51,675 bases of DNA from Lachnospiraceae bacterium. Lineage in GTDB: Bacteria; Bacillota; Clostridia; Lachnospirales; Lachnospiraceae. Made by a program: the position numbers and the translations under genes. A model generated the notes under the pieces. That model was not told the DNA's origin. It saw only the letters and a list, made by a program, of their open reading frames with translations, and did not search any database. Positions 1 through 51,675 of this stretch are shown here, in pieces. Numbering within the stretch: the stretch's first letter is position 1; each line of letters starts with the position of its first letter. The stretch lies in NCBI GenBank assembly GCA_021769135.1, contig JAETTM010000027.1, positions 1-51,675 of the forward strand, written 5' to 3'.

Positions 1-342
1 AACCCGGAAGTGATTGGCCAGATTGTGGAAAAGTATCCCGTTTTCAAGGAAATTTATGAAGAGATAGAGGCTTTCCGCCAAGATATAGGAGGTGTATTGG
101 ACATGTTTTCGGACGCATTGCGAATAATGGACAGGAATACGGTACAGCTGATGATTGACGAGATGCAGGAAGAATTGGAGGGAACAAAGGAAAAAGTACA
201 GGAGCAGGCAGGAGAAATAGAGAAACAAGCTGACGAGATAAAGCAGCAAACCAGAGTATTGGAGGAGAAGGATAAGGAATTGGAGAAAAAGGACGAAAGG
301 ATTAAAGAATTGGAAAATTTGCTGAAAAAGCTTGGGAACTAG
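1..342 (+). CDS. C-terminal fragment of a probable Rpn-family (PD-(D/E)XK) nuclease/transposase-like protein
   Basis: The reading frame is open from the first base, so this is the 3' end of a gene that begins outside the window. The visible ~113 residues contain a segment like MFSDALRIMDRNTVQLMIDE, which I recognise as typical of the C-terminal part of Rpn-family recombination-promoting nuclease/putative transposase proteins common in Lachnospiraceae. It is followed by a long, highly charged E/K/Q heptad-like tail (about residues 55-110) that should form a coiled coil. The catalytic PD-(D/E)XK core would lie upstream and cannot be seen. A clear intrinsic terminator follows, so the gene is not transcriptionally part of the mannan operon. 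The family assignment rests on memory of sequence style and is moderate; a generic coiled-coil protein is the alternative. Confidence 0.5.
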   Translation, partial: NPEVIGQIVEKYPVFKEIYEEIEAFRQDIGGVLDMFSDALRIMDRNTVQLMIDEMQEELEGTKEKVQEQAGEIEKQADEIKQQTRVLEEKDKELEKKDERIKELENLLKKLGN

Positions 343-373
343 ATGCGTAGAAGTGAATATATTGTAATCTGTT

Positions 374-404
374 AAGAGTTGGCCGCTGGGTCAACTCTTT
401 TTTG
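374..404 (+). terminator. Intrinsic terminator after the Rpn-like gene
   Basis: An 8-bp perfect stem (AAGAGTTG at 374-381 with CAACTCTT at 392-399) closes a 10-nt loop and runs directly into a T-tract (398-403). It lies 31 bp after the stop codon and isolates the upstream gene from the sugar operon. Confidence 0.85.
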
Positions 405-544
405 TGATTTAATTAACTTAATTATTTAAGCAAATTAAAAATATTTTTAAGCTGAAAAAATAAAATTTTTTTGTGCAAATCGTATAATTAGCAGAACAAT
501 AATAAATACGAAACGTAGAAACTATATTTTTTGCACAAAAAATA

Positions 545-572
545 TTGCAAAAGGTTAAGAAAGTGTTAAAAT
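545..572 (+). promoter_or_regulatory. Candidate sigma-A promoter of the mannan operon, with inverted TTGTGCAAA/TTTGCACAA sites upstream
   Basis: TTGCAA (545-550), a 16-bp spacer and TAAAAT (567-572) preceded by an extended TGn element form a good vegetative promoter 37 bp before the first ATG. Upstream, TTGTGCAAA (471-479) and its reverse complement TTTGCACAA (530-538) form a separated inverted pair. This may be an operator for a sugar-responsive repressor or activator, but no regulator gene is in the operon. A second TATAAT (483-488) lies next to the first half-site but has no good -35. The 404-608 gap is otherwise A+T-rich with no gene. Confidence 0.5.
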
Positions 573-608
573 TAAATTAACTTAAAAATCGAAGGAGGAT
601 AAAGGGAT

Positions 609-2036
609 ATGAAGTTAAAAAGAAAATTAATAAGCCTTGGGCTTGCAGCGGCCATGGTATTGCCGATTATGGCATGCGGCGGAAGCGATGGAGGGAATAA
701 CGCAAATAACGGAGGAAGCGGGGATAACGGTTCCGGAGAGAGTGCGGTAAGCGCGGAAGTTCCCACCATTGATTCCATTACGCTGAAAACAAGCGCGGAC
801 GGAGAAGGGGATTACGGCGACCTTACGGCCAGCATTAAGGTGCTGACCAACCGCACCGACATTGTGGATACGGTTTATAAGGGGTATGCGGAACAATTCA
901 TGGAAATTTATCCGAATATCACAGTGGAGTATGAAGGGATTACCGATTATGAGGAGTCTTTAAGGCTTCGCCTGACCACGGGAGATTGGGGAGATCTTTG
1001 CTTTATCCCCACATCGGTAAGCAAAGAAGAGCTGCAGAATTATTTCATTCCTTTAGGCGATTTTGATACGCTGGATAGCATTTATAATTTCTGCCAGGAG
1101 AAGAGCTTTGGCGGAAAGGTATATGGAATTGCCAACGGCGGTACGGCAGGCGGCGTCCTTTACAATAAAAAGGTGTGGGATGCGGCGGGCATTACGGAGC
1201 TGCCCAAGACGCCGGATGAATTCCTGGATGCCCTTCAGCAGATAAAAGATAATACGGATGCGGTTCCCCTTTACACCAACTTTTCCGCAGGATGGCCTAT
1301 GGGGGCATGGGATGCCTATACGGATATTGTCTGCACCGGCGATGCGGAGTTTAAGAACCGTATGCCCCATATGAAAGACCCTTTTGCAAAAAAGGATGAT
1401 ATGACAGGGCCTTATGCGGTTTATTATACCATGTATGAAGCGGTTGCCCGCAAATTAATCGAAGAAGACCCGGCAAGTACGGACTGGGAATCCTCCAAAG
1501 GCGCTATCAATAAAGGGGAAATCGCCAGCATGGTGCTTGGCTCATGGGCAGTGCAGCAGTGCAAGGATGCCGGGGATACGCCGGACGATGTGAAATATAT
1601 GCCTTTCCCGATTACGGTTGACGGCAAACAGTATGCCAGCGCAGGCGGAAACTATGGGTTCGGAATCAACAATCAGGCGACAACGGACAACCAGATTGCA
1701 GCGATGCTTTACTTGAAATGGCTCATTGAAGAATCTTCCATTTATACAGATGAGGGCAGCATCCCGGCAAGGAAAGACCAGCCCCTTCCCGATGTATTGG
1801 CCGATTTCTCCGGCGTAGAGCTATTGTCCAATAACCCGGCGCCGGAAGGGGAAGAGGATTTGTTCGATAATGTGAATCTGGAAAGCGAAGTGGGCATCAA
1901 CAACGATGACTATCCGGACTGCGAAATCCTGGAATCCGCCCTTTACGGAACGAAGACATTGGATGAGCTGATGGGCGAATGGAACGCGAAATGGACTTCC
2001 GCACAGGAATCTTTAGGGGTGGAAGTGACGGAATAG
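609..2036 (+). CDS. ABC transporter sugar-binding lipoprotein (probable mannooligosaccharide binder)
   Basis: Extracellular solute-binding protein of the family-1 (MalE/MsmE-like) type, 475 aa, tethered to the outer face of the membrane. The N-terminus is a lipoprotein signal: K/R-rich start, hydrophobic core and lipobox LPIMAC with the acylated Cys at residue 23, followed by a Gly/Asn/Ser-rich linker (about 24-45). The start has a strong AGGAGG site (593-598). It is the first gene of the operon, 18 bp before two permeases. Binding of beta-1,4-mannooligosaccharides is inferred from the downstream GH130 and epimerase genes and from the analogous Roseburia mannan locus; the ligand cannot be read from this sequence. 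No ATPase gene is present, so a shared MsmX-type ATPase is expected to energise the transporter. Confidence 0.85.
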   Translation: MKLKRKLISLGLAAAMVLPIMACGGSDGGNNANNGGSGDNGSGESAVSAEVPTIDSITLKTSADGEGDYGDLTASIKVLTNRTDIVDTVYKGYAEQFMEIYPNITVEYEGITDYEESLRLRLTTGDWGDLCFIPTSVSKEELQNYFIPLGDFDTLDSIYNFCQEKSFGGKVYGIANGGTAGGVLYNKKVWDAAGITELPKTPDEFLDALQQIKDNTDAVPLYTNFSAGWPMGAWDAYTDIVCTGDAEFKNRMPHMKDPFAKKDDMTGPYAVYYTMYEAVARKLIEEDPASTDWESSKGAINKGEIASMVLGSWAVQQCKDAGDTPDDVKYMPFPITVDGKQYASAGGNYGFGINNQATTDNQIAAMLYLKWLIEESSIYTDEGSIPARKDQPLPDVLADFSGVELLSNNPAPEGEEDLFDNVNLESEVGINNDDYPDCEILESALYGTKTLDELMGEWNAKWTSAQESLGVEVTE

Positions 2037-2054
2037 AAAGGGAAAGGTATTGTT

Positions 2055-3077
2055 ATGAGCAATATAACTGCGGCGGCTCCTAAAAGTCAGAAAAGCTTTT
2101 GGGAAAATATGAAGGCCAGAAAAGGGCAGAGAATCCTTGTAATTGTCCTGTTTATGATTGTTCCCTTGACGCTTTTGGCAGTGTTTACTTACATACCGTT
2201 TTTCGAGATGATAAGGTTCAGCTTTTATAATATGAAATACGGCGGACAGGAAGGAACCTGGGTAGGGATTAACAACTATATAGAAGTGTTTAAACGGAGC
2301 GAATGTTTCAAATCGCTGCTGGTCAGCGTCTATTATATGGGCGGTGCTGTCATACAGCTGGCTTTGGCGCTGTTCTTTGCGACGATGTTCGTTTTCCATG
2401 TAAAAGGGAGAGGGTTTTTCAAAGGGGCTATGTTTTTCCCCTACCTGATTTGTGGTATTGCGGTTGGGTTTATCTTCAAATTCTTTTATGCCAGGGGATT
2501 CGTGCTGGATTCCCTGCTGCAGATGTTCGGGATGAACATCGAAGATATCCCTTACTGGCTGCAGGACCAGAGCATCAATAATATTTCCCTGGCGGCCACT
2601 TCGGTATGGCGGTATACGGGGCAGAACATGGTTCTGTTCTTAGGGGCGATGATGTCGGTGGATACGGATTTGTATGAGGCGGCATCGTTAGACGGGGCGA
2701 ATAAATGGCATCAGTTCCTTTACATCATACTGCCCAGCATCAAGTCCATCGTAGTGCTGAACCTGATTCTTTCCATCAGCGGTTCGTTGAGCGCTTTCGA
2801 GCCTCCTTATGTTATTACCAACGGTACTATGGGAACGGGAACTTATTTCGTTATTATGAACCGCCTGGCCCATGAAAACCAGAAGGTAGGGCTGGCCTGC
2901 GCCATGGCCATTGTGCTGCTGGCAATCATTGTTATCTGCACGGTAGCCCAGAACCTGTTCTTTAAATATGTATTCAATGATGGAACGGAAGACGAATCCA
3001 AGGCCGCAGTGAGGGCGAAAAAACGTGCGGCTAAGGCGGCCGGGAAAACGGGTTCCGGGAAAGGAGGGATTTCCTGA
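2055..3077 (+). CDS. ABC sugar transporter permease, MalF-type
   Basis: Integral membrane permease of 340 aa with a cytoplasmic basic N-terminus, a first membrane segment near residues 30-52 and several later hydrophobic spans. The ATPase-docking EAA loop is visible as YEAASLDGANKWHQF and is followed by a Leu/Pro-containing segment. The C-terminus is Lys/Ala-rich. It has a ribosome site (AAAGGGAAAGG) 18 bp after the binding-protein stop, and its stop overlaps the next start by one base (TGATG), so the two permeases are translationally coupled. It forms a heterodimer with the next gene product for oligosaccharide import; substrate assignment comes from operon context only. Confidence 0.88.
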   Translation: MSNITAAAPKSQKSFWENMKARKGQRILVIVLFMIVPLTLLAVFTYIPFFEMIRFSFYNMKYGGQEGTWVGINNYIEVFKRSECFKSLLVSVYYMGGAVIQLALALFFATMFVFHVKGRGFFKGAMFFPYLICGIAVGFIFKFFYARGFVLDSLLQMFGMNIEDIPYWLQDQSINNISLAATSVWRYTGQNMVLFLGAMMSVDTDLYEAASLDGANKWHQFLYIILPSIKSIVVLNLILSISGSLSAFEPPYVITNGTMGTGTYFVIMNRLAHENQKVGLACAMAIVLLAIIVICTVAQNLFFKYVFNDGTEDESKAAVRAKKRAAKAAGKTGSGKGGIS

Positions 3078-3925
3078 TGACGATTATGAGAATGAAACCT
3101 TCCACCTTTTTGTTTACCGTATTTAAATATGTGGTGATTATCCTGGCATCCATCGTGGCGCTGCTCCCTATCGTGGTATGCGTGCTCACGGCTTTTAAGA
3201 CAACGGAAGAATATAATGCCACATCCGTCTTGGATTTGCCAGCCTCGTTTCTGTATTTTGAAAATTTTGCGGTGGCGCTGAAGCAGGCCAATATGTTCCG
3301 CGGCTTTCTGAACACGGGCGTTGTCCTGGTGGTGGTCCTGCTGGTATCCATTTTTACCGGTTCCATGCTGGCTTATGTGCTGAACCGTTTCAAGTTTAAA
3401 GGAAGCGGCGTGATTCATAATTTGTTCATGTTCGCGGCGCTGATTCCCGGCATCGCAACCCAGGTTACGGTGTACCAGATTATGTATTCCCTGCATTTGA
3501 TTAACCATCTGTACGGGTACATGATTGTGCTGATGGGAACGGATATCATATCCATCTACATTTTCCTGCAGTTTTTCGAGAACCTTCCGGTCTCCCTGGA
3601 TGAATCTGCGATTATGGACGGATGTACATACTTCGGCGTGTTTTTCAAAATACTGTTCCCGCTGTTAAAGCCGGCCATCGTAACTTCCCTTGTGTTAAAG
3701 GGGGTGGGTGTATACAACGAATACTATATGTCCAACTTATATTTGCAGGATAAGAATTTAAAAACAATTTCCACGGCTTTGTATACTTTTACAGGACCTT
3801 TTGGAAACCAATATAATTATATCTGCGCTGGCGTTCTGATTACCATTATACCGATTTTTATCCTGTTCCTCATTTTCCAGGAGCAGGTATACAGCGGAAT
3901 GGCTTCCGGTGCGGTGAAAGGATAG
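3077..3925 (+). CDS. ABC sugar transporter permease, MalG-type
   Basis: Second inner-membrane permease, 282 aa, with about six hydrophobic segments. Its EAA motif reads DESAIMDGCTYFGVFFKI, in the normal position in the second half of the protein. The start ATG overlaps the stop of the MalF-type gene and is preceded by AAGGAGGGA (3061-3069). Together with its neighbours it makes a CUT1-type importer lacking its own ATPase. Three bases separate it from the first GH130 gene, so transport and phosphorolysis are tightly co-expressed. Confidence 0.88.
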   Translation: MTIMRMKPSTFLFTVFKYVVIILASIVALLPIVVCVLTAFKTTEEYNATSVLDLPASFLYFENFAVALKQANMFRGFLNTGVVLVVVLLVSIFTGSMLAYVLNRFKFKGSGVIHNLFMFAALIPGIATQVTVYQIMYSLHLINHLYGYMIVLMGTDIISIYIFLQFFENLPVSLDESAIMDGCTYFGVFFKILFPLLKPAIVTSLVLKGVGVYNEYYMSNLYLQDKNLKTISTALYTFTGPFGNQYNYICAGVLITIIPIFILFLIFQEQVYSGMASGAVKG

Positions 3926-3928
3926 AGT

Positions 3929-4951
3929 ATGAGCGAGGTAAAAATAATAGGGCCTGCCGTGCCGAATATGCCATGGCAGGAGAAACCCGAAAAAGTACAT
4001 GGCGCCCCGGTATGGCGCTATAGCGAAAATCCGGTGATTGGGAGAAATCCCGCACCGGAGGTAGCGCGGATATTCAATAGCGCGGTAATGCCTTATGGGG
4101 ATGGGTTTATCGGCGTATTCAGGGGGGAACAGACCAATGGGGTGCCTTATATTTATATGGGGAAAAGCAAGGATGGGCTTCATTGGGATTTCGAGGAAGA
4201 GAGAATCGCCTTCGTGGATGAAGAGGGAAAGCCTTTTATGCCGCTGTACGCCTATGACCCCAGGCTGGTGAAAGTGGAAGACGTGTATTATATCATCTGG
4301 TGCCAGGACTTTTACGGGGCGGCCATCGGCGTGGCAAAGACGATGGACTTTTGTACCTTTACAAGAATAGAGAACCCGTTCCTTCCTTTTAACAGGAACG
4401 CGGTGCTTTTTCCCAGGAAGATTGACGGCAAGTTCATGATGCTTTCCAGGCCCAGCGACAGCGGCCATACGCCCTTTGGGGATATTTTCCTCTCCGAAAG
4501 CCCGGATATGGTTTACTGGGGCAGGCATCGCCATGTGATGGGGAAATCTTTCGAATGGTGGGAATCGCTGAAAATCGGCGGAGGGGCAGCCCCCATAGAA
4601 ACTTCTGAAGGTTGGCTGCTGTTCTATCATGGCGTGAGCGGAACGTGCAACGGCTATGTATACAGCATTGGCGGGGCGATTCTGGATATCGATAACCCTT
4701 CCATGGTGAAATACCGTTGCTCCAATTTCCTGCTGACGCCGGAGGAATGGTACGAAGAGAGAGGGTTTGTGCCCAATGTGACGTTCCCCTGCGCTACGCT
4801 TCATGACGGCGAAAGCGGAAGGATTGCCATCTATTATGGAGCGGCGGACACGTATGTGGGGCTTGCCTTTACAACGGTGGATGAAATTGTGGCCTATATT
4901 AAGAAAAACAATTCATCGAGCGAAATCGACAAGGAAATCGGAAAGAGATAA
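3929..4951 (+). CDS. GH130 beta-1,4-mannooligosaccharide phosphorylase (subfamily 2-like)
   Basis: Cytoplasmic five-bladed beta-propeller phosphorylase, 340 aa. It is expected to phosphorolyse beta-1,4-mannooligosaccharides from the non-reducing end to alpha-mannose-1-phosphate plus a shortened oligosaccharide. The family's general acid Asp is visible in YAYDPRL (D110). Other blade motifs are GGGAAPIETSEGWLLFYHGV (about residues 217-236) and YYGAADTYVGLAF near the C-terminus. The shorter length, compared with the 388-aa partner downstream, and these motifs resemble GH130 subfamily 2 (mannooligosaccharide phosphorylases); the partner resembles subfamily 1. It lies 3 bp after the permease gene. 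The exact chain-length preference cannot be read from sequence. Confidence 0.85.
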   Translation: MSEVKIIGPAVPNMPWQEKPEKVHGAPVWRYSENPVIGRNPAPEVARIFNSAVMPYGDGFIGVFRGEQTNGVPYIYMGKSKDGLHWDFEEERIAFVDEEGKPFMPLYAYDPRLVKVEDVYYIIWCQDFYGAAIGVAKTMDFCTFTRIENPFLPFNRNAVLFPRKIDGKFMMLSRPSDSGHTPFGDIFLSESPDMVYWGRHRHVMGKSFEWWESLKIGGGAAPIETSEGWLLFYHGVSGTCNGYVYSIGGAILDIDNPSMVKYRCSNFLLTPEEWYEERGFVPNVTFPCATLHDGESGRIAIYYGAADTYVGLAFTTVDEIVAYIKKNNSSSEIDKEIGKR

Positions 4952-4969
4952 ATTTAGAAAAACGAGTAC

Positions 4970-5021
4970 TCTGCCATCGGCCTTTTCGGCGTTTAAGCGG
5001 CATGGAAAGGAAGATGGCAGA
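4970..5021 (+). other. Intercistronic inverted repeat between GH130 and epimerase genes
   Basis: TCTGCCATC (4970-4978) and GATGGCAGA (5013-5021) form a perfect 9-bp stem around a 34-nt loop inside a 118-bp gap, the longest gap in the catalytic part of this operon. No T-tract follows, so it is more likely an mRNA stability or processing element than a terminator. Confidence 0.45.
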
Positions 5022-5069
5022 AATGGAAACGGGTATAAAGTATGGATTTGGAAAGGGCATGGGTAAAAG

Positions 5070-6248
5070 ATGTATACATTTGTGAGTGAGATTGCCCGCC
5101 ATCTGGAAAAAGATATGATTTCTTTCTGGGAAAAGCTGAAGGATACGGAATTTGGCGGCTATTATGGATATATGGATTTTGATTTGAACATTGACAGGAG
5201 TTACGAAAAAGGCTGCATTTTGAACAGCCGTATCCTTTGGTTTTTCTCCAATGCCTATAAGCTTCTGGGAAAGGAGAATTTAAGGGAAGACGCAAAGCGC
5301 GCCTATCTTTTTTTAAAGGATTTTTGTCTGGATAAGGAATACGGCGGCGTTTATTGGTCGGTGAGCCATGATGGGAAGCCGGCGGATACATCCAAACATA
5401 CGTATAACCAGGCTTTTGCCATCTATGCCCTGGCTTCCTATTACGATGCGGCCGGGGAACGGGAAGCTTTGGAGATGGCCTATGGGCTTATGCATCTGAT
5501 AGAGGAAAAATGTAAGGATGAGGGCGGTTATCTGGAAGCCTTTGACAGGGCTTTTCGTCCGATGGACAACGAAAAGCTGTCGGAAAACGGGGTGATGGCG
5601 GAGCGCACGATGAATACGCTGCTTCACCTTCTGGAAGCATATACGGAGCTTTACCGGGTGACAAAAGACGGTATGGTAGGGGAGCGGCTCCGGTATATGC
5701 TGGATATTTTTGAACAGAAAGTATATAACAGAAAGCTGGGGAGGCAGGAAGTATTTTTTGACAAAAACTGGAATTCCCTGATTGATTTGTATTCCTATGG
5801 GCATGATATCGAAACGTCATGGTTGGTGGACCGGGCGCTGGAAGTGCTGGGGGATGAGGCCTATACGGAGAGAATCCGACCCATTACCATGGAAATCACA
5901 GAAAATATTTATGAGCGCGCCCTGCTGGGGGATTCCATGCCCAATGAGTCGGAAAACGGCATAGACGATACTACGCGGGTCTGGTGGGTGCAGGCGGAAG
6001 CCGTGGTAGGATTTATCAACGGGTATGAAAAAAATCCTTTGGGCAGCTGTTATCTGGAAGCGGCGGAAGGAATCTGGAAATATATTTGCCGGAAAATGAT
6101 TGATACAAGAAGCGGCTCCGAGTGGTACTGGGCGGTGGACGAGAACGGGAAGCCCCTTCCCAAGCCAATCGTGGAGCCATGGAAATGCCCGTATCACAAC
6201 GGCAGGATGTGCATGGAAGTAATCAGGAGGTTGGGCGATGATACATAA
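5070..6248 (+). CDS. Cellobiose/mannobiose 2-epimerase (AGE family)
   Basis: N-acylglucosamine 2-epimerase superfamily (alpha/alpha)6-barrel enzyme, 392 aa, cytoplasmic. It is expected to convert beta-1,4-mannobiose to beta-1,4-mannosyl-glucose, the substrate of the next gene product. Three histidines that I located (H186, H245 in [11 protein letters not shown], and H376 in YHNGR) have spacings of 59 and 131 residues. These equal the spacings I recall for the catalytic histidines of characterised cellobiose 2-epimerases, so this is a disaccharide epimerase rather than a monosaccharide one. It overlaps the next gene by 11 bases, so the epimerase and phosphorylase are translationally coupled. 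Its own start follows an intercistronic hairpin and a GGAAAGGG-like site. Confidence 0.88.
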
Positions 6249-7404
6249 ACAGTATTATGTGGAGAAAGCGAAACAAGAAAAATTATTTGCCAGGAAAAAT
6301 CAGAAAAGCGATTTTTATAACGGGATTTACGATAGATATGAATATCCGGTGCTGACCAGGGAGCATGCGCCCCTGCATTGGAGATATGATTTAAACGAGG
6401 AGACGAACCCCTATTTTATGGAGCGGCTGGGCATCAATGCGGTGATGAATTCCGGTGCAATAGAGTTGGAGGGGAAATTCTGTCTCGTTGCGCGGGTGGA
6501 AGGTAATGACAGGAAATCTTTTTTTGCGGTGGCCGAGAGCGATAATGGGGTGGACGGCTTCCGCTTTTGGGATGAGCCGGTGGTACTGCCCGATACCTGC
6601 CCGGAAGAAACCAATGTCTACGATATGAGGCTGACCAAACATGAGGACGGCTATATTTACGGCGTGTTCTGCTCGGAAAGCAAGGATACTTCCGCGGCGG
6701 ACTTATCGGCGGCGGTGGCACAGGCGGGGATTGTAAGGACGAAAGATTTGAAAAAATGGGAAAGGCTGGATAACCTAAGGACTTTGCGTTCCCCCCAGCA
6801 GAGAAATGTGCTCCTCCACCCGGAATTCGTTGAGGGGAAATACGCCTTTTATACCCGGCCTATGGACGGCTTTATCGAAACGGGCAGCGGAGGCGGCATC
6901 GGCTTTGGGCTTTGCGGCGATATCGAGCATGCGGTAATTGATGAGGAAACCATTGTAAGCAAAAGGGTATACCATACGCTGACGGAAGCCAAGAACGGGG
7001 CGGGGGCAGTGCCCATTAAGGGCCATAAATGCTGGATTCATATTGCCCATGGGGTGCGCAATACGGCAGCAGGATTAAGGTATGTATTGTATGCGTTCGG
7101 CACGGACCTTAAGAATCCCGCCAAAGTAGTGGCAGAGCCTTCCGGAGTATTTCTCGTTCCCCTTGGAAAGGAAAGGGTAGGGGATGTTTCCAACGTGGTA
7201 TTCACCAATGGGGCGATTGCCAGGGAAAACGGGGATGTGTACATTTATTATGCCTCCTGCGATACGCGGATGCATGTGGCGGTTACCAGTATCGATAAGC
7301 TGGAAGATTATTTATTCCATACCCCCAAGGACGCGCTGCGCTCTCCGGACTGCGTGAAACAGCGGTGCGAACTGATACGGAGGAATCTGGAACTTTTGGG
7401 ATAA
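6238..7404 (+). CDS. GH130 4-O-beta-D-mannosyl-D-glucose phosphorylase (subfamily 1-like)
   Basis: Second GH130 propeller enzyme, 388 aa. It is predicted to phosphorolyse mannosyl-glucose to alpha-mannose-1-phosphate and glucose. The catalytic Asp lies in VYDMRL (D129), close to the position I recall in the characterised Bacteroides mannosylglucose phosphorylase. Later landmarks are [30 protein letters not shown] and [13 protein letters not shown]. The longer N-terminus and C-terminus compared with the upstream GH130 fit subfamily 1. It starts inside the epimerase gene (AGGAGG at 6225-6230). The mannose-1-phosphate product needs a phosphomannomutase, which is not in this window, before the downstream isomerase can use it. 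Confidence 0.88.
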
Positions 7405-7432
7405 GATATGGGAAAGGAACGGGGTCATTGAT

Positions 7433-8374
7433 ATGGCGATATTAAAATTAAAACCGAGCTGTAAGGATTATTTGTGGGGAGGCACCAGGCTGATGACCGA
7501 ATTCGGGAAGGAATTTTCCGGGGATAAGCTGGCGGAAACCTGGGAGCTCTCCTGTCATCCCGATGGCCCGAGCATCGTGGCAAACGGGGAGTATGCCGGG
7601 GCTACGTTAAATGAATATATTCTGATGGAGGGGAAAAAAGTAACGGGTACAAAGAGCCGGAAATATGACCGGTTCCCGCTTCTCATTAAATTTATCGATG
7701 CAAAAGAGGACCTTTCCATCCAGGTGCACCCCAACGATGCTTTTGCCCTGGAGAATGAAGGGCAATATGGAAAAACGGAGATGTGGTATATCGTGGACTG
7801 CGAGGAAGGGGCGAGCCTGTATTATGGTTTTTCCAAAGAAATATCCAGGGAGGAGTTTGTAAAACGGATGGAGGATAAAACCCTGTTAGAAGTCTTAAAC
7901 AAAGTGGAAGTACAGAAAGGGGATGTGCTTTTTATCGAGCCGGGAACGATTCATGCCATCGGAAAGGGAAACTTGATTGCTGAGATTCAGCAAAATTCCA
8001 ACGTGACTTACCGGGTTTACGATTATGGGAGAAAAGGGCCGGACGGCAGGGAACGGGACCTTCACATCGAAAAAGCCTTGCAGGTGACCAACCGGATACC
8101 CATTATGAGGAGGAAATCCTTCGAGCCCCATATCGTTTCCTGCGACTATTTTAAAGTGGATAAAATTGTATTGGACGGGCAGCTGATGAAGCGGATGTTC
8201 GGCGAAATCGATAACTCTTCTTTCGCCAGCCTGCTTGTTTTGGACGGAAGAGGGGAAGTGCGCTCCGGGATGGAGCGGATGGCGGTGAAAAAAGGGGATA
8301 GCATATTCATTACGGCCAATACGGGGGAATACGAGCTGGAAGGGAACTTTGAAGCGCTGCTTACTACGGTCTAA
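7433..8374 (+). CDS. manA: Mannose-6-phosphate isomerase, type I (short form)
   Basis: Zn-dependent cupin isomerase interconverting mannose-6-phosphate and fructose-6-phosphate, 313 aa, the short length typical of Firmicutes ManA. Predicted metal ligands are visible: Q97 and H99 in IQVHPND, E116 in KTEMWYIV, and H174 in EPGTIHAIG. The conserved arginine-containing segment VTYRVYDYGR follows. It starts 28 bp after the GH130 gene with an upstream GGAAAGGAACGGGG site. In this operon it channels mannose carbon into glycolysis after phosphomannomutase. It is the last of the tightly packed genes; a 376-bp gap follows. Confidence 0.92.
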   Translation: MAILKLKPSCKDYLWGGTRLMTEFGKEFSGDKLAETWELSCHPDGPSIVANGEYAGATLNEYILMEGKKVTGTKSRKYDRFPLLIKFIDAKEDLSIQVHPNDAFALENEGQYGKTEMWYIVDCEEGASLYYGFSKEISREEFVKRMEDKTLLEVLNKVEVQKGDVLFIEPGTIHAIGKGNLIAEIQQNSNVTYRVYDYGRKGPDGRERDLHIEKALQVTNRIPIMRRKSFEPHIVSCDYFKVDKIVLDGQLMKRMFGEIDNSSFASLLVLDGRGEVRSGMERMAVKKGDSIFITANTGEYELEGNFEALLTTV

Positions 8375-8422
8375 GGAAAGCAATATCATTTCCGGAAGAA
8401 TCGCGGGGCGATTCTTCTGAAT

Positions 8423-8510
8423 GGTTTACGTTGTGGTGGGATTGAGAGGATTGTTCCGAAAGGGTTTACGTTGTGGTGGAATGAGAGGATTGTTCCGAAG
8501 GGGTTTATGA
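8423..8510 (+). repeat. Tandem imperfect repeat, about 40-bp unit, two and a bit copies
   Basis: The unit beginning GGTTTACGTTGTGGTGG and ending ATTGTTCCGAA occurs at about 8423-8461 and again at 8463-8500, with one or two differences. A truncated third start (GGGTTTATGAATG) follows at 8501. The period is 39-40 bp. The unit has no obvious coding frame. It sits just after manA and before the nested palindrome; GCAATATCATTT also occurs twice nearby (about 8379 and 8526). Confidence 0.8.
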
Positions 8511-8554
8511 ATGTACGAGGAATGGGCAATATCATTTAGCTAACACCTTAGCCA

Positions 8555-8693
8555 GCTGCGAGAATGATAAAATCCTTAAGGAGCCCTTTGAAAAACGCCG
8601 GCACTTAGGCGCTGTATTTTAGCGCCTTATGTGTCCGCTGCGTTTTTCGTAGAGCGAGAGCGTGGCGACGGAGGATTTTATCATTCTCGCAGC
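8555..8693. repeat. 139-bp nested palindromic intergenic element (MITE/REP-like or structured RNA)
   Basis: Two perfect 22-bp inverted arms (8555-8576 and 8672-8693; core AGAATGATAAAATCCT) enclose a second stem (GAAAAACGC at 8590-8598 with GCGTTTTTC at 8640-8648). That stem encloses a third (AGGCGCT at about 8607-8613 with AGCGCCT at 8621-8627, loop GTATTTT). The whole can fold as one long interrupted hairpin on either strand. There is no open reading frame of note. It looks like a mobile or repetitive extragenic element, or a stable RNA structure, between manA and the next gene. The copy number in the genome is unknown from this window. Confidence 0.75.
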
Positions 8694-8750
8694 GTCCGCC
8701 CCCATTAACAACATGACATTGGAGGAAGGGGATAGGAAAGGAACGAAAAA

Positions 8751-9428
8751 ATGAGATGGATGAGCGGGATTTTCAGGGATATTCGGGAAAAAACGGCGCA
8801 GATGGACAGGGAACAGAAGCTGGAATATATCGGAACCTATTACTGGTATCATATCCTGTTTGTGGCAGCAGGAGTAGGGCTTGTTTTTCTCGTCATCCGC
8901 CATCTTTTTTTCGGGGAGCCTGAGAAGGAATTTACATGCCTTATGGTAAACCAGGCGGTGGATTATGAGCGGGATGAGTCTTTGCAAAGGGATTTCGGGA
9001 ACGCTTCAGGAATAGAACCGGAGAGGGTTTCCATCGATTCGGACTATGTCTTTTCCTATGCCGGGAAACAACTGGAAGGGGTAAATGAAAGCTCGTATGA
9101 AAAATTTTTCTTCCGGTGGGGCAACGGAGAAGTGGATGCGGCGGTAATGCCGGAGAGTTTTTACCGATACTGCAAGGAAGTGGAGTATGAATTTGCCGAC
9201 TTAAAGGATATTTTGGGGGATATGGAAACGGAAGATGAAATGGGCTTATGGCAGGAACATATTTTGGAGGAAGAAGGGCGGTGGGAAGGGGTATATTTGA
9301 AAGATACGCCGCTCATGGAATATGTGGAAGAGGAAGAAGGAGACCCTGCAATCCTTGTCTGTCTGCAGGACGAGGTGCGGCAGGAGGCCATTCGGGCATT
9401 TTTTATGTTCGCTGTGGAAGGAAAGTGA
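8751..9428 (+). CDS. Hypothetical single-pass membrane protein
   Basis: I do not recognise a family. The 225-aa product has a short cytoplasmic N-terminus rich in charged residues (MDREQKLEYIGTYYWYH). One membrane helix follows (about residues 34-49), then an extracellular, strongly acidic domain of about 170 residues with several Tyr/Phe/Glu-rich stretches. There is no signal-peptidase or lipobox motif, so it is probably a membrane-anchored protein with its C-terminus outside. It is preceded by AAAGGA and sits between the nested palindrome and the esterase gene. Its link to mannan metabolism is by position only. Confidence 0.6.
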   Translation: MRWMSGIFRDIREKTAQMDREQKLEYIGTYYWYHILFVAAGVGLVFLVIRHLFFGEPEKEFTCLMVNQAVDYERDESLQRDFGNASGIEPERVSIDSDYVFSYAGKQLEGVNESSYEKFFFRWGNGEVDAAVMPESFYRYCKEVEYEFADLKDILGDMETEDEMGLWQEHILEEEGRWEGVYLKDTPLMEYVEEEEGDPAILVCLQDEVRQEAIRAFFMFAVEGK

Positions 9429-9568
9429 GCAGAAGAAATGGCTGCTGGAAAAGGAAGGAAAGACCAGGCTTGCGCTGGTGGATGAAGAGAATGCAGGTCA
9501 TGGGATGATGGGATAGGGGAAGCGGAAGAAATGGCGGAGGAATTGGCGGCCTATATGGAGGAATGGAT
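9429..9568 (+). other. Intergenic stretch with coding-like but interrupted frames
   Basis: In one frame this gap reads KKWLLEKEGKTRLALVDEEN before a stop at 9514. In another it reads EEMAEELAAYMEEWIWKK, running to a stop at 9593-9595 inside the next gene. Both look like genuine protein sequence rather than noise. This suggests a small gene broken by a frameshift, or a decayed extension of a neighbour. No intact gene or strong terminator is visible. Confidence 0.3.
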
Positions 9569-10756
9569 ATGGAAAAAAGATATCGGGAGGATATGAAGAG
9601 ACTGAAGGAATGCATGAAACGTGCGGAAGGCGGGGGAGAGCTGACCATCGGCTTTTTAGGCGGCTCCATTACCCAGGGGAGCCTGGCTTCGGAACAGGGG
9701 AAAACCTATGCCCGCAGAGTATTTGCCTGGTGGAAGGAAACTTTTCCGCAGGCGGCATTCCATTATGTGAATGGGGGAATCGGAGGAACCACTTCCCATT
9801 ACGGGGCGGCCCGGGCAGTGACGGATTTGTTGATCTATCAGCCGGATTTTGTGGTGGTGGATTTTTCGGTGAATGATGAAGGGAATTCTTTTTTTCAGGA
9901 AACCTATGAAGGGGTGGTGCGGAGGCTGCTTTCCTGGCCGTCATCTCCGGCAGTGGTATTGCTGCATAATGTATTTTATGATTCCGGAGCGAATGCCCAG
10001 GAAACCCACGATAAGGTGGGGGAGTGGTATGCCCTGCCTTATGTCAGCATCAGGGATACGGTTTACCGGAGAATGGAGAAGGGGGAATTTGCTTTGGAGG
10101 AACTGACGCCGGACGGACTTCATCCCAATGACAAGGGGCATGAGCTGATAGCGGGGGAAATCATCCGGCTGCTAAACCGTGGAAAGGAAGAGGCGGATGC
10201 CGAGAGAAGGGCGGGATGGCCGAAGCTGAATGTTGAAGGCCCGGAAAGGGCAAAGCCAATAAAGGAAGGGGAAGATGAAAAGCCTGGAATGTCAAGCTTA
10301 GGGAAAACGGAAAAAAAGGTACTTCCACGCCCTATGACGGCGAATTGCTATGAACACGCCAAACGGCTGACAATCCGGGAAATTTCTCCTATTCTGGACG
10401 GATTCCGGGCGGATACGGAAGAAAAGCAAGGCCATTTGGATGCTTTCAAAAACGGATGGATTGGAAAAAAGGCAGGAGACAGAATTGTATTTGAACTGGA
10501 AGCTTCCTGCATCGCCGTCCAATACAGAAAATCCGTAAAGAAACCGGCGTTAAGGGCCGCGCTTGTCCTGGACGGGGATAATGACCATCCGGTGCTGTTG
10601 GATGGAAATTTTGAAGAAGACTGGGGAGACTGCCAGTATTTGCAGCCGATATTGCATCATGGAAAAAGGAAGCGGCACCGGATAGAAATCTGTATCCTGC
10701 AGGATGGGGCAAAGGAAGCGGTCAGCTTTTATTTAATGGGAATTATTGTGGCATAA
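9569..10756 (+). CDS. SGNH/GDSL carbohydrate acetyl-esterase with C-terminal beta-rich domain (CE17-like)
   Basis: Two-domain cytoplasmic esterase (no signal peptide), 395 aa from this start. The SGNH hydrolase domain (about 1-205) shows block I FLGGSITQGS with the nucleophile at S33, block II NGGIGGTTSHYG, block III VDFSVNDEG, and the catalytic pair D182/H185 in PDGLHPNDKGH. A charged linker (about 205-250) leads to a C-terminal beta-rich domain (about 255-395) with the look of a CBM35-type sandwich. This architecture resembles the Roseburia CE17 mannan 2-O-acetyl-esterase, so deacetylation of imported mannooligosaccharides is the likely role. I prefer the ATG at 9569 because GGAGG (9557-9561) is 7 bp upstream; the in-frame ATG at 9563 lies too close to that site. 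Confidence 0.75.
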   Translation: MEKRYREDMKRLKECMKRAEGGGELTIGFLGGSITQGSLASEQGKTYARRVFAWWKETFPQAAFHYVNGGIGGTTSHYGAARAVTDLLIYQPDFVVVDFSVNDEGNSFFQETYEGVVRRLLSWPSSPAVVLLHNVFYDSGANAQETHDKVGEWYALPYVSIRDTVYRRMEKGEFALEELTPDGLHPNDKGHELIAGEIIRLLNRGKEEADAERRAGWPKLNVEGPERAKPIKEGEDEKPGMSSLGKTEKKVLPRPMTANCYEHAKRLTIREISPILDGFRADTEEKQGHLDAFKNGWIGKKAGDRIVFELEASCIAVQYRKSVKKPALRAALVLDGDNDHPVLLDGNFEEDWGDCQYLQPILHHGKRKRHRIEICILQDGAKEAVSFYLMGIIVA

Positions 10757-10759
10757 AGC

Positions 10760-11953
10760 TTATTCCATTTCCCGCGCCGCCTTAAAATGCTTCAGCAAAT
10801 ATATTCCCGCTATCAATGACAAAGGGAATATAATCGCGGCTAAAATTCCTTTTTTTAAATCGCCCGACGCCGCGGTGGAAATAAAGCCCACCAAAGTAGG
10901 GCCGCCGGAGCACCCCAAATCCCCGGCCAGTGCCAGCAGTGCGAACATGGCGGTTCCTCCGTTTTTTATCAGGGCCGAAGCCTTGCTGAAGCTGCCGGGC
11001 CACATGATTCCTACGGATAAACCGCAGACGGCACAGCCAGCCAGGGATAAAACCGGGGAGGGGGAGAGGGAAATGCATAAGTAGGACAGGACGCAAAGCA
11101 GCCCGCTTCCTACCATAAAATTGTCCAGGTTTATTTTATCCCCGTATTTTCCGTAAAAGGCTCTGGCGCTGCCCATCAGAACGGCGAAAGCCATGGGCCC
11201 GGCCAGATCCCCTAATGTCTTGCTGATTCCCAAACCTCTTTCGGCAAAAGTGGATGCCCATTGGCTGACCGCCTGTTCGCTGGCGCCGGCGCATAACATC
11301 ATAAGCATGAGTACCCAGAAAATCTTGCTTTTGAACAGGGCAAACATGGACATCCCTTTTTCCCCGTCTTCCACAAGGGGAGCTATCGGTGCCCGGGCAA
11401 AAAGCAAGGTGTTGGCAAGGGGTACGATAATCCAGATGCCGGTCAGTATTTTCCAATTCTCAATGCCAAACAATCTGAAAAACAGGGTGGAAAAAAGTAC
11501 AACGCCTACATGCCCCCAACAATAAAAAGAATGGAGAAGGCTCATGGCTTTTTCCTTGTTGTCCGTGGGGCAGCTTTCCACAATCGGGCTGACAAGCACT
11601 TCCAAAAGCCCGCCGCCAAGGGCATAGATGGTAACGGAAATCAAAAGCCCCGTATAGGCGCTGGGCAAAAGCTCCGGCAGTATGGCGAGGCCAAGCAGTC
11701 CGGCAGCGGAAAAAATGTGGGCGATAATGATGGAGGCCCGGTAGCCGATTTTATCAATAAAGCCTGCCGACAGCAGATCCACCAGCAATTGAATGCCGAA
11801 ATTAAAGGTAATCAGCATGGTAATCCGGCTTAATGGGATATGGTAGGTGCTTTCAAAAGTTAAAAAAAGCAGGGGAACGAAATTATTGATAATCGCCTGG
11901 ACGATATATCCGATAAAGCATGCATAAATGGTTTTCTGGTATTTGGCATTCAT
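10760..11953 (-). CDS. Major facilitator superfamily transporter
   Basis: 397-aa membrane protein with about 12 hydrophobic spans and MFS-type features: a loop 2-3 segment DKIGYRASI, a central cytoplasmic loop (about residues 190-205), and the second-half copy GKYGDKINLDN. The overall style recalls sugar/FucP-like or uncharacterised clostridial MFS proteins; no substrate can be assigned. It is convergent with the esterase gene, with only three bases between the two stops, so no separate terminators fit between them and each transcript must end inside the opposite gene. Its start is preceded on the minus strand by AAAAGGAG and by its own promoter. Confidence 0.8.
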   Translation of the reverse strand: MNAKYQKTIYACFIGYIVQAIINNFVPLLFLTFESTYHIPLSRITMLITFNFGIQLLVDLLSAGFIDKIGYRASIIIAHIFSAAGLLGLAILPELLPSAYTGLLISVTIYALGGGLLEVLVSPIVESCPTDNKEKAMSLLHSFYCWGHVGVVLFSTLFFRLFGIENWKILTGIWIIVPLANTLLFARAPIAPLVEDGEKGMSMFALFKSKIFWVLMLMMLCAGASEQAVSQWASTFAERGLGISKTLGDLAGPMAFAVLMGSARAFYGKYGDKINLDNFMVGSGLLCVLSYLCISLSPSPVLSLAGCAVCGLSVGIMWPGSFSKASALIKNGGTAMFALLALAGDLGCSGGPTLVGFISTAASGDLKKGILAAIIFPLSLIAGIYLLKHFKAAREME

Positions 11954-12009
11954 AAGCAGAGGTGCTCCTTTTCGTGTTTATGTATCGGTTTGGCCTGTAT
12001 CCCTATTGG

Positions 12010-12037
12010 ATTATATCATTCTTTTTATTTTATGCAA
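12010..12037 (-). promoter_or_regulatory. Candidate promoter of the MFS gene (minus strand)
   Basis: Reading the minus strand, TTGCAT (12032-12037), a 16-bp spacer and TATAAT (12010-12015) with an extended TGn element lie about 57 bp before the MFS start codon. Confidence 0.55.
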
Positions 12038-12062
12038 TCAAAATTTTTATATAATACTGAAA

Positions 12063-12090
12063 TTGACTTGACATACCCCATTAGTATATA
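12063..12090 (+). promoter_or_regulatory. Candidate promoter of the FIST-MCP pair
   Basis: TTGACT (12063-12068), a 16-bp spacer and TATATA (12085-12090) lie about 120 bp before the FIST start. An overlapping TTGACA (12068-12073) could serve with a more distant -10. A convincing sigma-28 (flagellar-class) promoter was not seen. The rest of the 257-bp gap holds no gene. Confidence 0.4.
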
Positions 12091-12210
12091 GGAAAATATA
12101 TATGTGTGGGATAATGCATAGTGTATGAAAATACAGCGGATGAAAATGCGGCGCATACGGCAATATCCTGCCTACGGAAAGAAAAATTGTAAAGCAGAAA
12201 GGGTAGACTA

Positions 12211-13266
12211 GTGAAACAATTTTATGGAATGAGCCAAAAAGGAATTTTGCGGGAGGCGGTGAAAGGCCTTGTGAACCCGCAGCTGATTATTCTTATGTCG
12301 AACAGCAAACAGTTCAAGGAGCATGTGGAAGAACTGCAGAAGCTTTATCCGAAAGTACCCAGCATTGGATGTATCGGAATGAGCTATGATACGATGGTAG
12401 TGGAGGAAGGGGTAGGGGTTACCGCTTTTTCGGAAGGGGTTAGCGCCGTTGTCAATCTGTTGGAAGAGGTATCTCTTATGCCGGTGAAATATATTAAGCG
12501 GCTGGAAACGGATGTGGCACAGATAAAAGCGTCTGCGGAGGATACGGTATGTATCGACTTATGTTCCGGCAATGATGCTTGCGTGCTGACCACGATGTAC
12601 AGCGTCCTTGGAAAGAAGAAGATTCCATTAGTAGGGGGAACCGGGGACGGAGGCCAGGTTTCCGTGAACGGAAAAATATATGAGGATGCAGTGGCATATG
12701 CCCTGGTAAAGAACCATACAGGGAAAGTTAAGGTGTACAAGGAAAATATGTATAGACCCCTGGCGGGCTACCGTCTGATTGCTTCCAAAACGGACAGGAG
12801 CAAATATTATATAGGGGAATTGAACGGCAGGCCGGCAAAACAAGTGTATCAGGAGATTTTACATATTAACGAGGAGGACATCACAACTCAGACTTTTAAG
12901 AACCCCTTTGGCAAGATGAATGGGAAGGATGTATGCATTATTTCCATTAAGGAGGTACAGGGAAGCGGGCTGGCCTGTTTCCGCCAGGTAAACGATTCGG
13001 ATGTGCTCACTTTGCTGGAACTTAGGGATTACAGGCAGATAGTGGCGGAGACAATAGAAACGATAAGGAAGGATTTCACCAAGATTTCAGCCGTTTTCTC
13101 GGTGAATTGCCTGTTCCGTTATCTTCTTTTCAGCCAGAATAACAATATGTCGGAATATCTGCGGGAAATGAGCGCATTGGGCTGCCATTCCGGGCTGATT
13201 GGATATGGAGAGCATTATAATAACCAATTTGTTAACCAGTCCATGACTTGTGTGGTATTTGAGTAA
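12211..13266 (+). CDS. FIST domain sensory protein
   Basis: 351-aa cytoplasmic protein with no membrane segments. The N-terminal FIST_N domain (about 20-185) includes the Gly-rich VGGTGDGG loop. The C-terminal FIST_C domain (about 205-350) ends with the characteristic GYGEHYNNQFVNQSMT segment. FIST domains are thought to bind small ligands such as amino acids in signal-transduction proteins. The start is GTG with an AGAAAGGG-type site upstream. It lies 29 bp before a soluble MCP-like gene, so the pair probably works as a split chemoreceptor: this protein senses, the next one signals to CheA/CheW. The ligand is unknown. Confidence 0.85.
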   Translation: MKQFYGMSQKGILREAVKGLVNPQLIILMSNSKQFKEHVEELQKLYPKVPSIGCIGMSYDTMVVEEGVGVTAFSEGVSAVVNLLEEVSLMPVKYIKRLETDVAQIKASAEDTVCIDLCSGNDACVLTTMYSVLGKKKIPLVGGTGDGGQVSVNGKIYEDAVAYALVKNHTGKVKVYKENMYRPLAGYRLIASKTDRSKYYIGELNGRPAKQVYQEILHINEEDITTQTFKNPFGKMNGKDVCIISIKEVQGSGLACFRQVNDSDVLTLLELRDYRQIVAETIETIRKDFTKISAVFSVNCLFRYLLFSQNNNMSEYLREMSALGCHSGLIGYGEHYNNQFVNQSMTCVVFE

Positions 13267-13295
13267 GATAGAAGGCGGAATGGAGGAAAAGTGCG

Positions 13296-14225
13296 ATGAG
13301 ACTGAATGAAAGACATAAAAGAGGGAAAGAAGAGCAGGATAAACTTTATCCATTGCTTCATGTGGCATCCAGCCTGAAGGAATACCAAAAGCAGATAGTG
13401 TTAAAGGAAGTCAGTTCCCTTCAGGAACTGAGGGAGGTGAAGCTTTCCTTTGGAAGCGTGCTGAAGGAAAATAATTCCCTGAAGGAAAAAATGGATTCCT
13501 TCCACGATGTATTTGAAACGGTGGGGCAAGTGTCCGGCCAGTTTAAAGATGTAAAAAGGGAAATTGCGGATTCCGTGGAGCAAGTGCAAAATCAGGTTGG
13601 CGGGCTGAAGGAAAGCGCGATGAATGTACAGGAACGGTTTGGCGAGATTCAGGATACGTTTGACGAATTCCAGGTATCGATACAGGAAATCAAGTCCTGC
13701 ATGAATAAAGTGGTATCCATAGCCAACGAAACGAATATGCTGGCCTTGAATGCATCCATCGAGGCGGCCCGGGCAGGGGAAAAAGGGAAAGGTTTTGCGG
13801 TTGTGGCGGATGAAGTAAAGAAACTGGCTGATGTAATCAAAGGGCTGGTAAAGGAAGTGCGAGTCAGCCTTGCGGATGTGGAAAAGGGAACGGAAAAGCT
13901 GAATACAACGATACAATACTCTAAAGAGGCTTTGAGCGAAAGCATAGAAAATGTGGATGTGACCCGCGATATGTTTGAAAAGATTATTGTGGCGGCAGGC
14001 GGGGCTGATGCGGTACATGAAAGCATTACCCAGGCAGTGGATTCTTCCCAGATGGAGCTGGACAATTTAAGCCTTGGTTTTGAACAGATGAAGAACAGGT
14101 ACAGGAACGTGCTGGAGCATATTGAACGGGCCAGCGAGATGGGAACCACCAAGAGCGCTATGTTTGAAGACATGGATAATATGCTCTCCCAGGTAGTGCC
14201 GATTATGGAGGAGATGCAGGGGTAA
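13296..14225 (+). CDS. Soluble methyl-accepting chemotaxis-type signalling protein
   Basis: 309-aa, all-helical, with no signal peptide or membrane segment. The conserved MCP hairpin tip that contacts CheA and CheW is clear from N144 ([20 protein letters not shown], continuing [14 protein letters not shown]). The first 130 residues are coiled-coil and carry no recognisable PAS, Cache, HAMP or globin domain. Sensing therefore probably comes from a partner, most simply the FIST protein encoded 29 bp upstream. The gene has a GGAGGAAAA site before ATG. It could alternatively belong to a non-motility MCP pathway, but this organism has flagellar genes later in the window. Confidence 0.88.
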
Positions 14226-14240
14226 GTATCGAGGTAAAGC

Positions 14241-14281
14241 ACTCCGTATCCGAAATTCCTGTGCAAATTTCGATACGGAGT
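14241..14281. terminator. Hairpin after the MCP gene, possible terminator
   Basis: ACTCCGTATC (14241-14250) plus GAAATT (14252-14257) pairs with AATTTCGATACGGAGT (14266-14281), a 16-bp stem with one bulged C and an 8-nt loop. Only a short TTTT occurs about 10 bp later, so termination is plausible but not canonical. Confidence 0.45.
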
Positions 14282-14342
14282 ACTGGGCCTTTTCCGGAAG
14301 GAGATTATTATGTGCATAAAGAGCCAGCTTGATGATATATCA

Positions 14343-14405
14343 AATAAGATGGCTCAATCTTATTATAATGAAATTCGATGTTATCTTATGGATTTGAGAT
14401 AAGAT
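14343..14405. repeat. Two ATAAGAT/ATCTTAT hairpins in the convergent gap
   Basis: AATAAGAT (14343-14350) pairs with ATCTTATT (14357-14364). A second stem, ATCTTAT (14383-14389) with ATAAGAT (14399-14405), lies just beyond the end of the minus-strand phosphoesterase gene. All four arms share the same 7-mer and could pair alternatively. They lie where both convergent transcripts must end. Confidence 0.5.
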
Positions 14406-14416
14406 ATTCACCGCCC

Positions 14417-15037
14417 CTACCTGATATGTTCCTGCGGATTCTCATCCTCGAATTCAAACACGCACCGCTCATATGCGTTGATGACATGGGTATCCTGATA
14501 TTTGTCATAACGCTTATGCTGCCTTCCGTATGCCATATGGACGTGGCCGTGGATGAAGAATTTAGGCCGGTATTTTTCCAAAAGCGTGCGGAAGACCTGG
14601 AACCCCTGATGGGGGAGGTCGCGTCCGTCATTGAGCTGGTATGCGGGAGAGTGGGTGACCAGAATGTCGAACCCTCCTCTCCTGAAAAGCTGGAACCATA
14701 ATTTGGACACCCGCTGTTTCATCTGCCGTTCCGTATATTGGTGCGGTCCGGGTTTATACCGCATGGAACCGCCCAGCCCTAAAATGCGGACCCCTTGATA
14801 GACAAAAATCTTGTCTTCGATGCAAATACATCCTTCCGGCGGATATTTTTCATATTTTGAGTCATGGTTCCCATGCACATACAATACAGGAGCAGTGGAC
14901 AAGGTTACAAGGAAAGAAAGATAAAGCGGGTCTAAGTCGCCGCAGGATATAATCAAATCAATATCTTCCAACTTGCTTTTTTCAAAAAAATCCCATAAAT
15001 ATTTAGACTCTTCGTCCGCAATCGCCAATATCTTCAT
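14417..15037 (-). CDS. Calcineurin-like metallophosphoesterase
   Basis: About 206-aa cytoplasmic metallophosphatase. The metal-binding motifs appear in order: a first-strand AD in KILAIADEE (family D-x-H position changed), SCGDLDPLY, VHGNHDSK, THSPAYQ and HGHVH. The missing His in the first motif (ADEE instead of D-x-H) is seen in some family branches but may change metal binding. I chose the ATG at 15037 because the protein then begins at the first beta strand; an ATG at 15049 (MVFGMKIL) is the alternative, and the GGAAAGG site fits neither perfectly. It lies 20 bp downstream of the BMP-like gene in the same minus-strand operon, so the two may act together; the substrate is unknown. Confidence 0.8.
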   Translation of the reverse strand: MKILAIADEESKYLWDFFEKSKLEDIDLIISCGDLDPLYLSFLVTLSTAPVLYVHGNHDSKYEKYPPEGCICIEDKIFVYQGVRILGLGGSMRYKPGPHQYTERQMKQRVSKLWFQLFRRGGFDILVTHSPAYQLNDGRDLPHQGFQVFRTLLEKYRPKFFIHGHVHMAYGRQHKRYDKYQDTHVINAYERCVFEFEDENPQEHIR

Positions 15038-15069
15038 CCCAAAAACCATGCCTTTCCGTAATATGCAAA

Positions 15070-16977
15070 TTACTCTTCTTTTTTAACCCCCTGCTGGTTG
15101 ATGACAGGTGCGGCCTGCTCCGTCAACTCTTGCTTTGTAGGGATAGTACCGATAATATTTTCCGCCAGCCAGTCCATGGTCATGATTTCCTCAGGCGAAA
15201 GGGATTGGTTCGGGTCATCCGCCACAATGCCTGACTGGGAATAGAGGATGCCGGAGAAGGGGTTGAACTGTTCCGAGCAAATGGTCGCTTTCAGAAGTTC
15301 TACCAGACGTTTTGTGCCGATAGGGAGGTTCTGGGAACAGATAACATCAATAACCCCTGCTGACATTCCCCACCAGTAGTTAATGGCTTTTGTGGAGGAA
15401 TGGCTGTCGTCGGATTTCCATTTTCCGTTCATGATAGTGCGTATCAGCAGTTCATAGAATTTCCCCCAATGATACAGCGGCATGGCCAGGTTCCTTGGGT
15501 TTCCCCTGTCCATATGATAAATGCCGAAAAACCGGGATGCCTCTTCCGGGATTACCATATCCCTTCCGGAAATACAGGAAGATTCCGTTTCCCGTACCTT
15601 TTCGAAGATGTCCACTTCCTTTTTCGTGGACCACTCCAGATAAACCTTGGCCCTTGGGTTAATCATTTTCGCCCCCAGGGCAAAAGCGTTGATATTGGCA
15701 ATAGAGCCGTAAATAGGGTAATCCGCGATGTATGTCAGGCGGTTGTTTTCGGCCATAGCCCCGGCGATGGCCCCCATCAGGAATTTGGCCTCGTGCATAC
15801 GGGAATAGTAGGTACGTATATAGCGGTGAGAGGTATTTAATGAACAGCTTAAAATACGCACATCAGGGTATGCAATTGCAGCCTTGACGCTGGCCTGCAC
15901 AAAGGCGGGGGTAGTAGTAAATATCAGGTTGGAGCCGAAAGCGATGGCATCCTCGATAAGGGCCTCCACGGTTTCCGGCGTTCCGTTTTCGTAGCAGACT
16001 GTGTGCACCTCATCGGGGAAGGTCTGTTCCAGGTAAAGCCTGCCCAGTTCGTGGGCATATGTCCATGCAGATGTTCCCGGCGTTTTTTCATAAATGAATG
16101 CGATGTTCAGTTTGGGCGAATTCGTAGGCAGCAGGATGCTGAGCATAGTTTTCTTATCCTGGCTGGGCTTCATCTTTAGTTCGATATCCTCATCTTCCTG
16201 TAAAAGTTCGAATTCCTCCCAGCTCTTGGCGATTAGTTTCTTCAAATCGCTTGTCGTCTGCTGCTCCACAATATCATATCCGTACAGGGTGATGAAGGAC
16301 AGCAGGGCATCCCCAGGCGTGATGCGCAATTTGCCGCCGCCGTTAGCTTTGAATTCGGAGGTGAAACGTGTATAAATGGCGCTGAATTTTAACAATTCCT
16401 CATCCGTCCACACTTCGCCGGGCTCTTTCCCTACCGCCTTCTGGAGCTTGGCAAAGCTTCCTTCCTGGGTGAACCAGATATAGTTGATAGGCGCTGCCTT
16501 ATAAAATTCCAGAAACTCGTAATATATTTTGTTTTCCTTTTCTTCCGTGCGCCTGGGTATAATGCGGATAACCTCCCCCGGAATGGAGACGGCGTCAAAA
16601 AACTTCATAACGCTGACCCGCTTATTCCCTTCCTCTACATAAAATTTATTCATATATTCATAGGCCTTAATCGGGTCATGAATACCTTCTTCCGTGTGAT
16701 GGGTGCTTAAGGAGGCCCATTTTTGGGCAAATTCCGTATTTTCTTTTAAAATGGGCATGAAATTTCCCGCAAAGGAATTGCTTCTGCCGATTGTTTTTGT
16801 TCCTACAATCTGTTCGGTGGGAATTTGCACAAGGCCAAGGGGGTATTCAGAATAGGAACCTTTTTCAGGCATGATATCGTCCAATACTTGAAGCGTAGGC
16901 TTTTTCCCCCGCAGCATACGGGCCTGATAATCTTTTTTTCCCAGTTTATATGCTTTGCTGTAATCTTCTCTTCCCAT
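15070..16977 (-). CDS. Cytoplasmic BMP (PnrA-like) substrate-binding-type protein with ParB-like N-terminal region
   Basis: About 635 aa from the chosen start. The C-terminal part (from about residue 290, LNIAFIYEKTPGTSAW onward) matches the BMP/PnrA periplasmic-binding fold, which in lipoproteins binds nucleosides, but there is no signal peptide or lipobox. The N-terminal part holds a ParB/sulfiredoxin-like motif YVEEGNKRVSVMKFF (about residue 113) after a GIHDPIKAYEYM segment. It probably acts as a cytoplasmic ligand sensor or enzyme rather than a transporter component. The ATG at 16977 (MGREDYSK) has GGAG 6 bp before it and lies downstream of a TATAAT; a longer frame to 17067 would start upstream of that promoter. 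The phosphoesterase gene follows at once. Confidence 0.7.
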   Translation of the reverse strand: MGREDYSKAYKLGKKDYQARMLRGKKPTLQVLDDIMPEKGSYSEYPLGLVQIPTEQIVGTKTIGRSNSFAGNFMPILKENTEFAQKWASLSTHHTEEGIHDPIKAYEYMNKFYVEEGNKRVSVMKFFDAVSIPGEVIRIIPRRTEEKENKIYYEFLEFYKAAPINYIWFTQEGSFAKLQKAVGKEPGEVWTDEELLKFSAIYTRFTSEFKANGGGKLRITPGDALLSFITLYGYDIVEQQTTSDLKKLIAKSWEEFELLQEDEDIELKMKPSQDKKTMLSILLPTNSPKLNIAFIYEKTPGTSAWTYAHELGRLYLEQTFPDEVHTVCYENGTPETVEALIEDAIAFGSNLIFTTTPAFVQASVKAAIAYPDVRILSCSLNTSHRYIRTYYSRMHEAKFLMGAIAGAMAENNRLTYIADYPIYGSIANINAFALGAKMINPRAKVYLEWSTKKEVDIFEKVRETESSCISGRDMVIPEEASRFFGIYHMDRGNPRNLAMPLYHWGKFYELLIRTIMNGKWKSDDSHSSTKAINYWWGMSAGVIDVICSQNLPIGTKRLVELLKATICSEQFNPFSGILYSQSGIVADDPNQSLSPEEIMTMDWLAENIIGTIPTKQELTEQAAPVINQQGVKKEE

Positions 16978-17058
16978 GTGATTCTCCATTTCCTTTCTAT
17001 AATTTGCAAACTGACAAATTCTATCCCCTATTCCCGCTTCCAGTGGGCTGGGCTGACT

Positions 17059-17064
17059 ATTATA
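17059..17064 (-). promoter_or_regulatory. -10 element for the BMP-like gene (minus strand)
   Basis: TATAAT on the minus strand lies 82 bp before the preferred start. No convincing -35 is at 16-18 bp. Its position argues against the start codon at 17067. Confidence 0.35.
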
Positions 17065-17129
17065 CATCTGAAATATGGCATTATTTTACTATAAGGCCGG
17101 CTTTTCGTAAATACTTTATTGCAAAGGGC

Positions 17130-17158
17130 TTTTCAATTGGGCGTATTTCTATTATAAT
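17130..17158 (+). promoter_or_regulatory. Candidate promoter of the cofE-like gene
   Basis: TTTTCA (17130-17135), a 17-bp spacer and TATAAT (17153-17158) lie about 105 bp before the start codon. Confidence 0.5.
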
Positions 17159-17263
17159 ATACAAGGCAGGTTTTTTTCGGTTGGAAAGAAATATAGAATT
17201 TGCTGTTAATATATGTAATCATTGGAAAAAAATTAGACAAAAGAACAAGGGAGAGGATAAAAA

Positions 17264-18454
17264 ATGGAAAGAAGAGTAGGAACAATTTCAAGAGGAATCC
17301 GTTGTCCGATTATTCGGGAAGGGGATAATTTGATGAAAATCGTGACGGACAGCGTTCTGGAAGCGGCGGAGGCGGAGGGCTTTTCGCTGCGCGACAGGGA
17401 TGTGATTGCGGTGACGGAGTCGGTGGTTGCCCGTGCCCAGGGGAACTATGCAACGGTGGACGATATTGCCAAGGATGTGAAAGAAAAATTGGGGGGCGGA
17501 ACGATAGGGGTGATTTTCCCCATATTGTCCAGAAACCGTTTTGCCATCTGCCTGCGGGGGATTGCCAAAGGGGCGGAAAAAATTGTGCTGATGTTAAGCT
17601 ATCCCAGCGATGAAGTGGGAAATGAATTGGTTTCTTTAGATAAGCTGGACGATGCGGGCATCAATCCCTACAGCGATTTGCTCACATTGGAAAAATACAG
17701 GGAGCTGTTTGGGGAAAATAAACATCCATTTACCGGCGTGGACTATGTCCAGTATTACAGCGACATAATCCGGGAGGAAGGAGCGGAAGTGGAAGTTATT
17801 TTTGCCAATGACTGCCGGAAAATTTTAAAGTATACGAAAAATGTATTGAACTGCGACATCCATACCCGCGCCCGCACGAAGAAGATTTTAAAAGCCTGTG
17901 GGGCGGAAGTAGTCTGCGGCTTGGATGATATTTTAAATGTGCCGGCGGATGGCAGCGGATATAATGAAAACTATGGGCTTCTTGGCTCCAATAAATCCAC
18001 GGAAAGTTCGGTGAAGTTGTTCCCCAGGGAATGCAGTGGACTTGTGATGGACATTCAAAAGGAAGTGTTGGAGCGGACAGGGAAACATGTGGAAGTCATG
18101 GTTTATGGCGATGGGGCATTCAAAGATCCGGTAGGGAAAATATGGGAACTGGCAGACCCTTGCGTATCTCCGGCCAGCACGCCGGGCCTGGACGGAACGC
18201 CCAATGAAGTGAAGTTAAAATATTTGGCGGATAATGACTTTAAAGATTTGTCCGGCGAAGCGTTAAAGGAAGCGATTGAGAACCGTATCCGTGAGAAGAA
18301 GGACAATCTGGTAGGGGATATGGCCGCCCAGGGAACGACGCCGAGGAAGCTGACCGATTTAATCGGCTCCCTTTGCGATTTGACAAGCGGCTCGGGGGAC
18401 AAAGGCACCCCTGTCATTTTGATACAAGGCTATTTTGATAATTATGTTTCATAG
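17264..18454 (+). CDS. Coenzyme F420-0:L-glutamate ligase family protein (CofE-like)
   Basis: 396-aa cytoplasmic protein of the F420_ligase family. CofE adds gamma-linked glutamate to F420-0 using GTP. Family-like features are VIAVTESVVARAQGNY (about residues 47-62), IFPILSRNRFAICLRGIAKGA, NDCRKILKYT, and the conserved acidic stretch VMVYGDGAFKDPVGKIWE. F420 is not expected in Lachnospiraceae and no other F420 gene is in the window, so the real acceptor is probably different. The gene has its own promoter and starts at ATG after an AGAGGATAAAAA site. It is followed 27 bp later by the TetM-like GTPase gene, so the two may be co-transcribed. Confidence 0.75.
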   Translation: MERRVGTISRGIRCPIIREGDNLMKIVTDSVLEAAEAEGFSLRDRDVIAVTESVVARAQGNYATVDDIAKDVKEKLGGGTIGVIFPILSRNRFAICLRGIAKGAEKIVLMLSYPSDEVGNELVSLDKLDDAGINPYSDLLTLEKYRELFGENKHPFTGVDYVQYYSDIIREEGAEVEVIFANDCRKILKYTKNVLNCDIHTRARTKKILKACGAEVVCGLDDILNVPADGSGYNENYGLLGSNKSTESSVKLFPRECSGLVMDIQKEVLERTGKHVEVMVYGDGAFKDPVGKIWELADPCVSPASTPGLDGTPNEVKLKYLADNDFKDLSGEALKEAIENRIREKKDNLVGDMAAQGTTPRKLTDLIGSLCDLTSGSGDKGTPVILIQGYFDNYVS

Positions 18455-18481
18455 GATTGGACTGTTGAGAGGTTAAGCGGA

Positions 18482-21199
18482 TTGGTAATCGGAATATTAG
18501 CCCATGTGGATGCGGGAAAAACAACTTTGTCGGAAGCCATGCTCTACTTTAGCGGAACAATAAGGCGGATGGGGAGGGTGGATAACCGGGATGCTTTTTT
18601 GGATACCTATGAATTGGAGCGCAGCCGGGGGATAACTATCTTTTCCAAGCAGGCGGTTTTCTCGCTGGGAGGCAGGCGGATGACATTGTTGGACACTCCC
18701 GGGCATGTGGATTTCTCGGCTGAGATGGAGCGCACGCTCCAGGTATTGGATGCGGCAGTATTGGTAATAAACGGGATGGACGGCGTTCAGGGGCATACCC
18801 TGACGCTGTGGCGCCTGTTGAAGAAATATGGCATACCGGTATTTCTGTTTGTAAATAAAATGGATCAGGACGGAACGGATAAAGAAGCGCTAATGAAGGA
18901 ACTGCAGGGCAGGCTGAGCGGCGAGTGCATCGATTTTACGGAAAAGCTGTCCGGAGGGGATGAACAGGAATTTTATGAAAATATTGCTATGGCAGAGGAA
19001 GAAATGCTGGATGCATTTTTAAGGCAAGGGAAGATTGCGGAGGAAGAAATCAGGAGACTGGTTACGGAACGGAAAATATTCCCTTGCTTTTTCGGTTCTG
19101 CGTTAAAAGCTATTGGTATAGATGAATTCCTTCTGGGCCTGCAGACTTATACGGAGGAAAAAGAATATCCGGAAACATTTGGGGCTAAGGTGTTTAAAAT
19201 TGCCAGGGACAACCAGGGGAACAGGCTGACATTTCTGAAAGTTACAGGGGGAAAACTAAGGGCCAGGGCGGTGATAGCGGGCGGTAAAGGGGATAGCCGG
19301 TGGGAGGAAAAGGTAAACCAGATACGGATTTATTCCGGTGAAAAATATACGCCTGCCGAAGAAGTTCCCGCAGGAACAATCTGTGCGGTAACTGGCCTGG
19401 GCCATACTCGGCCAGGGGAAGGGCTGGGGGCGGAACAGGAATCGTTCCTTCCCTTATTGGAGCCGGTGTTGACTTACAAGATAGGGCTTCCGCCGGAATG
19501 CGATGCCGCATTGCTCTTTCCCAAACTTAGACAGCTGGAAGAAGAAGAGCCCCAGCTTCATCTGGTATGGGATGAGACATTGCAGGAAATACAGGCCAAA
19601 ATTATGGGGGAAGTACAGACTGAGATTTTGAAAAGCCTTATTTTGGAACGGTTTGGGGTGAACGTTACATTTGGTGCAGGCAATATTGTATATAAAGAAA
19701 CCATTCGCAGGGCGGCGGAAGGGGTAGGGCATTTTGAGCCTTTGCGGCATTACGCTGAAGTCCATTTATTGCTGGAACCAGGGGAAGCGGGAAGCGGGCT
19801 GGTATTTTCTTCGTGCTGCAGCGAGGATGTGCTGGATAGGAACTGGCAGCGCCTGGTGTTGACCCACCTGGGAGAGAAAGAGCATAAAGGGGTACTGGTA
19901 GGGGCCCCGATTACAGATATGAAAATCACCCTGATAGGCGGGAAAGCCCACCAGAAGCATACGGAAGGCGGAGATTTCCGCCAGGCCTCTTACCGGGCGG
20001 TGCGCCAGGGACTGATGGAAGCAGGGCCGGTATTGCTGGAGCCTTATTATGATTTCCGGCTGGAGGTTCCGGGTCAAATGGTCGGGCGGGCCATGGCGGA
20101 TTTGGAAAAAAGAAGCGCCGTTTTTTCTTCGCCGGTTTTGGAAGGGGAAATGGCGGTACTGACTGGATTTGCCCCGGTGGCTTCCATGCAGGATTATCCA
20201 AGGGAAGCGGCGGCCTATACGAAAGGGCTTGGAAAGATATTCTGTACATTGAGAGGATATGAGCCTTGCCATAATGAAGAGGAAGTAATAGAGCAAAGCG
20301 GCTATGAAGCGGAAAGGGATATGGAAAATCCTGCCGGTTCTATATTTTGCGCCCATGGGGCGGGATTTTTTGTGGAATGGGATGAAGTCAAGGACTATAT
20401 GCATGTGGAAAGCTGCCTTTCAGGGGAAAAATCCGAAGGGCCAAAGGAAGAGGACGGTTTTTTCAGGCGGAGGAAAAGGGAAAAAGCCGCCCGGGAAGAG
20501 GAAGCCGGAAAATGGCTGGGAACAGAGGAAGTGGACGCCATTTTGGAAAAGGCCCTGTATGCGAACAAAAGCGGAAAGAGGAAACAGGGGAAGACGGGAA
20601 AAGGGAAAAGCGGTAACAGGGGAAACGGGGAAAACGGCAGAGGGCTGCCTCCAGGGCATAAGGAGGATATGGCGCCCAGAATCCGGGTTTACGGAAAGGA
20701 CAAATATCTTTTGGTGGATGGCTACAATATTATTTTCGCATGGAACGAATTAAAGGAATTGGCCAAGGTGAGCATAGATGGGGCAAGAGGAAGGCTGATG
20801 GATATCCTCTGCAATTATCAGGGCATCAGGAAATGCCATCTGATTCTCGTATTCGACGCCTATCGGGTGCAGGGTCATGATACGGAATTTTTTGACTACC
20901 ATAATATTCATGTGGTATATACGAAAGAGGCGGAAACGGCGGACCAGTATATTGAAAAATTTGCCTATCAGCATGGGAGCAAAGATGACGTGACCGTGGC
21001 TACTTCGGACGGGCTGGAGCAGATTATTATAAGGGGAAAAGGCTGCGCATTGTTGTCCGCAAGGGAATTGCAGGAAGAAATCCAAAGGGCTTCGGAGGAA
21101 ATCCAGAGGGCCTATGAGGATAAAATGCCAGAAGGGAGAAACTATCTGTTGGACGGTGTGGGGGAAGAGACGATGAAGGAATTGGAGAAGCTGCGTTGA
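18482..21199 (+). CDS. TetM-like ribosomal GTPase fused to a YacP/Rae1-type NYN ribonuclease domain
   Basis: 905 aa, TTG start with GAGAGG 9 bp upstream. The EF-G/TetM-like part shows G1 AHVDAGKTT (7-15), G2 RGIT (49-52), G3 DTPGH (71-75) and G4 NKMD (125-128). EF-G domains II-V continue to about residue 610 (for example GAPITDMKITLIGGKAHQKH, then GGDFRQASYRAV). A basic, low-complexity Lys/Gly/Asn-rich linker (about 650-735) leads to an NYN/PIN-like domain (739-905). That domain has the YacP pattern LLVDGYNIIFAW (D746), VFDAYRV, TADQYIEKFAY and VATSDGLEQ, whose Asp residues should bind metal. B. subtilis Rae1 (YacP) is a ribosome-A-site mRNA endonuclease, so the fusion may deliver an RNase to stalled ribosomes. 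The tip loop corresponding to TetM's SPVSTPADFR differs, so tetracycline resistance is not assured. Confidence 0.85.
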   Translation: MVIGILAHVDAGKTTLSEAMLYFSGTIRRMGRVDNRDAFLDTYELERSRGITIFSKQAVFSLGGRRMTLLDTPGHVDFSAEMERTLQVLDAAVLVINGMDGVQGHTLTLWRLLKKYGIPVFLFVNKMDQDGTDKEALMKELQGRLSGECIDFTEKLSGGDEQEFYENIAMAEEEMLDAFLRQGKIAEEEIRRLVTERKIFPCFFGSALKAIGIDEFLLGLQTYTEEKEYPETFGAKVFKIARDNQGNRLTFLKVTGGKLRARAVIAGGKGDSRWEEKVNQIRIYSGEKYTPAEEVPAGTICAVTGLGHTRPGEGLGAEQESFLPLLEPVLTYKIGLPPECDAALLFPKLRQLEEEEPQLHLVWDETLQEIQAKIMGEVQTEILKSLILERFGVNVTFGAGNIVYKETIRRAAEGVGHFEPLRHYAEVHLLLEPGEAGSGLVFSSCCSEDVLDRNWQRLVLTHLGEKEHKGVLVGAPITDMKITLIGGKAHQKHTEGGDFRQASYRAVRQGLMEAGPVLLEPYYDFRLEVPGQMVGRAMADLEKRSAVFSSPVLEGEMAVLTGFAPVASMQDYPREAAAYTKGLGKIFCTLRGYEPCHNEEEVIEQSGYEAERDMENPAGSIFCAHGAGFFVEWDEVKDYMHVESCLSGEKSEGPKEEDGFFRRRKREKAAREEEAGKWLGTEEVDAILEKALYANKSGKRKQGKTGKGKSGNRGNGENGRGLPPGHKEDMAPRIRVYGKDKYLLVDGYNIIFAWNELKELAKVSIDGARGRLMDILCNYQGIRKCHLILVFDAYRVQGHDTEFFDYHNIHVVYTKEAETADQYIEKFAYQHGSKDDVTVATSDGLEQIIIRGKGCALLSARELQEEIQRASEEIQRAYEDKMPEGRNYLLDGVGEETMKELEKLR

Positions 21200-21222
21200 A
21201 ATTGGCAGGCTGCGGAAAGGAT

Positions 21223-23208
21223 ATGGTTAATCGTATGAGGAACGTAATCAATAATAAGAAAATTATCCGAAACATCCGATGGATTGCAGCCCTGTTTTGC
21301 CTGCTGTTATTTTGGACGGCATGGGGAGCAAAAGGGGCGGCAGCCGGAGAAGGGGGGCGGGTCAGCATACTTTTTACCCATGATATGCATTCCCATATTA
21401 ACAGCTTCCGGACGGTTTATGAGGGTGAGGATGCGAACATCGGAGGGTTTGCCAGGATAGAAACGATTATCAAAGAAAAAAGGGAGCAGTTCCCGGAACT
21501 GCTGCTGGTAGACGGTGGGGATTTCTCCATGGGAAGCCTTTTTCAGACAGTATATGAGACACAGGCATCGGAGCTGCGCCTGATGGGGGCTATGGGCTAT
21601 GACGCTACTACTTTTGGCAACCACGAATTCGATTTCCGCTCCCAAGGGCTGGAAAATATGCTGCGGACGGCGGCTGGAAGCGGCGATGAGCTTCCTTCTC
21701 TTTTGGTATGCAATGTGGACTGGTCGCAGGCGGGGGAGGAGCAGCTGGAAATAAAGGCGGCCTTCCAGGAGTATGGGGTGAAAGAATATGAAATCGTGGA
21801 AAAGAACGGGATAAGAATCGCCTTGATTGGAGTATTTGGCGAGGATGCCCTGGCCTGTGCGCCTACATGCGCCCTTTCCTTTCAAAATCCGGCGGAAGCG
21901 GTGGCGGAGACTGTGGCCAAAATACGCGAAGAGGAAGATGTGGACATGCTGGTATGTCTGTCCCATTGCGGAACCAATGAAGACAAGAAAAAGTCAGAGG
22001 ACGAAATCATGGCCCAGAAAGTGCCGGAGTTGGACGTAATTATCAGCGGGCATTCCCATACTACATTGGAAGAGCCGCTGGTATATGGGGACACCTATAT
22101 TGTATCCGCCGGGGAATACGGAAAAGCGGTGGGGGCGTTCACCATGTCTTCAAAGGAGGACGGCAGATGGCAGATGGAAGACTATGAACTGATACCGACT
22201 ACGGAGGATGTGCCGGAGGATGAGGGGATGAAAGGGCGGATTGCCGAATTTGAGAAGAACATTGATGAAGATTATTTGTCATATTTTGGATATACCTCGG
22301 ATCAGGTGCTGGCCCATAACAGCTATGAATTCAGCACTGTCCAGGATTTGGAGCAGCAGCATACGGAGCATAATCTGGGCAATCTGCTGGCGGACGCATA
22401 TATTTATGCAGTAGAAACGGCAAAAGGGTATGACGGGATTCCGGTGGATATGGCCGTGGTGCCCAGCGGAACGGTGAGGGATACTTATGTGCCGGGAGAC
22501 ATTACCGTGGAAGATGTTTTCAACTCTTTCTCTTTGGGAATCGGCAAAGACGGCATTCCGGGCTATCCGCTGGTCAGCGTTTACCTGACGGGGAAGGAAT
22601 TGAAAATGACGGCGGAAATCGATGCTTCCATATCGGATTACATGAAGACCGTCCGTTTGTACATGGGCGGTCTGAATATGACTTATAATCCCCATAGGCT
22701 CATATTGAATCGAGTGACGGACGTATACCTGACCAGGGGGGATAACGGCCATAGTATACCTGGGGAAGCTTCCCCGGGAACAGAGCGGATAGAATTGGAG
22801 GATGATAAACTCTACCGGGTGGTGGCCGACTTGTATTCGGGCCAGATGCTTAGCGAAGTTACGGACATGTCCTACGGTTTTTTATCTTTGGTGCCCAAAC
22901 ATGCTGACGGCACGCCTGTTACCGATTTTGAGGATTGTATTGTTTATGACGGGGACAGGGAACTGAAAGCCTGGGCAGGGATTGCCAAATATGTTGCATC
23001 TTTTGAAACCAATGCCGACGGCATATCCGAAATCCCGGAATACTACAAAGAAAACAGGGGAAGAAAAAATGTGGAAGACAAAAAGGACCTCATCAGCCTG
23101 CTGAAAAACCCGAATAAATATGCGGCCATGATTGGGGGAGTCATCCTGTTTTCGATTATTATTTTTGCGGCGGTTATTATAGCCGTAGTTAGGCGGATGA
23201 AGAGGTAA
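21223..23208 (+). CDS. Surface-anchored 5'-nucleotidase/2',3'-cyclic phosphodiesterase family protein
   Basis: About 661 aa. An N-terminal basic stretch plus hydrophobic segment (RWIAALFCLLLFWTAW) is an export signal. A C-terminal membrane helix (YAAMIGGVILFSIIIFAAVI) followed by RRMKR anchors it with the catalytic domains outside. Metallophosphatase motifs are THDMHSH, VDGGDFSMGS, FGNHEFDF, LSHCGTNED and SGHSHT. The 5'-nucleotidase C-terminal domain follows (GNLLADAYIYAV, VPSGTVRDTYVPG, FNSFSLG). The likely role is extracellular nucleotide scavenging. Possible starts are TTG 21196 (overlapping the previous stop), ATG 21223 and ATG 21235; I chose 21223, though GGAAAGG is close to it. It overlaps or abuts the GTPase gene, so they share a transcript. 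Confidence 0.85.
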   Translation: MVNRMRNVINNKKIIRNIRWIAALFCLLLFWTAWGAKGAAAGEGGRVSILFTHDMHSHINSFRTVYEGEDANIGGFARIETIIKEKREQFPELLLVDGGDFSMGSLFQTVYETQASELRLMGAMGYDATTFGNHEFDFRSQGLENMLRTAAGSGDELPSLLVCNVDWSQAGEEQLEIKAAFQEYGVKEYEIVEKNGIRIALIGVFGEDALACAPTCALSFQNPAEAVAETVAKIREEEDVDMLVCLSHCGTNEDKKKSEDEIMAQKVPELDVIISGHSHTTLEEPLVYGDTYIVSAGEYGKAVGAFTMSSKEDGRWQMEDYELIPTTEDVPEDEGMKGRIAEFEKNIDEDYLSYFGYTSDQVLAHNSYEFSTVQDLEQQHTEHNLGNLLADAYIYAVETAKGYDGIPVDMAVVPSGTVRDTYVPGDITVEDVFNSFSLGIGKDGIPGYPLVSVYLTGKELKMTAEIDASISDYMKTVRLYMGGLNMTYNPHRLILNRVTDVYLTRGDNGHSIPGEASPGTERIELEDDKLYRVVADLYSGQMLSEVTDMSYGFLSLVPKHADGTPVTDFEDCIVYDGDRELKAWAGIAKYVASFETNADGISEIPEYYKENRGRKNVEDKKDLISLLKNPNKYAAMIGGVILFSIIIFAAVIIAVVRRMKR

Positions 23209-23215
23209 CAATTTG

Positions 23216-23253
23216 GCCCAGGACTTTGCACTTGCTGGGCAGCCGAAAGGCTG
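23216..23253 (+). promoter_or_regulatory. Structured leader before the MATE gene, possible riboswitch
   Basis: Within the 67-bp gap, GCCCAG (23216-23221) pairs with CTGGGC (23235-23240) around a 13-nt loop. AGCC (23241-23244) then pairs with GGCT (23249-23252) around a GAAA tetraloop. No T-tract follows; the ribosome site AAAAGGA follows about 10 bp later. MATE genes in Clostridia are sometimes preceded by guanidine-IV (mepA) riboswitches, but I cannot confirm the conserved nucleotides. Confidence 0.3.
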
Positions 23254-23275
23254 AACTGTTAAAAAGGATAAAATT

Positions 23276-24607
23276 ATGCAAAAAGACTTGACGAAAGGCC
23301 CCATCGCGGCCAATCTGCTGATTTTTGCCGTTCCATTGATGATAGGCAACTTATTGCAACAATTTTACAATATTGCCGATACCTGGATTGTAGGGCAGTT
23401 TCTTGGGGCGGATGCCCTGGCGGCGGTAGGTTCATCCTATACCCTAATGGTTTTCCTCACCTCCATCCTTCTGGGGCTGTGCATGGGAAGCGGCGCCGTT
23501 TTTTCCATTTATTTTGGGAAAAAAGATGAAAACTGCCTGAAAAACAGCATTTGCTTATCCTTTGTTTTCATCGGGGCAGTAACGCTTGTGCTGACCGGGC
23601 TTGTCTTTTGCGGATTGACGGGAATTATCCGACTATTGCAGGTTCCGGCCGCCATTGTTCCCTTGATGCGGGATTACCTTTGGGTTATTTTCTGGGGGAT
23701 TCCAGCCACTTTTCTGTACAACTATTTTTCCAATCTGCTAAGGGCGGTGGGGAATTCGGTGACCCCTTTGGCTTTTTTGGGAGGCTCGGCCATCCTGAAC
23801 ATTCTTTTGGATTTATTGTTTGTCCTTACCTTTCAGATGGGTGTGAAAGGGGCGGCGTGGGCAACCGTTATCTCCCAATATCTTTCCGGGATAGGGATGA
23901 TGGGGTACACCTTGCTTTCCTGCCCCCAGCTGCGCATACAGAAGTCGCATATGGTATGGAACCGGAATATTTTTAAAGAGATTACCGGCCTGTCCTCCCT
24001 GACCTGTGTCCAGCAGTCGATTATGAATCTGGGCATCTTGATGGTCCAGGGGCTGGTAAACAGCTTTGGCGCAGGGATTATGGCGGCCTTTGCAGCCGCT
24101 GTCAAAATTGATTCCTTCGCCTATATGCCAGTGCAGGACTTCGGCAATGCCTTTTCCACTTTTGTGGCCCAAAATTATGGGGCCGGGAAGACGGAACGCA
24201 TCAGGAAAGGAATCCGCAGTGCGGTCATATCGGTGTTTTTGTTCTGCATGGTTATCAGCGGGGGCGTATGGCTGTTTGCCCGCCCTTTGATGGGGATTTT
24301 TATCCCTGCTTCGGAAACCGGGATTATAGAAGCCGGCGTGCATTACCTCAGGATTGAAGGGGCGTGCTATATAGGCATCGGGCTGCTTTTTTTGCTTTAT
24401 GGCTTCTACCGGGCGGTGCGCAAACCGGGAATGTCGGTGGTGCTGACCGTGATTTCCCTTGGAACGAGAGTGGCTCTCGCCTATTTGCTCTCGTCCATTT
24501 CCTGGATTGGCGTCACCGGAATATGGGCTGCCGTGCCGATAGGATGGCTCCTTGCGGATATTACGGGCATTGGATGGTACATATTGCGGTATAGGGGAGG
24601 AGACTAG
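23276..24607 (+). CDS. MATE family multidrug/sodium antiporter-type efflux protein
   Basis: 443-aa integral membrane protein with 12 hydrophobic segments. The family N-terminus is clear: IAANLLIFAVPLMIGNLLQQFYNIADTWIVGQFLG (about residues 10-44), followed by LGLCMGSGAVFSIYFGKKD. The second half repeats the fold, with VQDFGNAFSTFVAQNYGAGK. It probably exports cationic compounds in exchange for Na+ or H+; the substrate is not predictable. It follows the 5'-nucleotidase gene with a short structured leader and an AAAAGGATAAA ribosome site. It is followed by an independent promoter for the PerR-like gene. Confidence 0.9.
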   Translation: MQKDLTKGPIAANLLIFAVPLMIGNLLQQFYNIADTWIVGQFLGADALAAVGSSYTLMVFLTSILLGLCMGSGAVFSIYFGKKDENCLKNSICLSFVFIGAVTLVLTGLVFCGLTGIIRLLQVPAAIVPLMRDYLWVIFWGIPATFLYNYFSNLLRAVGNSVTPLAFLGGSAILNILLDLLFVLTFQMGVKGAAWATVISQYLSGIGMMGYTLLSCPQLRIQKSHMVWNRNIFKEITGLSSLTCVQQSIMNLGILMVQGLVNSFGAGIMAAFAAAVKIDSFAYMPVQDFGNAFSTFVAQNYGAGKTERIRKGIRSAVISVFLFCMVISGGVWLFARPLMGIFIPASETGIIEAGVHYLRIEGACYIGIGLLFLLYGFYRAVRKPGMSVVLTVISLGTRVALAYLLSSISWIGVTGIWAAVPIGWLLADITGIGWYILRYRGGD

Positions 24608-24635
24608 CTGTTGTGGAAAATTTTGACATAAGCCC

Positions 24636-24678
24636 TCGACAAAAATAGGAGCAAGTGTTATAATTAGAATAATTCTAA
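24636..24678 (+). promoter_or_regulatory. PerR/Fur-type promoter-operator
   Basis: TCGACA (24636-24641), a 17-bp spacer and TATAAT (24659-24664) with an extended TGn form the promoter. Overlapping the -10, TTATAATTAGAATAA (24658-24672) matches the B. subtilis Per box TTATAATTATTATAA at 13 of 15 positions. TTAGAAT-A-ATTCTAA (24664-24678) is a perfect 7-1-7 palindrome of Fur-family type. This strongly suggests autorepression of the operon by its first gene and derepression by peroxide. Confidence 0.8.
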
Positions 24679-24696
24679 AACAAAGATGGTGGAAAG

Positions 24697-25056
24697 GTGA
24701 GCAGATACGCAGAATTGATATTGGAATTAATCAACCAGTCTAAGGATCATATGACTGCAGAGCAGATTTTTTTAAAATTGAAAAAAGCGGAGCCAAAGGT
24801 AGTCCAGGCGACTGTATATAATAATTTGAATGCTTTATGCCAGGATGGCCTGATACGGAAATTGTCCATAGAAAATTCCCCTGACCGTTATGACAAAATC
24901 CGGAAGCATGATCATCTTATATGCAGAAAATGCGGTGCATTGTCCGATATCAATTTTGAGGATTTGACAAAAAACCTGGAAAACCAGCTTGGGGAAGATA
25001 TTTTGTCTTATGATTTAAAGGTATTTTACCTTTGCCCAAAATGCAGGGGAGAATAA
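24697..25056 (+). CDS. perR: Fur-family peroxide-responsive repressor (PerR-like)
   Basis: 119-aa metal-dependent repressor with a GTG start. It lacks part of the usual N-terminal helix, so it is short for the family. The winged helix is seen in HMTAEQIFLKLKK and the recognition helix VVQATVYNNLNALCQDGLI. The metal-sensing region includes HDHLICRKCG (H-x-H and the first CxxC) and a C-terminal CPKC, the structural Zn site. Its own promoter contains a Per-box-like palindrome. The downstream genes are rubredoxin/flavoprotein and rubrerythrin, oxygen-detoxifying proteins of anaerobes. Fur or Zur are alternatives, but operon and operator favour PerR. Confidence 0.85.
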   Translation: MSRYAELILELINQSKDHMTAEQIFLKLKKAEPKVVQATVYNNLNALCQDGLIRKLSIENSPDRYDKIRKHDHLICRKCGALSDINFEDLTKNLENQLGEDILSYDLKVFYLCPKCRGE

Positions 25057-25071
25057 AGGGAGGTATTCATA

Positions 25072-26496
25072 ATGGTTTACAAATGCAGTGTTTGCGGATA
25101 TGTGTATGATGAGGAAAAGGAAGGGAAGCCTTTTTCCCAATTAACCCAGTGCCCTGTCTGCAAACAGCCGCCGGAGAGATTCGTAGCGGCAGAAATTACC
25201 AAAAGCGCAATCGCTCCTCCGGAAGCTGAAAAGAAGCCTGTTTCTACAAATAGCGACGGTTTGGATTTGGACTATCCACAGGAAACGCGGAAGACGGATA
25301 GCAATTACCGCTACATGAAGGAAATACAGGCCATGGCCCTTACAGGGAAATCGGCAATCGAGGCGATGGGCACACAGATGAAAATGCCGAATTGGGATGA
25401 CGTGTTTGTGCTTGGGGCGCAATTAAACCCGATGCCGCTGGAGGAACACGCCGAAGTGTCTCTGAAAACGGTTATTGGGAAGCATGCCAAAAAGCCTATG
25501 GTGCTTGACATGCCGGTCTATATTTCCCATATGTCTTTTGGCGCACTTTCAAAAGAAACCAAAATCGCGCTGGCAAGAGGAAGCGCAGCGGCCGGCACAG
25601 CGATGTGCAGCGGCGAAGGCGGTATTTTGCCGGAGGAAAAAGAAGCGGCATATAAGTATATTTTCGAGTATGTGCCAAATTTGTACAGCGTTACCGATGA
25701 GAATCTGAAAACTTCCGATGCCATTGAGATTAAAATCGGACAGGGCACCAAACCGGGAATGGGAGGGCACTTGCCTGGGAGTAAAGTGACGCCCGAAATT
25801 GCGAAAGTCCGGAATAAGCCCTTGGGGGAGGATGTTATCAGCCCTTCCAGATTTCCTGGAATAAATAATGCGGAGGATTTAAAAAATCTGGTAAGCGAAT
25901 TGCGCACAAGGAGCGAAGGAAGGCCCATCGGCATTAAGATTGCTGCCGGGCGGATTGAGAAGGATTTGGAATTCTGCGTCTATGCCGGGCCGGATTTCAT
26001 TACCATAGACGGGCGCGGCGGCGCAACGGGGGCATCTCCGGCTATTATAAGGGATTCCACAAGCGTGCCTACGATTTATGCGCTCTGTCGTGCAAGGAAA
26101 TATCTCGATGCGGTCGGCTCGGACATAGATTTGGTCATTACAGGGGGGCTTAGGGTATCCTCTGATTTTGCCAAAGCGATTGCCATGGGAGCCGACGCGG
26201 TGGCAATTGCTTCCGCAGCTATGGTGGCAGCGGCCTGCCAGCAGTACCGTATCTGCGGTACCGGGATGTGCCCGGTAGGGATGGCTACCCAGGATGAAAA
26301 ACTGCGCGGGAGGTTACATATCGAGGCTGCGGCAAAGCGGGTGGAGAATTATCTGAAATGCTCCGCAGAGGAACTTAGGACCTTTGCAAGGATAACGGGA
26401 AATACGGATATCCATGGCCTGTCGGTGGATGACCTTTGTACAATCAACGGGGAAATATCAGAACACACCAATATAGCGCATGCAGGCGGAGTATAA
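25072..26496 (+). CDS. Rubredoxin-glutamate synthase (GltB/FMN-binding) domain fusion protein
   Basis: 474 aa. Residues 1-45 form a rubredoxin-like domain (CSVCGYVYD and CPVCKQPPERF, four Cys binding one Fe). After a short linker a glutamate synthase central/FMN-binding domain follows (about 90-470). It contains SHMSFGALSKETKIALARG, CSGEGG, GQGTKPGMGGHLPG, TIDGRGGATGASP and the cysteine cluster CQQYRICGTGMCPVG, which should hold a 3Fe-4S-type centre. There is no amidotransferase domain, so it is not a complete glutamate synthase. It sits in the PerR operon between regulator and rubrerythrin, which suggests electron delivery to peroxide or oxygen reduction rather than nitrogen assimilation. 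The start has AAGGGAGG 8 bp upstream. Confidence 0.85.
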   Translation: MVYKCSVCGYVYDEEKEGKPFSQLTQCPVCKQPPERFVAAEITKSAIAPPEAEKKPVSTNSDGLDLDYPQETRKTDSNYRYMKEIQAMALTGKSAIEAMGTQMKMPNWDDVFVLGAQLNPMPLEEHAEVSLKTVIGKHAKKPMVLDMPVYISHMSFGALSKETKIALARGSAAAGTAMCSGEGGILPEEKEAAYKYIFEYVPNLYSVTDENLKTSDAIEIKIGQGTKPGMGGHLPGSKVTPEIAKVRNKPLGEDVISPSRFPGINNAEDLKNLVSELRTRSEGRPIGIKIAAGRIEKDLEFCVYAGPDFITIDGRGGATGASPAIIRDSTSVPTIYALCRARKYLDAVGSDIDLVITGGLRVSSDFAKAIAMGADAVAIASAAMVAAACQQYRICGTGMCPVGMATQDEKLRGRLHIEAAAKRVENYLKCSAEELRTFARITGNTDIHGLSVDDLCTINGEISEHTNIAHAGGV

Positions 26497-26545
26497 TGCC
26501 GTTTGCGGGCGCATGATTCTATATTACTAAAAGGAGGAAAAAGGA

Positions 26546-27088
26546 ATGGCAGAAACAAAGTATGCAGGAACACAGACGGAAAAAAATTTGGAGGCAGCAT
26601 TTGCGGGGGAATCCCAGGCAAGAAATAAATACACCTATTTTGCTTCCGTTGCGAAAAAGGAAGGCTATGAGCAAATTGCTTCTCTCTTTTTGAAGACTGC
26701 GGACAACGAAAAAGAGCATGCCAAAATGTGGTTTAAAGAGCTGAAAGGAATCGGCGATACAAAGGAAAACCTGGCAGCCGCAGCGGACGGGGAGAATTAC
26801 GAATGGACGGATATGTACGAAAATTTTGCCAAGACGGCTGAGGAAGAAGGCTTCCCGGAGCTGGCTGCCAAGTTCAGGCTTGTGGGCGCGGTTGAGAAAC
26901 ACCATGAAGAAAGGTACCGCGCTTTGCTTAAGAACGTGGAAACGGCCGCCGTATTTGAAAAGAGCGAAGTGAAGGTATGGGAATGCCGCAACTGCGGGCA
27001 TATTGTTGTCGGAACAAAGGCGCCTGAGGTTTGCCCGACCTGTAATCATCCGCAAAGCTATTTTGAGGTACATGCGGAGAATTATTAA
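26546..27088 (+). CDS. rbr: Rubrerythrin
   Basis: 180-aa peroxide reductase of anaerobes. The N-terminal ferritin-like four-helix bundle (about 1-140) carries the di-iron ligands in [41 protein letters not shown] and [13 protein letters not shown]. The C-terminal rubredoxin-like domain has [10 protein letters not shown] and [11 protein letters not shown]. The strong AAAAGGAGG site suggests high expression. It is the last gene of the PerR-controlled operon and is followed by a long intrinsic terminator. It probably receives electrons from the rubredoxin-like protein encoded upstream. Confidence 0.95.
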
Positions 27089-27131
27089 TCAATAGGAAGA
27101 ATAGTCCAAACTGTTCAGTGGCGTATTTTTA

Positions 27132-27182
27132 CGAGGGTTATGGAAGTTATACAGATTTTCCATAACCCTCGATTCCTTTTTG
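27132..27182 (+). terminator. Intrinsic terminator of the perR-rbr operon
   Basis: A 14-bp perfect stem (CGAGGGTTATGGAA at 27132-27145 with TTCCATAACCCTCG at 27158-27171) is followed by ATTCCTTTTT. It lies 44 bp after the rubrerythrin stop. Confidence 0.85.
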
Positions 27183-27203
27183 GACTTAAAGAGAAAAAAC
27201 TGC

Positions 27204-27231
27204 TTGATTTTTATTCTCATTGTGTTACAAT
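27204..27231 (+). promoter_or_regulatory. Promoter of tRNA-Ala(CGC)
   Basis: TTGATT (27204-27209), a 16-bp spacer and TACAAT (27226-27231) with an extended TGn element lie 11 bp before the mature tRNA 5' end. Confidence 0.7.
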
Positions 27232-27242
27232 AGTTTTTGCAA

Positions 27243-27315
27243 GGGGATATAGCTAAGCTGGGATAGCGATGCGTTCGCAACGCATAGGCCGCGGGTTCGA
27301 GTCCCGTTATCTCCA
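27243..27315 (+). tRNA. tRNA-Ala, anticodon CGC
   Basis: A full cloverleaf folds by eye. The acceptor stem is GGGGATA/TATCTCC with discriminator A. The D stem is GCTA/TAGC with an 8-nt loop. The anticodon stem is ATGCG/CGCAT with loop TTCGCAA, so the anticodon is CGC at 27276-27278. The variable loop is AGGCC and the T stem GCGGG/CCCGT with loop TTCGAGT. The third acceptor pair is G-U, the main identity element of alanine tRNAs, which agrees with the anticodon. CCA is not encoded. It reads GCG codons and supplements the usual UGC isoacceptor. Confidence 0.95.
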
Positions 27316-27324
27316 CACTTTTTG

Positions 27325-27349
27325 GCAGACGCCTATCAAGGGCGTCTGC
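27325..27349 (+). terminator. Hairpin after the tRNA, possible terminator
   Basis: GCAGACGCC (27325-27333) pairs perfectly with GGCGTCTGC (27341-27349) around a 7-nt loop just after the tRNA. The T-run (about 27319-27323) lies before the stem, and only scattered Ts follow, so termination is likely but not canonical. Confidence 0.45.
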
Positions 27350-27423
27350 TGATGTTTAAGGTTTTCTGGTATAGCTGTTTTGTTCATGGTTTTGGCATTT
27401 CTGTTTTACTTTTTCCCATCCTG

Positions 27424-27903
27424 TTAACAGAAAACGATAATTCTTTCCGGATTTGTCTGGGGAGGGATGCTTCTTGTTGTTGCCCCATAATATACCATCA
27501 AAAGGTGATTGCCGAGGCTGCATGTAAAGCGCTGCCCGTTGGCCGTAGTTACGCGGGTGTCGGAGCTGATGTTCAGTTTCAGCTGGTTTTCCGAAGAAAG
27601 CAGGTCTTTATCAAAATAAGCGACCATTACATTCTCGCCCGGTTCCGTGCGGGCGATAAACGCGGCCTGGTACTGGGGCGGATAAATCAAAGGAACCGGC
27701 TGGCTGGTGTCATAGAACGCGGTAACGCGCATACCTGTGCGCAGGGGGGCGTTATCCACGATATAAGTGCCAGGGGAAAGGATAAAATTAATCATCCCAT
27801 CCATAGTCCGGATGGATACAATCTGGTTGCAGCATTCGCTCCGGATGGGGGCGATGCGTTCGATAATTCCGGTTATCCCGGTGTAATAAGTAGTAGGTCT
27901 CAT
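27424..27903 (-). CDS. Conserved hypothetical protein (beta-rich)
   Basis: 159 aa from the preferred start. I recognise the style as a family common in Clostridia but know no function. The product has no membrane segment and alternates short hydrophobic strands (for example IVSIRTMDGMINFILSPG, VTAFYDTSQPVPLIYPPQY, and a C-terminal MVYYGATTRSIPPQT), suggesting a compact beta-barrel or OB-like fold. ATG at 27903 (MRPTTYYTG) has GAGGAA 7 bp upstream; the longer frame to 27975 adds a Lys/Ile-rich stretch without support. It is divergent from ispF. Confidence 0.7.
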   Translation of the reverse strand: MRPTTYYTGITGIIERIAPIRSECCNQIVSIRTMDGMINFILSPGTYIVDNAPLRTGMRVTAFYDTSQPVPLIYPPQYQAAFIARTEPGENVMVAYFDKDLLSSENQLKLNISSDTRVTTANGQRFTCSLGNHLLMVYYGATTRSIPPQTNPERIIVFC

Positions 27904-27997
27904 AAGCGTTCCTCTGTTTCGTTTAATATAAATTATGCATTTCAAAGAAAAAATGTGTGCAAAGTATGATTTCATTCCTATTTTGGGAAAATAATGC

Positions 27998-28003
27998 TAT
28001 AAT
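27998..28003 (+). promoter_or_regulatory. Extended -10 element of ispF
   Basis: TATAAT preceded by TGC lies 38 bp before the ispF ATG. The -35 is weak (TTCCTA), as often seen with extended -10 promoters. It lies inside a longer in-frame ORF, which supports the downstream ATG. Confidence 0.5.
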
Positions 28004-28040
28004 ATTTTCTAATCAAAAGCTGGAAAGGAGTTTTGTCCAC

Positions 28041-28589
28041 ATGAGGATAGGAATGGGATATGATGTGCATAGATTGGTGCAAGGACGGGATTTGATTATC
28101 GGGGGAGTGAAGATTCCTTTTGAAAAGGGGCTATTGGGGCATTCCGATGCGGATGTTTTGCTCCATGCCATTATGGATGCGCTGCTGGGGGCGGCTTCCC
28201 TGGGGGATATCGGGAAGCATTTTCCGGATACGGATGAGGCATATAGGGGGATTTCTTCCCTGAAACTGCTGGAACGTGTGGGGGGCCTTTTGGAAGAGGG
28301 ATGCTTTTTCATCGAAAATATCGACGCTACCATAATTGCGCAGAAACCGAAAATGCGGCCCTATATTGACCGGATGCGGAAGAATATTGCGGATACGTTA
28401 GGAATCGATATTTCCCAGGTAAATATAAAGGCGACGACGGAGGAAGGGCTTGGGTTTACCGGAAGGGAGGAAGGAATTTCTGCCCAGGCCATATGCCTGC
28501 TGACCAGCCCTGTGCAGTATTATACAGAAGATGTGACAAGGCAGGGAGCCTGCGCCGGATGTGCGGGATGCCCAAAGGCTGAACCGTGA
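28041..28589 (+). CDS. ispF: 2-C-methyl-D-erythritol 2,4-cyclodiphosphate synthase with a Cys-rich tail
   Basis: MEP-pathway enzyme that cyclises CDP-methylerythritol phosphate with loss of CMP for isoprenoid synthesis. The 182-aa protein begins [12 protein letters not shown] (metal ligands D and H). It continues with [48 protein letters not shown] and [19 protein letters not shown] at 28041 follows AAAGGAG (28024-28030); an upstream in-frame ATG precedes the promoter. The conserved fold normally ends near residue 157. Here about 22 extra residues include CAGCAGC, which may be a metal- or redox-active tail or a decayed fusion. It is followed 25 bp later by a GNAT gene. Confidence 0.92.
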
Positions 28590-28614
28590 TAAATGATAAG
28601 GGAAAGGAGTCAAA

Positions 28615-29763
28615 ATGTTGGAAATTCCGCGGGTAGAGGAAGTGATGATGGAGGGGGAGGGATGTACAGCGCTGCGCCCTTTATGGGAAGAAGTGTTTTG
28701 GGAAGATTCGAAAGAATTTACCGATTATTACTTTAAAGAAAAAGCGGTGCGCAATCGGGCTTTTGGGCTCCGGATTGGGAAAGACTGGGTCTCCATGCTG
28801 TATTTATCCCCTTATCGGATGATGATGCGGTGTGGGGGCGGCTTTACGGAACAGGAAATCAATTATATTGTGGGGGTAGGAACGAAGGAAAAATGCAGGC
28901 ACCGGGGATATATGGACAGAATACTGCGCTCCGCCCTGTTATTTATGAAGGAAAAAAGACGGCCCTTTACATTTTTAATGCCTGCAAACCCCAGAATATA
29001 CCGGCCGTATTCCTTTACGTATATTTATGACAGGGAGATTTACCTGCCGAAGGAGCAGTTTCAGGATGAGACGGCCTTTGAAAGGAAGTTCCCGAAGGAA
29101 CTGGCGGCGCGTTCCTATTTGACGGAAAAGGAACTGGAGCAGCTGGCGGGATTTGCCTCCGCCTGTTTGGCCAAGAACTATGACCTGTTTATCAAAAGGG
29201 ATATAGCTTACTACCAGGTTATGGAGAGGGAACTGGAAGCCCAAAACGGCAGGATTTGCAGGCTGCTTGGAAAAGAAGGGGATTTGGAAGGGTATTTTTT
29301 CTATACGGAAGAGGAAGGCAGGGGGGAAGTCCAGGAAGCCCTGCTGCCCCCAGGGAAGAAAAATTGCCCCGTTTGCACATCGGGGAGGAAACAGCCCGCA
29401 ATTATGGCCCGCATTGTAGACGTACAGGCAATGTTTTCCATGTTGAGGACAAAGACAAAGGATATTTCCTGGTGCGTAGAGATAGAAGATTCCATCCTCC
29501 TTCAGAATAATGGGGTCTGGCAGTGCCGGATTACGCCTGACAGGGCCTTTGTGTGCAAAAAGCTTCAGGAAGAGGGGGCTGAAAGAAACGGGAACGGTGC
29601 GGAATGCCGGACGGAAATAGGCTGCCTCACCACATGGGTGTTCGGATACCGGAAAGGTGAGGAATGCTTTTCCTTTTCCGGAGGGCGGGAAAAGGAAGGG
29701 GTATTGGAGAAGCTGGAGGAAATAAGGAAATTAGGGCGCGTATTTATAAACGAAATAGTATAG
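28615..29763 (+). CDS. GNAT-family N-acetyltransferase (Eis-like two-domain)
   Basis: 382-aa cytoplasmic protein. The N-terminal GNAT domain (about 10-140) has the acetyl-CoA segment YIVGVGTKEKCRHRGYMDRI, with the R/Q-x-x-G-x-G/A-like pyrophosphate loop as CRHRGYM. The C-terminal half resembles the second domain of Eis-type acetyltransferases, with a GNAT-like fold and an SCP-like end (IVDVQAMFSML). Substrates in this family include lysines and aminoglycosides and cannot be assigned here. It has a strong AAAGGAG site and follows ispF in the same transcript. Confidence 0.75.
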   Translation: MLEIPRVEEVMMEGEGCTALRPLWEEVFWEDSKEFTDYYFKEKAVRNRAFGLRIGKDWVSMLYLSPYRMMMRCGGGFTEQEINYIVGVGTKEKCRHRGYMDRILRSALLFMKEKRRPFTFLMPANPRIYRPYSFTYIYDREIYLPKEQFQDETAFERKFPKELAARSYLTEKELEQLAGFASACLAKNYDLFIKRDIAYYQVMERELEAQNGRICRLLGKEGDLEGYFFYTEEEGRGEVQEALLPPGKKNCPVCTSGRKQPAIMARIVDVQAMFSMLRTKTKDISWCVEIEDSILLQNNGVWQCRITPDRAFVCKKLQEEGAERNGNGAECRTEIGCLTTWVFGYRKGEECFSFSGGREKEGVLEKLEEIRKLGRVFINEIV

Positions 29764-29800
29764 AAATAGAAAGACGGAAAGGATGGAAAAAAGGTAAAGA

Positions 29801-31105
29801 GTGGAAGATAGGTTGGATGAAACAGTAAGTGAAAGCGAAACAGAAAAAGCAGTGCTGGTGGGTGCGGATACGGGGGAGGAATCAAACTTTTCCCGTTCCA
29901 TGGAAGAACTGGGGGAACTGGCAAAGGCCTGCGGCATGCAGGTTGAAGGGATGGCGGTACAGAAGATGGACGGCATCCATAAAGCGTTTTATATAGGAAC
30001 GGGAAAAGTAAAAGAAGTAAAGGAATATGCCGATGCGCTGGATGCAGACATTATTATATTCAATAATTCCCTGACGCCTTCCCAGCTTAGAAATTTACAG
30101 AAGGAAATCGGAAGGCCGGTGATGGACCGCACGGCGTTGATTCTGGACATTTTTTCCAGAAGGGCGAAAACGCGGGAAGCCAGGCTGCAAGTGGAATCGG
30201 CCAGACTGCAGTATCTAATGTCGCGCCTTGTAGGCATGCACGATGCCCTGACCAGGCAGGGCGGCGCCAGCGGAAGCATGAGCAGCAAAGGGGCTGGGGA
30301 AAAAAAATTGGAACTGGACAGAAGGAAGATTGAAAAGAGGCTGGCTGGGCTGCGCAGAGAGTTGGAAGAAGTGGCTAAGGAGAGGAAGAACCAGAGCAAA
30401 CGGAGGGAAGAATCCAGAATACCGAAGGTTGCCTTAGTGGGCTATACCAATGCCGGAAAATCCACTTTGATGAATGCCATGGTGGAAGAGTATCTGCATG
30501 AGGAAGAAAAGAAAGTATTGGAAAAGGACATGCTCTTTGCCACTTTGGATACTATGGTAAGGAACATTGACTTGGGGAACAATAAGAAAGTCCTTTTATC
30601 GGATACGGTTGGATTCATCCACAAGCTGCCCCATACTTTGATTAGAGCCTTCCAATCCACGCTGGAAGAGGTGAAAAATGCGGATTTGCTGCTTTATGTC
30701 GTGGATTGTTCCGATGAGGAATACAGGCAGCAGATAAAAGTTACGGAAGAGACCCTTATGGAAATCGGCGCTGCGGACATTCCGGCCATTTACGTATATA
30801 ATAAAGCGGATTTATCCGGCATGACTCAACTCCCTAAACGGGTAGGGGACGACAAGATATATATGTCAGCGAAGTCAAGGCAAGGGTTGGCGGAACTTTC
30901 CCAAATGATTGTGGAAAAAGTATATGCGGAGTATGTCCAGGCCGAATTTTTATTCCCTTACAGCGAAGGGCAGAAAGCATCCTATTTTATGGAGCATGCC
31001 CATGTGTTGGAGCAGGAATACATGGAAAACGGCATTTGGATGAAGGTGGAGTGCCATAAAGCGGACGCGGGAAAATACGCGGAATATGACAGCGGCTTGG
31101 CCTAA
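29801..31105 (+). CDS. hflX: GTPase HflX (ribosome-splitting/rescue)
   Basis: 434-aa GTPase that binds the 50S subunit and splits stalled ribosomes. The N-terminal domain contains YIGTGKVKEVKEYADALDAD and IIFNNSLTPSQLRNL. A coiled helical hairpin (about 120-205) carries the conserved ARLQYLMSRLVGMHDALTRQ. The G domain has GYTNAGKST, a switch region with FATLDTMVRNI, DTVGFIHKLPH and NKAD. The start is GTG after an AAAAGG site. In B. subtilis and others HflX acts in stress; here it is followed by a separate sigma-factor gene. With the TetM-like fusion, it makes a second ribosome-rescue-type GTPase in the window. Confidence 0.93.
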   Translation: MEDRLDETVSESETEKAVLVGADTGEESNFSRSMEELGELAKACGMQVEGMAVQKMDGIHKAFYIGTGKVKEVKEYADALDADIIIFNNSLTPSQLRNLQKEIGRPVMDRTALILDIFSRRAKTREARLQVESARLQYLMSRLVGMHDALTRQGGASGSMSSKGAGEKKLELDRRKIEKRLAGLRRELEEVAKERKNQSKRREESRIPKVALVGYTNAGKSTLMNAMVEEYLHEEEKKVLEKDMLFATLDTMVRNIDLGNNKKVLLSDTVGFIHKLPHTLIRAFQSTLEEVKNADLLLYVVDCSDEEYRQQIKVTEETLMEIGAADIPAIYVYNKADLSGMTQLPKRVGDDKIYMSAKSRQGLAELSQMIVEKVYAEYVQAEFLFPYSEGQKASYFMEHAHVLEQEYMENGIWMKVECHKADAGKYAEYDSGLA

Positions 31106-31195
31106 GTATATCTATCCGTAAAATTATAAGTGTTGCTATTTTTTACAAAAATTTATATAATATATATAAATTGAATTAGTAAATTTGGGAAAGGC

Positions 31196-31223
31196 ACTAG
31201 AAAGGCTGCAAGGTCATAGAATA
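31196..31223 (+). promoter_or_regulatory. Sigma-K-like promoter before the sigK-like gene
   Basis: AC (31196-31197), a 17-bp spacer and CATAGAATA (31215-31223) match the B. subtilis sigma-K consensus AC-N16/17-CATANNNTA. A TATAAT also overlaps (31222-31227) but has no -35. This suggests positive autoregulation in the mother cell, or sigma-E use since the -10s are similar. Confidence 0.5.
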
Positions 31224-31249
31224 TAATAAATTGACTTTGGGGGCGCCTT

Positions 31250-31876
31250 TTGAAAACTTTTCAAAAACCTTTAACTGCAGAAGAAGAAGCCCGTTATATT
31301 CAGATGCTGCAAAAAGGAAGCAGTGAAAAAGCCAGGGAAGCCAGGGAAATCCTGATTGAACGCAACTTACGTCTGGTTGCCCACATTGCCAAGAAATATC
31401 AGAACGTGGATGAAGAGATGGAGGATTTGATATCAATAGGAACGATAGGGCTGATTAAGGCTGTTTCCTCCTTTGATTCCAGCAAAGGTAAACTCAGTAC
31501 ATACGCGTCCAGATGCATTGACAATGAATTACTGATGCTGTTGCGTTCAAAGAAAAAGACTTCCAAGGAGGTCTCTTTATATGAACCGATAGGAACTGAC
31601 AAGGAGGGGAACGAGATTAATCTTCTGGATATTATAGAATCCGAACAGATTGATGTCATAGATAGGATGGAACTGGCCGGGAACTTGAAAAGGCTTGGCA
31701 GGATATTGCAGAATCTGGAAGAACGGGAGAAAGAGATTATTTTTTTGCGGTATGGGCTTGCAACAGGAAAAGAAGTGACCCAGAGGGAAATTGGCGAAAT
31801 GTTGGGCATATCCCGAAGCTATGTATCGCGGATAGAGAAAAGGGCGCTGAACAAATTGAGGAAAGGGTTTGAATAA
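31250..31876 (+). CDS. sigK: RNA polymerase sporulation-type sigma factor (SigK-like)
   Basis: 208-aa sigma-70 group protein of the sporulation type. Region 2 is visible in ERNLRLVAHIAKKYQNVDEEMEDLISIGTIGLIKAVSSFD, and region 2.4 in YASRCIDNELLMLLRSKKK. Region 4 has EREKEIIFLRYGL and the helix-turn-helix REIGEMLGISRSYVSRIEKRALNKL. The protein starts MKTFQKPLTAEEE at a TTG codon preceded by TTGGGGG. The frame has only five more codons to an upstream stop, so there is no room for the N-terminal pro-sequence that B. subtilis SigK carries. The gene is not interrupted by a skin element. It implies that the host can sporulate. Confidence 0.85.
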   Translation: MKTFQKPLTAEEEARYIQMLQKGSSEKAREAREILIERNLRLVAHIAKKYQNVDEEMEDLISIGTIGLIKAVSSFDSSKGKLSTYASRCIDNELLMLLRSKKKTSKEVSLYEPIGTDKEGNEINLLDIIESEQIDVIDRMELAGNLKRLGRILQNLEEREKEIIFLRYGLATGKEVTQREIGEMLGISRSYVSRIEKRALNKLRKGFE

Positions 31877-31906
31877 AACGAAATCAAAAGATAAGGGGGG
31901 CCGGAT

Positions 31907-33079
31907 ATGCTTTTTGTGAAGACGGACAAATTAAAAAGGGGGATGAGGCTGGCAAGGCCTATCTACAATAAGGATGGAGTATTGCTTTATGAACGAAATT
32001 CAAAGCTGACTATTCAGGGTATCCAAAGTATTAAGGCGTTTGGCTTGATTGGTTTATTTATATTGGAGCCCGCGGAGCCGGTGCCGCCCATGACCCAGGA
32101 AGACATTATTTTCGAACGTTTTCAGACAATTACCGTTTTTTTGCTAAAGGATGAACTGGAAAAAATAAGGCGCGATAAAGCGAAGGGAAATAAATTTCAG
32201 GGGATTATAAATAATATTATGCAAAGATATGGCAACCTGAATAAACGGATTAACTTTATCCAGAATCTGAGGAGCCGTGAGGATTATATATACAAACATT
32301 CCCTGAATGTGGCGATTTTGTGCGCATTGATGTCCCATGTCTTAAATATGGGGTGGGAAGAACAGATGGAATTGATTGCGGCAGCCCTTGTCCACGATGT
32401 GGGTAAGATGTCCATCCCTAAGGCGATTGCGAAAAAGGACAATCCGAATGCAGATGAACTGGAGGTCATTGCTACATATGAAAAGGCAGGCTATGAGCTG
32501 ATTGGCAGCGTATTCGCTTCCCAACCGGGAATGAAAAGGCTGTGCGTGCAAATGAATAATGCCATGAGGAGCATCAGGACCGGGGAGAACAACCAGAGTG
32601 GAAAGCTTTCCTTAGGGGCAAAGATACTTTTGGTGGCGGATACTTATGATACTATGACGGCCATGCGGCTAAACCAGCCGCCGGAATCGGAAGTTGCGGC
32701 GATTAAGTATCTCATAGGGCATTCGGATGTGTATGAGATGGCGATTGTGGATGCCCTGATTCAGTCCATCGATATACTGGCACCCGGCGTAAGCGTGGAA
32801 TTGAGTACAAAGGAAAAAGCAATTGTAATACGTAATAATGAAGAAAATGTGCTGCGGCCCATGGTGTTGGGATTCAAGAACAATAATATTATTGATTTAA
32901 GCAGCAAGGAATATTGTGATATAGAAGTAGCGGATATTATGAAAACTATGGATAACCGTTATGTGATTGACACACAGACATTGATTGACAATGGTTTTCC
33001 CGTTCAGGTGAAGCAGGAAGCAAAGATGCAGGTGGGGATAGCCCAAGAGGAAGCGGAAGAGGGGAAGACGGAAGAGTAA
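31907..33079 (+). CDS. HD-GYP-type domain protein, degenerate
   Basis: 390 aa, cytoplasmic. The N-terminal part (about 1-110) resembles the domain found before many HD-GYP regions (LKRGMRLARPIYNKDG). The HD domain shows YKHSLNVAILCALM and the metal pair in ALVHDVGKMSIPKAI. The expected HHE and GYP motifs have been replaced: MNNAMRSIRTGENNQSG, followed by ILLVADTYDTMTAMR. c-di-GMP hydrolysis is therefore doubtful, though c-di-GMP sensing or another phosphohydrolase role is possible. It starts at ATG after AAGGGGGG, 30 bp after sigK, probably in the same transcript, and lies upstream of comM. Confidence 0.8.
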   Translation: MLFVKTDKLKRGMRLARPIYNKDGVLLYERNSKLTIQGIQSIKAFGLIGLFILEPAEPVPPMTQEDIIFERFQTITVFLLKDELEKIRRDKAKGNKFQGIINNIMQRYGNLNKRINFIQNLRSREDYIYKHSLNVAILCALMSHVLNMGWEEQMELIAAALVHDVGKMSIPKAIAKKDNPNADELEVIATYEKAGYELIGSVFASQPGMKRLCVQMNNAMRSIRTGENNQSGKLSLGAKILLVADTYDTMTAMRLNQPPESEVAAIKYLIGHSDVYEMAIVDALIQSIDILAPGVSVELSTKEKAIVIRNNEENVLRPMVLGFKNNNIIDLSSKEYCDIEVADIMKTMDNRYVIDTQTLIDNGFPVQVKQEAKMQVGIAQEEAEEGKTEE

Positions 33080-33112
33080 AGCGTTAGAAAACATTGATGT
33101 ATGTATTGTCCA

Positions 33113-33218
33113 AAGCCCTTAAGGAAGTACCAGGCCCGGTAGATTCCTTGGGGCTTGGCCCGAAGGGGCATTCTTTCTAGTTAACTATCAAATTTTCATT
33201 CGGCATAGGGAATATGCC
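33113..33218 (+). other. Structured intergenic region between the HD-GYP and comM genes
   Basis: AAGCCC...AAGGAA (33113-33126) pairs with TTCCTT..GGGCTT (33144-33156) to form a long hairpin around a CAGGCCCGG-containing loop. A GCCCGAAGGGGC hairpin (about 33158-33169) and TTCTTT follow. Farther on, CGGCATA and ATATGCCG (about 33200-33218) form another stem. The first two could be a terminator for the upstream operon or a leader RNA of comM. No gene is seen in the rest of the 199-bp gap. Confidence 0.45.
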
Positions 33219-33278
33219 GTTCCTATGTGGGGGTTCTCTCACAAATTCAGCAGAATTATTCTTATAGAAGGAGGATTT

Positions 33279-34820
33279 ATGTTTAGTACGATTATGTCTG
33301 CGGCTATTCTTGGGATGGAGGTTGCCTTGATTCATGTGGAGGTGGATATCGCTCAGGGGCTGCCGGGGTTCATATTGGTGGGGTATTTGAGCGGCGAGGT
33401 AAAAGAGGCGGGGGAACGGGTGCGGGTAGCGCTAAAAAATGCCGGGGCCGCATTGCCGCCCATGAGGATTACAGTGAACCTTGCCCCGGCGAATGTAAGG
33501 AAAGACGGCACCGCGTTTGATTTGCCCATAGCGGTTGGGATTTTAAAGGCCCTTGGGGATATCCCAAGGGAGGCCACGGAAGGGCTTATGGCGGCGGGGG
33601 AATTGGGGCTTAATGGAAGCGTCAATCCTGTCAGAGGTGTGCTGCCTTTTGTGAGAAAAGCAAAAGAGGAGGGGATAAAGAGATGTTTGCTGCCCATGGA
33701 AAATTACAGGGAAGGAAAATTGATCGGAGGGGTGGAAATCATCGGCGTGCGGGATTTAAAAGAAGCTATCGCCTACTTGAAAGAAGGGAAAATGCCGGAT
33801 ATGGAAGGGGAAATGGAAAAAGGGAAAAGCGGCCCGACAGATGCGGAACCGGAAGGGGAACCTGACTTTGGGGAAGTAAAAGGGCAGGCCGAGGCGAAAA
33901 GGGCAGCGGAAATAGCGGCGGCGGGGTTTCATAATTTGCTGCTCATCGGCCCGCCCGGCTCGGGAAAAACTATGATAGCGAAAAGGATTCCGGGCATCCT
34001 TCCGCCGCTTACGGAAGAAGAACGCTTGGAGGTTTCTTCCGTTTACAGCCTCGCAGGGCTTTTGAACAATGTAAATTCGCTGATAAAGAAGCGCCCCTTT
34101 ATGGCTCCCCACCAAACGATTACGGCGCAGGCGCTGGCAGGGGGAGGCAGGCTGATAAAACCAGGTATGGTGAGCCTTGCCCATAAAGGGATTCTCTTTT
34201 TGGACGAGCTGCCGGAATTCAAGGTACATATTATCGATATGCTTCGACAGCCTTTGGAAGAAAAGCAAATCAGTATTGCCAGGTTGGGAGGGAATTATAT
34301 ATTTCCGGCGGACTGCATGTTTGTGGGGGCGATGAACCCGTGTCCATGCGGATATTATCCGGATATGGGCAGATGCAGATGCACAGAATATCAGATCAAA
34401 AGATATCAGGGGCATATATCGGGCCCCGTGTTGGACAGAATTGATTTATGCGCCGGCGTTTCCCAAGTGATGGCGGGGCAGCTTTCCCAAAGAAGTACAG
34501 AAGAATCCAGCAGCAGTATCAGAGAAAGGGTAATTAGGGCGAGAAAGCTGCAGGAAGAAAGGTATGAAGGAAGGCCTTACCGATGCAACGCGCTGCTTCC
34601 CCAGCAGGATTTGGAATATTTCTGCAGGTTGGAAAGAAAAGAGGAGAAGCTGATGGAGAAAATTTTTAAAAATATGAAAATGAGCGCCAGGGCTTATTAC
34701 CGGATTTTGAAAGTGGCGCGCACGATAGCCGATTTGGATGGCTGCGAAAAAGTAAAGGGGATTCATATTGAAGAAGCGCTGGAATGCAGAATGGGGGGAG
34801 AGAAATATTGGGAAGCATAG
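33279..34820 (+). CDS. comM: ComM/YifB-type Mg-chelatase-like AAA+ ATPase
   Basis: 513 aa. The N-terminal Lon-protease-like fold domain (about 1-170) is followed by an AAA+ domain with Walker A GPPGSGKTM and Walker B ILFLDELPEF. A zinc-type cysteine insertion (NPCPCGYYPDMGRCRC) follows, then the helical C-terminal domain with RAYYRILKVARTIADL. ComM is a branch-migration helicase that helps integrate transformed DNA. I chose ATG 33279 (MFSTIMSAAILGMEV), the family start, with AGGAGG 5 bp upstream; a longer frame from 33225 is unsupported. It overlaps the dprA gene, and both are natural-transformation genes. Confidence 0.93.
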   Translation: MFSTIMSAAILGMEVALIHVEVDIAQGLPGFILVGYLSGEVKEAGERVRVALKNAGAALPPMRITVNLAPANVRKDGTAFDLPIAVGILKALGDIPREATEGLMAAGELGLNGSVNPVRGVLPFVRKAKEEGIKRCLLPMENYREGKLIGGVEIIGVRDLKEAIAYLKEGKMPDMEGEMEKGKSGPTDAEPEGEPDFGEVKGQAEAKRAAEIAAAGFHNLLLIGPPGSGKTMIAKRIPGILPPLTEEERLEVSSVYSLAGLLNNVNSLIKKRPFMAPHQTITAQALAGGGRLIKPGMVSLAHKGILFLDELPEFKVHIIDMLRQPLEEKQISIARLGGNYIFPADCMFVGAMNPCPCGYYPDMGRCRCTEYQIKRYQGHISGPVLDRIDLCAGVSQVMAGQLSQRSTEESSSSIRERVIRARKLQEERYEGRPYRCNALLPQQDLEYFCRLERKEEKLMEKIFKNMKMSARAYYRILKVARTIADLDGCEKVKGIHIEEALECRMGGEKYWEA

Positions 34821-35980
34821 GAAACATCGAGGGAAAGCTGCCGGAGAGAAAGTTCTGCGATTGGCAGAAGGAGCAGCCCTATATCTACTGGATGACCAGT
34901 GTGGACGGAGTGGGAAGCCGGACAATCGAAAAACTGGTGGATTATGCCGGTTCCCCCGAAAAAGCGTATGGGCTAAAGCTGTCGGATATGATGGAGATTA
35001 TTCCTAAATCAAAAGCGGAAGCGTTGCTGAAGGCGAAACGGGGAGGGGATATCTTTGAAGAATATTTTGCTTTAAAGCGAAAAGGCATCCAGTTTATCTC
35101 TATTTATCACCCATGTTATCCGAAACGGCTGAAAAATATACCGGATGCGCCTTATGGCATATATGTGGAAGGGGAACTGCCGGCGGAAAACATTCCCTCC
35201 ATAGCTGTCATCGGCGCCAGGCAATGTTCCGATTACGGCCGTTTTGTGGCGCAGCGCTGCGGAGGCGAGTTAGCGCTTGCGGGGATAAACGTAATCAGCG
35301 GTATGGCAAAAGGAATCGACGGTATCAGTCAATGGGCGGCGCTGGAAGCAGGGGGGAAAGTCATAGCGGTACTCGGATGCGGAACGGATATCTGCTATCC
35401 GTCGGAAAACCGGCATATTTACATGAAAGCCAAGGAAAAGGGGGCGGTGATATCCGAATACCCGCCGGGGACTTCGCCGGCAGCCAGGCTTTTCCCCCGC
35501 CGTAACCGCATCATCAGCGGGCTTGCAGATATCGTATTGATTATAGAGGCAAGGGAGAAAAGCGGGACGCTCATTACTGCGGATATGGCCCTTGAACAGG
35601 GCAGGGAAGTCTATGTCGTACCGGGCCGCATTACCGATGGATTAAGCCAGGGGTGCAATCAAATGATAAAGCAGGGGGCGGGCATTTTTACGACTTTAGG
35701 CGAAATGCTGGAAGAAACAGGGCTGCGGGATATGCTGGCCAAGGAGCCCGGTTCCCCATATTTGCCGCTTAAGAGGCGTGAAGGAAAATCACCGGAAGGG
35801 GGAGGCGGTGAGAATATAGAAAAGAAGATATTGGATATATTGGATTTTTATCCCAAGGACATGGATAAATTGATAGAGGAAACGGGGATGGGGTATAGGG
35901 AGTTGATTTGCGCGCTTTCCAGGCTGTGCCTGGAGGGGAAAGCGGTGCGTATGGCGGCAGGGCAGTTTAAGAAAGTATAA
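34784..35980 (+). CDS. dprA: DNA-processing protein DprA (Smf)
   Basis: 398 aa from this start. The Rossmann-like domain (about 100-300) binds single-stranded DNA and loads RecA during transformation. Motifs are IAVIGARQCSDYG, VISGMAKGIDGISQWAAL, GKVIAVLGCGTDICYP, FPRRNRIISGLAD and AREKSGTLITADMALEQGR. The N-terminal SAM-like helices (about 35-95) and C-terminal winged helix (about 340-395) complete the family architecture. It overlaps comM by 37 bp. A TTG at 34808 with GGGGAGAG about 7 bp upstream is a good alternative start (overlap then 13 bp). The order dprA-topA-codY-flgB is conserved in Firmicutes, including Bacillus. Confidence 0.92.
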   Translation: MQNGGREILGSIGNIEGKLPERKFCDWQKEQPYIYWMTSVDGVGSRTIEKLVDYAGSPEKAYGLKLSDMMEIIPKSKAEALLKAKRGGDIFEEYFALKRKGIQFISIYHPCYPKRLKNIPDAPYGIYVEGELPAENIPSIAVIGARQCSDYGRFVAQRCGGELALAGINVISGMAKGIDGISQWAALEAGGKVIAVLGCGTDICYPSENRHIYMKAKEKGAVISEYPPGTSPAARLFPRRNRIISGLADIVLIIEAREKSGTLITADMALEQGREVYVVPGRITDGLSQGCNQMIKQGAGIFTTLGEMLEETGLRDMLAKEPGSPYLPLKRREGKSPEGGGGENIEKKILDILDFYPKDMDKLIEETGMGYRELICALSRLCLEGKAVRMAAGQFKKV

Positions 35981-36004
35981 AATATAAATTTTTTATAATA
36001 TGCC

Positions 36005-36033
36005 TTGCAACAAAGAAGAAAATATTGTATAGT
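36005..36033 (+). promoter_or_regulatory. Promoter of topA
   Basis: TTGCAA (36005-36010), a 17-bp spacer and TATAGT (36028-36033) lie about 100 bp before the topA start. The position rules out an in-frame ATG at 36005 as the real start. Confidence 0.65.
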
Positions 36034-36136
36034 GGTGCAGATTGACGGCAACATAATTCGCGGGAATATAAATACAATATATATATATACTTTTACAGCT
36101 TGGCTGACGGGCTGTGGGAAAGGCATGGTTATTTTT

Positions 36137-38206
36137 ATGGCAAAGTATCTGGTAATAGTGGAATCACCAGCAAAAGTGAAAACGATTAAGAAATTTCTTG
36201 GTGCCAATTATGAGGTGGCGGCCAGCAACGGGCATGTAAGGGATTTGCCTAAAAGCCAGCTGGGAGTGGACGTGGAACATGATTACGAGCCGAAATATAT
36301 TACTATCAGGGGAAAAGGGGATATCTTGGCCAATCTGCGCAAAGAAGTAAAGAAAGCGGAAAAGATTTATCTGGCTACTGACCCTGACCGGGAAGGCGAG
36401 GCGATTTCCTGGCACTTGCTCAAAGCGTTGAAACTGGAAGACAAAAAGGTGTATCGGATTACCTTTAATGAAATTACGAAAAATGCCGTGAAAGAGTCGC
36501 TGAAAAATGCCAGGGAGATTAATATGGATTTGGTGGATGCCCAGCAGGCAAGGCGGGTGCTGGACCGTATGGTAGGATACCGCATCTCCCCATTGCTTTG
36601 GGCCAAGGTAAAAAGAGGGTTAAGCGCCGGAAGGGTGCAGTCGGTAGCTCTTCGCATCATATGCGACAGGGAAGAGGAAATCAATGAATTCATCCCTGAG
36701 GAATATTGGACGTTGGATGGGATTTTCCGGATTCATGGAGAAAAAAAGCCCCTTATGGCAAAATATTACGGGAAGAAGGATAACAAGATAAATATTGCCT
36801 CCAAACAGGAACTAGATAAAATAGTGGAAGAATTGAAAGATGCGGAATATACAGTGGCGGAGGTGAAGAAGGGGGAGCGGATGAAGAAACCGCCGCTGCC
36901 GTTTACCACATCCACTTTGCAGCAGGAAGCCAGCAAAGTGCTGAATTTTTCTACCCAGAAGACGATGAGGCTGGCACAGCAGCTATATGAAGGAATCGAC
37001 ATTAAGGGGAACGGAACGGTCGGCATTATTACCTATTTGCGTACGGATTCCACCAGGGTTTCCGAAGAAGCGGAGGTTTCGGCAAAAGAATATATTGAAA
37101 AGGAATACGGCCAGGAATATGCGGCCACCGCTGTAAAAGAAAAGAAAACGGACAAAAAGATACAGGATGCCCATGAGGCAATCCGCCCTACCGATATATC
37201 CCGTACGCCGACGCTGATGAAGGATTCCCTTTCCAGAGAACAGTTCAGGCTGTACCAGCTGATTTGGAGACGGTTTGCGGCAAGCCGTATGACGCCGGCA
37301 AAATATGAGACGACTTCCGTGAAAATAGATGGAAACGGGCACCGGTTTACCGTATCGGCTTCGAAAGAAATATTTGACGGATTTATGAGCGTCTATGTAC
37401 AGGAGGATGAAAAGGAAGAAAACAATACGTTGGCGAAAGGGATAGATAAGGATACGAGGCTTCAGCTGGAAAGCCTTGACAGCAAGCAGCATTTTACCCA
37501 GCCGGCCCCCCATTATACGGAGGCTTCTTTAGTGAGGGCCCTGGAAGAATTGGGCATAGGGCGTCCCAGCACCTATGCGCCTACAATTACTACTATATTG
37601 GCCAGGCGATATGTGGTAAAGGAAAACAAGAACTTGTATGTGACGGAACTGGGGGAAGTGGTCAACCATATGATGAAGGAGGCTTTCCCAAGTATTGTAG
37701 ACGTGAATTTTACGGCGAATATGGAAGCTTTGCTGGACGGCGTAGAAGAAGGTACGGTAAAATGGAAAACGATAGTCTCCAATTTCTATCCGGATTTGGA
37801 AGAAGCGGTTAAGAATGCGGAGAAAGAACTGGAGCATGTGAAAATTACCGATGAACTGTCGGATGAGGTTTGCGATATCTGCGGCAGGCAGATGGTAATT
37901 AAATATGGCCCCCATGGAAGGTTCCTGGCATGTCCGGGTTTCCCGGAGTGCCGCAATACGAAGCCCTATTATGAAAAAATAGGTATAGCCTGTCCGGAGT
38001 GCGGAAAGGATATTGTCCTTAAAAAAACAAAAAAGGGAAGGAAATATTATGGCTGTATCGACAACCCGGAGTGCGGTTTTATGGTCTGGCAGAAGCCATC
38101 CAATGAAAAATGCGGTAAATGCGGTGCCATTATGCTGGAAAAGGGGAACAAGCTGGTGTGTTCCAATGAAAAGTGCGGTTATGTAGTGGGGCGGAATGAG
38201 CCCTGA
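36137..38206 (+). CDS. topA: DNA topoisomerase I (type IA)
   Basis: 689-aa enzyme that relaxes negative supercoils by cutting one strand. The TOPRIM domain shows MAKYLVIVESPAKVKT and ATDPDREGEAISWHL. The core has QARRVLDRMVGYRISPLLW, GLSAGRVQSVALR and GIITYLRTDSTRVS, with active-site Y300. QDAHEAIRPT and GRPSTYAPTI follow. The C-terminus carries Cys-rich zinc modules (CDICGRQMV/CPGFPECRN, CPECGKDI/CIDNPECG, CGKCGAIM/CSNEKCGY). I chose 36137 by family start; ATG 36125 is also possible because GGGAAAGG lies nearer to it. It follows dprA. Confidence 0.95.
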   Translation: MAKYLVIVESPAKVKTIKKFLGANYEVAASNGHVRDLPKSQLGVDVEHDYEPKYITIRGKGDILANLRKEVKKAEKIYLATDPDREGEAISWHLLKALKLEDKKVYRITFNEITKNAVKESLKNAREINMDLVDAQQARRVLDRMVGYRISPLLWAKVKRGLSAGRVQSVALRIICDREEEINEFIPEEYWTLDGIFRIHGEKKPLMAKYYGKKDNKINIASKQELDKIVEELKDAEYTVAEVKKGERMKKPPLPFTTSTLQQEASKVLNFSTQKTMRLAQQLYEGIDIKGNGTVGIITYLRTDSTRVSEEAEVSAKEYIEKEYGQEYAATAVKEKKTDKKIQDAHEAIRPTDISRTPTLMKDSLSREQFRLYQLIWRRFAASRMTPAKYETTSVKIDGNGHRFTVSASKEIFDGFMSVYVQEDEKEENNTLAKGIDKDTRLQLESLDSKQHFTQPAPHYTEASLVRALEELGIGRPSTYAPTITTILARRYVVKENKNLYVTELGEVVNHMMKEAFPSIVDVNFTANMEALLDGVEEGTVKWKTIVSNFYPDLEEAVKNAEKELEHVKITDELSDEVCDICGRQMVIKYGPHGRFLACPGFPECRNTKPYYEKIGIACPECGKDIVLKKTKKGRKYYGCIDNPECGFMVWQKPSNEKCGKCGAIMLEKGNKLVCSNEKCGYVVGRNEP

Positions 38207-38304
38207 AATGGACAGTATGGAAATATACCAGGCAATTTTAGCGCAAAATTAGCATTAATTAACAAAATTGGAAAAAAAGCTTATCAAATGTAAAAATTGT
38301 ATCT

Positions 38305-38319
38305 AATTTCGGGAAAATT
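38305..38319 (+). promoter_or_regulatory. CodY-box-like site upstream of codY
   Basis: AATTTCGGGAAAATT matches the CodY consensus AATTTTCWGAAAATT at 12 of 15 positions. It lies just upstream of the codY promoter and suggests autoregulation, as known in other Firmicutes. Confidence 0.5.
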
Positions 38320-38341
38320 TAAAAAAATACTATAAAATTTA

Positions 38342-38370
38342 TTGATATGACGATATTAATATGTTACAAT
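38342..38370 (+). promoter_or_regulatory. Promoter of codY
   Basis: TTGATA (38342-38347), a 17-bp spacer and TACAAT (38365-38370) with an extended TGn give a strong vegetative promoter. It lies 93 bp before the codY ATG. The rest of the 256-bp gap after topA is A+T-rich and holds no gene. Confidence 0.7.
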
Positions 38371-38462
38371 AAGCAAGATACACAATGGCTTGGGGTGGAA
38401 GCAATATTCCCGGCCTGAGTATTTTGAACGGCATTTTGCGGAAGAAAAGACGGAGGTATGGT

Positions 38463-39248
38463 ATGAGTAGCGTGCAGCTGTTGGATAAGACGCGGAAAAT
38501 AGGTAAATTGCTACACAACAATAATTCTAGCAAAGTGGTTTTTAATGATATTTGTAATGTATTATGTGAAATCCTGTCGTCCAATGTGCTGGTTATCAGC
38601 AAAAAAGGGAAAGTCCTGGGAGTAGGGGCGGCAGAAGGAGTGGATTCCATTAACGAACTGATTGCTGAACGCGTGGGCGGTTTTATTGATGCCATGCTGA
38701 ACGAAAGAATGCTGGCGGTCCTTTCGACTAAGGAAAATGTGAATTTGGAAACTCTGGGGTTTGAAAATATTGATGTGAACAAATTCCAGGCTATTATTAC
38801 TCCAATCGAAATAGCCGGGGAACGGCTCGGCACACTATTTATTTATAAGTGCGACCATCAGTATGATATTGACGATATTATTCTGTGCGAATACGGTACG
38901 ACAGTAGTGGGGTTGGAGATGCTGAGGGCAGTGAATGAGGAAAACGCGGAAGAAAGCCGGAAATTGGCGGTGGTCCGTTCGGCAATCGGCACTTTGTCTT
39001 TTTCGGAAATGGAAGCCGTTACACATATTTTCGATGAGCTTGGCGGGATGGAAGGGATTCTGGTGGCCAGCAAAATTGCGGACAGGGTAGGCATTACCCG
39101 GTCTGTAATCGTAAATGCGCTGAGGAAATTCGAAAGTGCGGGGGTTATAGAATCCCGCTCTTCAGGAATGAAGGGTACATATATCAAAGTGTTGAACGAT
39201 GTGGTATTTGACGAGATAGAAAAGATTAAGGCGGAAAATAAAAAATAA
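38463..39248 (+). CDS. codY: GTP- and branched-chain-amino-acid-responsive regulator CodY
   Basis: 261-aa global nutritional repressor. The N-terminal GAF domain (about 1-155; MSSVQLLDKTRKIGKLL, LCEILSSNVLVISKKGKVLG) binds Ile/Val. The C-terminal winged helix (about 165-255) has LVASKIADRVGITRSVIVNALRKFESAGVIESRSSGMKGTYIKVLN, the near-invariant CodY helix-turn-helix. ATG at 38463 has GGAGG 6 bp upstream; the longer frame to 38385 lies partly in the leader. It is followed by a terminator and then the flagellar operon, whose transcription CodY controls in some Firmicutes. Confidence 0.95.
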   Translation: MSSVQLLDKTRKIGKLLHNNNSSKVVFNDICNVLCEILSSNVLVISKKGKVLGVGAAEGVDSINELIAERVGGFIDAMLNERMLAVLSTKENVNLETLGFENIDVNKFQAIITPIEIAGERLGTLFIYKCDHQYDIDDIILCEYGTTVVGLEMLRAVNEENAEESRKLAVVRSAIGTLSFSEMEAVTHIFDELGGMEGILVASKIADRVGITRSVIVNALRKFESAGVIESRSSGMKGTYIKVLNDVVFDEIEKIKAENKK

Positions 39249-39276
39249 GTGTTTGGCATGGATGCCGTCTGAGGAT

Positions 39277-39317
39277 AAAAGGATTTAGATATATTTTTAA
39301 TAAATCCTTTTTATTTT
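39277..39317 (+). terminator. Intrinsic terminator of codY
   Basis: AAAAGGATTTA (39277-39287) pairs with TAAATCCTTTT (39301-39311) and the stem runs into TTTATTTT. It separates codY from the flagellar operon. Confidence 0.85.
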
Positions 39318-39337
39318 AGTGTTATTTGAAATTCATC

Positions 39338-39365
39338 TTGTTTTTTTTAAAATTTTAATTATAAT
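39338..39365 (+). promoter_or_regulatory. Candidate promoter of the flagellar operon
   Basis: TTGTTT (39338-39343), a 16-bp spacer and TATAAT (39360-39365) lie about 48 bp before flgB. It looks sigma-A-type, as for the Bacillus fla/che operon; no sigma-28 site was found. Confidence 0.5.
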
Positions 39366-39413
39366 AGAAGGGAGTGGGTAAAACTTCCGGACTTTGAAAG
39401 GAGTATGGTATAA

Positions 39414-39803
39414 ATGATTAGTACGAATGCTTTTGATTATATTAACGTGCTGCAGAAGACGGCGGATGCGGCATGGATACGAAACGATGTAATCAGCAAT
39501 AATATTGCAAATGCTACCACGCCGGGTTACAAAAGGCAGGACATCGCTTTTGAGGATGAGCTGGCCAATGCTTTGGGGAGTTCCAGATATAAAACTATGG
39601 ATGACAAGGTGGCGGATTTGAAGATAAACAGGCTGAGGCCACGGACTTATACGGATTCTGCGAATTTTTCGTACCGTGTGGACGGCAATAACGTAGATAT
39701 CGAGACGGAAAATGTAACGCTGGCGGCGAATCAGCTGAAGTATAATGGCTTAATTGACTGCCTGAACCAGGAGTTTAAAAATTTGAAGATGGTTATGAAA
39801 TAA
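39414..39803 (+). CDS. flgB: Flagellar basal-body rod protein FlgB
   Basis: 129-aa proximal rod subunit exported by the flagellar type III system. It has the rod/hook N-terminal motif NNIANATTPGYKRQDIAFED (about residues 26-45) and the C-terminal helix NLKMVMK. GAAAGGAG precedes the ATG. It is the first gene of the flagellar operon, 18 bp before flgC. Confidence 0.95.
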   Translation: MISTNAFDYINVLQKTADAAWIRNDVISNNIANATTPGYKRQDIAFEDELANALGSSRYKTMDDKVADLKINRLRPRTYTDSANFSYRVDGNNVDIETENVTLAANQLKYNGLIDCLNQEFKNLKMVMK

Positions 39804-39821
39804 CCATAAGGAGGAAAACAG

Positions 39822-40274
39822 ATGGGCAGTATTTTTTCATCATTTAATATAAACTCTTCCGGGCTTACCGCACAGAGGTACCGGATGGATATCATTTCCC
39901 AGAATATCGCCAATGCAAATACGACCCGCACGGAGGACGGAACCCCTTACCGCCGTAAAGTTGTTACTTTTGCTGAGAAAAATACCCATACGCCTTTCAG
40001 CCGCGTATTAAATACGGCAAGGGACAGGTACTCAGGGGACGGCGTAAAGGTTGACAGGGTATATGAAGACGAAGAAACGGAGATGGTCATGGTGTATGAC
40101 CCGTCTCACCCTGACGCGGACGAAAATGGTTATGTCATGTACCCTAACGTGAATATTATTACAGAGATGACGAATATGATTGATGCCAGCAGGGCATATG
40201 AGGCTAACTCTACGGCCTTTAACGCCAGCAAGGCAATTGCTATGAAGGGATTGGAAATCGGTCAGTCGCAATAA
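39822..40274 (+). CDS. flgC: Flagellar basal-body rod protein FlgC
   Basis: 150-aa proximal rod protein. The N-terminal SQNIANANTTRTEDGTPYRRKV and C-terminal NIITEMTNMIDASRAYEANSTAFNASKAI are the paired helices that form the rod coiled coil. AAGGAGG precedes the ATG. It works with FlgB and FliE to connect the MS ring and rod. Confidence 0.95.
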   Translation: MGSIFSSFNINSSGLTAQRYRMDIISQNIANANTTRTEDGTPYRRKVVTFAEKNTHTPFSRVLNTARDRYSGDGVKVDRVYEDEETEMVMVYDPSHPDADENGYVMYPNVNIITEMTNMIDASRAYEANSTAFNASKAIAMKGLEIGQSQ

Positions 40275-40321
40275 TTGAATGATACATAATTGGAACATGG
40301 GTTTTTGAAAGGAAGGAAACT

Positions 40322-40642
40322 ATGGATATTTCATCGCTTTATAATATATCTTCGGCGGCGGTAAGGCAGACGGCGGAGAACAGCCCGATAAACAGGCAGA
40401 TGCCGGAAAAAACGGATACTTTTGACAGCATTTTTCAAAAAGCAGTAGAAAATATAAATACCACCAACAATTATTTGTCCGATATGGAAAATGAAGAGAT
40501 AAGATGGATGTTGGGCGAGACGGAGAATACCCATGATTTATCTATAGCGATGAGCAAGGCTTCTACAGCGTTGCAGTATACTGTTGCGGTCCGCGATAAG
40601 CTGTTAGAGGCATATAAAGAACTTATGCAGATACAAATCTAA
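40322..40642 (+). CDS. fliE: Flagellar hook-basal body complex protein FliE
   Basis: 106-aa adaptor between the MS ring and the rod. The C-terminal half (TFDSIFQKAVENINTTN, DLSIAMSKASTALQYTVAVRDKLLEAYKELMQIQI) matches the family's helical domain. AAAGGAAGG precedes the ATG. Confidence 0.93.
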   Translation: MDISSLYNISSAAVRQTAENSPINRQMPEKTDTFDSIFQKAVENINTTNNYLSDMENEEIRWMLGETENTHDLSIAMSKASTALQYTVAVRDKLLEAYKELMQIQI

Positions 40643-40682
40643 TAAATCTGATAGAGGCTAAATCAGATAAGGAGACTGAACG

Positions 40683-42299
40683 ATGGCAGATAGATTGAGG
40701 GGGCTTTTGGACAAAGTCCTTGCATGGTGGAATAAGTTTACGGCTAAACAGAAGACGATTATCATATCGGCCGGTGCGGGCATTGCTCTGACTGTGGCGA
40801 TTATAGTAGTTCTGCTCACCCGGCCGCAGTATACGCCTTTGATGACCTGCGAGTCCACGAAGCAGGCATCGCAGGTGGTGGAACTGCTGGAAGGGGAAGG
40901 GATTACACATTCTATATCCGATGACGGGCTTCAGATTAAGGTTCTTGAGCAGCAGGAGGCGCAGGCACAGCTTTTGCTGGGCGCCAATGATATCCGTTCC
41001 GACGCGTATTCAATTGATAAGGTGACGGAAGGGGGCTTTGGCTCCACGGAATCCGATAAAAAGAAAAAATACCAATTTTATATGGAAAACAGGCTGGAAA
41101 ACCAGTTCCTTGCCATGTTTCCGGCAATCAAGAGCGCCAGAGTGGAACTATCCATAACGGAGGACGACGGAACGCTGATATCCTCTGATGAGGAGTCCTT
41201 TGCCAGCGTTGCCCTTGAATTGGATCCGGATGAGGAATTCACGACGGATAATGCCGCTTTCCTGGCCAGGGCGATAGCTACGGCCATCGGGAATAAGACG
41301 ACGAACAACATCGTGATTATCGATGCGGCAGGCAATATGCTTTTCTCGGGGGATGAGAACTATTCCATGTCGGGAGTGGCGACTTCTCACCTGAACTTAA
41401 AATCACAGGCGGAAAATCTTGTTAAAAATGAGGTGAAAAGGGTTTTGCTTGGAACCAATGAGTTTGATAACGTAGAGGTTGCAAGCAATTTGTCATTGGA
41501 TTTTTCCACAACGGAATCCACGGAGCACAGGTATTCTGCGCCGGATGGCCGTGAAGAGGGAATGTTAAGCCGGGAATCCATTTTCAGTTCGGAAGGGACC
41601 AATACAAGCGGAGGGCCTCCGGGAACGGATTCCAATACGGAAAACAGCACTACATACCAGTTTCAGAACTCTGCGGACAGCAGTTCCTCTTCTTCGGAAG
41701 AAGTGAGGGATTACCTTCCGGACGAAGTGATTACCAATAAGAACATCCCCGCAGGCCTGATTAATTATGATGAATCTTCAATTTCCGTTTCGGCTATCGA
41801 TTACAATGTAATCAGGGAAGAGGATGCGAGGGATCAGGGCCTTTTGGATGGGATTTCCTGGGATGAGTACAAGGCGTCCAACCAGGGCAGGACCAAAATT
41901 GAAGTGGATCAGGATTTGTACAGCGTAGTTGCCAACGCAACAGGGATCAGCGCCGACCGCATTGCCATTGTAGCGTACAGTGAAAACGTATTTTTTGACA
42001 GGGAAGGCCTTAACATATCCCCCACCGATGTGGTGCAGGTGGTATTGATTATCGTTATTCTTGCGCTTTTGGGATTCGTTGTTTTCAGAAGCATGCGCGG
42101 GGAAAAGGAAGAGGCTCCCGTCGAGGAGGAATTATCGGTGGAATCTCTCCTGCAGTCAGTAGTTCCTGAGGAAAATAAAGAGGATATTATATTTGACGAT
42201 CAATCTGAGACCAGAAAATTAATCGATAAATTTGTGGATGAGAATCCGGAGGCGGCCGCCAGTCTGCTTAGAAACTGGCTCAACGAGGACTGGGGGTAA
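40683..42299 (+). CDS. fliF: Flagellar MS-ring protein FliF
   Basis: 538-aa membrane protein that builds the MS ring on which the motor and the export gate assemble. An N-terminal membrane helix (TIIISAGAGIALTVAIIVVLL, about 22-42) and a C-terminal one (VVQVVLIIVILALLGFVVF) flank the periplasmic ring-building motifs (for example LLGANDIRSDAYSID, YQFYMENRLENQFLAMF). A low-complexity Ser/Asp/Thr insert (about residues 300-345) lies between the ring domains. The C-terminal ESLLQSVVPEENK and REDE-like SAASLLRNWL segment binds FliG, encoded next. Confidence 0.95.
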   Translation: MADRLRGLLDKVLAWWNKFTAKQKTIIISAGAGIALTVAIIVVLLTRPQYTPLMTCESTKQASQVVELLEGEGITHSISDDGLQIKVLEQQEAQAQLLLGANDIRSDAYSIDKVTEGGFGSTESDKKKKYQFYMENRLENQFLAMFPAIKSARVELSITEDDGTLISSDEESFASVALELDPDEEFTTDNAAFLARAIATAIGNKTTNNIVIIDAAGNMLFSGDENYSMSGVATSHLNLKSQAENLVKNEVKRVLLGTNEFDNVEVASNLSLDFSTTESTEHRYSAPDGREEGMLSRESIFSSEGTNTSGGPPGTDSNTENSTTYQFQNSADSSSSSSEEVRDYLPDEVITNKNIPAGLINYDESSISVSAIDYNVIREEDARDQGLLDGISWDEYKASNQGRTKIEVDQDLYSVVANATGISADRIAIVAYSENVFFDREGLNISPTDVVQVVLIIVILALLGFVVFRSMRGEKEEAPVEEELSVESLLQSVVPEENKEDIIFDDQSETRKLIDKFVDENPEAAASLLRNWLNEDWG

Positions 42300-42305
42300 A
42301 GTATA

Positions 42306-43316
42306 ATGGCCAAAGATGAGAAGATAACGGGCCTACAGAAGGCGGCGATTCTTTTAATCGCTTTGGGACCGGAACGGTCAGCCTTAATATTTAAGCATCT
42401 CAAAGAAGAAGAAATAGAAGAGCTGACATTGGAGATAGCGAATACAAGAAGCGTTACCCCACAGCTTAAAGAAGAGGTTATAGAAGAGTTTTATCAAGTA
42501 TGCCTGGCACAGCAGTATATTGCGGAGGGCGGTATCGGCTATGCCAAAGAATTGCTGGAAAAGGCATTGGGTTCCGACAGGGCGATGGATGTCATCAGCA
42601 AGCTGACGGCATCTTTGCAGGTAAAGCCTTTCGAATTCGTAAGGAAAACGGATCCTTCCCAGCTGCTGAACTTTATTCAGGATGAGCATCCTCAGACAAT
42701 AGCGCTGATTATGTCATATTTGTCGCCGGCGCAGTCTTCGATGATTATATCCGCCCTTCCGCCGGAAAGACAGGCGGATGTGGCAAAACGTATTGCAGTG
42801 ATGGACCGGACCAGCCCGGACATTATCAAAGAGGTGGAAAAAGTTTTGGAATCCAAGCTGTCAACATTGGTAAATCAGGATTTTGCCGTTATCGGCGGCG
42901 TGGACGCGGTAGTGGAGATTTTAAATACTGTAGACCGCGGAACAGAAAAGCATATTATGGAAACGCTGGAAATCGAAGAGCCGGAATTGGCGGACGAAAT
43001 CAGGAAGAAGATGTTCGTATTCGAAGATATCCTGCTGCTTGATGACCGTGCAATACAGAGGGTGCTCAGGGATGTGGACAACAATGATTTGGCTATCGCT
43101 ATGAAAGGCTCCAACGAACAGGTACAGAACGCAATCTTTAACAATATGTCCAAACGTCTTGCCGTTATGATTAAAGAGGATATGGAATTCATGGGGCCGG
43201 TACGTATGAAGGATGTGGAAGAGGCACAGCAGAAGATTGTAAATATCATCAGGAAACTGGAAGATTCAGCAGAAATTGTTATCTCCAGAGGCGGAGGTGA
43301 CGAGATTGTTGTATAG
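42306..43316 (+). CDS. fliG: Flagellar motor switch protein FliG
   Basis: 336-aa switch-ring protein linking FliF to the stator and FliM. The middle domain contains the conserved EHPQ-motif (FIQDEHPQTIALIMSYL). The C-terminal domain carries the charged torque helix in VFEDILLLDDRAIQRVLRDVD and the segment LAIAMKGSNEQVQNAI. Its last bases overlap the start of fliH, whose ribosome site lies inside it. Confidence 0.96.
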   Translation: MAKDEKITGLQKAAILLIALGPERSALIFKHLKEEEIEELTLEIANTRSVTPQLKEEVIEEFYQVCLAQQYIAEGGIGYAKELLEKALGSDRAMDVISKLTASLQVKPFEFVRKTDPSQLLNFIQDEHPQTIALIMSYLSPAQSSMIISALPPERQADVAKRIAVMDRTSPDIIKEVEKVLESKLSTLVNQDFAVIGGVDAVVEILNTVDRGTEKHIMETLEIEEPELADEIRKKMFVFEDILLLDDRAIQRVLRDVDNNDLAIAMKGSNEQVQNAIFNNMSKRLAVMIKEDMEFMGPVRMKDVEEAQQKIVNIIRKLEDSAEIVISRGGGDEIVV

Positions 43317-44229
43317 CGGTAACATATACAAGTTCCATCAGGTGAATATAAACGACGATACGCTTCTAATCGACAACAACGAGAGGATAGCGAAAAAGAT
43401 AGAATCCCTTGGTCCGGAGCTGTTGAACAAAACAGGGGGCGACTGGAATGAAGCGCCTGTGGACGATTTTTTCGACGGTTTGGATGCGGAACAGGTAGAC
43501 GCTTTGCTTGCCGGGACGCCGGAAGAGAATTTTCTGGCGGAGGGGGAAACCACAGGGGGGAATGAATTGCCAGAGCAATCCCATGGTTCATCCCAGGCTA
43601 CAGGGGAGGCGTTGGCGCTGGTGTCCGCACAAGGGCAGGAAATCATAGCCCAGGCCAGGGACGAAGCGGAGAAAATCAGGGAAGATGCCTTAAAGGATGC
43701 GCAGGCCGAAATAGAGAAGCTTCGCCAAAGCGCCTATGATGAGGCGAAAGGGGAAGGCTATGAGGCGGGATACAAAGAAGCCGTTAAACAGGTAGAACAG
43801 CAGAAAATGCAGCTGCTTGAGGAACGCAGGCAGCTGGAAACGGAATATCAGGAATTGGCAGATAATCTGGAACCGAAATTTGTGGAAGCATTAACGGATA
43901 TTTATGAAAAGGTCTTCCAGGTGGATTTGCAGAAGGAGCATGACATTTTAATGCATCTGATTGCATCCACAATGCATAAGATGGAAGGAAGCAGCAATTA
44001 TTTGATTCATGTTTCCAAAGAGGATTATTCTTATGTGAACTCGAAGAAGGAGGAATTGCTTGCGGCGGCTGTTTCAGCCAATGCGTCTATAGAATTGGTA
44101 GAAGATATTACTTTAGGGCCAAATGACTGTATCATTGAGACGGACGGGGGAATTTTTGACTGTGGACTGGGCACGCAGCTGGAGGAACTGTCACAGAAAT
44201 TAAGATTATTATCCTATAGGGTGGACTAA
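43306..44229 (+). CDS. fliH: Flagellar export regulator FliH
   Basis: About 307 aa. FliH binds and restrains the ATPase FliI and docks it to the export gate. The protein has a divergent acidic N-terminus, a long Ala/Glu/Lys coiled coil (about residues 105-190, with repeated A-x-x-x-G/A-like spacing) and a FliH/YscL C-terminal domain (ELVEDITLGPNDCIIETDGGIFDCGL). I chose the TTG at 43306 because GGAGGTGA (43293-43300) lies 5 bp upstream, inside fliG; TTG 43309 is equally possible. It overlaps the fliG stop and lies 3 bp before fliI. Confidence 0.88.
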   Translation: MLYSGNIYKFHQVNINDDTLLIDNNERIAKKIESLGPELLNKTGGDWNEAPVDDFFDGLDAEQVDALLAGTPEENFLAEGETTGGNELPEQSHGSSQATGEALALVSAQGQEIIAQARDEAEKIREDALKDAQAEIEKLRQSAYDEAKGEGYEAGYKEAVKQVEQQKMQLLEERRQLETEYQELADNLEPKFVEALTDIYEKVFQVDLQKEHDILMHLIASTMHKMEGSSNYLIHVSKEDYSYVNSKKEELLAAAVSANASIELVEDITLGPNDCIIETDGGIFDCGLGTQLEELSQKLRLLSYRVD

Positions 44230-44232
44230 CTA

Positions 44233-45552
44233 TTGAGAGCATCGATTAATTTTGTTAAATATGAAAAAGTGGCAGAAGGCACTTTTTACAGGATGAAAGG
44301 AAAAGTAGTTAATATCGTAGGTTTGACCATTGAATCTTTAGGGCCTGAGGCGAAAATGGGAGATATTTGCCTGATTTACCCTGATTCCAAGGAAGCGGGG
44401 AAGCCGGCCATGGCTGAAGTGGTAGGTTTTAAGGATAGGAAAACATTGCTGATGCCTTACGAATCGGTAGAGGGTATTGGTTTTGGGAGCATTGTGGAAA
44501 ATACAGGCCTGCCCCTCACTATTCAGGTGAGCGAGAGTTTGCTGGGGCAGACGCTGGACGGTTTGGGAAGGCCTACGGGGGATAGTATGGCAGTGAGCGG
44601 CAAAGTATATTCGGTGGAAGCTCCGCCGCCGGATCCGCTTAGCAGAGATATAATAGAAGACGTGCTTCCGCTGGGAGTAAAGGCGGTTGACGGTCTGATT
44701 ACCATAGGAAAAGGGCAAAGAATCGGCATTTTTGCCGGCTCCGGCGTGGGGAAATCCACATTGCTGGGCATGTTTGCCAGAAATACGAAAGCGGATGTGA
44801 ATGTGATTGCGCTTATCGGGGAGCGCGGCAGGGAAGTCCGCGAATTTATTGAAAGGGATTTGGGGCCGGAAGGAATGAAGCGTTCGGTAGTGGTAGTGGC
44901 TACTTCCGATAAACCGGCTTTGGAAAGAAATAAGGCGGCGAAGACTGCCACGGCCATTGCGGAATATTTCAGGGATCAGGGAAAGGATGTGCTTTTGATG
45001 ATGGATTCCCTCACCCGTTTTTCCATGGCTCAGAGAGAAATTGGACTTGCCAGCGGCGAGCCGCCGGTTTCCAGGGGATATCCCCCCAGCGTGTATTCGG
45101 AAATGCCTAAATTGCTGGAACGGGCCGGCCGGTCAAAGACGGGCTCCATTACAGGCTTATACACGGTATTGGTGGACGGTGATGATTTTAATGAACCGAT
45201 TACGGATACGGCAAGGAGTATCCTGGACGGCCATGTGATGCTTAGCAGAAAACTGGCCCATAGAAACCATTATCCCGCTATCGATATTTTGCAGAGTATT
45301 TCCCGGTGTATGAGCCAGATTGCTGACAGGGAGCATAAACAGGCGGCAGGGAAGCTGAAAAATGTCCTGGCTACCTATAATGAAGCAGAAGACCTGATTA
45401 ATATCGGCGCATATAAAGGCGGCAGCAATCCTAATATCGACTATGCAATCGCTAAGATAGACGCGGTCAATGAGTTCCTGATGCAGGCCGTGGAGGATAA
45501 GTACAGTTTTGAAGAAGCGGTCAGTATGATGGAAGAGCTGTTTAATGATTAG
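44233..45552 (+). CDS. fliI: Flagellum-specific ATP synthase FliI
   Basis: 439-aa hexameric F1-beta-like ATPase of the export apparatus. Walker A is GSGVGKSTL and Walker B LLMMDSLTRFS. Family motifs include GERGREVREFIE, SGEPPVSRGYPPSVYSEMPKLLER and GHVMLSRKLAHRNHYPAIDIL. The start is TTG preceded by GGGTGG. It precedes fliJ by 8 bp. Confidence 0.96.
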   Translation: MRASINFVKYEKVAEGTFYRMKGKVVNIVGLTIESLGPEAKMGDICLIYPDSKEAGKPAMAEVVGFKDRKTLLMPYESVEGIGFGSIVENTGLPLTIQVSESLLGQTLDGLGRPTGDSMAVSGKVYSVEAPPPDPLSRDIIEDVLPLGVKAVDGLITIGKGQRIGIFAGSGVGKSTLLGMFARNTKADVNVIALIGERGREVREFIERDLGPEGMKRSVVVVATSDKPALERNKAAKTATAIAEYFRDQGKDVLLMMDSLTRFSMAQREIGLASGEPPVSRGYPPSVYSEMPKLLERAGRSKTGSITGLYTVLVDGDDFNEPITDTARSILDGHVMLSRKLAHRNHYPAIDILQSISRCMSQIADREHKQAAGKLKNVLATYNEAEDLINIGAYKGGSNPNIDYAIAKIDAVNEFLMQAVEDKYSFEEAVSMMEELFND

Positions 45553-45560
45553 AGGGATTT

Positions 45561-46007
45561 ATGTCGAAGTTCATATATAGGATGCAGAATATCCTGAACC
45601 TGAAACTGAAACTGGAAGAACAGCAGAAAATGGAATTCGCCGCGGCCAGAAAGCGCTTGGATGAAGAAGAAGAGAAGCTGGAATTGCTTTTTGGCAGGAA
45701 GGCGGGATATGAGGAAGAAGGGCGGAGGCTGAGGGAGGATAGTTTAAATGTCCAGGATATCCGGGATAACCGAAACGCAATCCTGCAGATGGATGAGTAT
45801 ATAGCTTATCAGAAAGTGCAGGTATCCAAGGCGGAAGCGGAACTGGAAAAGGAGAGGCAGAAGCTGAAAGAGGCAATGCAGGAGAGGAAAATCCAGGAAA
45901 AGCTGAGGGAAAATGCTTTCCAGATATTTATGAAAGAAGAAAATGCCAGGGAAGGCAAAGAGGTGGATGAACTGGTCAGCTATACCTACGGACAGAAAAG
46001 AAGGTGA
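45561..46007 (+). CDS. fliJ: Flagellar export chaperone/coiled-coil protein FliJ
   Basis: 148-aa, almost entirely coiled coil (Glu/Lys/Arg-rich; KFIYRMQNILNLKLKLEEQQK at the start). It links FliI to FlhA and cycles export chaperones. Length and position after fliI support the call more than sequence identity. Its stop is a few bases before the next start. Confidence 0.85.
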   Translation: MSKFIYRMQNILNLKLKLEEQQKMEFAAARKRLDEEEEKLELLFGRKAGYEEEGRRLREDSLNVQDIRDNRNAILQMDEYIAYQKVQVSKAEAELEKERQKLKEAMQERKIQEKLRENAFQIFMKEENAREGKEVDELVSYTYGQKRR

Positions 46008-46012
46008 AGGAA

Positions 46013-46930
46013 ATGGCAGGAACAGAAGTAATTACGGATATAGATTCGAAGAAAGACAAAAAGAGCGTGGCGGAAGAAAAAAAGCGGCTGAAAGCGGAAA
46101 AGAAAGAGCAGAAGAAAGAGGCCAAACGCCGGGCGAAGGAATTGTCACTGCAGGAAGCGGAATTGGATGAAGACGAGGTAGGCGGGGGCGTTCCCGTTTT
46201 CCTTGTGACAGGGCTGATTGTAGTGGTATGGGTGGCCATCCTGTGCCTGCTGGTGAAACTGGATGTAGGCGGCTTTGGTTCCGGGGTTCTCGCACCCATA
46301 TTAAAGGATGTACCGGTAATTAGCAAGATACTGCCTGCTTCCGGAGAAGCGCCTGTCGCTCCTGATATGGAGGGGGAGGCTGTGGCGGAGAACGTAAATA
46401 CGGAAGAAGAAGCCTATGGCGGTTATACGGATTTAAAAGAGGCCGTAAATTATATCAAGGAACTGGAGTTGGAACTGCAAAGGGCCCAGTCTACAGGGGC
46501 GGCCAATTCGGAAGAATTGGAAAGCTTAAAAGCGGAGGTGGCAAGGCTTAAAACTTTCGAGGACAATCAGGTAGAGTTCCAGCGGATTAAGACAGAATTT
46601 TATGAAGAAGTAGTTTATGCGGAGAACGGGCCTGGACCGGAAGCATATAAAAAATATTTTGAGAGTATGGATCCTGCAACAGCGGAATATTTATATAAGC
46701 AGGTAGTACAGCAGGTGGAGGAAAGCGCGGAGGTAGAAGAGTATGCCAGGGCATATTCGGAGATGAAGCCGAAGGCGGCCGCGGCAATCATAGAAGCCAT
46801 GACGGATAATTTGGGATTGGCATCCCGAATCCTTTCCGTGATGAGCGCGGAGGATAGGGGGAAAATTTTAGAAGCGATGGATCCCCAGGTGGCGGCCCGG
46901 ATAACGAAGATTATGGATCCGGAGTCCTGA
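46013..46930 (+). CDS. MotE-like flagellar protein (MgtE/FliG-middle-like domain)
   Basis: 305 aa. A basic, coiled-coil cytoplasmic N-terminus (about 1-48) is followed by one membrane helix (VFLVTGLIVVVWVAILCLLV) and an external region with a coiled coil (about 140-185). The C-terminal domain (about 195-305) has ESMDPATAEYLYKQV, MKPKAAAAIIEAMTDNLGLASRILSVM and LEAMDPQVAARITKIM, which resemble the MgtE-N/FliG-M repeat of MotE-type proteins. ATG 46013 has AGGTGA 5 bp upstream; GTG 46004 is the alternative. It holds the position of Bacillus ylxF between fliJ and fliK. Confidence 0.75.
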   Translation: MAGTEVITDIDSKKDKKSVAEEKKRLKAEKKEQKKEAKRRAKELSLQEAELDEDEVGGGVPVFLVTGLIVVVWVAILCLLVKLDVGGFGSGVLAPILKDVPVISKILPASGEAPVAPDMEGEAVAENVNTEEEAYGGYTDLKEAVNYIKELELELQRAQSTGAANSEELESLKAEVARLKTFEDNQVEFQRIKTEFYEEVVYAENGPGPEAYKKYFESMDPATAEYLYKQVVQQVEESAEVEEYARAYSEMKPKAAAAIIEAMTDNLGLASRILSVMSAEDRGKILEAMDPQVAARITKIMDPES

Positions 46931-46939
46931 CATGGCATA

Positions 46940-47018
46940 TGGGCATAAAATATATAACGGATATATATCTGCGGTATGACCGCATTTATATATAGAGCTC
47001 CGGCCATGGAAGATGGGC
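46940..47018 (+). other. Hairpins between motE-like gene and fliK
   Basis: In the 131-bp gap ATATA-rich arms flank GCGGT/ACCGC (about 46963-46990), and TCCGGCC (about 46998-47004) pairs with GGCCGGA after a 10-nt loop. No T-tract follows. It is the longest gap within the flagellar operon and may affect mRNA processing. FliK has its own AAAGGAGGG site. Confidence 0.4.
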
Positions 47019-47061
47019 CGGAACAAAAAGCAATGAAAATAAGAAGAAAGGAGGGAAAAGG

Positions 47062-48459
47062 ATGACGAGTTCGGCAGTAAAGGAATTAAGCCCGCTGATG
47101 AATTTTGTTCAGACAAAATCCAAAGGGAATCTACAGGACAATTTGGCAGGAAATTTTACCGATGCTTTCAGCAAGGCTTCCGGCCAGCAGAACGTTGCAT
47201 TCCAAAGCGCCAATGGAGTACAGGGAAGTACTAAGGTACAGGTGCAGAATGCAGATAAAAGAGGGCTGGACAGCAATAACGGAACAAAGGTAGATGCCAA
47301 AGAAACAAAGCCGCAGGGCATTGAGGCGGATAAAAAGCTGCAGGAAACCGGTGAGGAACTGGTGGAAAAAGTGGCGGAAGAGCTGGGTGTCTCGGAGGAA
47401 GAAGTAATAGCGGCTATGGAGATGCTGGGGCTTACCGCAACCGATTTGCTGAATGCGGACAATATGACGCAGCTTGTGTTGGCTATTGAAGGCGAAGATA
47501 TGCTTTCCCTGATGACGGATGAAGGATTGTACAATTCGTTGCAGAACCTTTTATCCATGGTATCCCAGGCAGGGAATCAGCTTCAGGAAGAACTGGGGAT
47601 TTCTCCGGAAGAACTGGAAGCCATGTTGGAGCAAGCAGGGGCAAAAGAAGATATGCCTCAGGCGAAACCGGAATTGTCGGAACAGGACGCGGCGAAAGAG
47701 CAGATACCGGACGGGGAGGAAGATTATACCGTTACGGTGGAGCGCAATGGAGAAACTGTGAAAGTCAGCGTGGAAGTGGATGGGAACAGCAGAACGGAAA
47801 GTGAAGAAGTGACTTCCTTAAAGGCGCAGCCGGCGGAAGAACAGCAGGAGACATCGGGCAGGGAAGAAGGTTCAAAGAAAGACGGAGCCTCTCATCGGGA
47901 TAATACTCAGGAAACATCCCAGGGAAATTTGCTTTTGGAGAATCTGTTAAACAGAAGCAGCGCGGTGAAAACTGATATGGCCTTCGAAAATGTGGCGACA
48001 CAGCAGAATACGGCGCAGACCCAGAATATTATGAACCAGATTATGGACTACATGAGGGTTCAGGTAAGGTCCGATATGACCCAGATGGAATTGCAGTTAA
48101 ATCCCGCCAGCCTGGGAACGGTGAATATCAACATCACCTCAAAGGCAGGGGTGATTACCGCACAGTTCCTGACCCAGAACGAAACGGTGAAGGCCGCCAT
48201 CGAAAGCCAGATTGTCCAGCTGAAAAACAGTTTTGAAGAGCAGGGGCTCAAGGTGGAGTCGGTGGAAGTAGCGGTGGCTAACCATTCCTTTGAAAGGAAC
48301 TTAAACGGCGAAGGAAGCAGACAGCAGCAGGCGCAGGATGGAAAGCGGAAGGGCACGAGAAGAGTAAATTTGAGCGGCCCAGCGCTGGAAGAAGAACAGG
48401 AGCTGGAAAGCGACCAGCCGGTTTTGGCGGATGGAAGCACCGTAAGCTATATGGCGTAA
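47062..48459 (+). CDS. fliK: Flagellar hook-length control protein FliK
   Basis: 465-aa exported ruler protein. The long N-terminal region is low-complexity, Gln/Glu/Ser-rich and probably disordered. The conserved C-terminal domain (about 320-415) has MELQLNPASLGTVNINITS, VITAQFLTQNETVKAAIESQ and LKNSFEEQGLKVESVEVAV, the Flg_hook signature. It stops hook growth at a set length by binding FlhB. ATG follows AAAGGAGGGAAAAGG. Confidence 0.9.
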   Translation: MTSSAVKELSPLMNFVQTKSKGNLQDNLAGNFTDAFSKASGQQNVAFQSANGVQGSTKVQVQNADKRGLDSNNGTKVDAKETKPQGIEADKKLQETGEELVEKVAEELGVSEEEVIAAMEMLGLTATDLLNADNMTQLVLAIEGEDMLSLMTDEGLYNSLQNLLSMVSQAGNQLQEELGISPEELEAMLEQAGAKEDMPQAKPELSEQDAAKEQIPDGEEDYTVTVERNGETVKVSVEVDGNSRTESEEVTSLKAQPAEEQQETSGREEGSKKDGASHRDNTQETSQGNLLLENLLNRSSAVKTDMAFENVATQQNTAQTQNIMNQIMDYMRVQVRSDMTQMELQLNPASLGTVNINITSKAGVITAQFLTQNETVKAAIESQIVQLKNSFEEQGLKVESVEVAVANHSFERNLNGEGSRQQQAQDGKRKGTRRVNLSGPALEEEQELESDQPVLADGSTVSYMA

Positions 48460-48486
48460 ACAGTACGGTATGGAAAGGAGAAAACT

Positions 48487-49323
48487 ATGGCAGCAATAGC
48501 ACAAATAAAGGATGGGAAAATCGTAGAAAGCCAAACCGCATCCTCATTGGCGAAGGAGTCAAAAAAGAGCGGTTCCACCATGGATAAAGAAGCTTTCTTA
48601 AAGCTGTTGGTAGCGCAGATGAAGTATCAGGATCCTTTGGAGCCAACTACTAATACGGAATTCGTTTCCCAATATGCCCAGTTCTCATCTTTGGAGCAAA
48701 TGCAGAATATGAGCGCCACATTGGAATTATCCAGGGCATCCACCTTGGTGGGCCAGACGGTCAGCGTAAATACCACCGACAGCACCGGAAAGTCTACGAC
48801 GATTCAAGGCGTGGTGGATTATGTTGTATACGAGAACAACAAAGCCTACGTATCGATTGGAGGAGAATTATATTCCCTGGACGATGTTTACGGGGTGGCG
48901 AACCAGCAGTATCTGGATGCTTATGACAAGGCCCTTGCTTTCGGCATTGCAATGAACAAACTGCCGTCTTATGAGAACTTGACGCTGGATGACAAAGAGG
49001 ACATCTATGAGCTGAAGGAGATTTATGACGGAATGTCCAGTTATGAAAAGACCTTCGTGGCAAAAGACTTTACCGACAAGCTTGACCGTTATGTGAAGAG
49101 GATGGAAGAGCTGGTGGAAGATTTAATCGGCGATTTCATGAAGGCGATGGATGAGCTTCCGGCGAAGGAGCAGCTGAAGCTGGAGGATAAGGAAAAAGTA
49201 GACAAGGTAAATGAGATGTATAAGGGTATGTCGGATTTTGAAAAAGGACTTGTATCCAAAGAACATCTGGAGAAACTGGAAGAGGCGGTTCAGTATATGG
49301 AAGAACTGGAAGCCGGCGCCTAA
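48487..49323 (+). CDS. flgD: Flagellar hook scaffolding protein FlgD with duplicated helical C-terminal repeats
   Basis: 278-aa hook cap protein needed for hook assembly. The N-terminal FlgD domain has DKEAFLKLLVAQMKYQDPLEPTTNTEFVSQYAQFSSLEQM (about 32-72), and a short beta region follows (VVDYVVYENNKAYVSIGG). The usual C-terminal Ig/tudor-like domain is missing. Instead, residues 159-212 and 224-276 form two copies of a helical repeat: LPSYENLTLDDKEDIYELKEIYDGMSSYEKTFV and LPAKEQLKLEDKEKVDKVNEMYKGMSDFEKGLV. This repeat type is common in exported surface proteins of Firmicutes. It lies between fliK and the TIGR02530-type gene. Confidence 0.9.
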   Translation: MAAIAQIKDGKIVESQTASSLAKESKKSGSTMDKEAFLKLLVAQMKYQDPLEPTTNTEFVSQYAQFSSLEQMQNMSATLELSRASTLVGQTVSVNTTDSTGKSTTIQGVVDYVVYENNKAYVSIGGELYSLDDVYGVANQQYLDAYDKALAFGIAMNKLPSYENLTLDDKEDIYELKEIYDGMSSYEKTFVAKDFTDKLDRYVKRMEELVEDLIGDFMKAMDELPAKEQLKLEDKEKVDKVNEMYKGMSDFEKGLVSKEHLEKLEEAVQYMEELEAGA

Positions 49324-49363
49324 ATGAAATAGTGGAGAAGGAATTCTCAAGGAGGAGAAGATT

Positions 49364-49771
49364 ATGAAGGTTCAGAATAATCAGTTCCTTTCCATAGAGC
49401 AGCTGCAGGCGAAATATTTTACGCAGTCGAAGCAAAGCAAAAAAAGCACGGATGCGCAGGAAAGCTTAAGCTTTCAGGATATATTGAATAAGACTGCGGA
49501 AAATGCAGAAAAAACCGCTGGGGTGAAATTTTCCAAACATGCGGCAAACCGTCTGGCAGAGCGGAATATAGAGCTTACGGATAATCAGATGGAACGCTTG
49601 CTGGAGGGAACCCAAAAGGCGGGCGCGAAAGGGATTAACGAATCATTAGTACTCGTAGACGAACTGGCTTTTATCGTGAGTATACCAAACCATACGGTAA
49701 TCACAGCGATGAACCAGATAGAAGCAGACGAAAACATATTTACAAATATCGACGGCGCTGTCATTGTTTAG
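49364..49771 (+). CDS. Flagellar operon protein of the TIGR02530 type
   Basis: 135-aa protein of unknown biochemical function, found between flgD and flgE in many Firmicutes. It has a variable N-terminus (about 1-60) and a conserved C-terminal domain (FSKHAANRLAERNIELTDNQMERL, GINESLVLVDELAFIVSIPNHTVITAM). AAGGAGGAGAAG precedes the ATG. The family call rests on sequence style and position. Confidence 0.75.
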   Translation: MKVQNNQFLSIEQLQAKYFTQSKQSKKSTDAQESLSFQDILNKTAENAEKTAGVKFSKHAANRLAERNIELTDNQMERLLEGTQKAGAKGINESLVLVDELAFIVSIPNHTVITAMNQIEADENIFTNIDGAVIV

Positions 49772-49873
49772 CCGGACCTTACAGGAGGCTGATGTTCTGG
49801 AATGACGGAAGGAACGTTAGGGCAGCGTCTGGCCGCTTGGTCGGCATAGGATTGATTAGGAGGTCAATGAATT

Positions 49874-51675
49874 ATGATGAGATCACTTTTCTCTGGTGTG
49901 GCGGGCCTTAGGACACACCAGACAAAGATGGACGTTATCGGTAATAATATCGCTAACGTCAACACAACAGGATATAAGTCACAGTCGGTTACATTCCGCG
50001 ATTTGATGTACCAGACGACGCAGTCGGCTTCAGGGGCCAATGCGGAAACAGGTCTGGGCGGTATCAACGCAAAGCAGATTGGTCTGGGCGTTACCACCGC
50101 TGCTATTAATACGGCCATCGCACAGCAGGGTTCCGCACAGACGACGAACAACCCTTTTGATATTATGATTTCAGGGGATAATTTCTTCGTGGTCAGCAAC
50201 GGAACCGAGAACCTCTTTACAAGAGACGGCTCTTTCTATGTGGACGGTATGGGGAACCTGGCCATGACCAGCACGGGCTATAAAGTAATGGGCTGGCAGG
50301 TAGATCCCGCCACAGGGGCGCCGAAGAAAGATACGGTTTCCGCATTGAAGGTTATGGAAGATTCCATTATGACCTATCCCCCGGACGGCACAAGCGAAGG
50401 CAGGGTGACCGGTATCGTGGATAAGAATGATAAGAATGTCCATACCACTTCGGGAAGGATTATGAACTTCGAGTTTTACGATAATGCCGGGTATTTATAT
50501 ACGGCAAGGTTCAGCGTGCATGCCCAGGATACGGAAAAGGGGGAATATTATATCGCTTTGGACGACATCCGGGATTCTACGGGAGCGTCTATAGGAACGG
50601 ATGCGATGAATAGCGTAAACTTCGGAAGCACCATAACGGTAAATCCGGGAACCTCGTATTCGCCGACGGCTGGAAAAGCGGACACAGAGGATGTAGCAGC
50701 GGTATCAGGAACCCTTACTTTGACTCCTGATGGAGGAACTGCAGTGCAAATGCCAGCGGTAAACACACCGGTGAATGGCAATACTGGGCTGACACAGGAT
50801 ATGTTAAATGTATATGGCGTGACAACGGCTTTAGGTGATATTACAGGATTTGAAATAAATGCATACGGTCAGCTTTCTGTTACAACAGCAACCGGTACTA
50901 CCACTTATCAAGTGCCCGATACAGTGGACGTTGATTATTCTGGATTAACCATAAATATTCCTATGGAAGGGGGAACAACTACTGCTATAAAGGCTGGCCC
51001 AAAGGCAGTACCAGCGGATATGACGCCAGACGATTTACAAAATATCTACGGCATAGATGCTGTAACCGCAGGAAGAATACAGCAAGTGGAAGTGGCTCCG
51101 GACGGCAGCATCACGGTAACACAGATGACTGTAGAGCATGCGGCCAATTTACTGTTTAACCCGGGAAACGGCCAGTTTGACAGCATCGCAGGCAATAGCC
51201 AGGGCCTGATTACCCTTGGCTTATCCGGGGTGGGTACTGCAAGCAGGTTCAAGGACATCAACCTGAACTTCTCCACCTGCTCCAATGTAAACAACAACGG
51301 TTCCAGTACGATTTCCAGCGCCAAGGGCGACAAGGACGGACTGGGTTCCGGGCGTGCGCGGGGCGAAATGATTTCCCTTTCCGTAGCCCAGGACGGTATT
51401 ATCACGGCGGCTTACGACAACGGCATGAGCAGATGCCTTGGGCAGATTGCCACAGCGGCCTTTGCTAACCCTTCCGGCCTTGAGAAGGTAGGGGATAACC
51501 TTTACCAGGCCACCAGGAACTCTGGCGATTTCGATGGAATCGGCACGGATATTACAGATGGCGGCGGCAAGATGCAGTCCGGCGTGCTGGAAATGAGCAA
51601 CGTGGATTTGTCCCAGGAATTTACGGAAATGATTACCACACAGAGAGGTTTCCAGGCAAACAGCCGTATTATTAC
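49874..51675 (+). CDS. flgE: Flagellar hook protein FlgE, 5' part (runs off the window)
   Basis: Open reading frame of at least 600 residues, still open at the last base. The N-terminal rod/hook motif MMRSLFSGVAGLRTHQTKMD plus IGNNIANVNTTGYKSQSV is followed by FFVVSNGTENLFTRDGSF and, in the visible C-terminal part, RGEMISLSVAQDGIITAAYDN and MSNVDLSQEFTEMITTQRGF. The middle (about residues 270-430) contains a long, Thr/Ala-rich insertion with two similar segments (LTQDMLNVYGVTTAL and MTPDDLQNIYGIDAV). ATG at 49874 has AGGAGGT (49858-49864) upstream. The protein builds the universal joint of the flagellum. Confidence 0.95.
   Translation, partial: MMRSLFSGVAGLRTHQTKMDVIGNNIANVNTTGYKSQSVTFRDLMYQTTQSASGANAETGLGGINAKQIGLGVTTAAINTAIAQQGSAQTTNNPFDIMISGDNFFVVSNGTENLFTRDGSFYVDGMGNLAMTSTGYKVMGWQVDPATGAPKKDTVSALKVMEDSIMTYPPDGTSEGRVTGIVDKNDKNVHTTSGRIMNFEFYDNAGYLYTARFSVHAQDTEKGEYYIALDDIRDSTGASIGTDAMNSVNFGSTITVNPGTSYSPTAGKADTEDVAAVSGTLTLTPDGGTAVQMPAVNTPVNGNTGLTQDMLNVYGVTTALGDITGFEINAYGQLSVTTATGTTTYQVPDTVDVDYSGLTINIPMEGGTTTAIKAGPKAVPADMTPDDLQNIYGIDAVTAGRIQQVEVAPDGSITVTQMTVEHAANLLFNPGNGQFDSIAGNSQGLITLGLSGVGTASRFKDINLNFSTCSNVNNNGSSTISSAKGDKDGLGSGRARGEMISLSVAQDGIITAAYDNGMSRCLGQIATAAFANPSGLEKVGDNLYQATRNSGDFDGIGTDITDGGGKMQSGVLEMSNVDLSQEFTEMITTQRGFQANSRII

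Follow-up and report, generated by a model that had tools for sequence, protein, structure and literature searches.

A Tet-type GTPase fused to a Rae1-type NYN endoribonuclease in Lachnospiraceae: a candidate ribosome-recruited mRNA endonuclease

The window analyzed here, a stretch of 51,675 nucleotides from a Lachnospiraceae bacterium, carries on its forward strand, where the other features given with coordinates below also lie, a gene (18482..21199) that encodes a 905-residue fusion of a GTPase and an NYN RNase. The gene starts with TTG at 18482 and its stop codon ends at 21199; upstream, an in-frame TAG (18452-18454), which is also the stop codon of a CofE-like gene, delimits a frame of 914 codons from stop to stop. 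An earlier note, made from the letters alone, had described a single intact frame joining both halves, and the frame, its coordinates and its motifs were as claimed. The check by profiles and structure that it proposed gave EF-G-type domains and NYN_YacP in Pfam, and the Rae1 fold in the models. From the N-terminus, five EF-G-type domains lead through a conserved extension and a disordered tether to a complete NYN domain of the YacP/Rae1 type.

The G domain (residues 3-224, 18488..19153; PF00009 GTP_EFTU, E 7.7e-49) contains the motifs AHVDAGKTT, RGITIF, DTPGH and NKMD, and it is followed by domain II (residues 235-315, 19184..19426; PF22042 EF-G_D2), domain III (residues 327-398, 19460..19675; PF14492 EFG_III), domain IV (residues 401-514, 19682..20023; PF03764 EFG_IV) and domain V (residues 517-599, 20030..20278; PF00679 EFG_C). 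The EFG_III match reached 25.4 bits, slightly below the Pfam cut-off of 27, and the domain is folded in the model. The P loop, RGIT of switch I, DTPGH and NKMD are intact and near-invariant in 81 sequences, which together with the Pfam domains bears out the view of this half as a GTPase of the EF-G/Tet type whose nucleotide-binding motifs are complete. In the alignment, the tip loop of domain IV corresponds to residues 487-500 (GKAHQKHTEGGDFR, 19940..19981). Its KHTEGGDFR is near-invariant in the same 81 sequences, and the signature is common to fused and unfused members of the family and differs from that of TetM. Within this loop, H490 lines up with a histidine found at the corresponding tip of EF-G; residues 491-500 are modeled with lower certainty (pLDDT 67). 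Domain V is followed by an extension at the C-terminus of the GTPase half (residues 600-643, 20279..20410) with the pattern NP..S.FC.HG.GF.V.W..V..YMH, delimited by alignment and model, which is conserved, is also present in the unfused members, and forms a block of pLDDT 79-92 over residues 601-640.

The two halves are joined by a variable tether, predicted as disordered, of about residues 644-740 (20411..20701; pLDDT mostly about 32-56). Its length ranges from 76 to 163 residues, with a median of 98, in the 70 of 81 tethers that could be parsed. The linker had been called basic and of low complexity, which holds only mildly as to charge: residues 642-738 of the window's protein contain 23 K/R against 17 D/E, and the median net charge of the family is 0 (70 of 81 linkers parsed). 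A short helix is predicted in the tether at residues 681-696 (20522..20569), around E683 and I687, each conserved in 90% or more of 69 sequences. This motif is defined by column conservation rather than by regular expressions, the regular expression for it matching 32 of 81 sequences.

The C-terminal domain (residues 743-905, 20708..21196) matches PF05991 NYN_YacP with 179.7 bits against a cut-off of 24.6, over profile positions 1-165 of 166. Rae1 of Bacillus subtilis was found both by sequence (5mq9, E 3.9e-25; the related entry is 5mq8) and by fold, since Foldseek returned 5mq9_B with E 4.4e-12, probability 1.00 and a TM score of 0.71-0.72 over the query. D746 and D792 are aspartate in 105/105 fused domains, and D821 and D843 in about 104 of the 105 (0.99, the remainder being a gap); we take these four to be the metal-binding or catalytic residues, as in NYN/PIN enzymes. 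The models, the fold match and the conservation of the acids uphold what the note had proposed for this half, an NYN domain of Rae1 type that carries the acidic positions.

The genes flanking the fusion are an F420 ligase (CofE)-like gene (17264..18454; PF01996), 27 bases upstream, and a 5'-nucleotidase-like gene (21196..23208; PF02872/PF00149), which overlaps it by 4 bases. Co-transcription with them is possible in the window's genome. The link to these genes suggested by the earlier note was not supported among the loci compared: L111, the nearest relative, is the only one where the cofE-like neighbour recurs, and the 5'-nucleotidase recurs only at L111 and L039. The neighbours are not conserved, and an operon with either gene was judged unlikely. 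Terminator-like sites numbered 7 against 6.6 in shuffles, and promoter-like sites 13 against 8.3 (sd 3.0). In 76 of the 80 loci (L050, L082, L101 and L104 lacked a called fused gene) no conserved neighbourhood of the fused genes was found; the largest common family, ABC transporters by sequence, occurred in 18/76 loci, at varying positions. Around the unfused genes nothing was common to more than two loci, and neither fused nor unfused loci gave hints of ribosome rescue in the gene neighbourhood. The rpsN (S14) gene adjoins the unfused gene in Ligilactobacillus salivarius; the other loci that were scanned lacked this arrangement.

With regard to its family, the GTPase half is nearest to tet_protect among the named families, at 416 bits, about half of the curated cut-off of 775. 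It scored 288 bits against the TetM/W/O/S model (cut-off 1100), 239 against a further TetM/TetO family (cut-off 1420) and 285.1 against the EF-G model TIGR00484 (cut-off 659.4). The best sequence match in the PDB was TetO (E 1.8e-76), TetO and TetM being the nearest entries by sequence. A GTPase tree was built by a quick search without bootstrap from 40 of the 90 fused rows (10 preset, including the window's, and the others picked for diversity), 20 unfused, 10 Tet-like and 2 EF-G rows. The fused proteins formed one clade (SH-aLRT 95), and the clade of fused proteins and unfused orthologues stood apart from the ten Tet-like proteins compared, with EF-G far off; the unfused rows as a group had a support of only 9. 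The label "TetM-like" can therefore be kept as to the nearest named family and has to be dropped as to membership, given the scores below the cut-offs, the separate clade and the distinct tip loop. On these sequence comparisons, the GTPase is not TetM proper; it groups with its unfused orthologues in a distinct clade, marked by a tip and an extension of its own.

The recurrence of the fusion in Lachnospiraceae, raised in the note as a point to survey, was confirmed: both halves share one frame in 80/80 relatives, these being the best 80 of 142, chosen with the full-length query and hence biased toward fused proteins. In a survey of 293 genomes of the class, in which four GTPase candidates were scored per genome, the fused type was present in 103, mostly in single copy and kept across many families. 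In 98 of these 103 genomes the GTPase match lies in an open frame of 840 amino acids or more (with one internal stop in G176 and G302); the other five (G159, G185, G269, G285 and G346) have cut or split genes and were classed by the GTPase score and an NYN match lying elsewhere or cut short. By a count of frame lengths, the fused form is the usual one in Lachnospiraceae (about 61 of 72 family genomes). Agathobacter rectalis is among its carriers. Only one of the 103 fused-type genomes (G394) has a stand-alone YacP alongside the fusion, against 86 of the 190 other genomes, with frames of 160-216 amino acids (Fisher p 4e-19, relatedness ignored). This comparison covers all YacP matches listed for the other YacP-bearing genomes and for those four fused-type genomes in which YacP matched twice; in three of the four the second match is a scrap of 21 bits (profile positions 3-49), below the cut-off. 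The 86 come from 89 other genomes with a YacP match, leaving out a match in a frame of 342 (G396), a scrap below the cut-off (G371) and a frame of 451 near a contig start that is probably a cut fusion (G297). The unfused GTPase orthologue was found in 19 genomes, 13 of which have a stand-alone YacP, compared with 73 of 171 (a marginal difference, p 0.05).

In B. subtilis, Rae1/yacP is co-transcribed with yacO (PMC6613710). Among 21 loci with stand-alone yacP that were inspected, 17 have an rlmB-sized gene immediately 5' of it; among nine upstream proteins analyzed with Pfam, eight were SpoU methylases or RNase III and the ninth (L178) was FeoB. The window's genome keeps cysS-mrnC-rlmB by Pfam, with no yacP behind rlmB, and its one NYN_YacP is that of the fusion.

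Furthermore, fused and stand-alone nucleases differ at individual positions. The position opposite residue 857 is arginine in 28/28 stand-alone enzymes and in 40/105 fused domains, a relaxation that would be expected if targeting had passed to the GTPase. The C-terminal LExxRR was found by a strict pattern in 24 of 28 stand-alone enzymes and in 0/110 fused ones, the window's protein included; in B. subtilis Rae1, R166P was classed as a loss of function (PMC6613710). The second arginine of this tail is also missing in two stand-alone proteins (L031 and L172) that branch near the fused ones, and on this comparison its loss has no clean tie to fusion. In an NYN tree whose bootstrap had not settled, and which left out three fused rows whose NYN start was missed by the pattern (L149, L151 and L153), the fused label needs five changes instead of one; a single origin of the fusion consequently rests on the GTPase tree.

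Taken together, the reading we favour, at even odds, is that the fusion is vertically inherited, replaces Rae1 in the majority of Lachnospiraceae genomes, and acts as a ribosome-recruited mRNA endonuclease whose GTPase selects the ribosomes. Rae1 is described as an endonuclease of the ribosomal A site (PMC6613710; PMC12320835) and belongs to the small set of enzymes for which mRNA cleavage within the ribosome has been described (PMC12320835). The GTPase, as recruiting and selecting part, would bind in its GTP form to the factor site of a ribosome with a vacant A site (paused, starved or drug-blocked), and the tether, of about 100 residues, would concentrate the NYN domain at that ribosome. Domain IV would compete with the nuclease for the A site, and the decoding site should not accommodate both together, so that a simple simultaneous model fails; the NYN domain would instead cut the mRNA in or beside the A site after GTP hydrolysis and the exit of domain IV. 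Decay of that mRNA would then begin, and the ribosome would be left with a truncated message for rescue. We infer ribosome binding, the GTP-dependence, the order of events, A-site cleavage and the link to rescue for the fusion; the GTP-driven, ribosome-dependent cleavage that the note had proposed is a plausible hypothesis. More tentatively, the GTPase may work as an EF-G-like clock, in which GTP binding and hydrolysis pick stalled ribosomes for the mRNA cut, with the fusion as the regular version of Rae1 across most Lachnospiraceae and, elsewhere, the unfused GTPase as a ribosome-sensing partner of free Rae1.

Another possibility, which we regard as somewhat unlikely, is that the two halves share a ribosomal address and catalyze separate reactions, the GTPase having an EF-G-like job (helping translocation, or else splitting or assembly), whereas rRNA or tRNA would be matured by the NYN domain. 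An older proposal, cited in Atkinson 2015 (PMC4342817), has YacP-like NYN domains acting on rRNA or tRNA; H490 aligns with the EF-G tip histidine, and the tether is long and predicted as disordered. In addition, 6 of the 19 genomes with the unfused GTPase lack any YacP match, so this GTPase has its own task and can do without a nuclease, which also counts against the favoured reading. However, the stand-alone homologue is described as cutting mRNA in the A site, and the rarity with which fused and stand-alone forms co-occur suggests that the fused form performs the same job.

Antibiotic resistance, with the Tet-type half as a ribosomal protection factor and the added RNase as a new route of resistance to tetracycline or a similar drug, seems improbable. 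It would fit the nearest named family, the TetO/TetM matches in the PDB, the NCBI names of some relatives (TetM/TetW/TetO/TetS) and the novel resistance mechanism proposed for the fusion in Atkinson 2015 (PMC4342817). Against it stand the low scores versus the Tet cut-offs, the tip loop HxKHTEGGDFR in place of SPVSTPADFR of TetM, the separate clade, the mostly single copy and the lack of a conserved neighbourhood, and a Tet-like protein coexists with the fusion in two fused-type genomes (G324 and G367). The note's doubt about drug protection was thus well founded, and the gene is probably not a tetracycline-resistance gene. Fused or fused-like matches also turned up in four records, two of large plasmids and two of unannotated faecal phages, and mobility of the fusion is thus possible. 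It appears still less probable that the fusion merely fixes the relative dosage of two enzymes which act independently, GTP playing no part in recruitment: the variable sequence and length of the tether would agree with this, but the fused form is retained across many families, and the position of residue 857 is fixed in stand-alone enzymes and relaxed in fused ones. Finally, ribosome-directed RNases are common in phage-defence and growth-arrest systems, but an effector that stops translation when triggered is very improbable here and was set aside, given the usual presence of the fusion across Lachnospiraceae, 0 matches among 5027 PADLOC models at E 0.001, and no common defence-like neighbour in the loci compared.

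If the reading of a ribosome-recruited mRNA endonuclease is right, the choice of ribosomes by Rae1 may be encoded in the gene itself, with the cutter tied to a translation GTPase in much of Clostridia, in a fusion family common in gut bacteria. The fused clade and its unfused sister clade offer a natural comparison for the contribution of the GTPase. Since several public records name the fusion or its unfused relatives tetracycline-resistance proteins, resistance surveys based on names may miscount.

The fusion as such is already known, having been in print since 2015: the window's protein belongs to the Tet-NYN fusion family of Atkinson 2015 (PMC4342817), a Tet-subfamily GTPase with a YacP-like NYN domain reported in ten Clostridiales species. 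That text predates the 2017 paper on Rae1 and, in its available portion, does not include unfused orthologues, near-exclusion or A-site cleavage. The present analysis adds the separate GTPase clade that includes unfused orthologues, the single clade of fused proteins, the near-exclusion with stand-alone YacP, the absence of yacP after rlmB in the window's genome, the conserved acidic site, and the arginine fixed in stand-alone enzymes and relaxed in fused ones. Like Rae1/YacP (5mq8, 5mq9), the protein has the NYN fold, the acidic residues and a ribosome context; Rae1/YacP stands alone, usually behind mrnC-rlmB, with an LExxRR tail, whereas the window's protein is fused, lies elsewhere and lacks this tail. 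With TetM/TetO it shares the five domains of an EF-G-like GTPase and the intact G motifs, and it differs in tip loop, C-terminal extension, scores and clade. EF-G gave the best structural matches of the model in Foldseek and has its tip histidine at the position of H490; however, the fusion scores below the EF-G cut-off, lies far from it in the tree and has different domain IV loops.

The fused protein is encoded at 18482-21199 (+) by an intact reading frame of 905 codons with a TTG start (914 codons stop to stop; an in-frame TAG lies upstream, at 18452). The single frame joining a GTPase to an NYN domain, as described in the earlier note, was confirmed by Pfam, which recognised five EF-G domains (domain III slightly under the cut-off) and a full-length NYN_YacP at residues 743-905. 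By sequence, the closest solved structures were TetO and TetM for residues 3-596, and Bacillus subtilis Rae1/YacP for the C-terminal domain. In the AlphaFold model of the whole protein (69-row alignment, mean pLDDT 81.8, pTM 0.58) the GTPase and the NYN domain are both well folded, and the stretch connecting them is mostly at pLDDT of about 50 or lower. The structural check proposed for the C-terminal half was also run: modelled alone (34 rows, pLDDT 85.9), this domain matched Rae1 5mq9 with probability 1.00. When the whole model was searched, EF-G entries ranked first and TetM 3j9y appeared at rank 50. The upstream neighbour, at 17264-18454, encodes a CofE-like protein (F420 ligase family) that is possibly some other ligase, because its score is far under that of the CofE models (44 vs 181 bits).

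The fusion is a recurrent feature. Scanning GTDB contigs confirmed 142 relatives, and in the best 80 of these, a choice that favours full-length matches, GTPase and NYN domain were in a single frame in all cases. Among the 81 sequences, the GTPase motifs, the NYN aspartates, the loop HxKHTEGGDFR, the domain IV motif GxGHFEPLRHYAEV and the extension FCxHGxGFxVxW...YMH are near-invariant. The tether is variable elsewhere and contains a short conserved stretch (20522-20569; E683 and I687 at least 90% conserved), which coincides with the one weak helix predicted inside it (681-696) and before which the listed unfused proteins terminate; it is possibly a docking motif. Among 116 genomes related to that of the window, 102 had NYN_YacP: 65 in frames of 850 aa or more, 32 in frames of 170-216 aa, and 5 (G009, G010, G013, G021 and G108, counted as fused) in frames that were shorter, cut or shifted. 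The survey suggested for Lachnospiraceae found the fusion in about 61 of the 72 genomes of the window's own family, together with 7 stand-alone enzymes and 4 genomes without NYN_YacP; these counts omit a second piece in G054 and a 26-residue scrap in G091. In G010, of the same genus, a shift within the tether puts the two domains in different frames (locus L037); this may be a sequencing error of that single draft genome. Fused genes were also seen on secondary replicons of Agathobacter rectalis (L181, 251,725 bases, with an adjoining BrnT/CopG-type toxin-antitoxin pair) and Monoglobus (L182, 517,814 bases). Two unannotated faecal "Bacteriophage sp." records, MT835563.1 and MT835514.1, contain matches that cover 89% and 99% of the fused protein; these could be host sequence or cargo.

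To place the GTPase, a profile of residues 1-643 of fused proteins (A1, 20 rows) was searched in 293 class genomes at least 90% complete, and the matches were sorted by frame and score. At E 1e-110 there were matches in 127 genomes. The fused type occurred in 103 (mostly above 835 bits, but lower in G116, G235, G310 and G269, the last of which is cut). Unfused proteins, 624-729 aa long, were found at 20 places (19 genomes; 651-805 bits), and Tet-like proteins at 10 places (377-480 bits). In a 72-row tree, made by a quick search without bootstrap and having some long branches, the fused proteins make up a single clade (SH-aLRT 95), which together with the unfused ones makes a larger clade on a long stem (100), separate from the Tet-like rows (93); the unfused rows as their own group were unsupported (9). 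Fused and unfused proteins look like orthologues, since none of the candidates scored placed both in the same genome. Unfused proteins, too, have the C-terminal extension and the tip KHTxGGDFR, whereas the Tet-like ones lack this extension and, in 90% or more of rows, carry P in place of the first G of the tip. Thus the description "TetM-like" holds for the nearest solved structures by sequence, but not for the clade, the tip or the extension. In a phylum-wide sample of 299 genomes, at the stricter E 1e-150, the clade was found in 21; by GTPase match frame length alone there were 18 frames of 857-914 aa, whose genomes include the window's and five others of the class, and 3 of 651-657 aa. Unfused members were also observed on large Ligilactobacillus salivarius plasmids (33 Ligilactobacillus records matched, 12 of the 13 rows listed carrying tetracycline-resistance protein names); in the one record inspected (L183:2977-4911), its neighbours are rpsN (S14) and a small gene annotated "putative metal homeostasis".

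Fused and stand-alone enzymes nearly exclude each other. A stand-alone YacP accompanied the fused type in 1 of 103 genomes (G394) and was present, in frames of 160-216 aa, in 86 of the remaining 190 (p 4e-19, computed as if genomes were unrelated). An rlmB-sized gene lies immediately upstream in 17 of 21 stand-alone yacP loci inspected; by Pfam, the upstream protein is a SpoU methylase or RNase III in 8 of 9, and FeoB in L178. The one downstream stretch tested (L165) encodes sigma-70 region 2. The window's genome retains the order cysS, mrnC, rlmB by Pfam; a yacP sought after rlmB was not found, and its single NYN_YacP is that of the fusion. On this distribution, the RNase half probably takes the place of Rae1. 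Second, sub-cut-off NYN_YacP-like scraps (frames of 163-165 aa) occur in three fused-type genomes of one genus (G234:C1:2323953, G287:C1:2636501, G320:C20:134518), possibly another small NYN protein. YacP matches were absent in 6 of the 19 genomes with an unfused GTPase: G140, G143, G168, G182, G290 and G398 (L133, L135, L132, L136, L125 and L120, respectively).

A supported branch (99/93) of the NYN tree separates 25 of the 28 stand-alone enzymes from the fused ones; stand-alone enzymes of L031 (still behind rlmB), L172 and L178 are placed among the latter. The simplest story would be one fusion involving a yacP from this lineage, although a single origin is not proved by this tree, since it is unrooted, requires five changes of the fused label and its bootstrap had not settled. 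The four NYN aspartates remain fixed after fusion. The LExxRR tail, by its strict pattern, is found in 24 of 28 stand-alone enzymes and in none of 110 fused ones, a few of these being cut at contig ends; the four stand-alone enzymes outside this pattern are L168 and L175, which nevertheless possess RR, and L031 and L172, which do not. A suppressor screen put the R166P change of B. subtilis Rae1 in the loss-of-function class (PMC6613710). Our alignment pairs Rae1 chain residue 165, taking chain numbering as native, with R905, at which the window protein ends; therefore, the fused nuclease ends just before an arginine that is important in the free enzyme. This arginine may have been lost earlier than the fusion, because L031 and L172 also lack it. 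The relaxed position opposite 857, R in 28 of 28 stand-alone and 40 of 105 fused enzymes, is the cleaner sign of change on fusion.

EF-G-family factors bind the factor site of the ribosome, and their domain IV extends to the decoding site. We infer that the nuclease is recruited and timed by the GTPase half. The GTP form would bind a ribosome having a vacant A site, GTP would be hydrolysed and domain IV withdrawn, and the tethered NYN nuclease would then cleave; alternatively, cleavage would occur close to the mRNA entry. Hydrolysis and withdrawal before cleavage seem the likeliest order because the A site is not expected to hold domain IV and the nuclease together. Rae1 is described as an endonuclease acting in the A site (PMC6613710, PMC12320835). 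The tether, of 76-163 residues, is compatible with either route.

Atkinson 2015 (PMC4342817) reports the gain of a YacP-like NYN domain by Tet proteins in ten species of Clostridiales, and suggests that these Tet-NYN proteins function in resistance. A literature search, mostly at the level of titles and listings, showed no other paper visibly joining a Tet-type GTPase and YacP/Rae1. Therefore, we file the window protein as a member of an already reported fusion family, uncharacterised so far as we found, whose relatives bear NCBI names including "translation factor GTPase family protein" and "TetM/TetW/TetO/TetS family". To the published fusion, the present analysis adds its distribution, its clade and its replacement of the stand-alone YacP.
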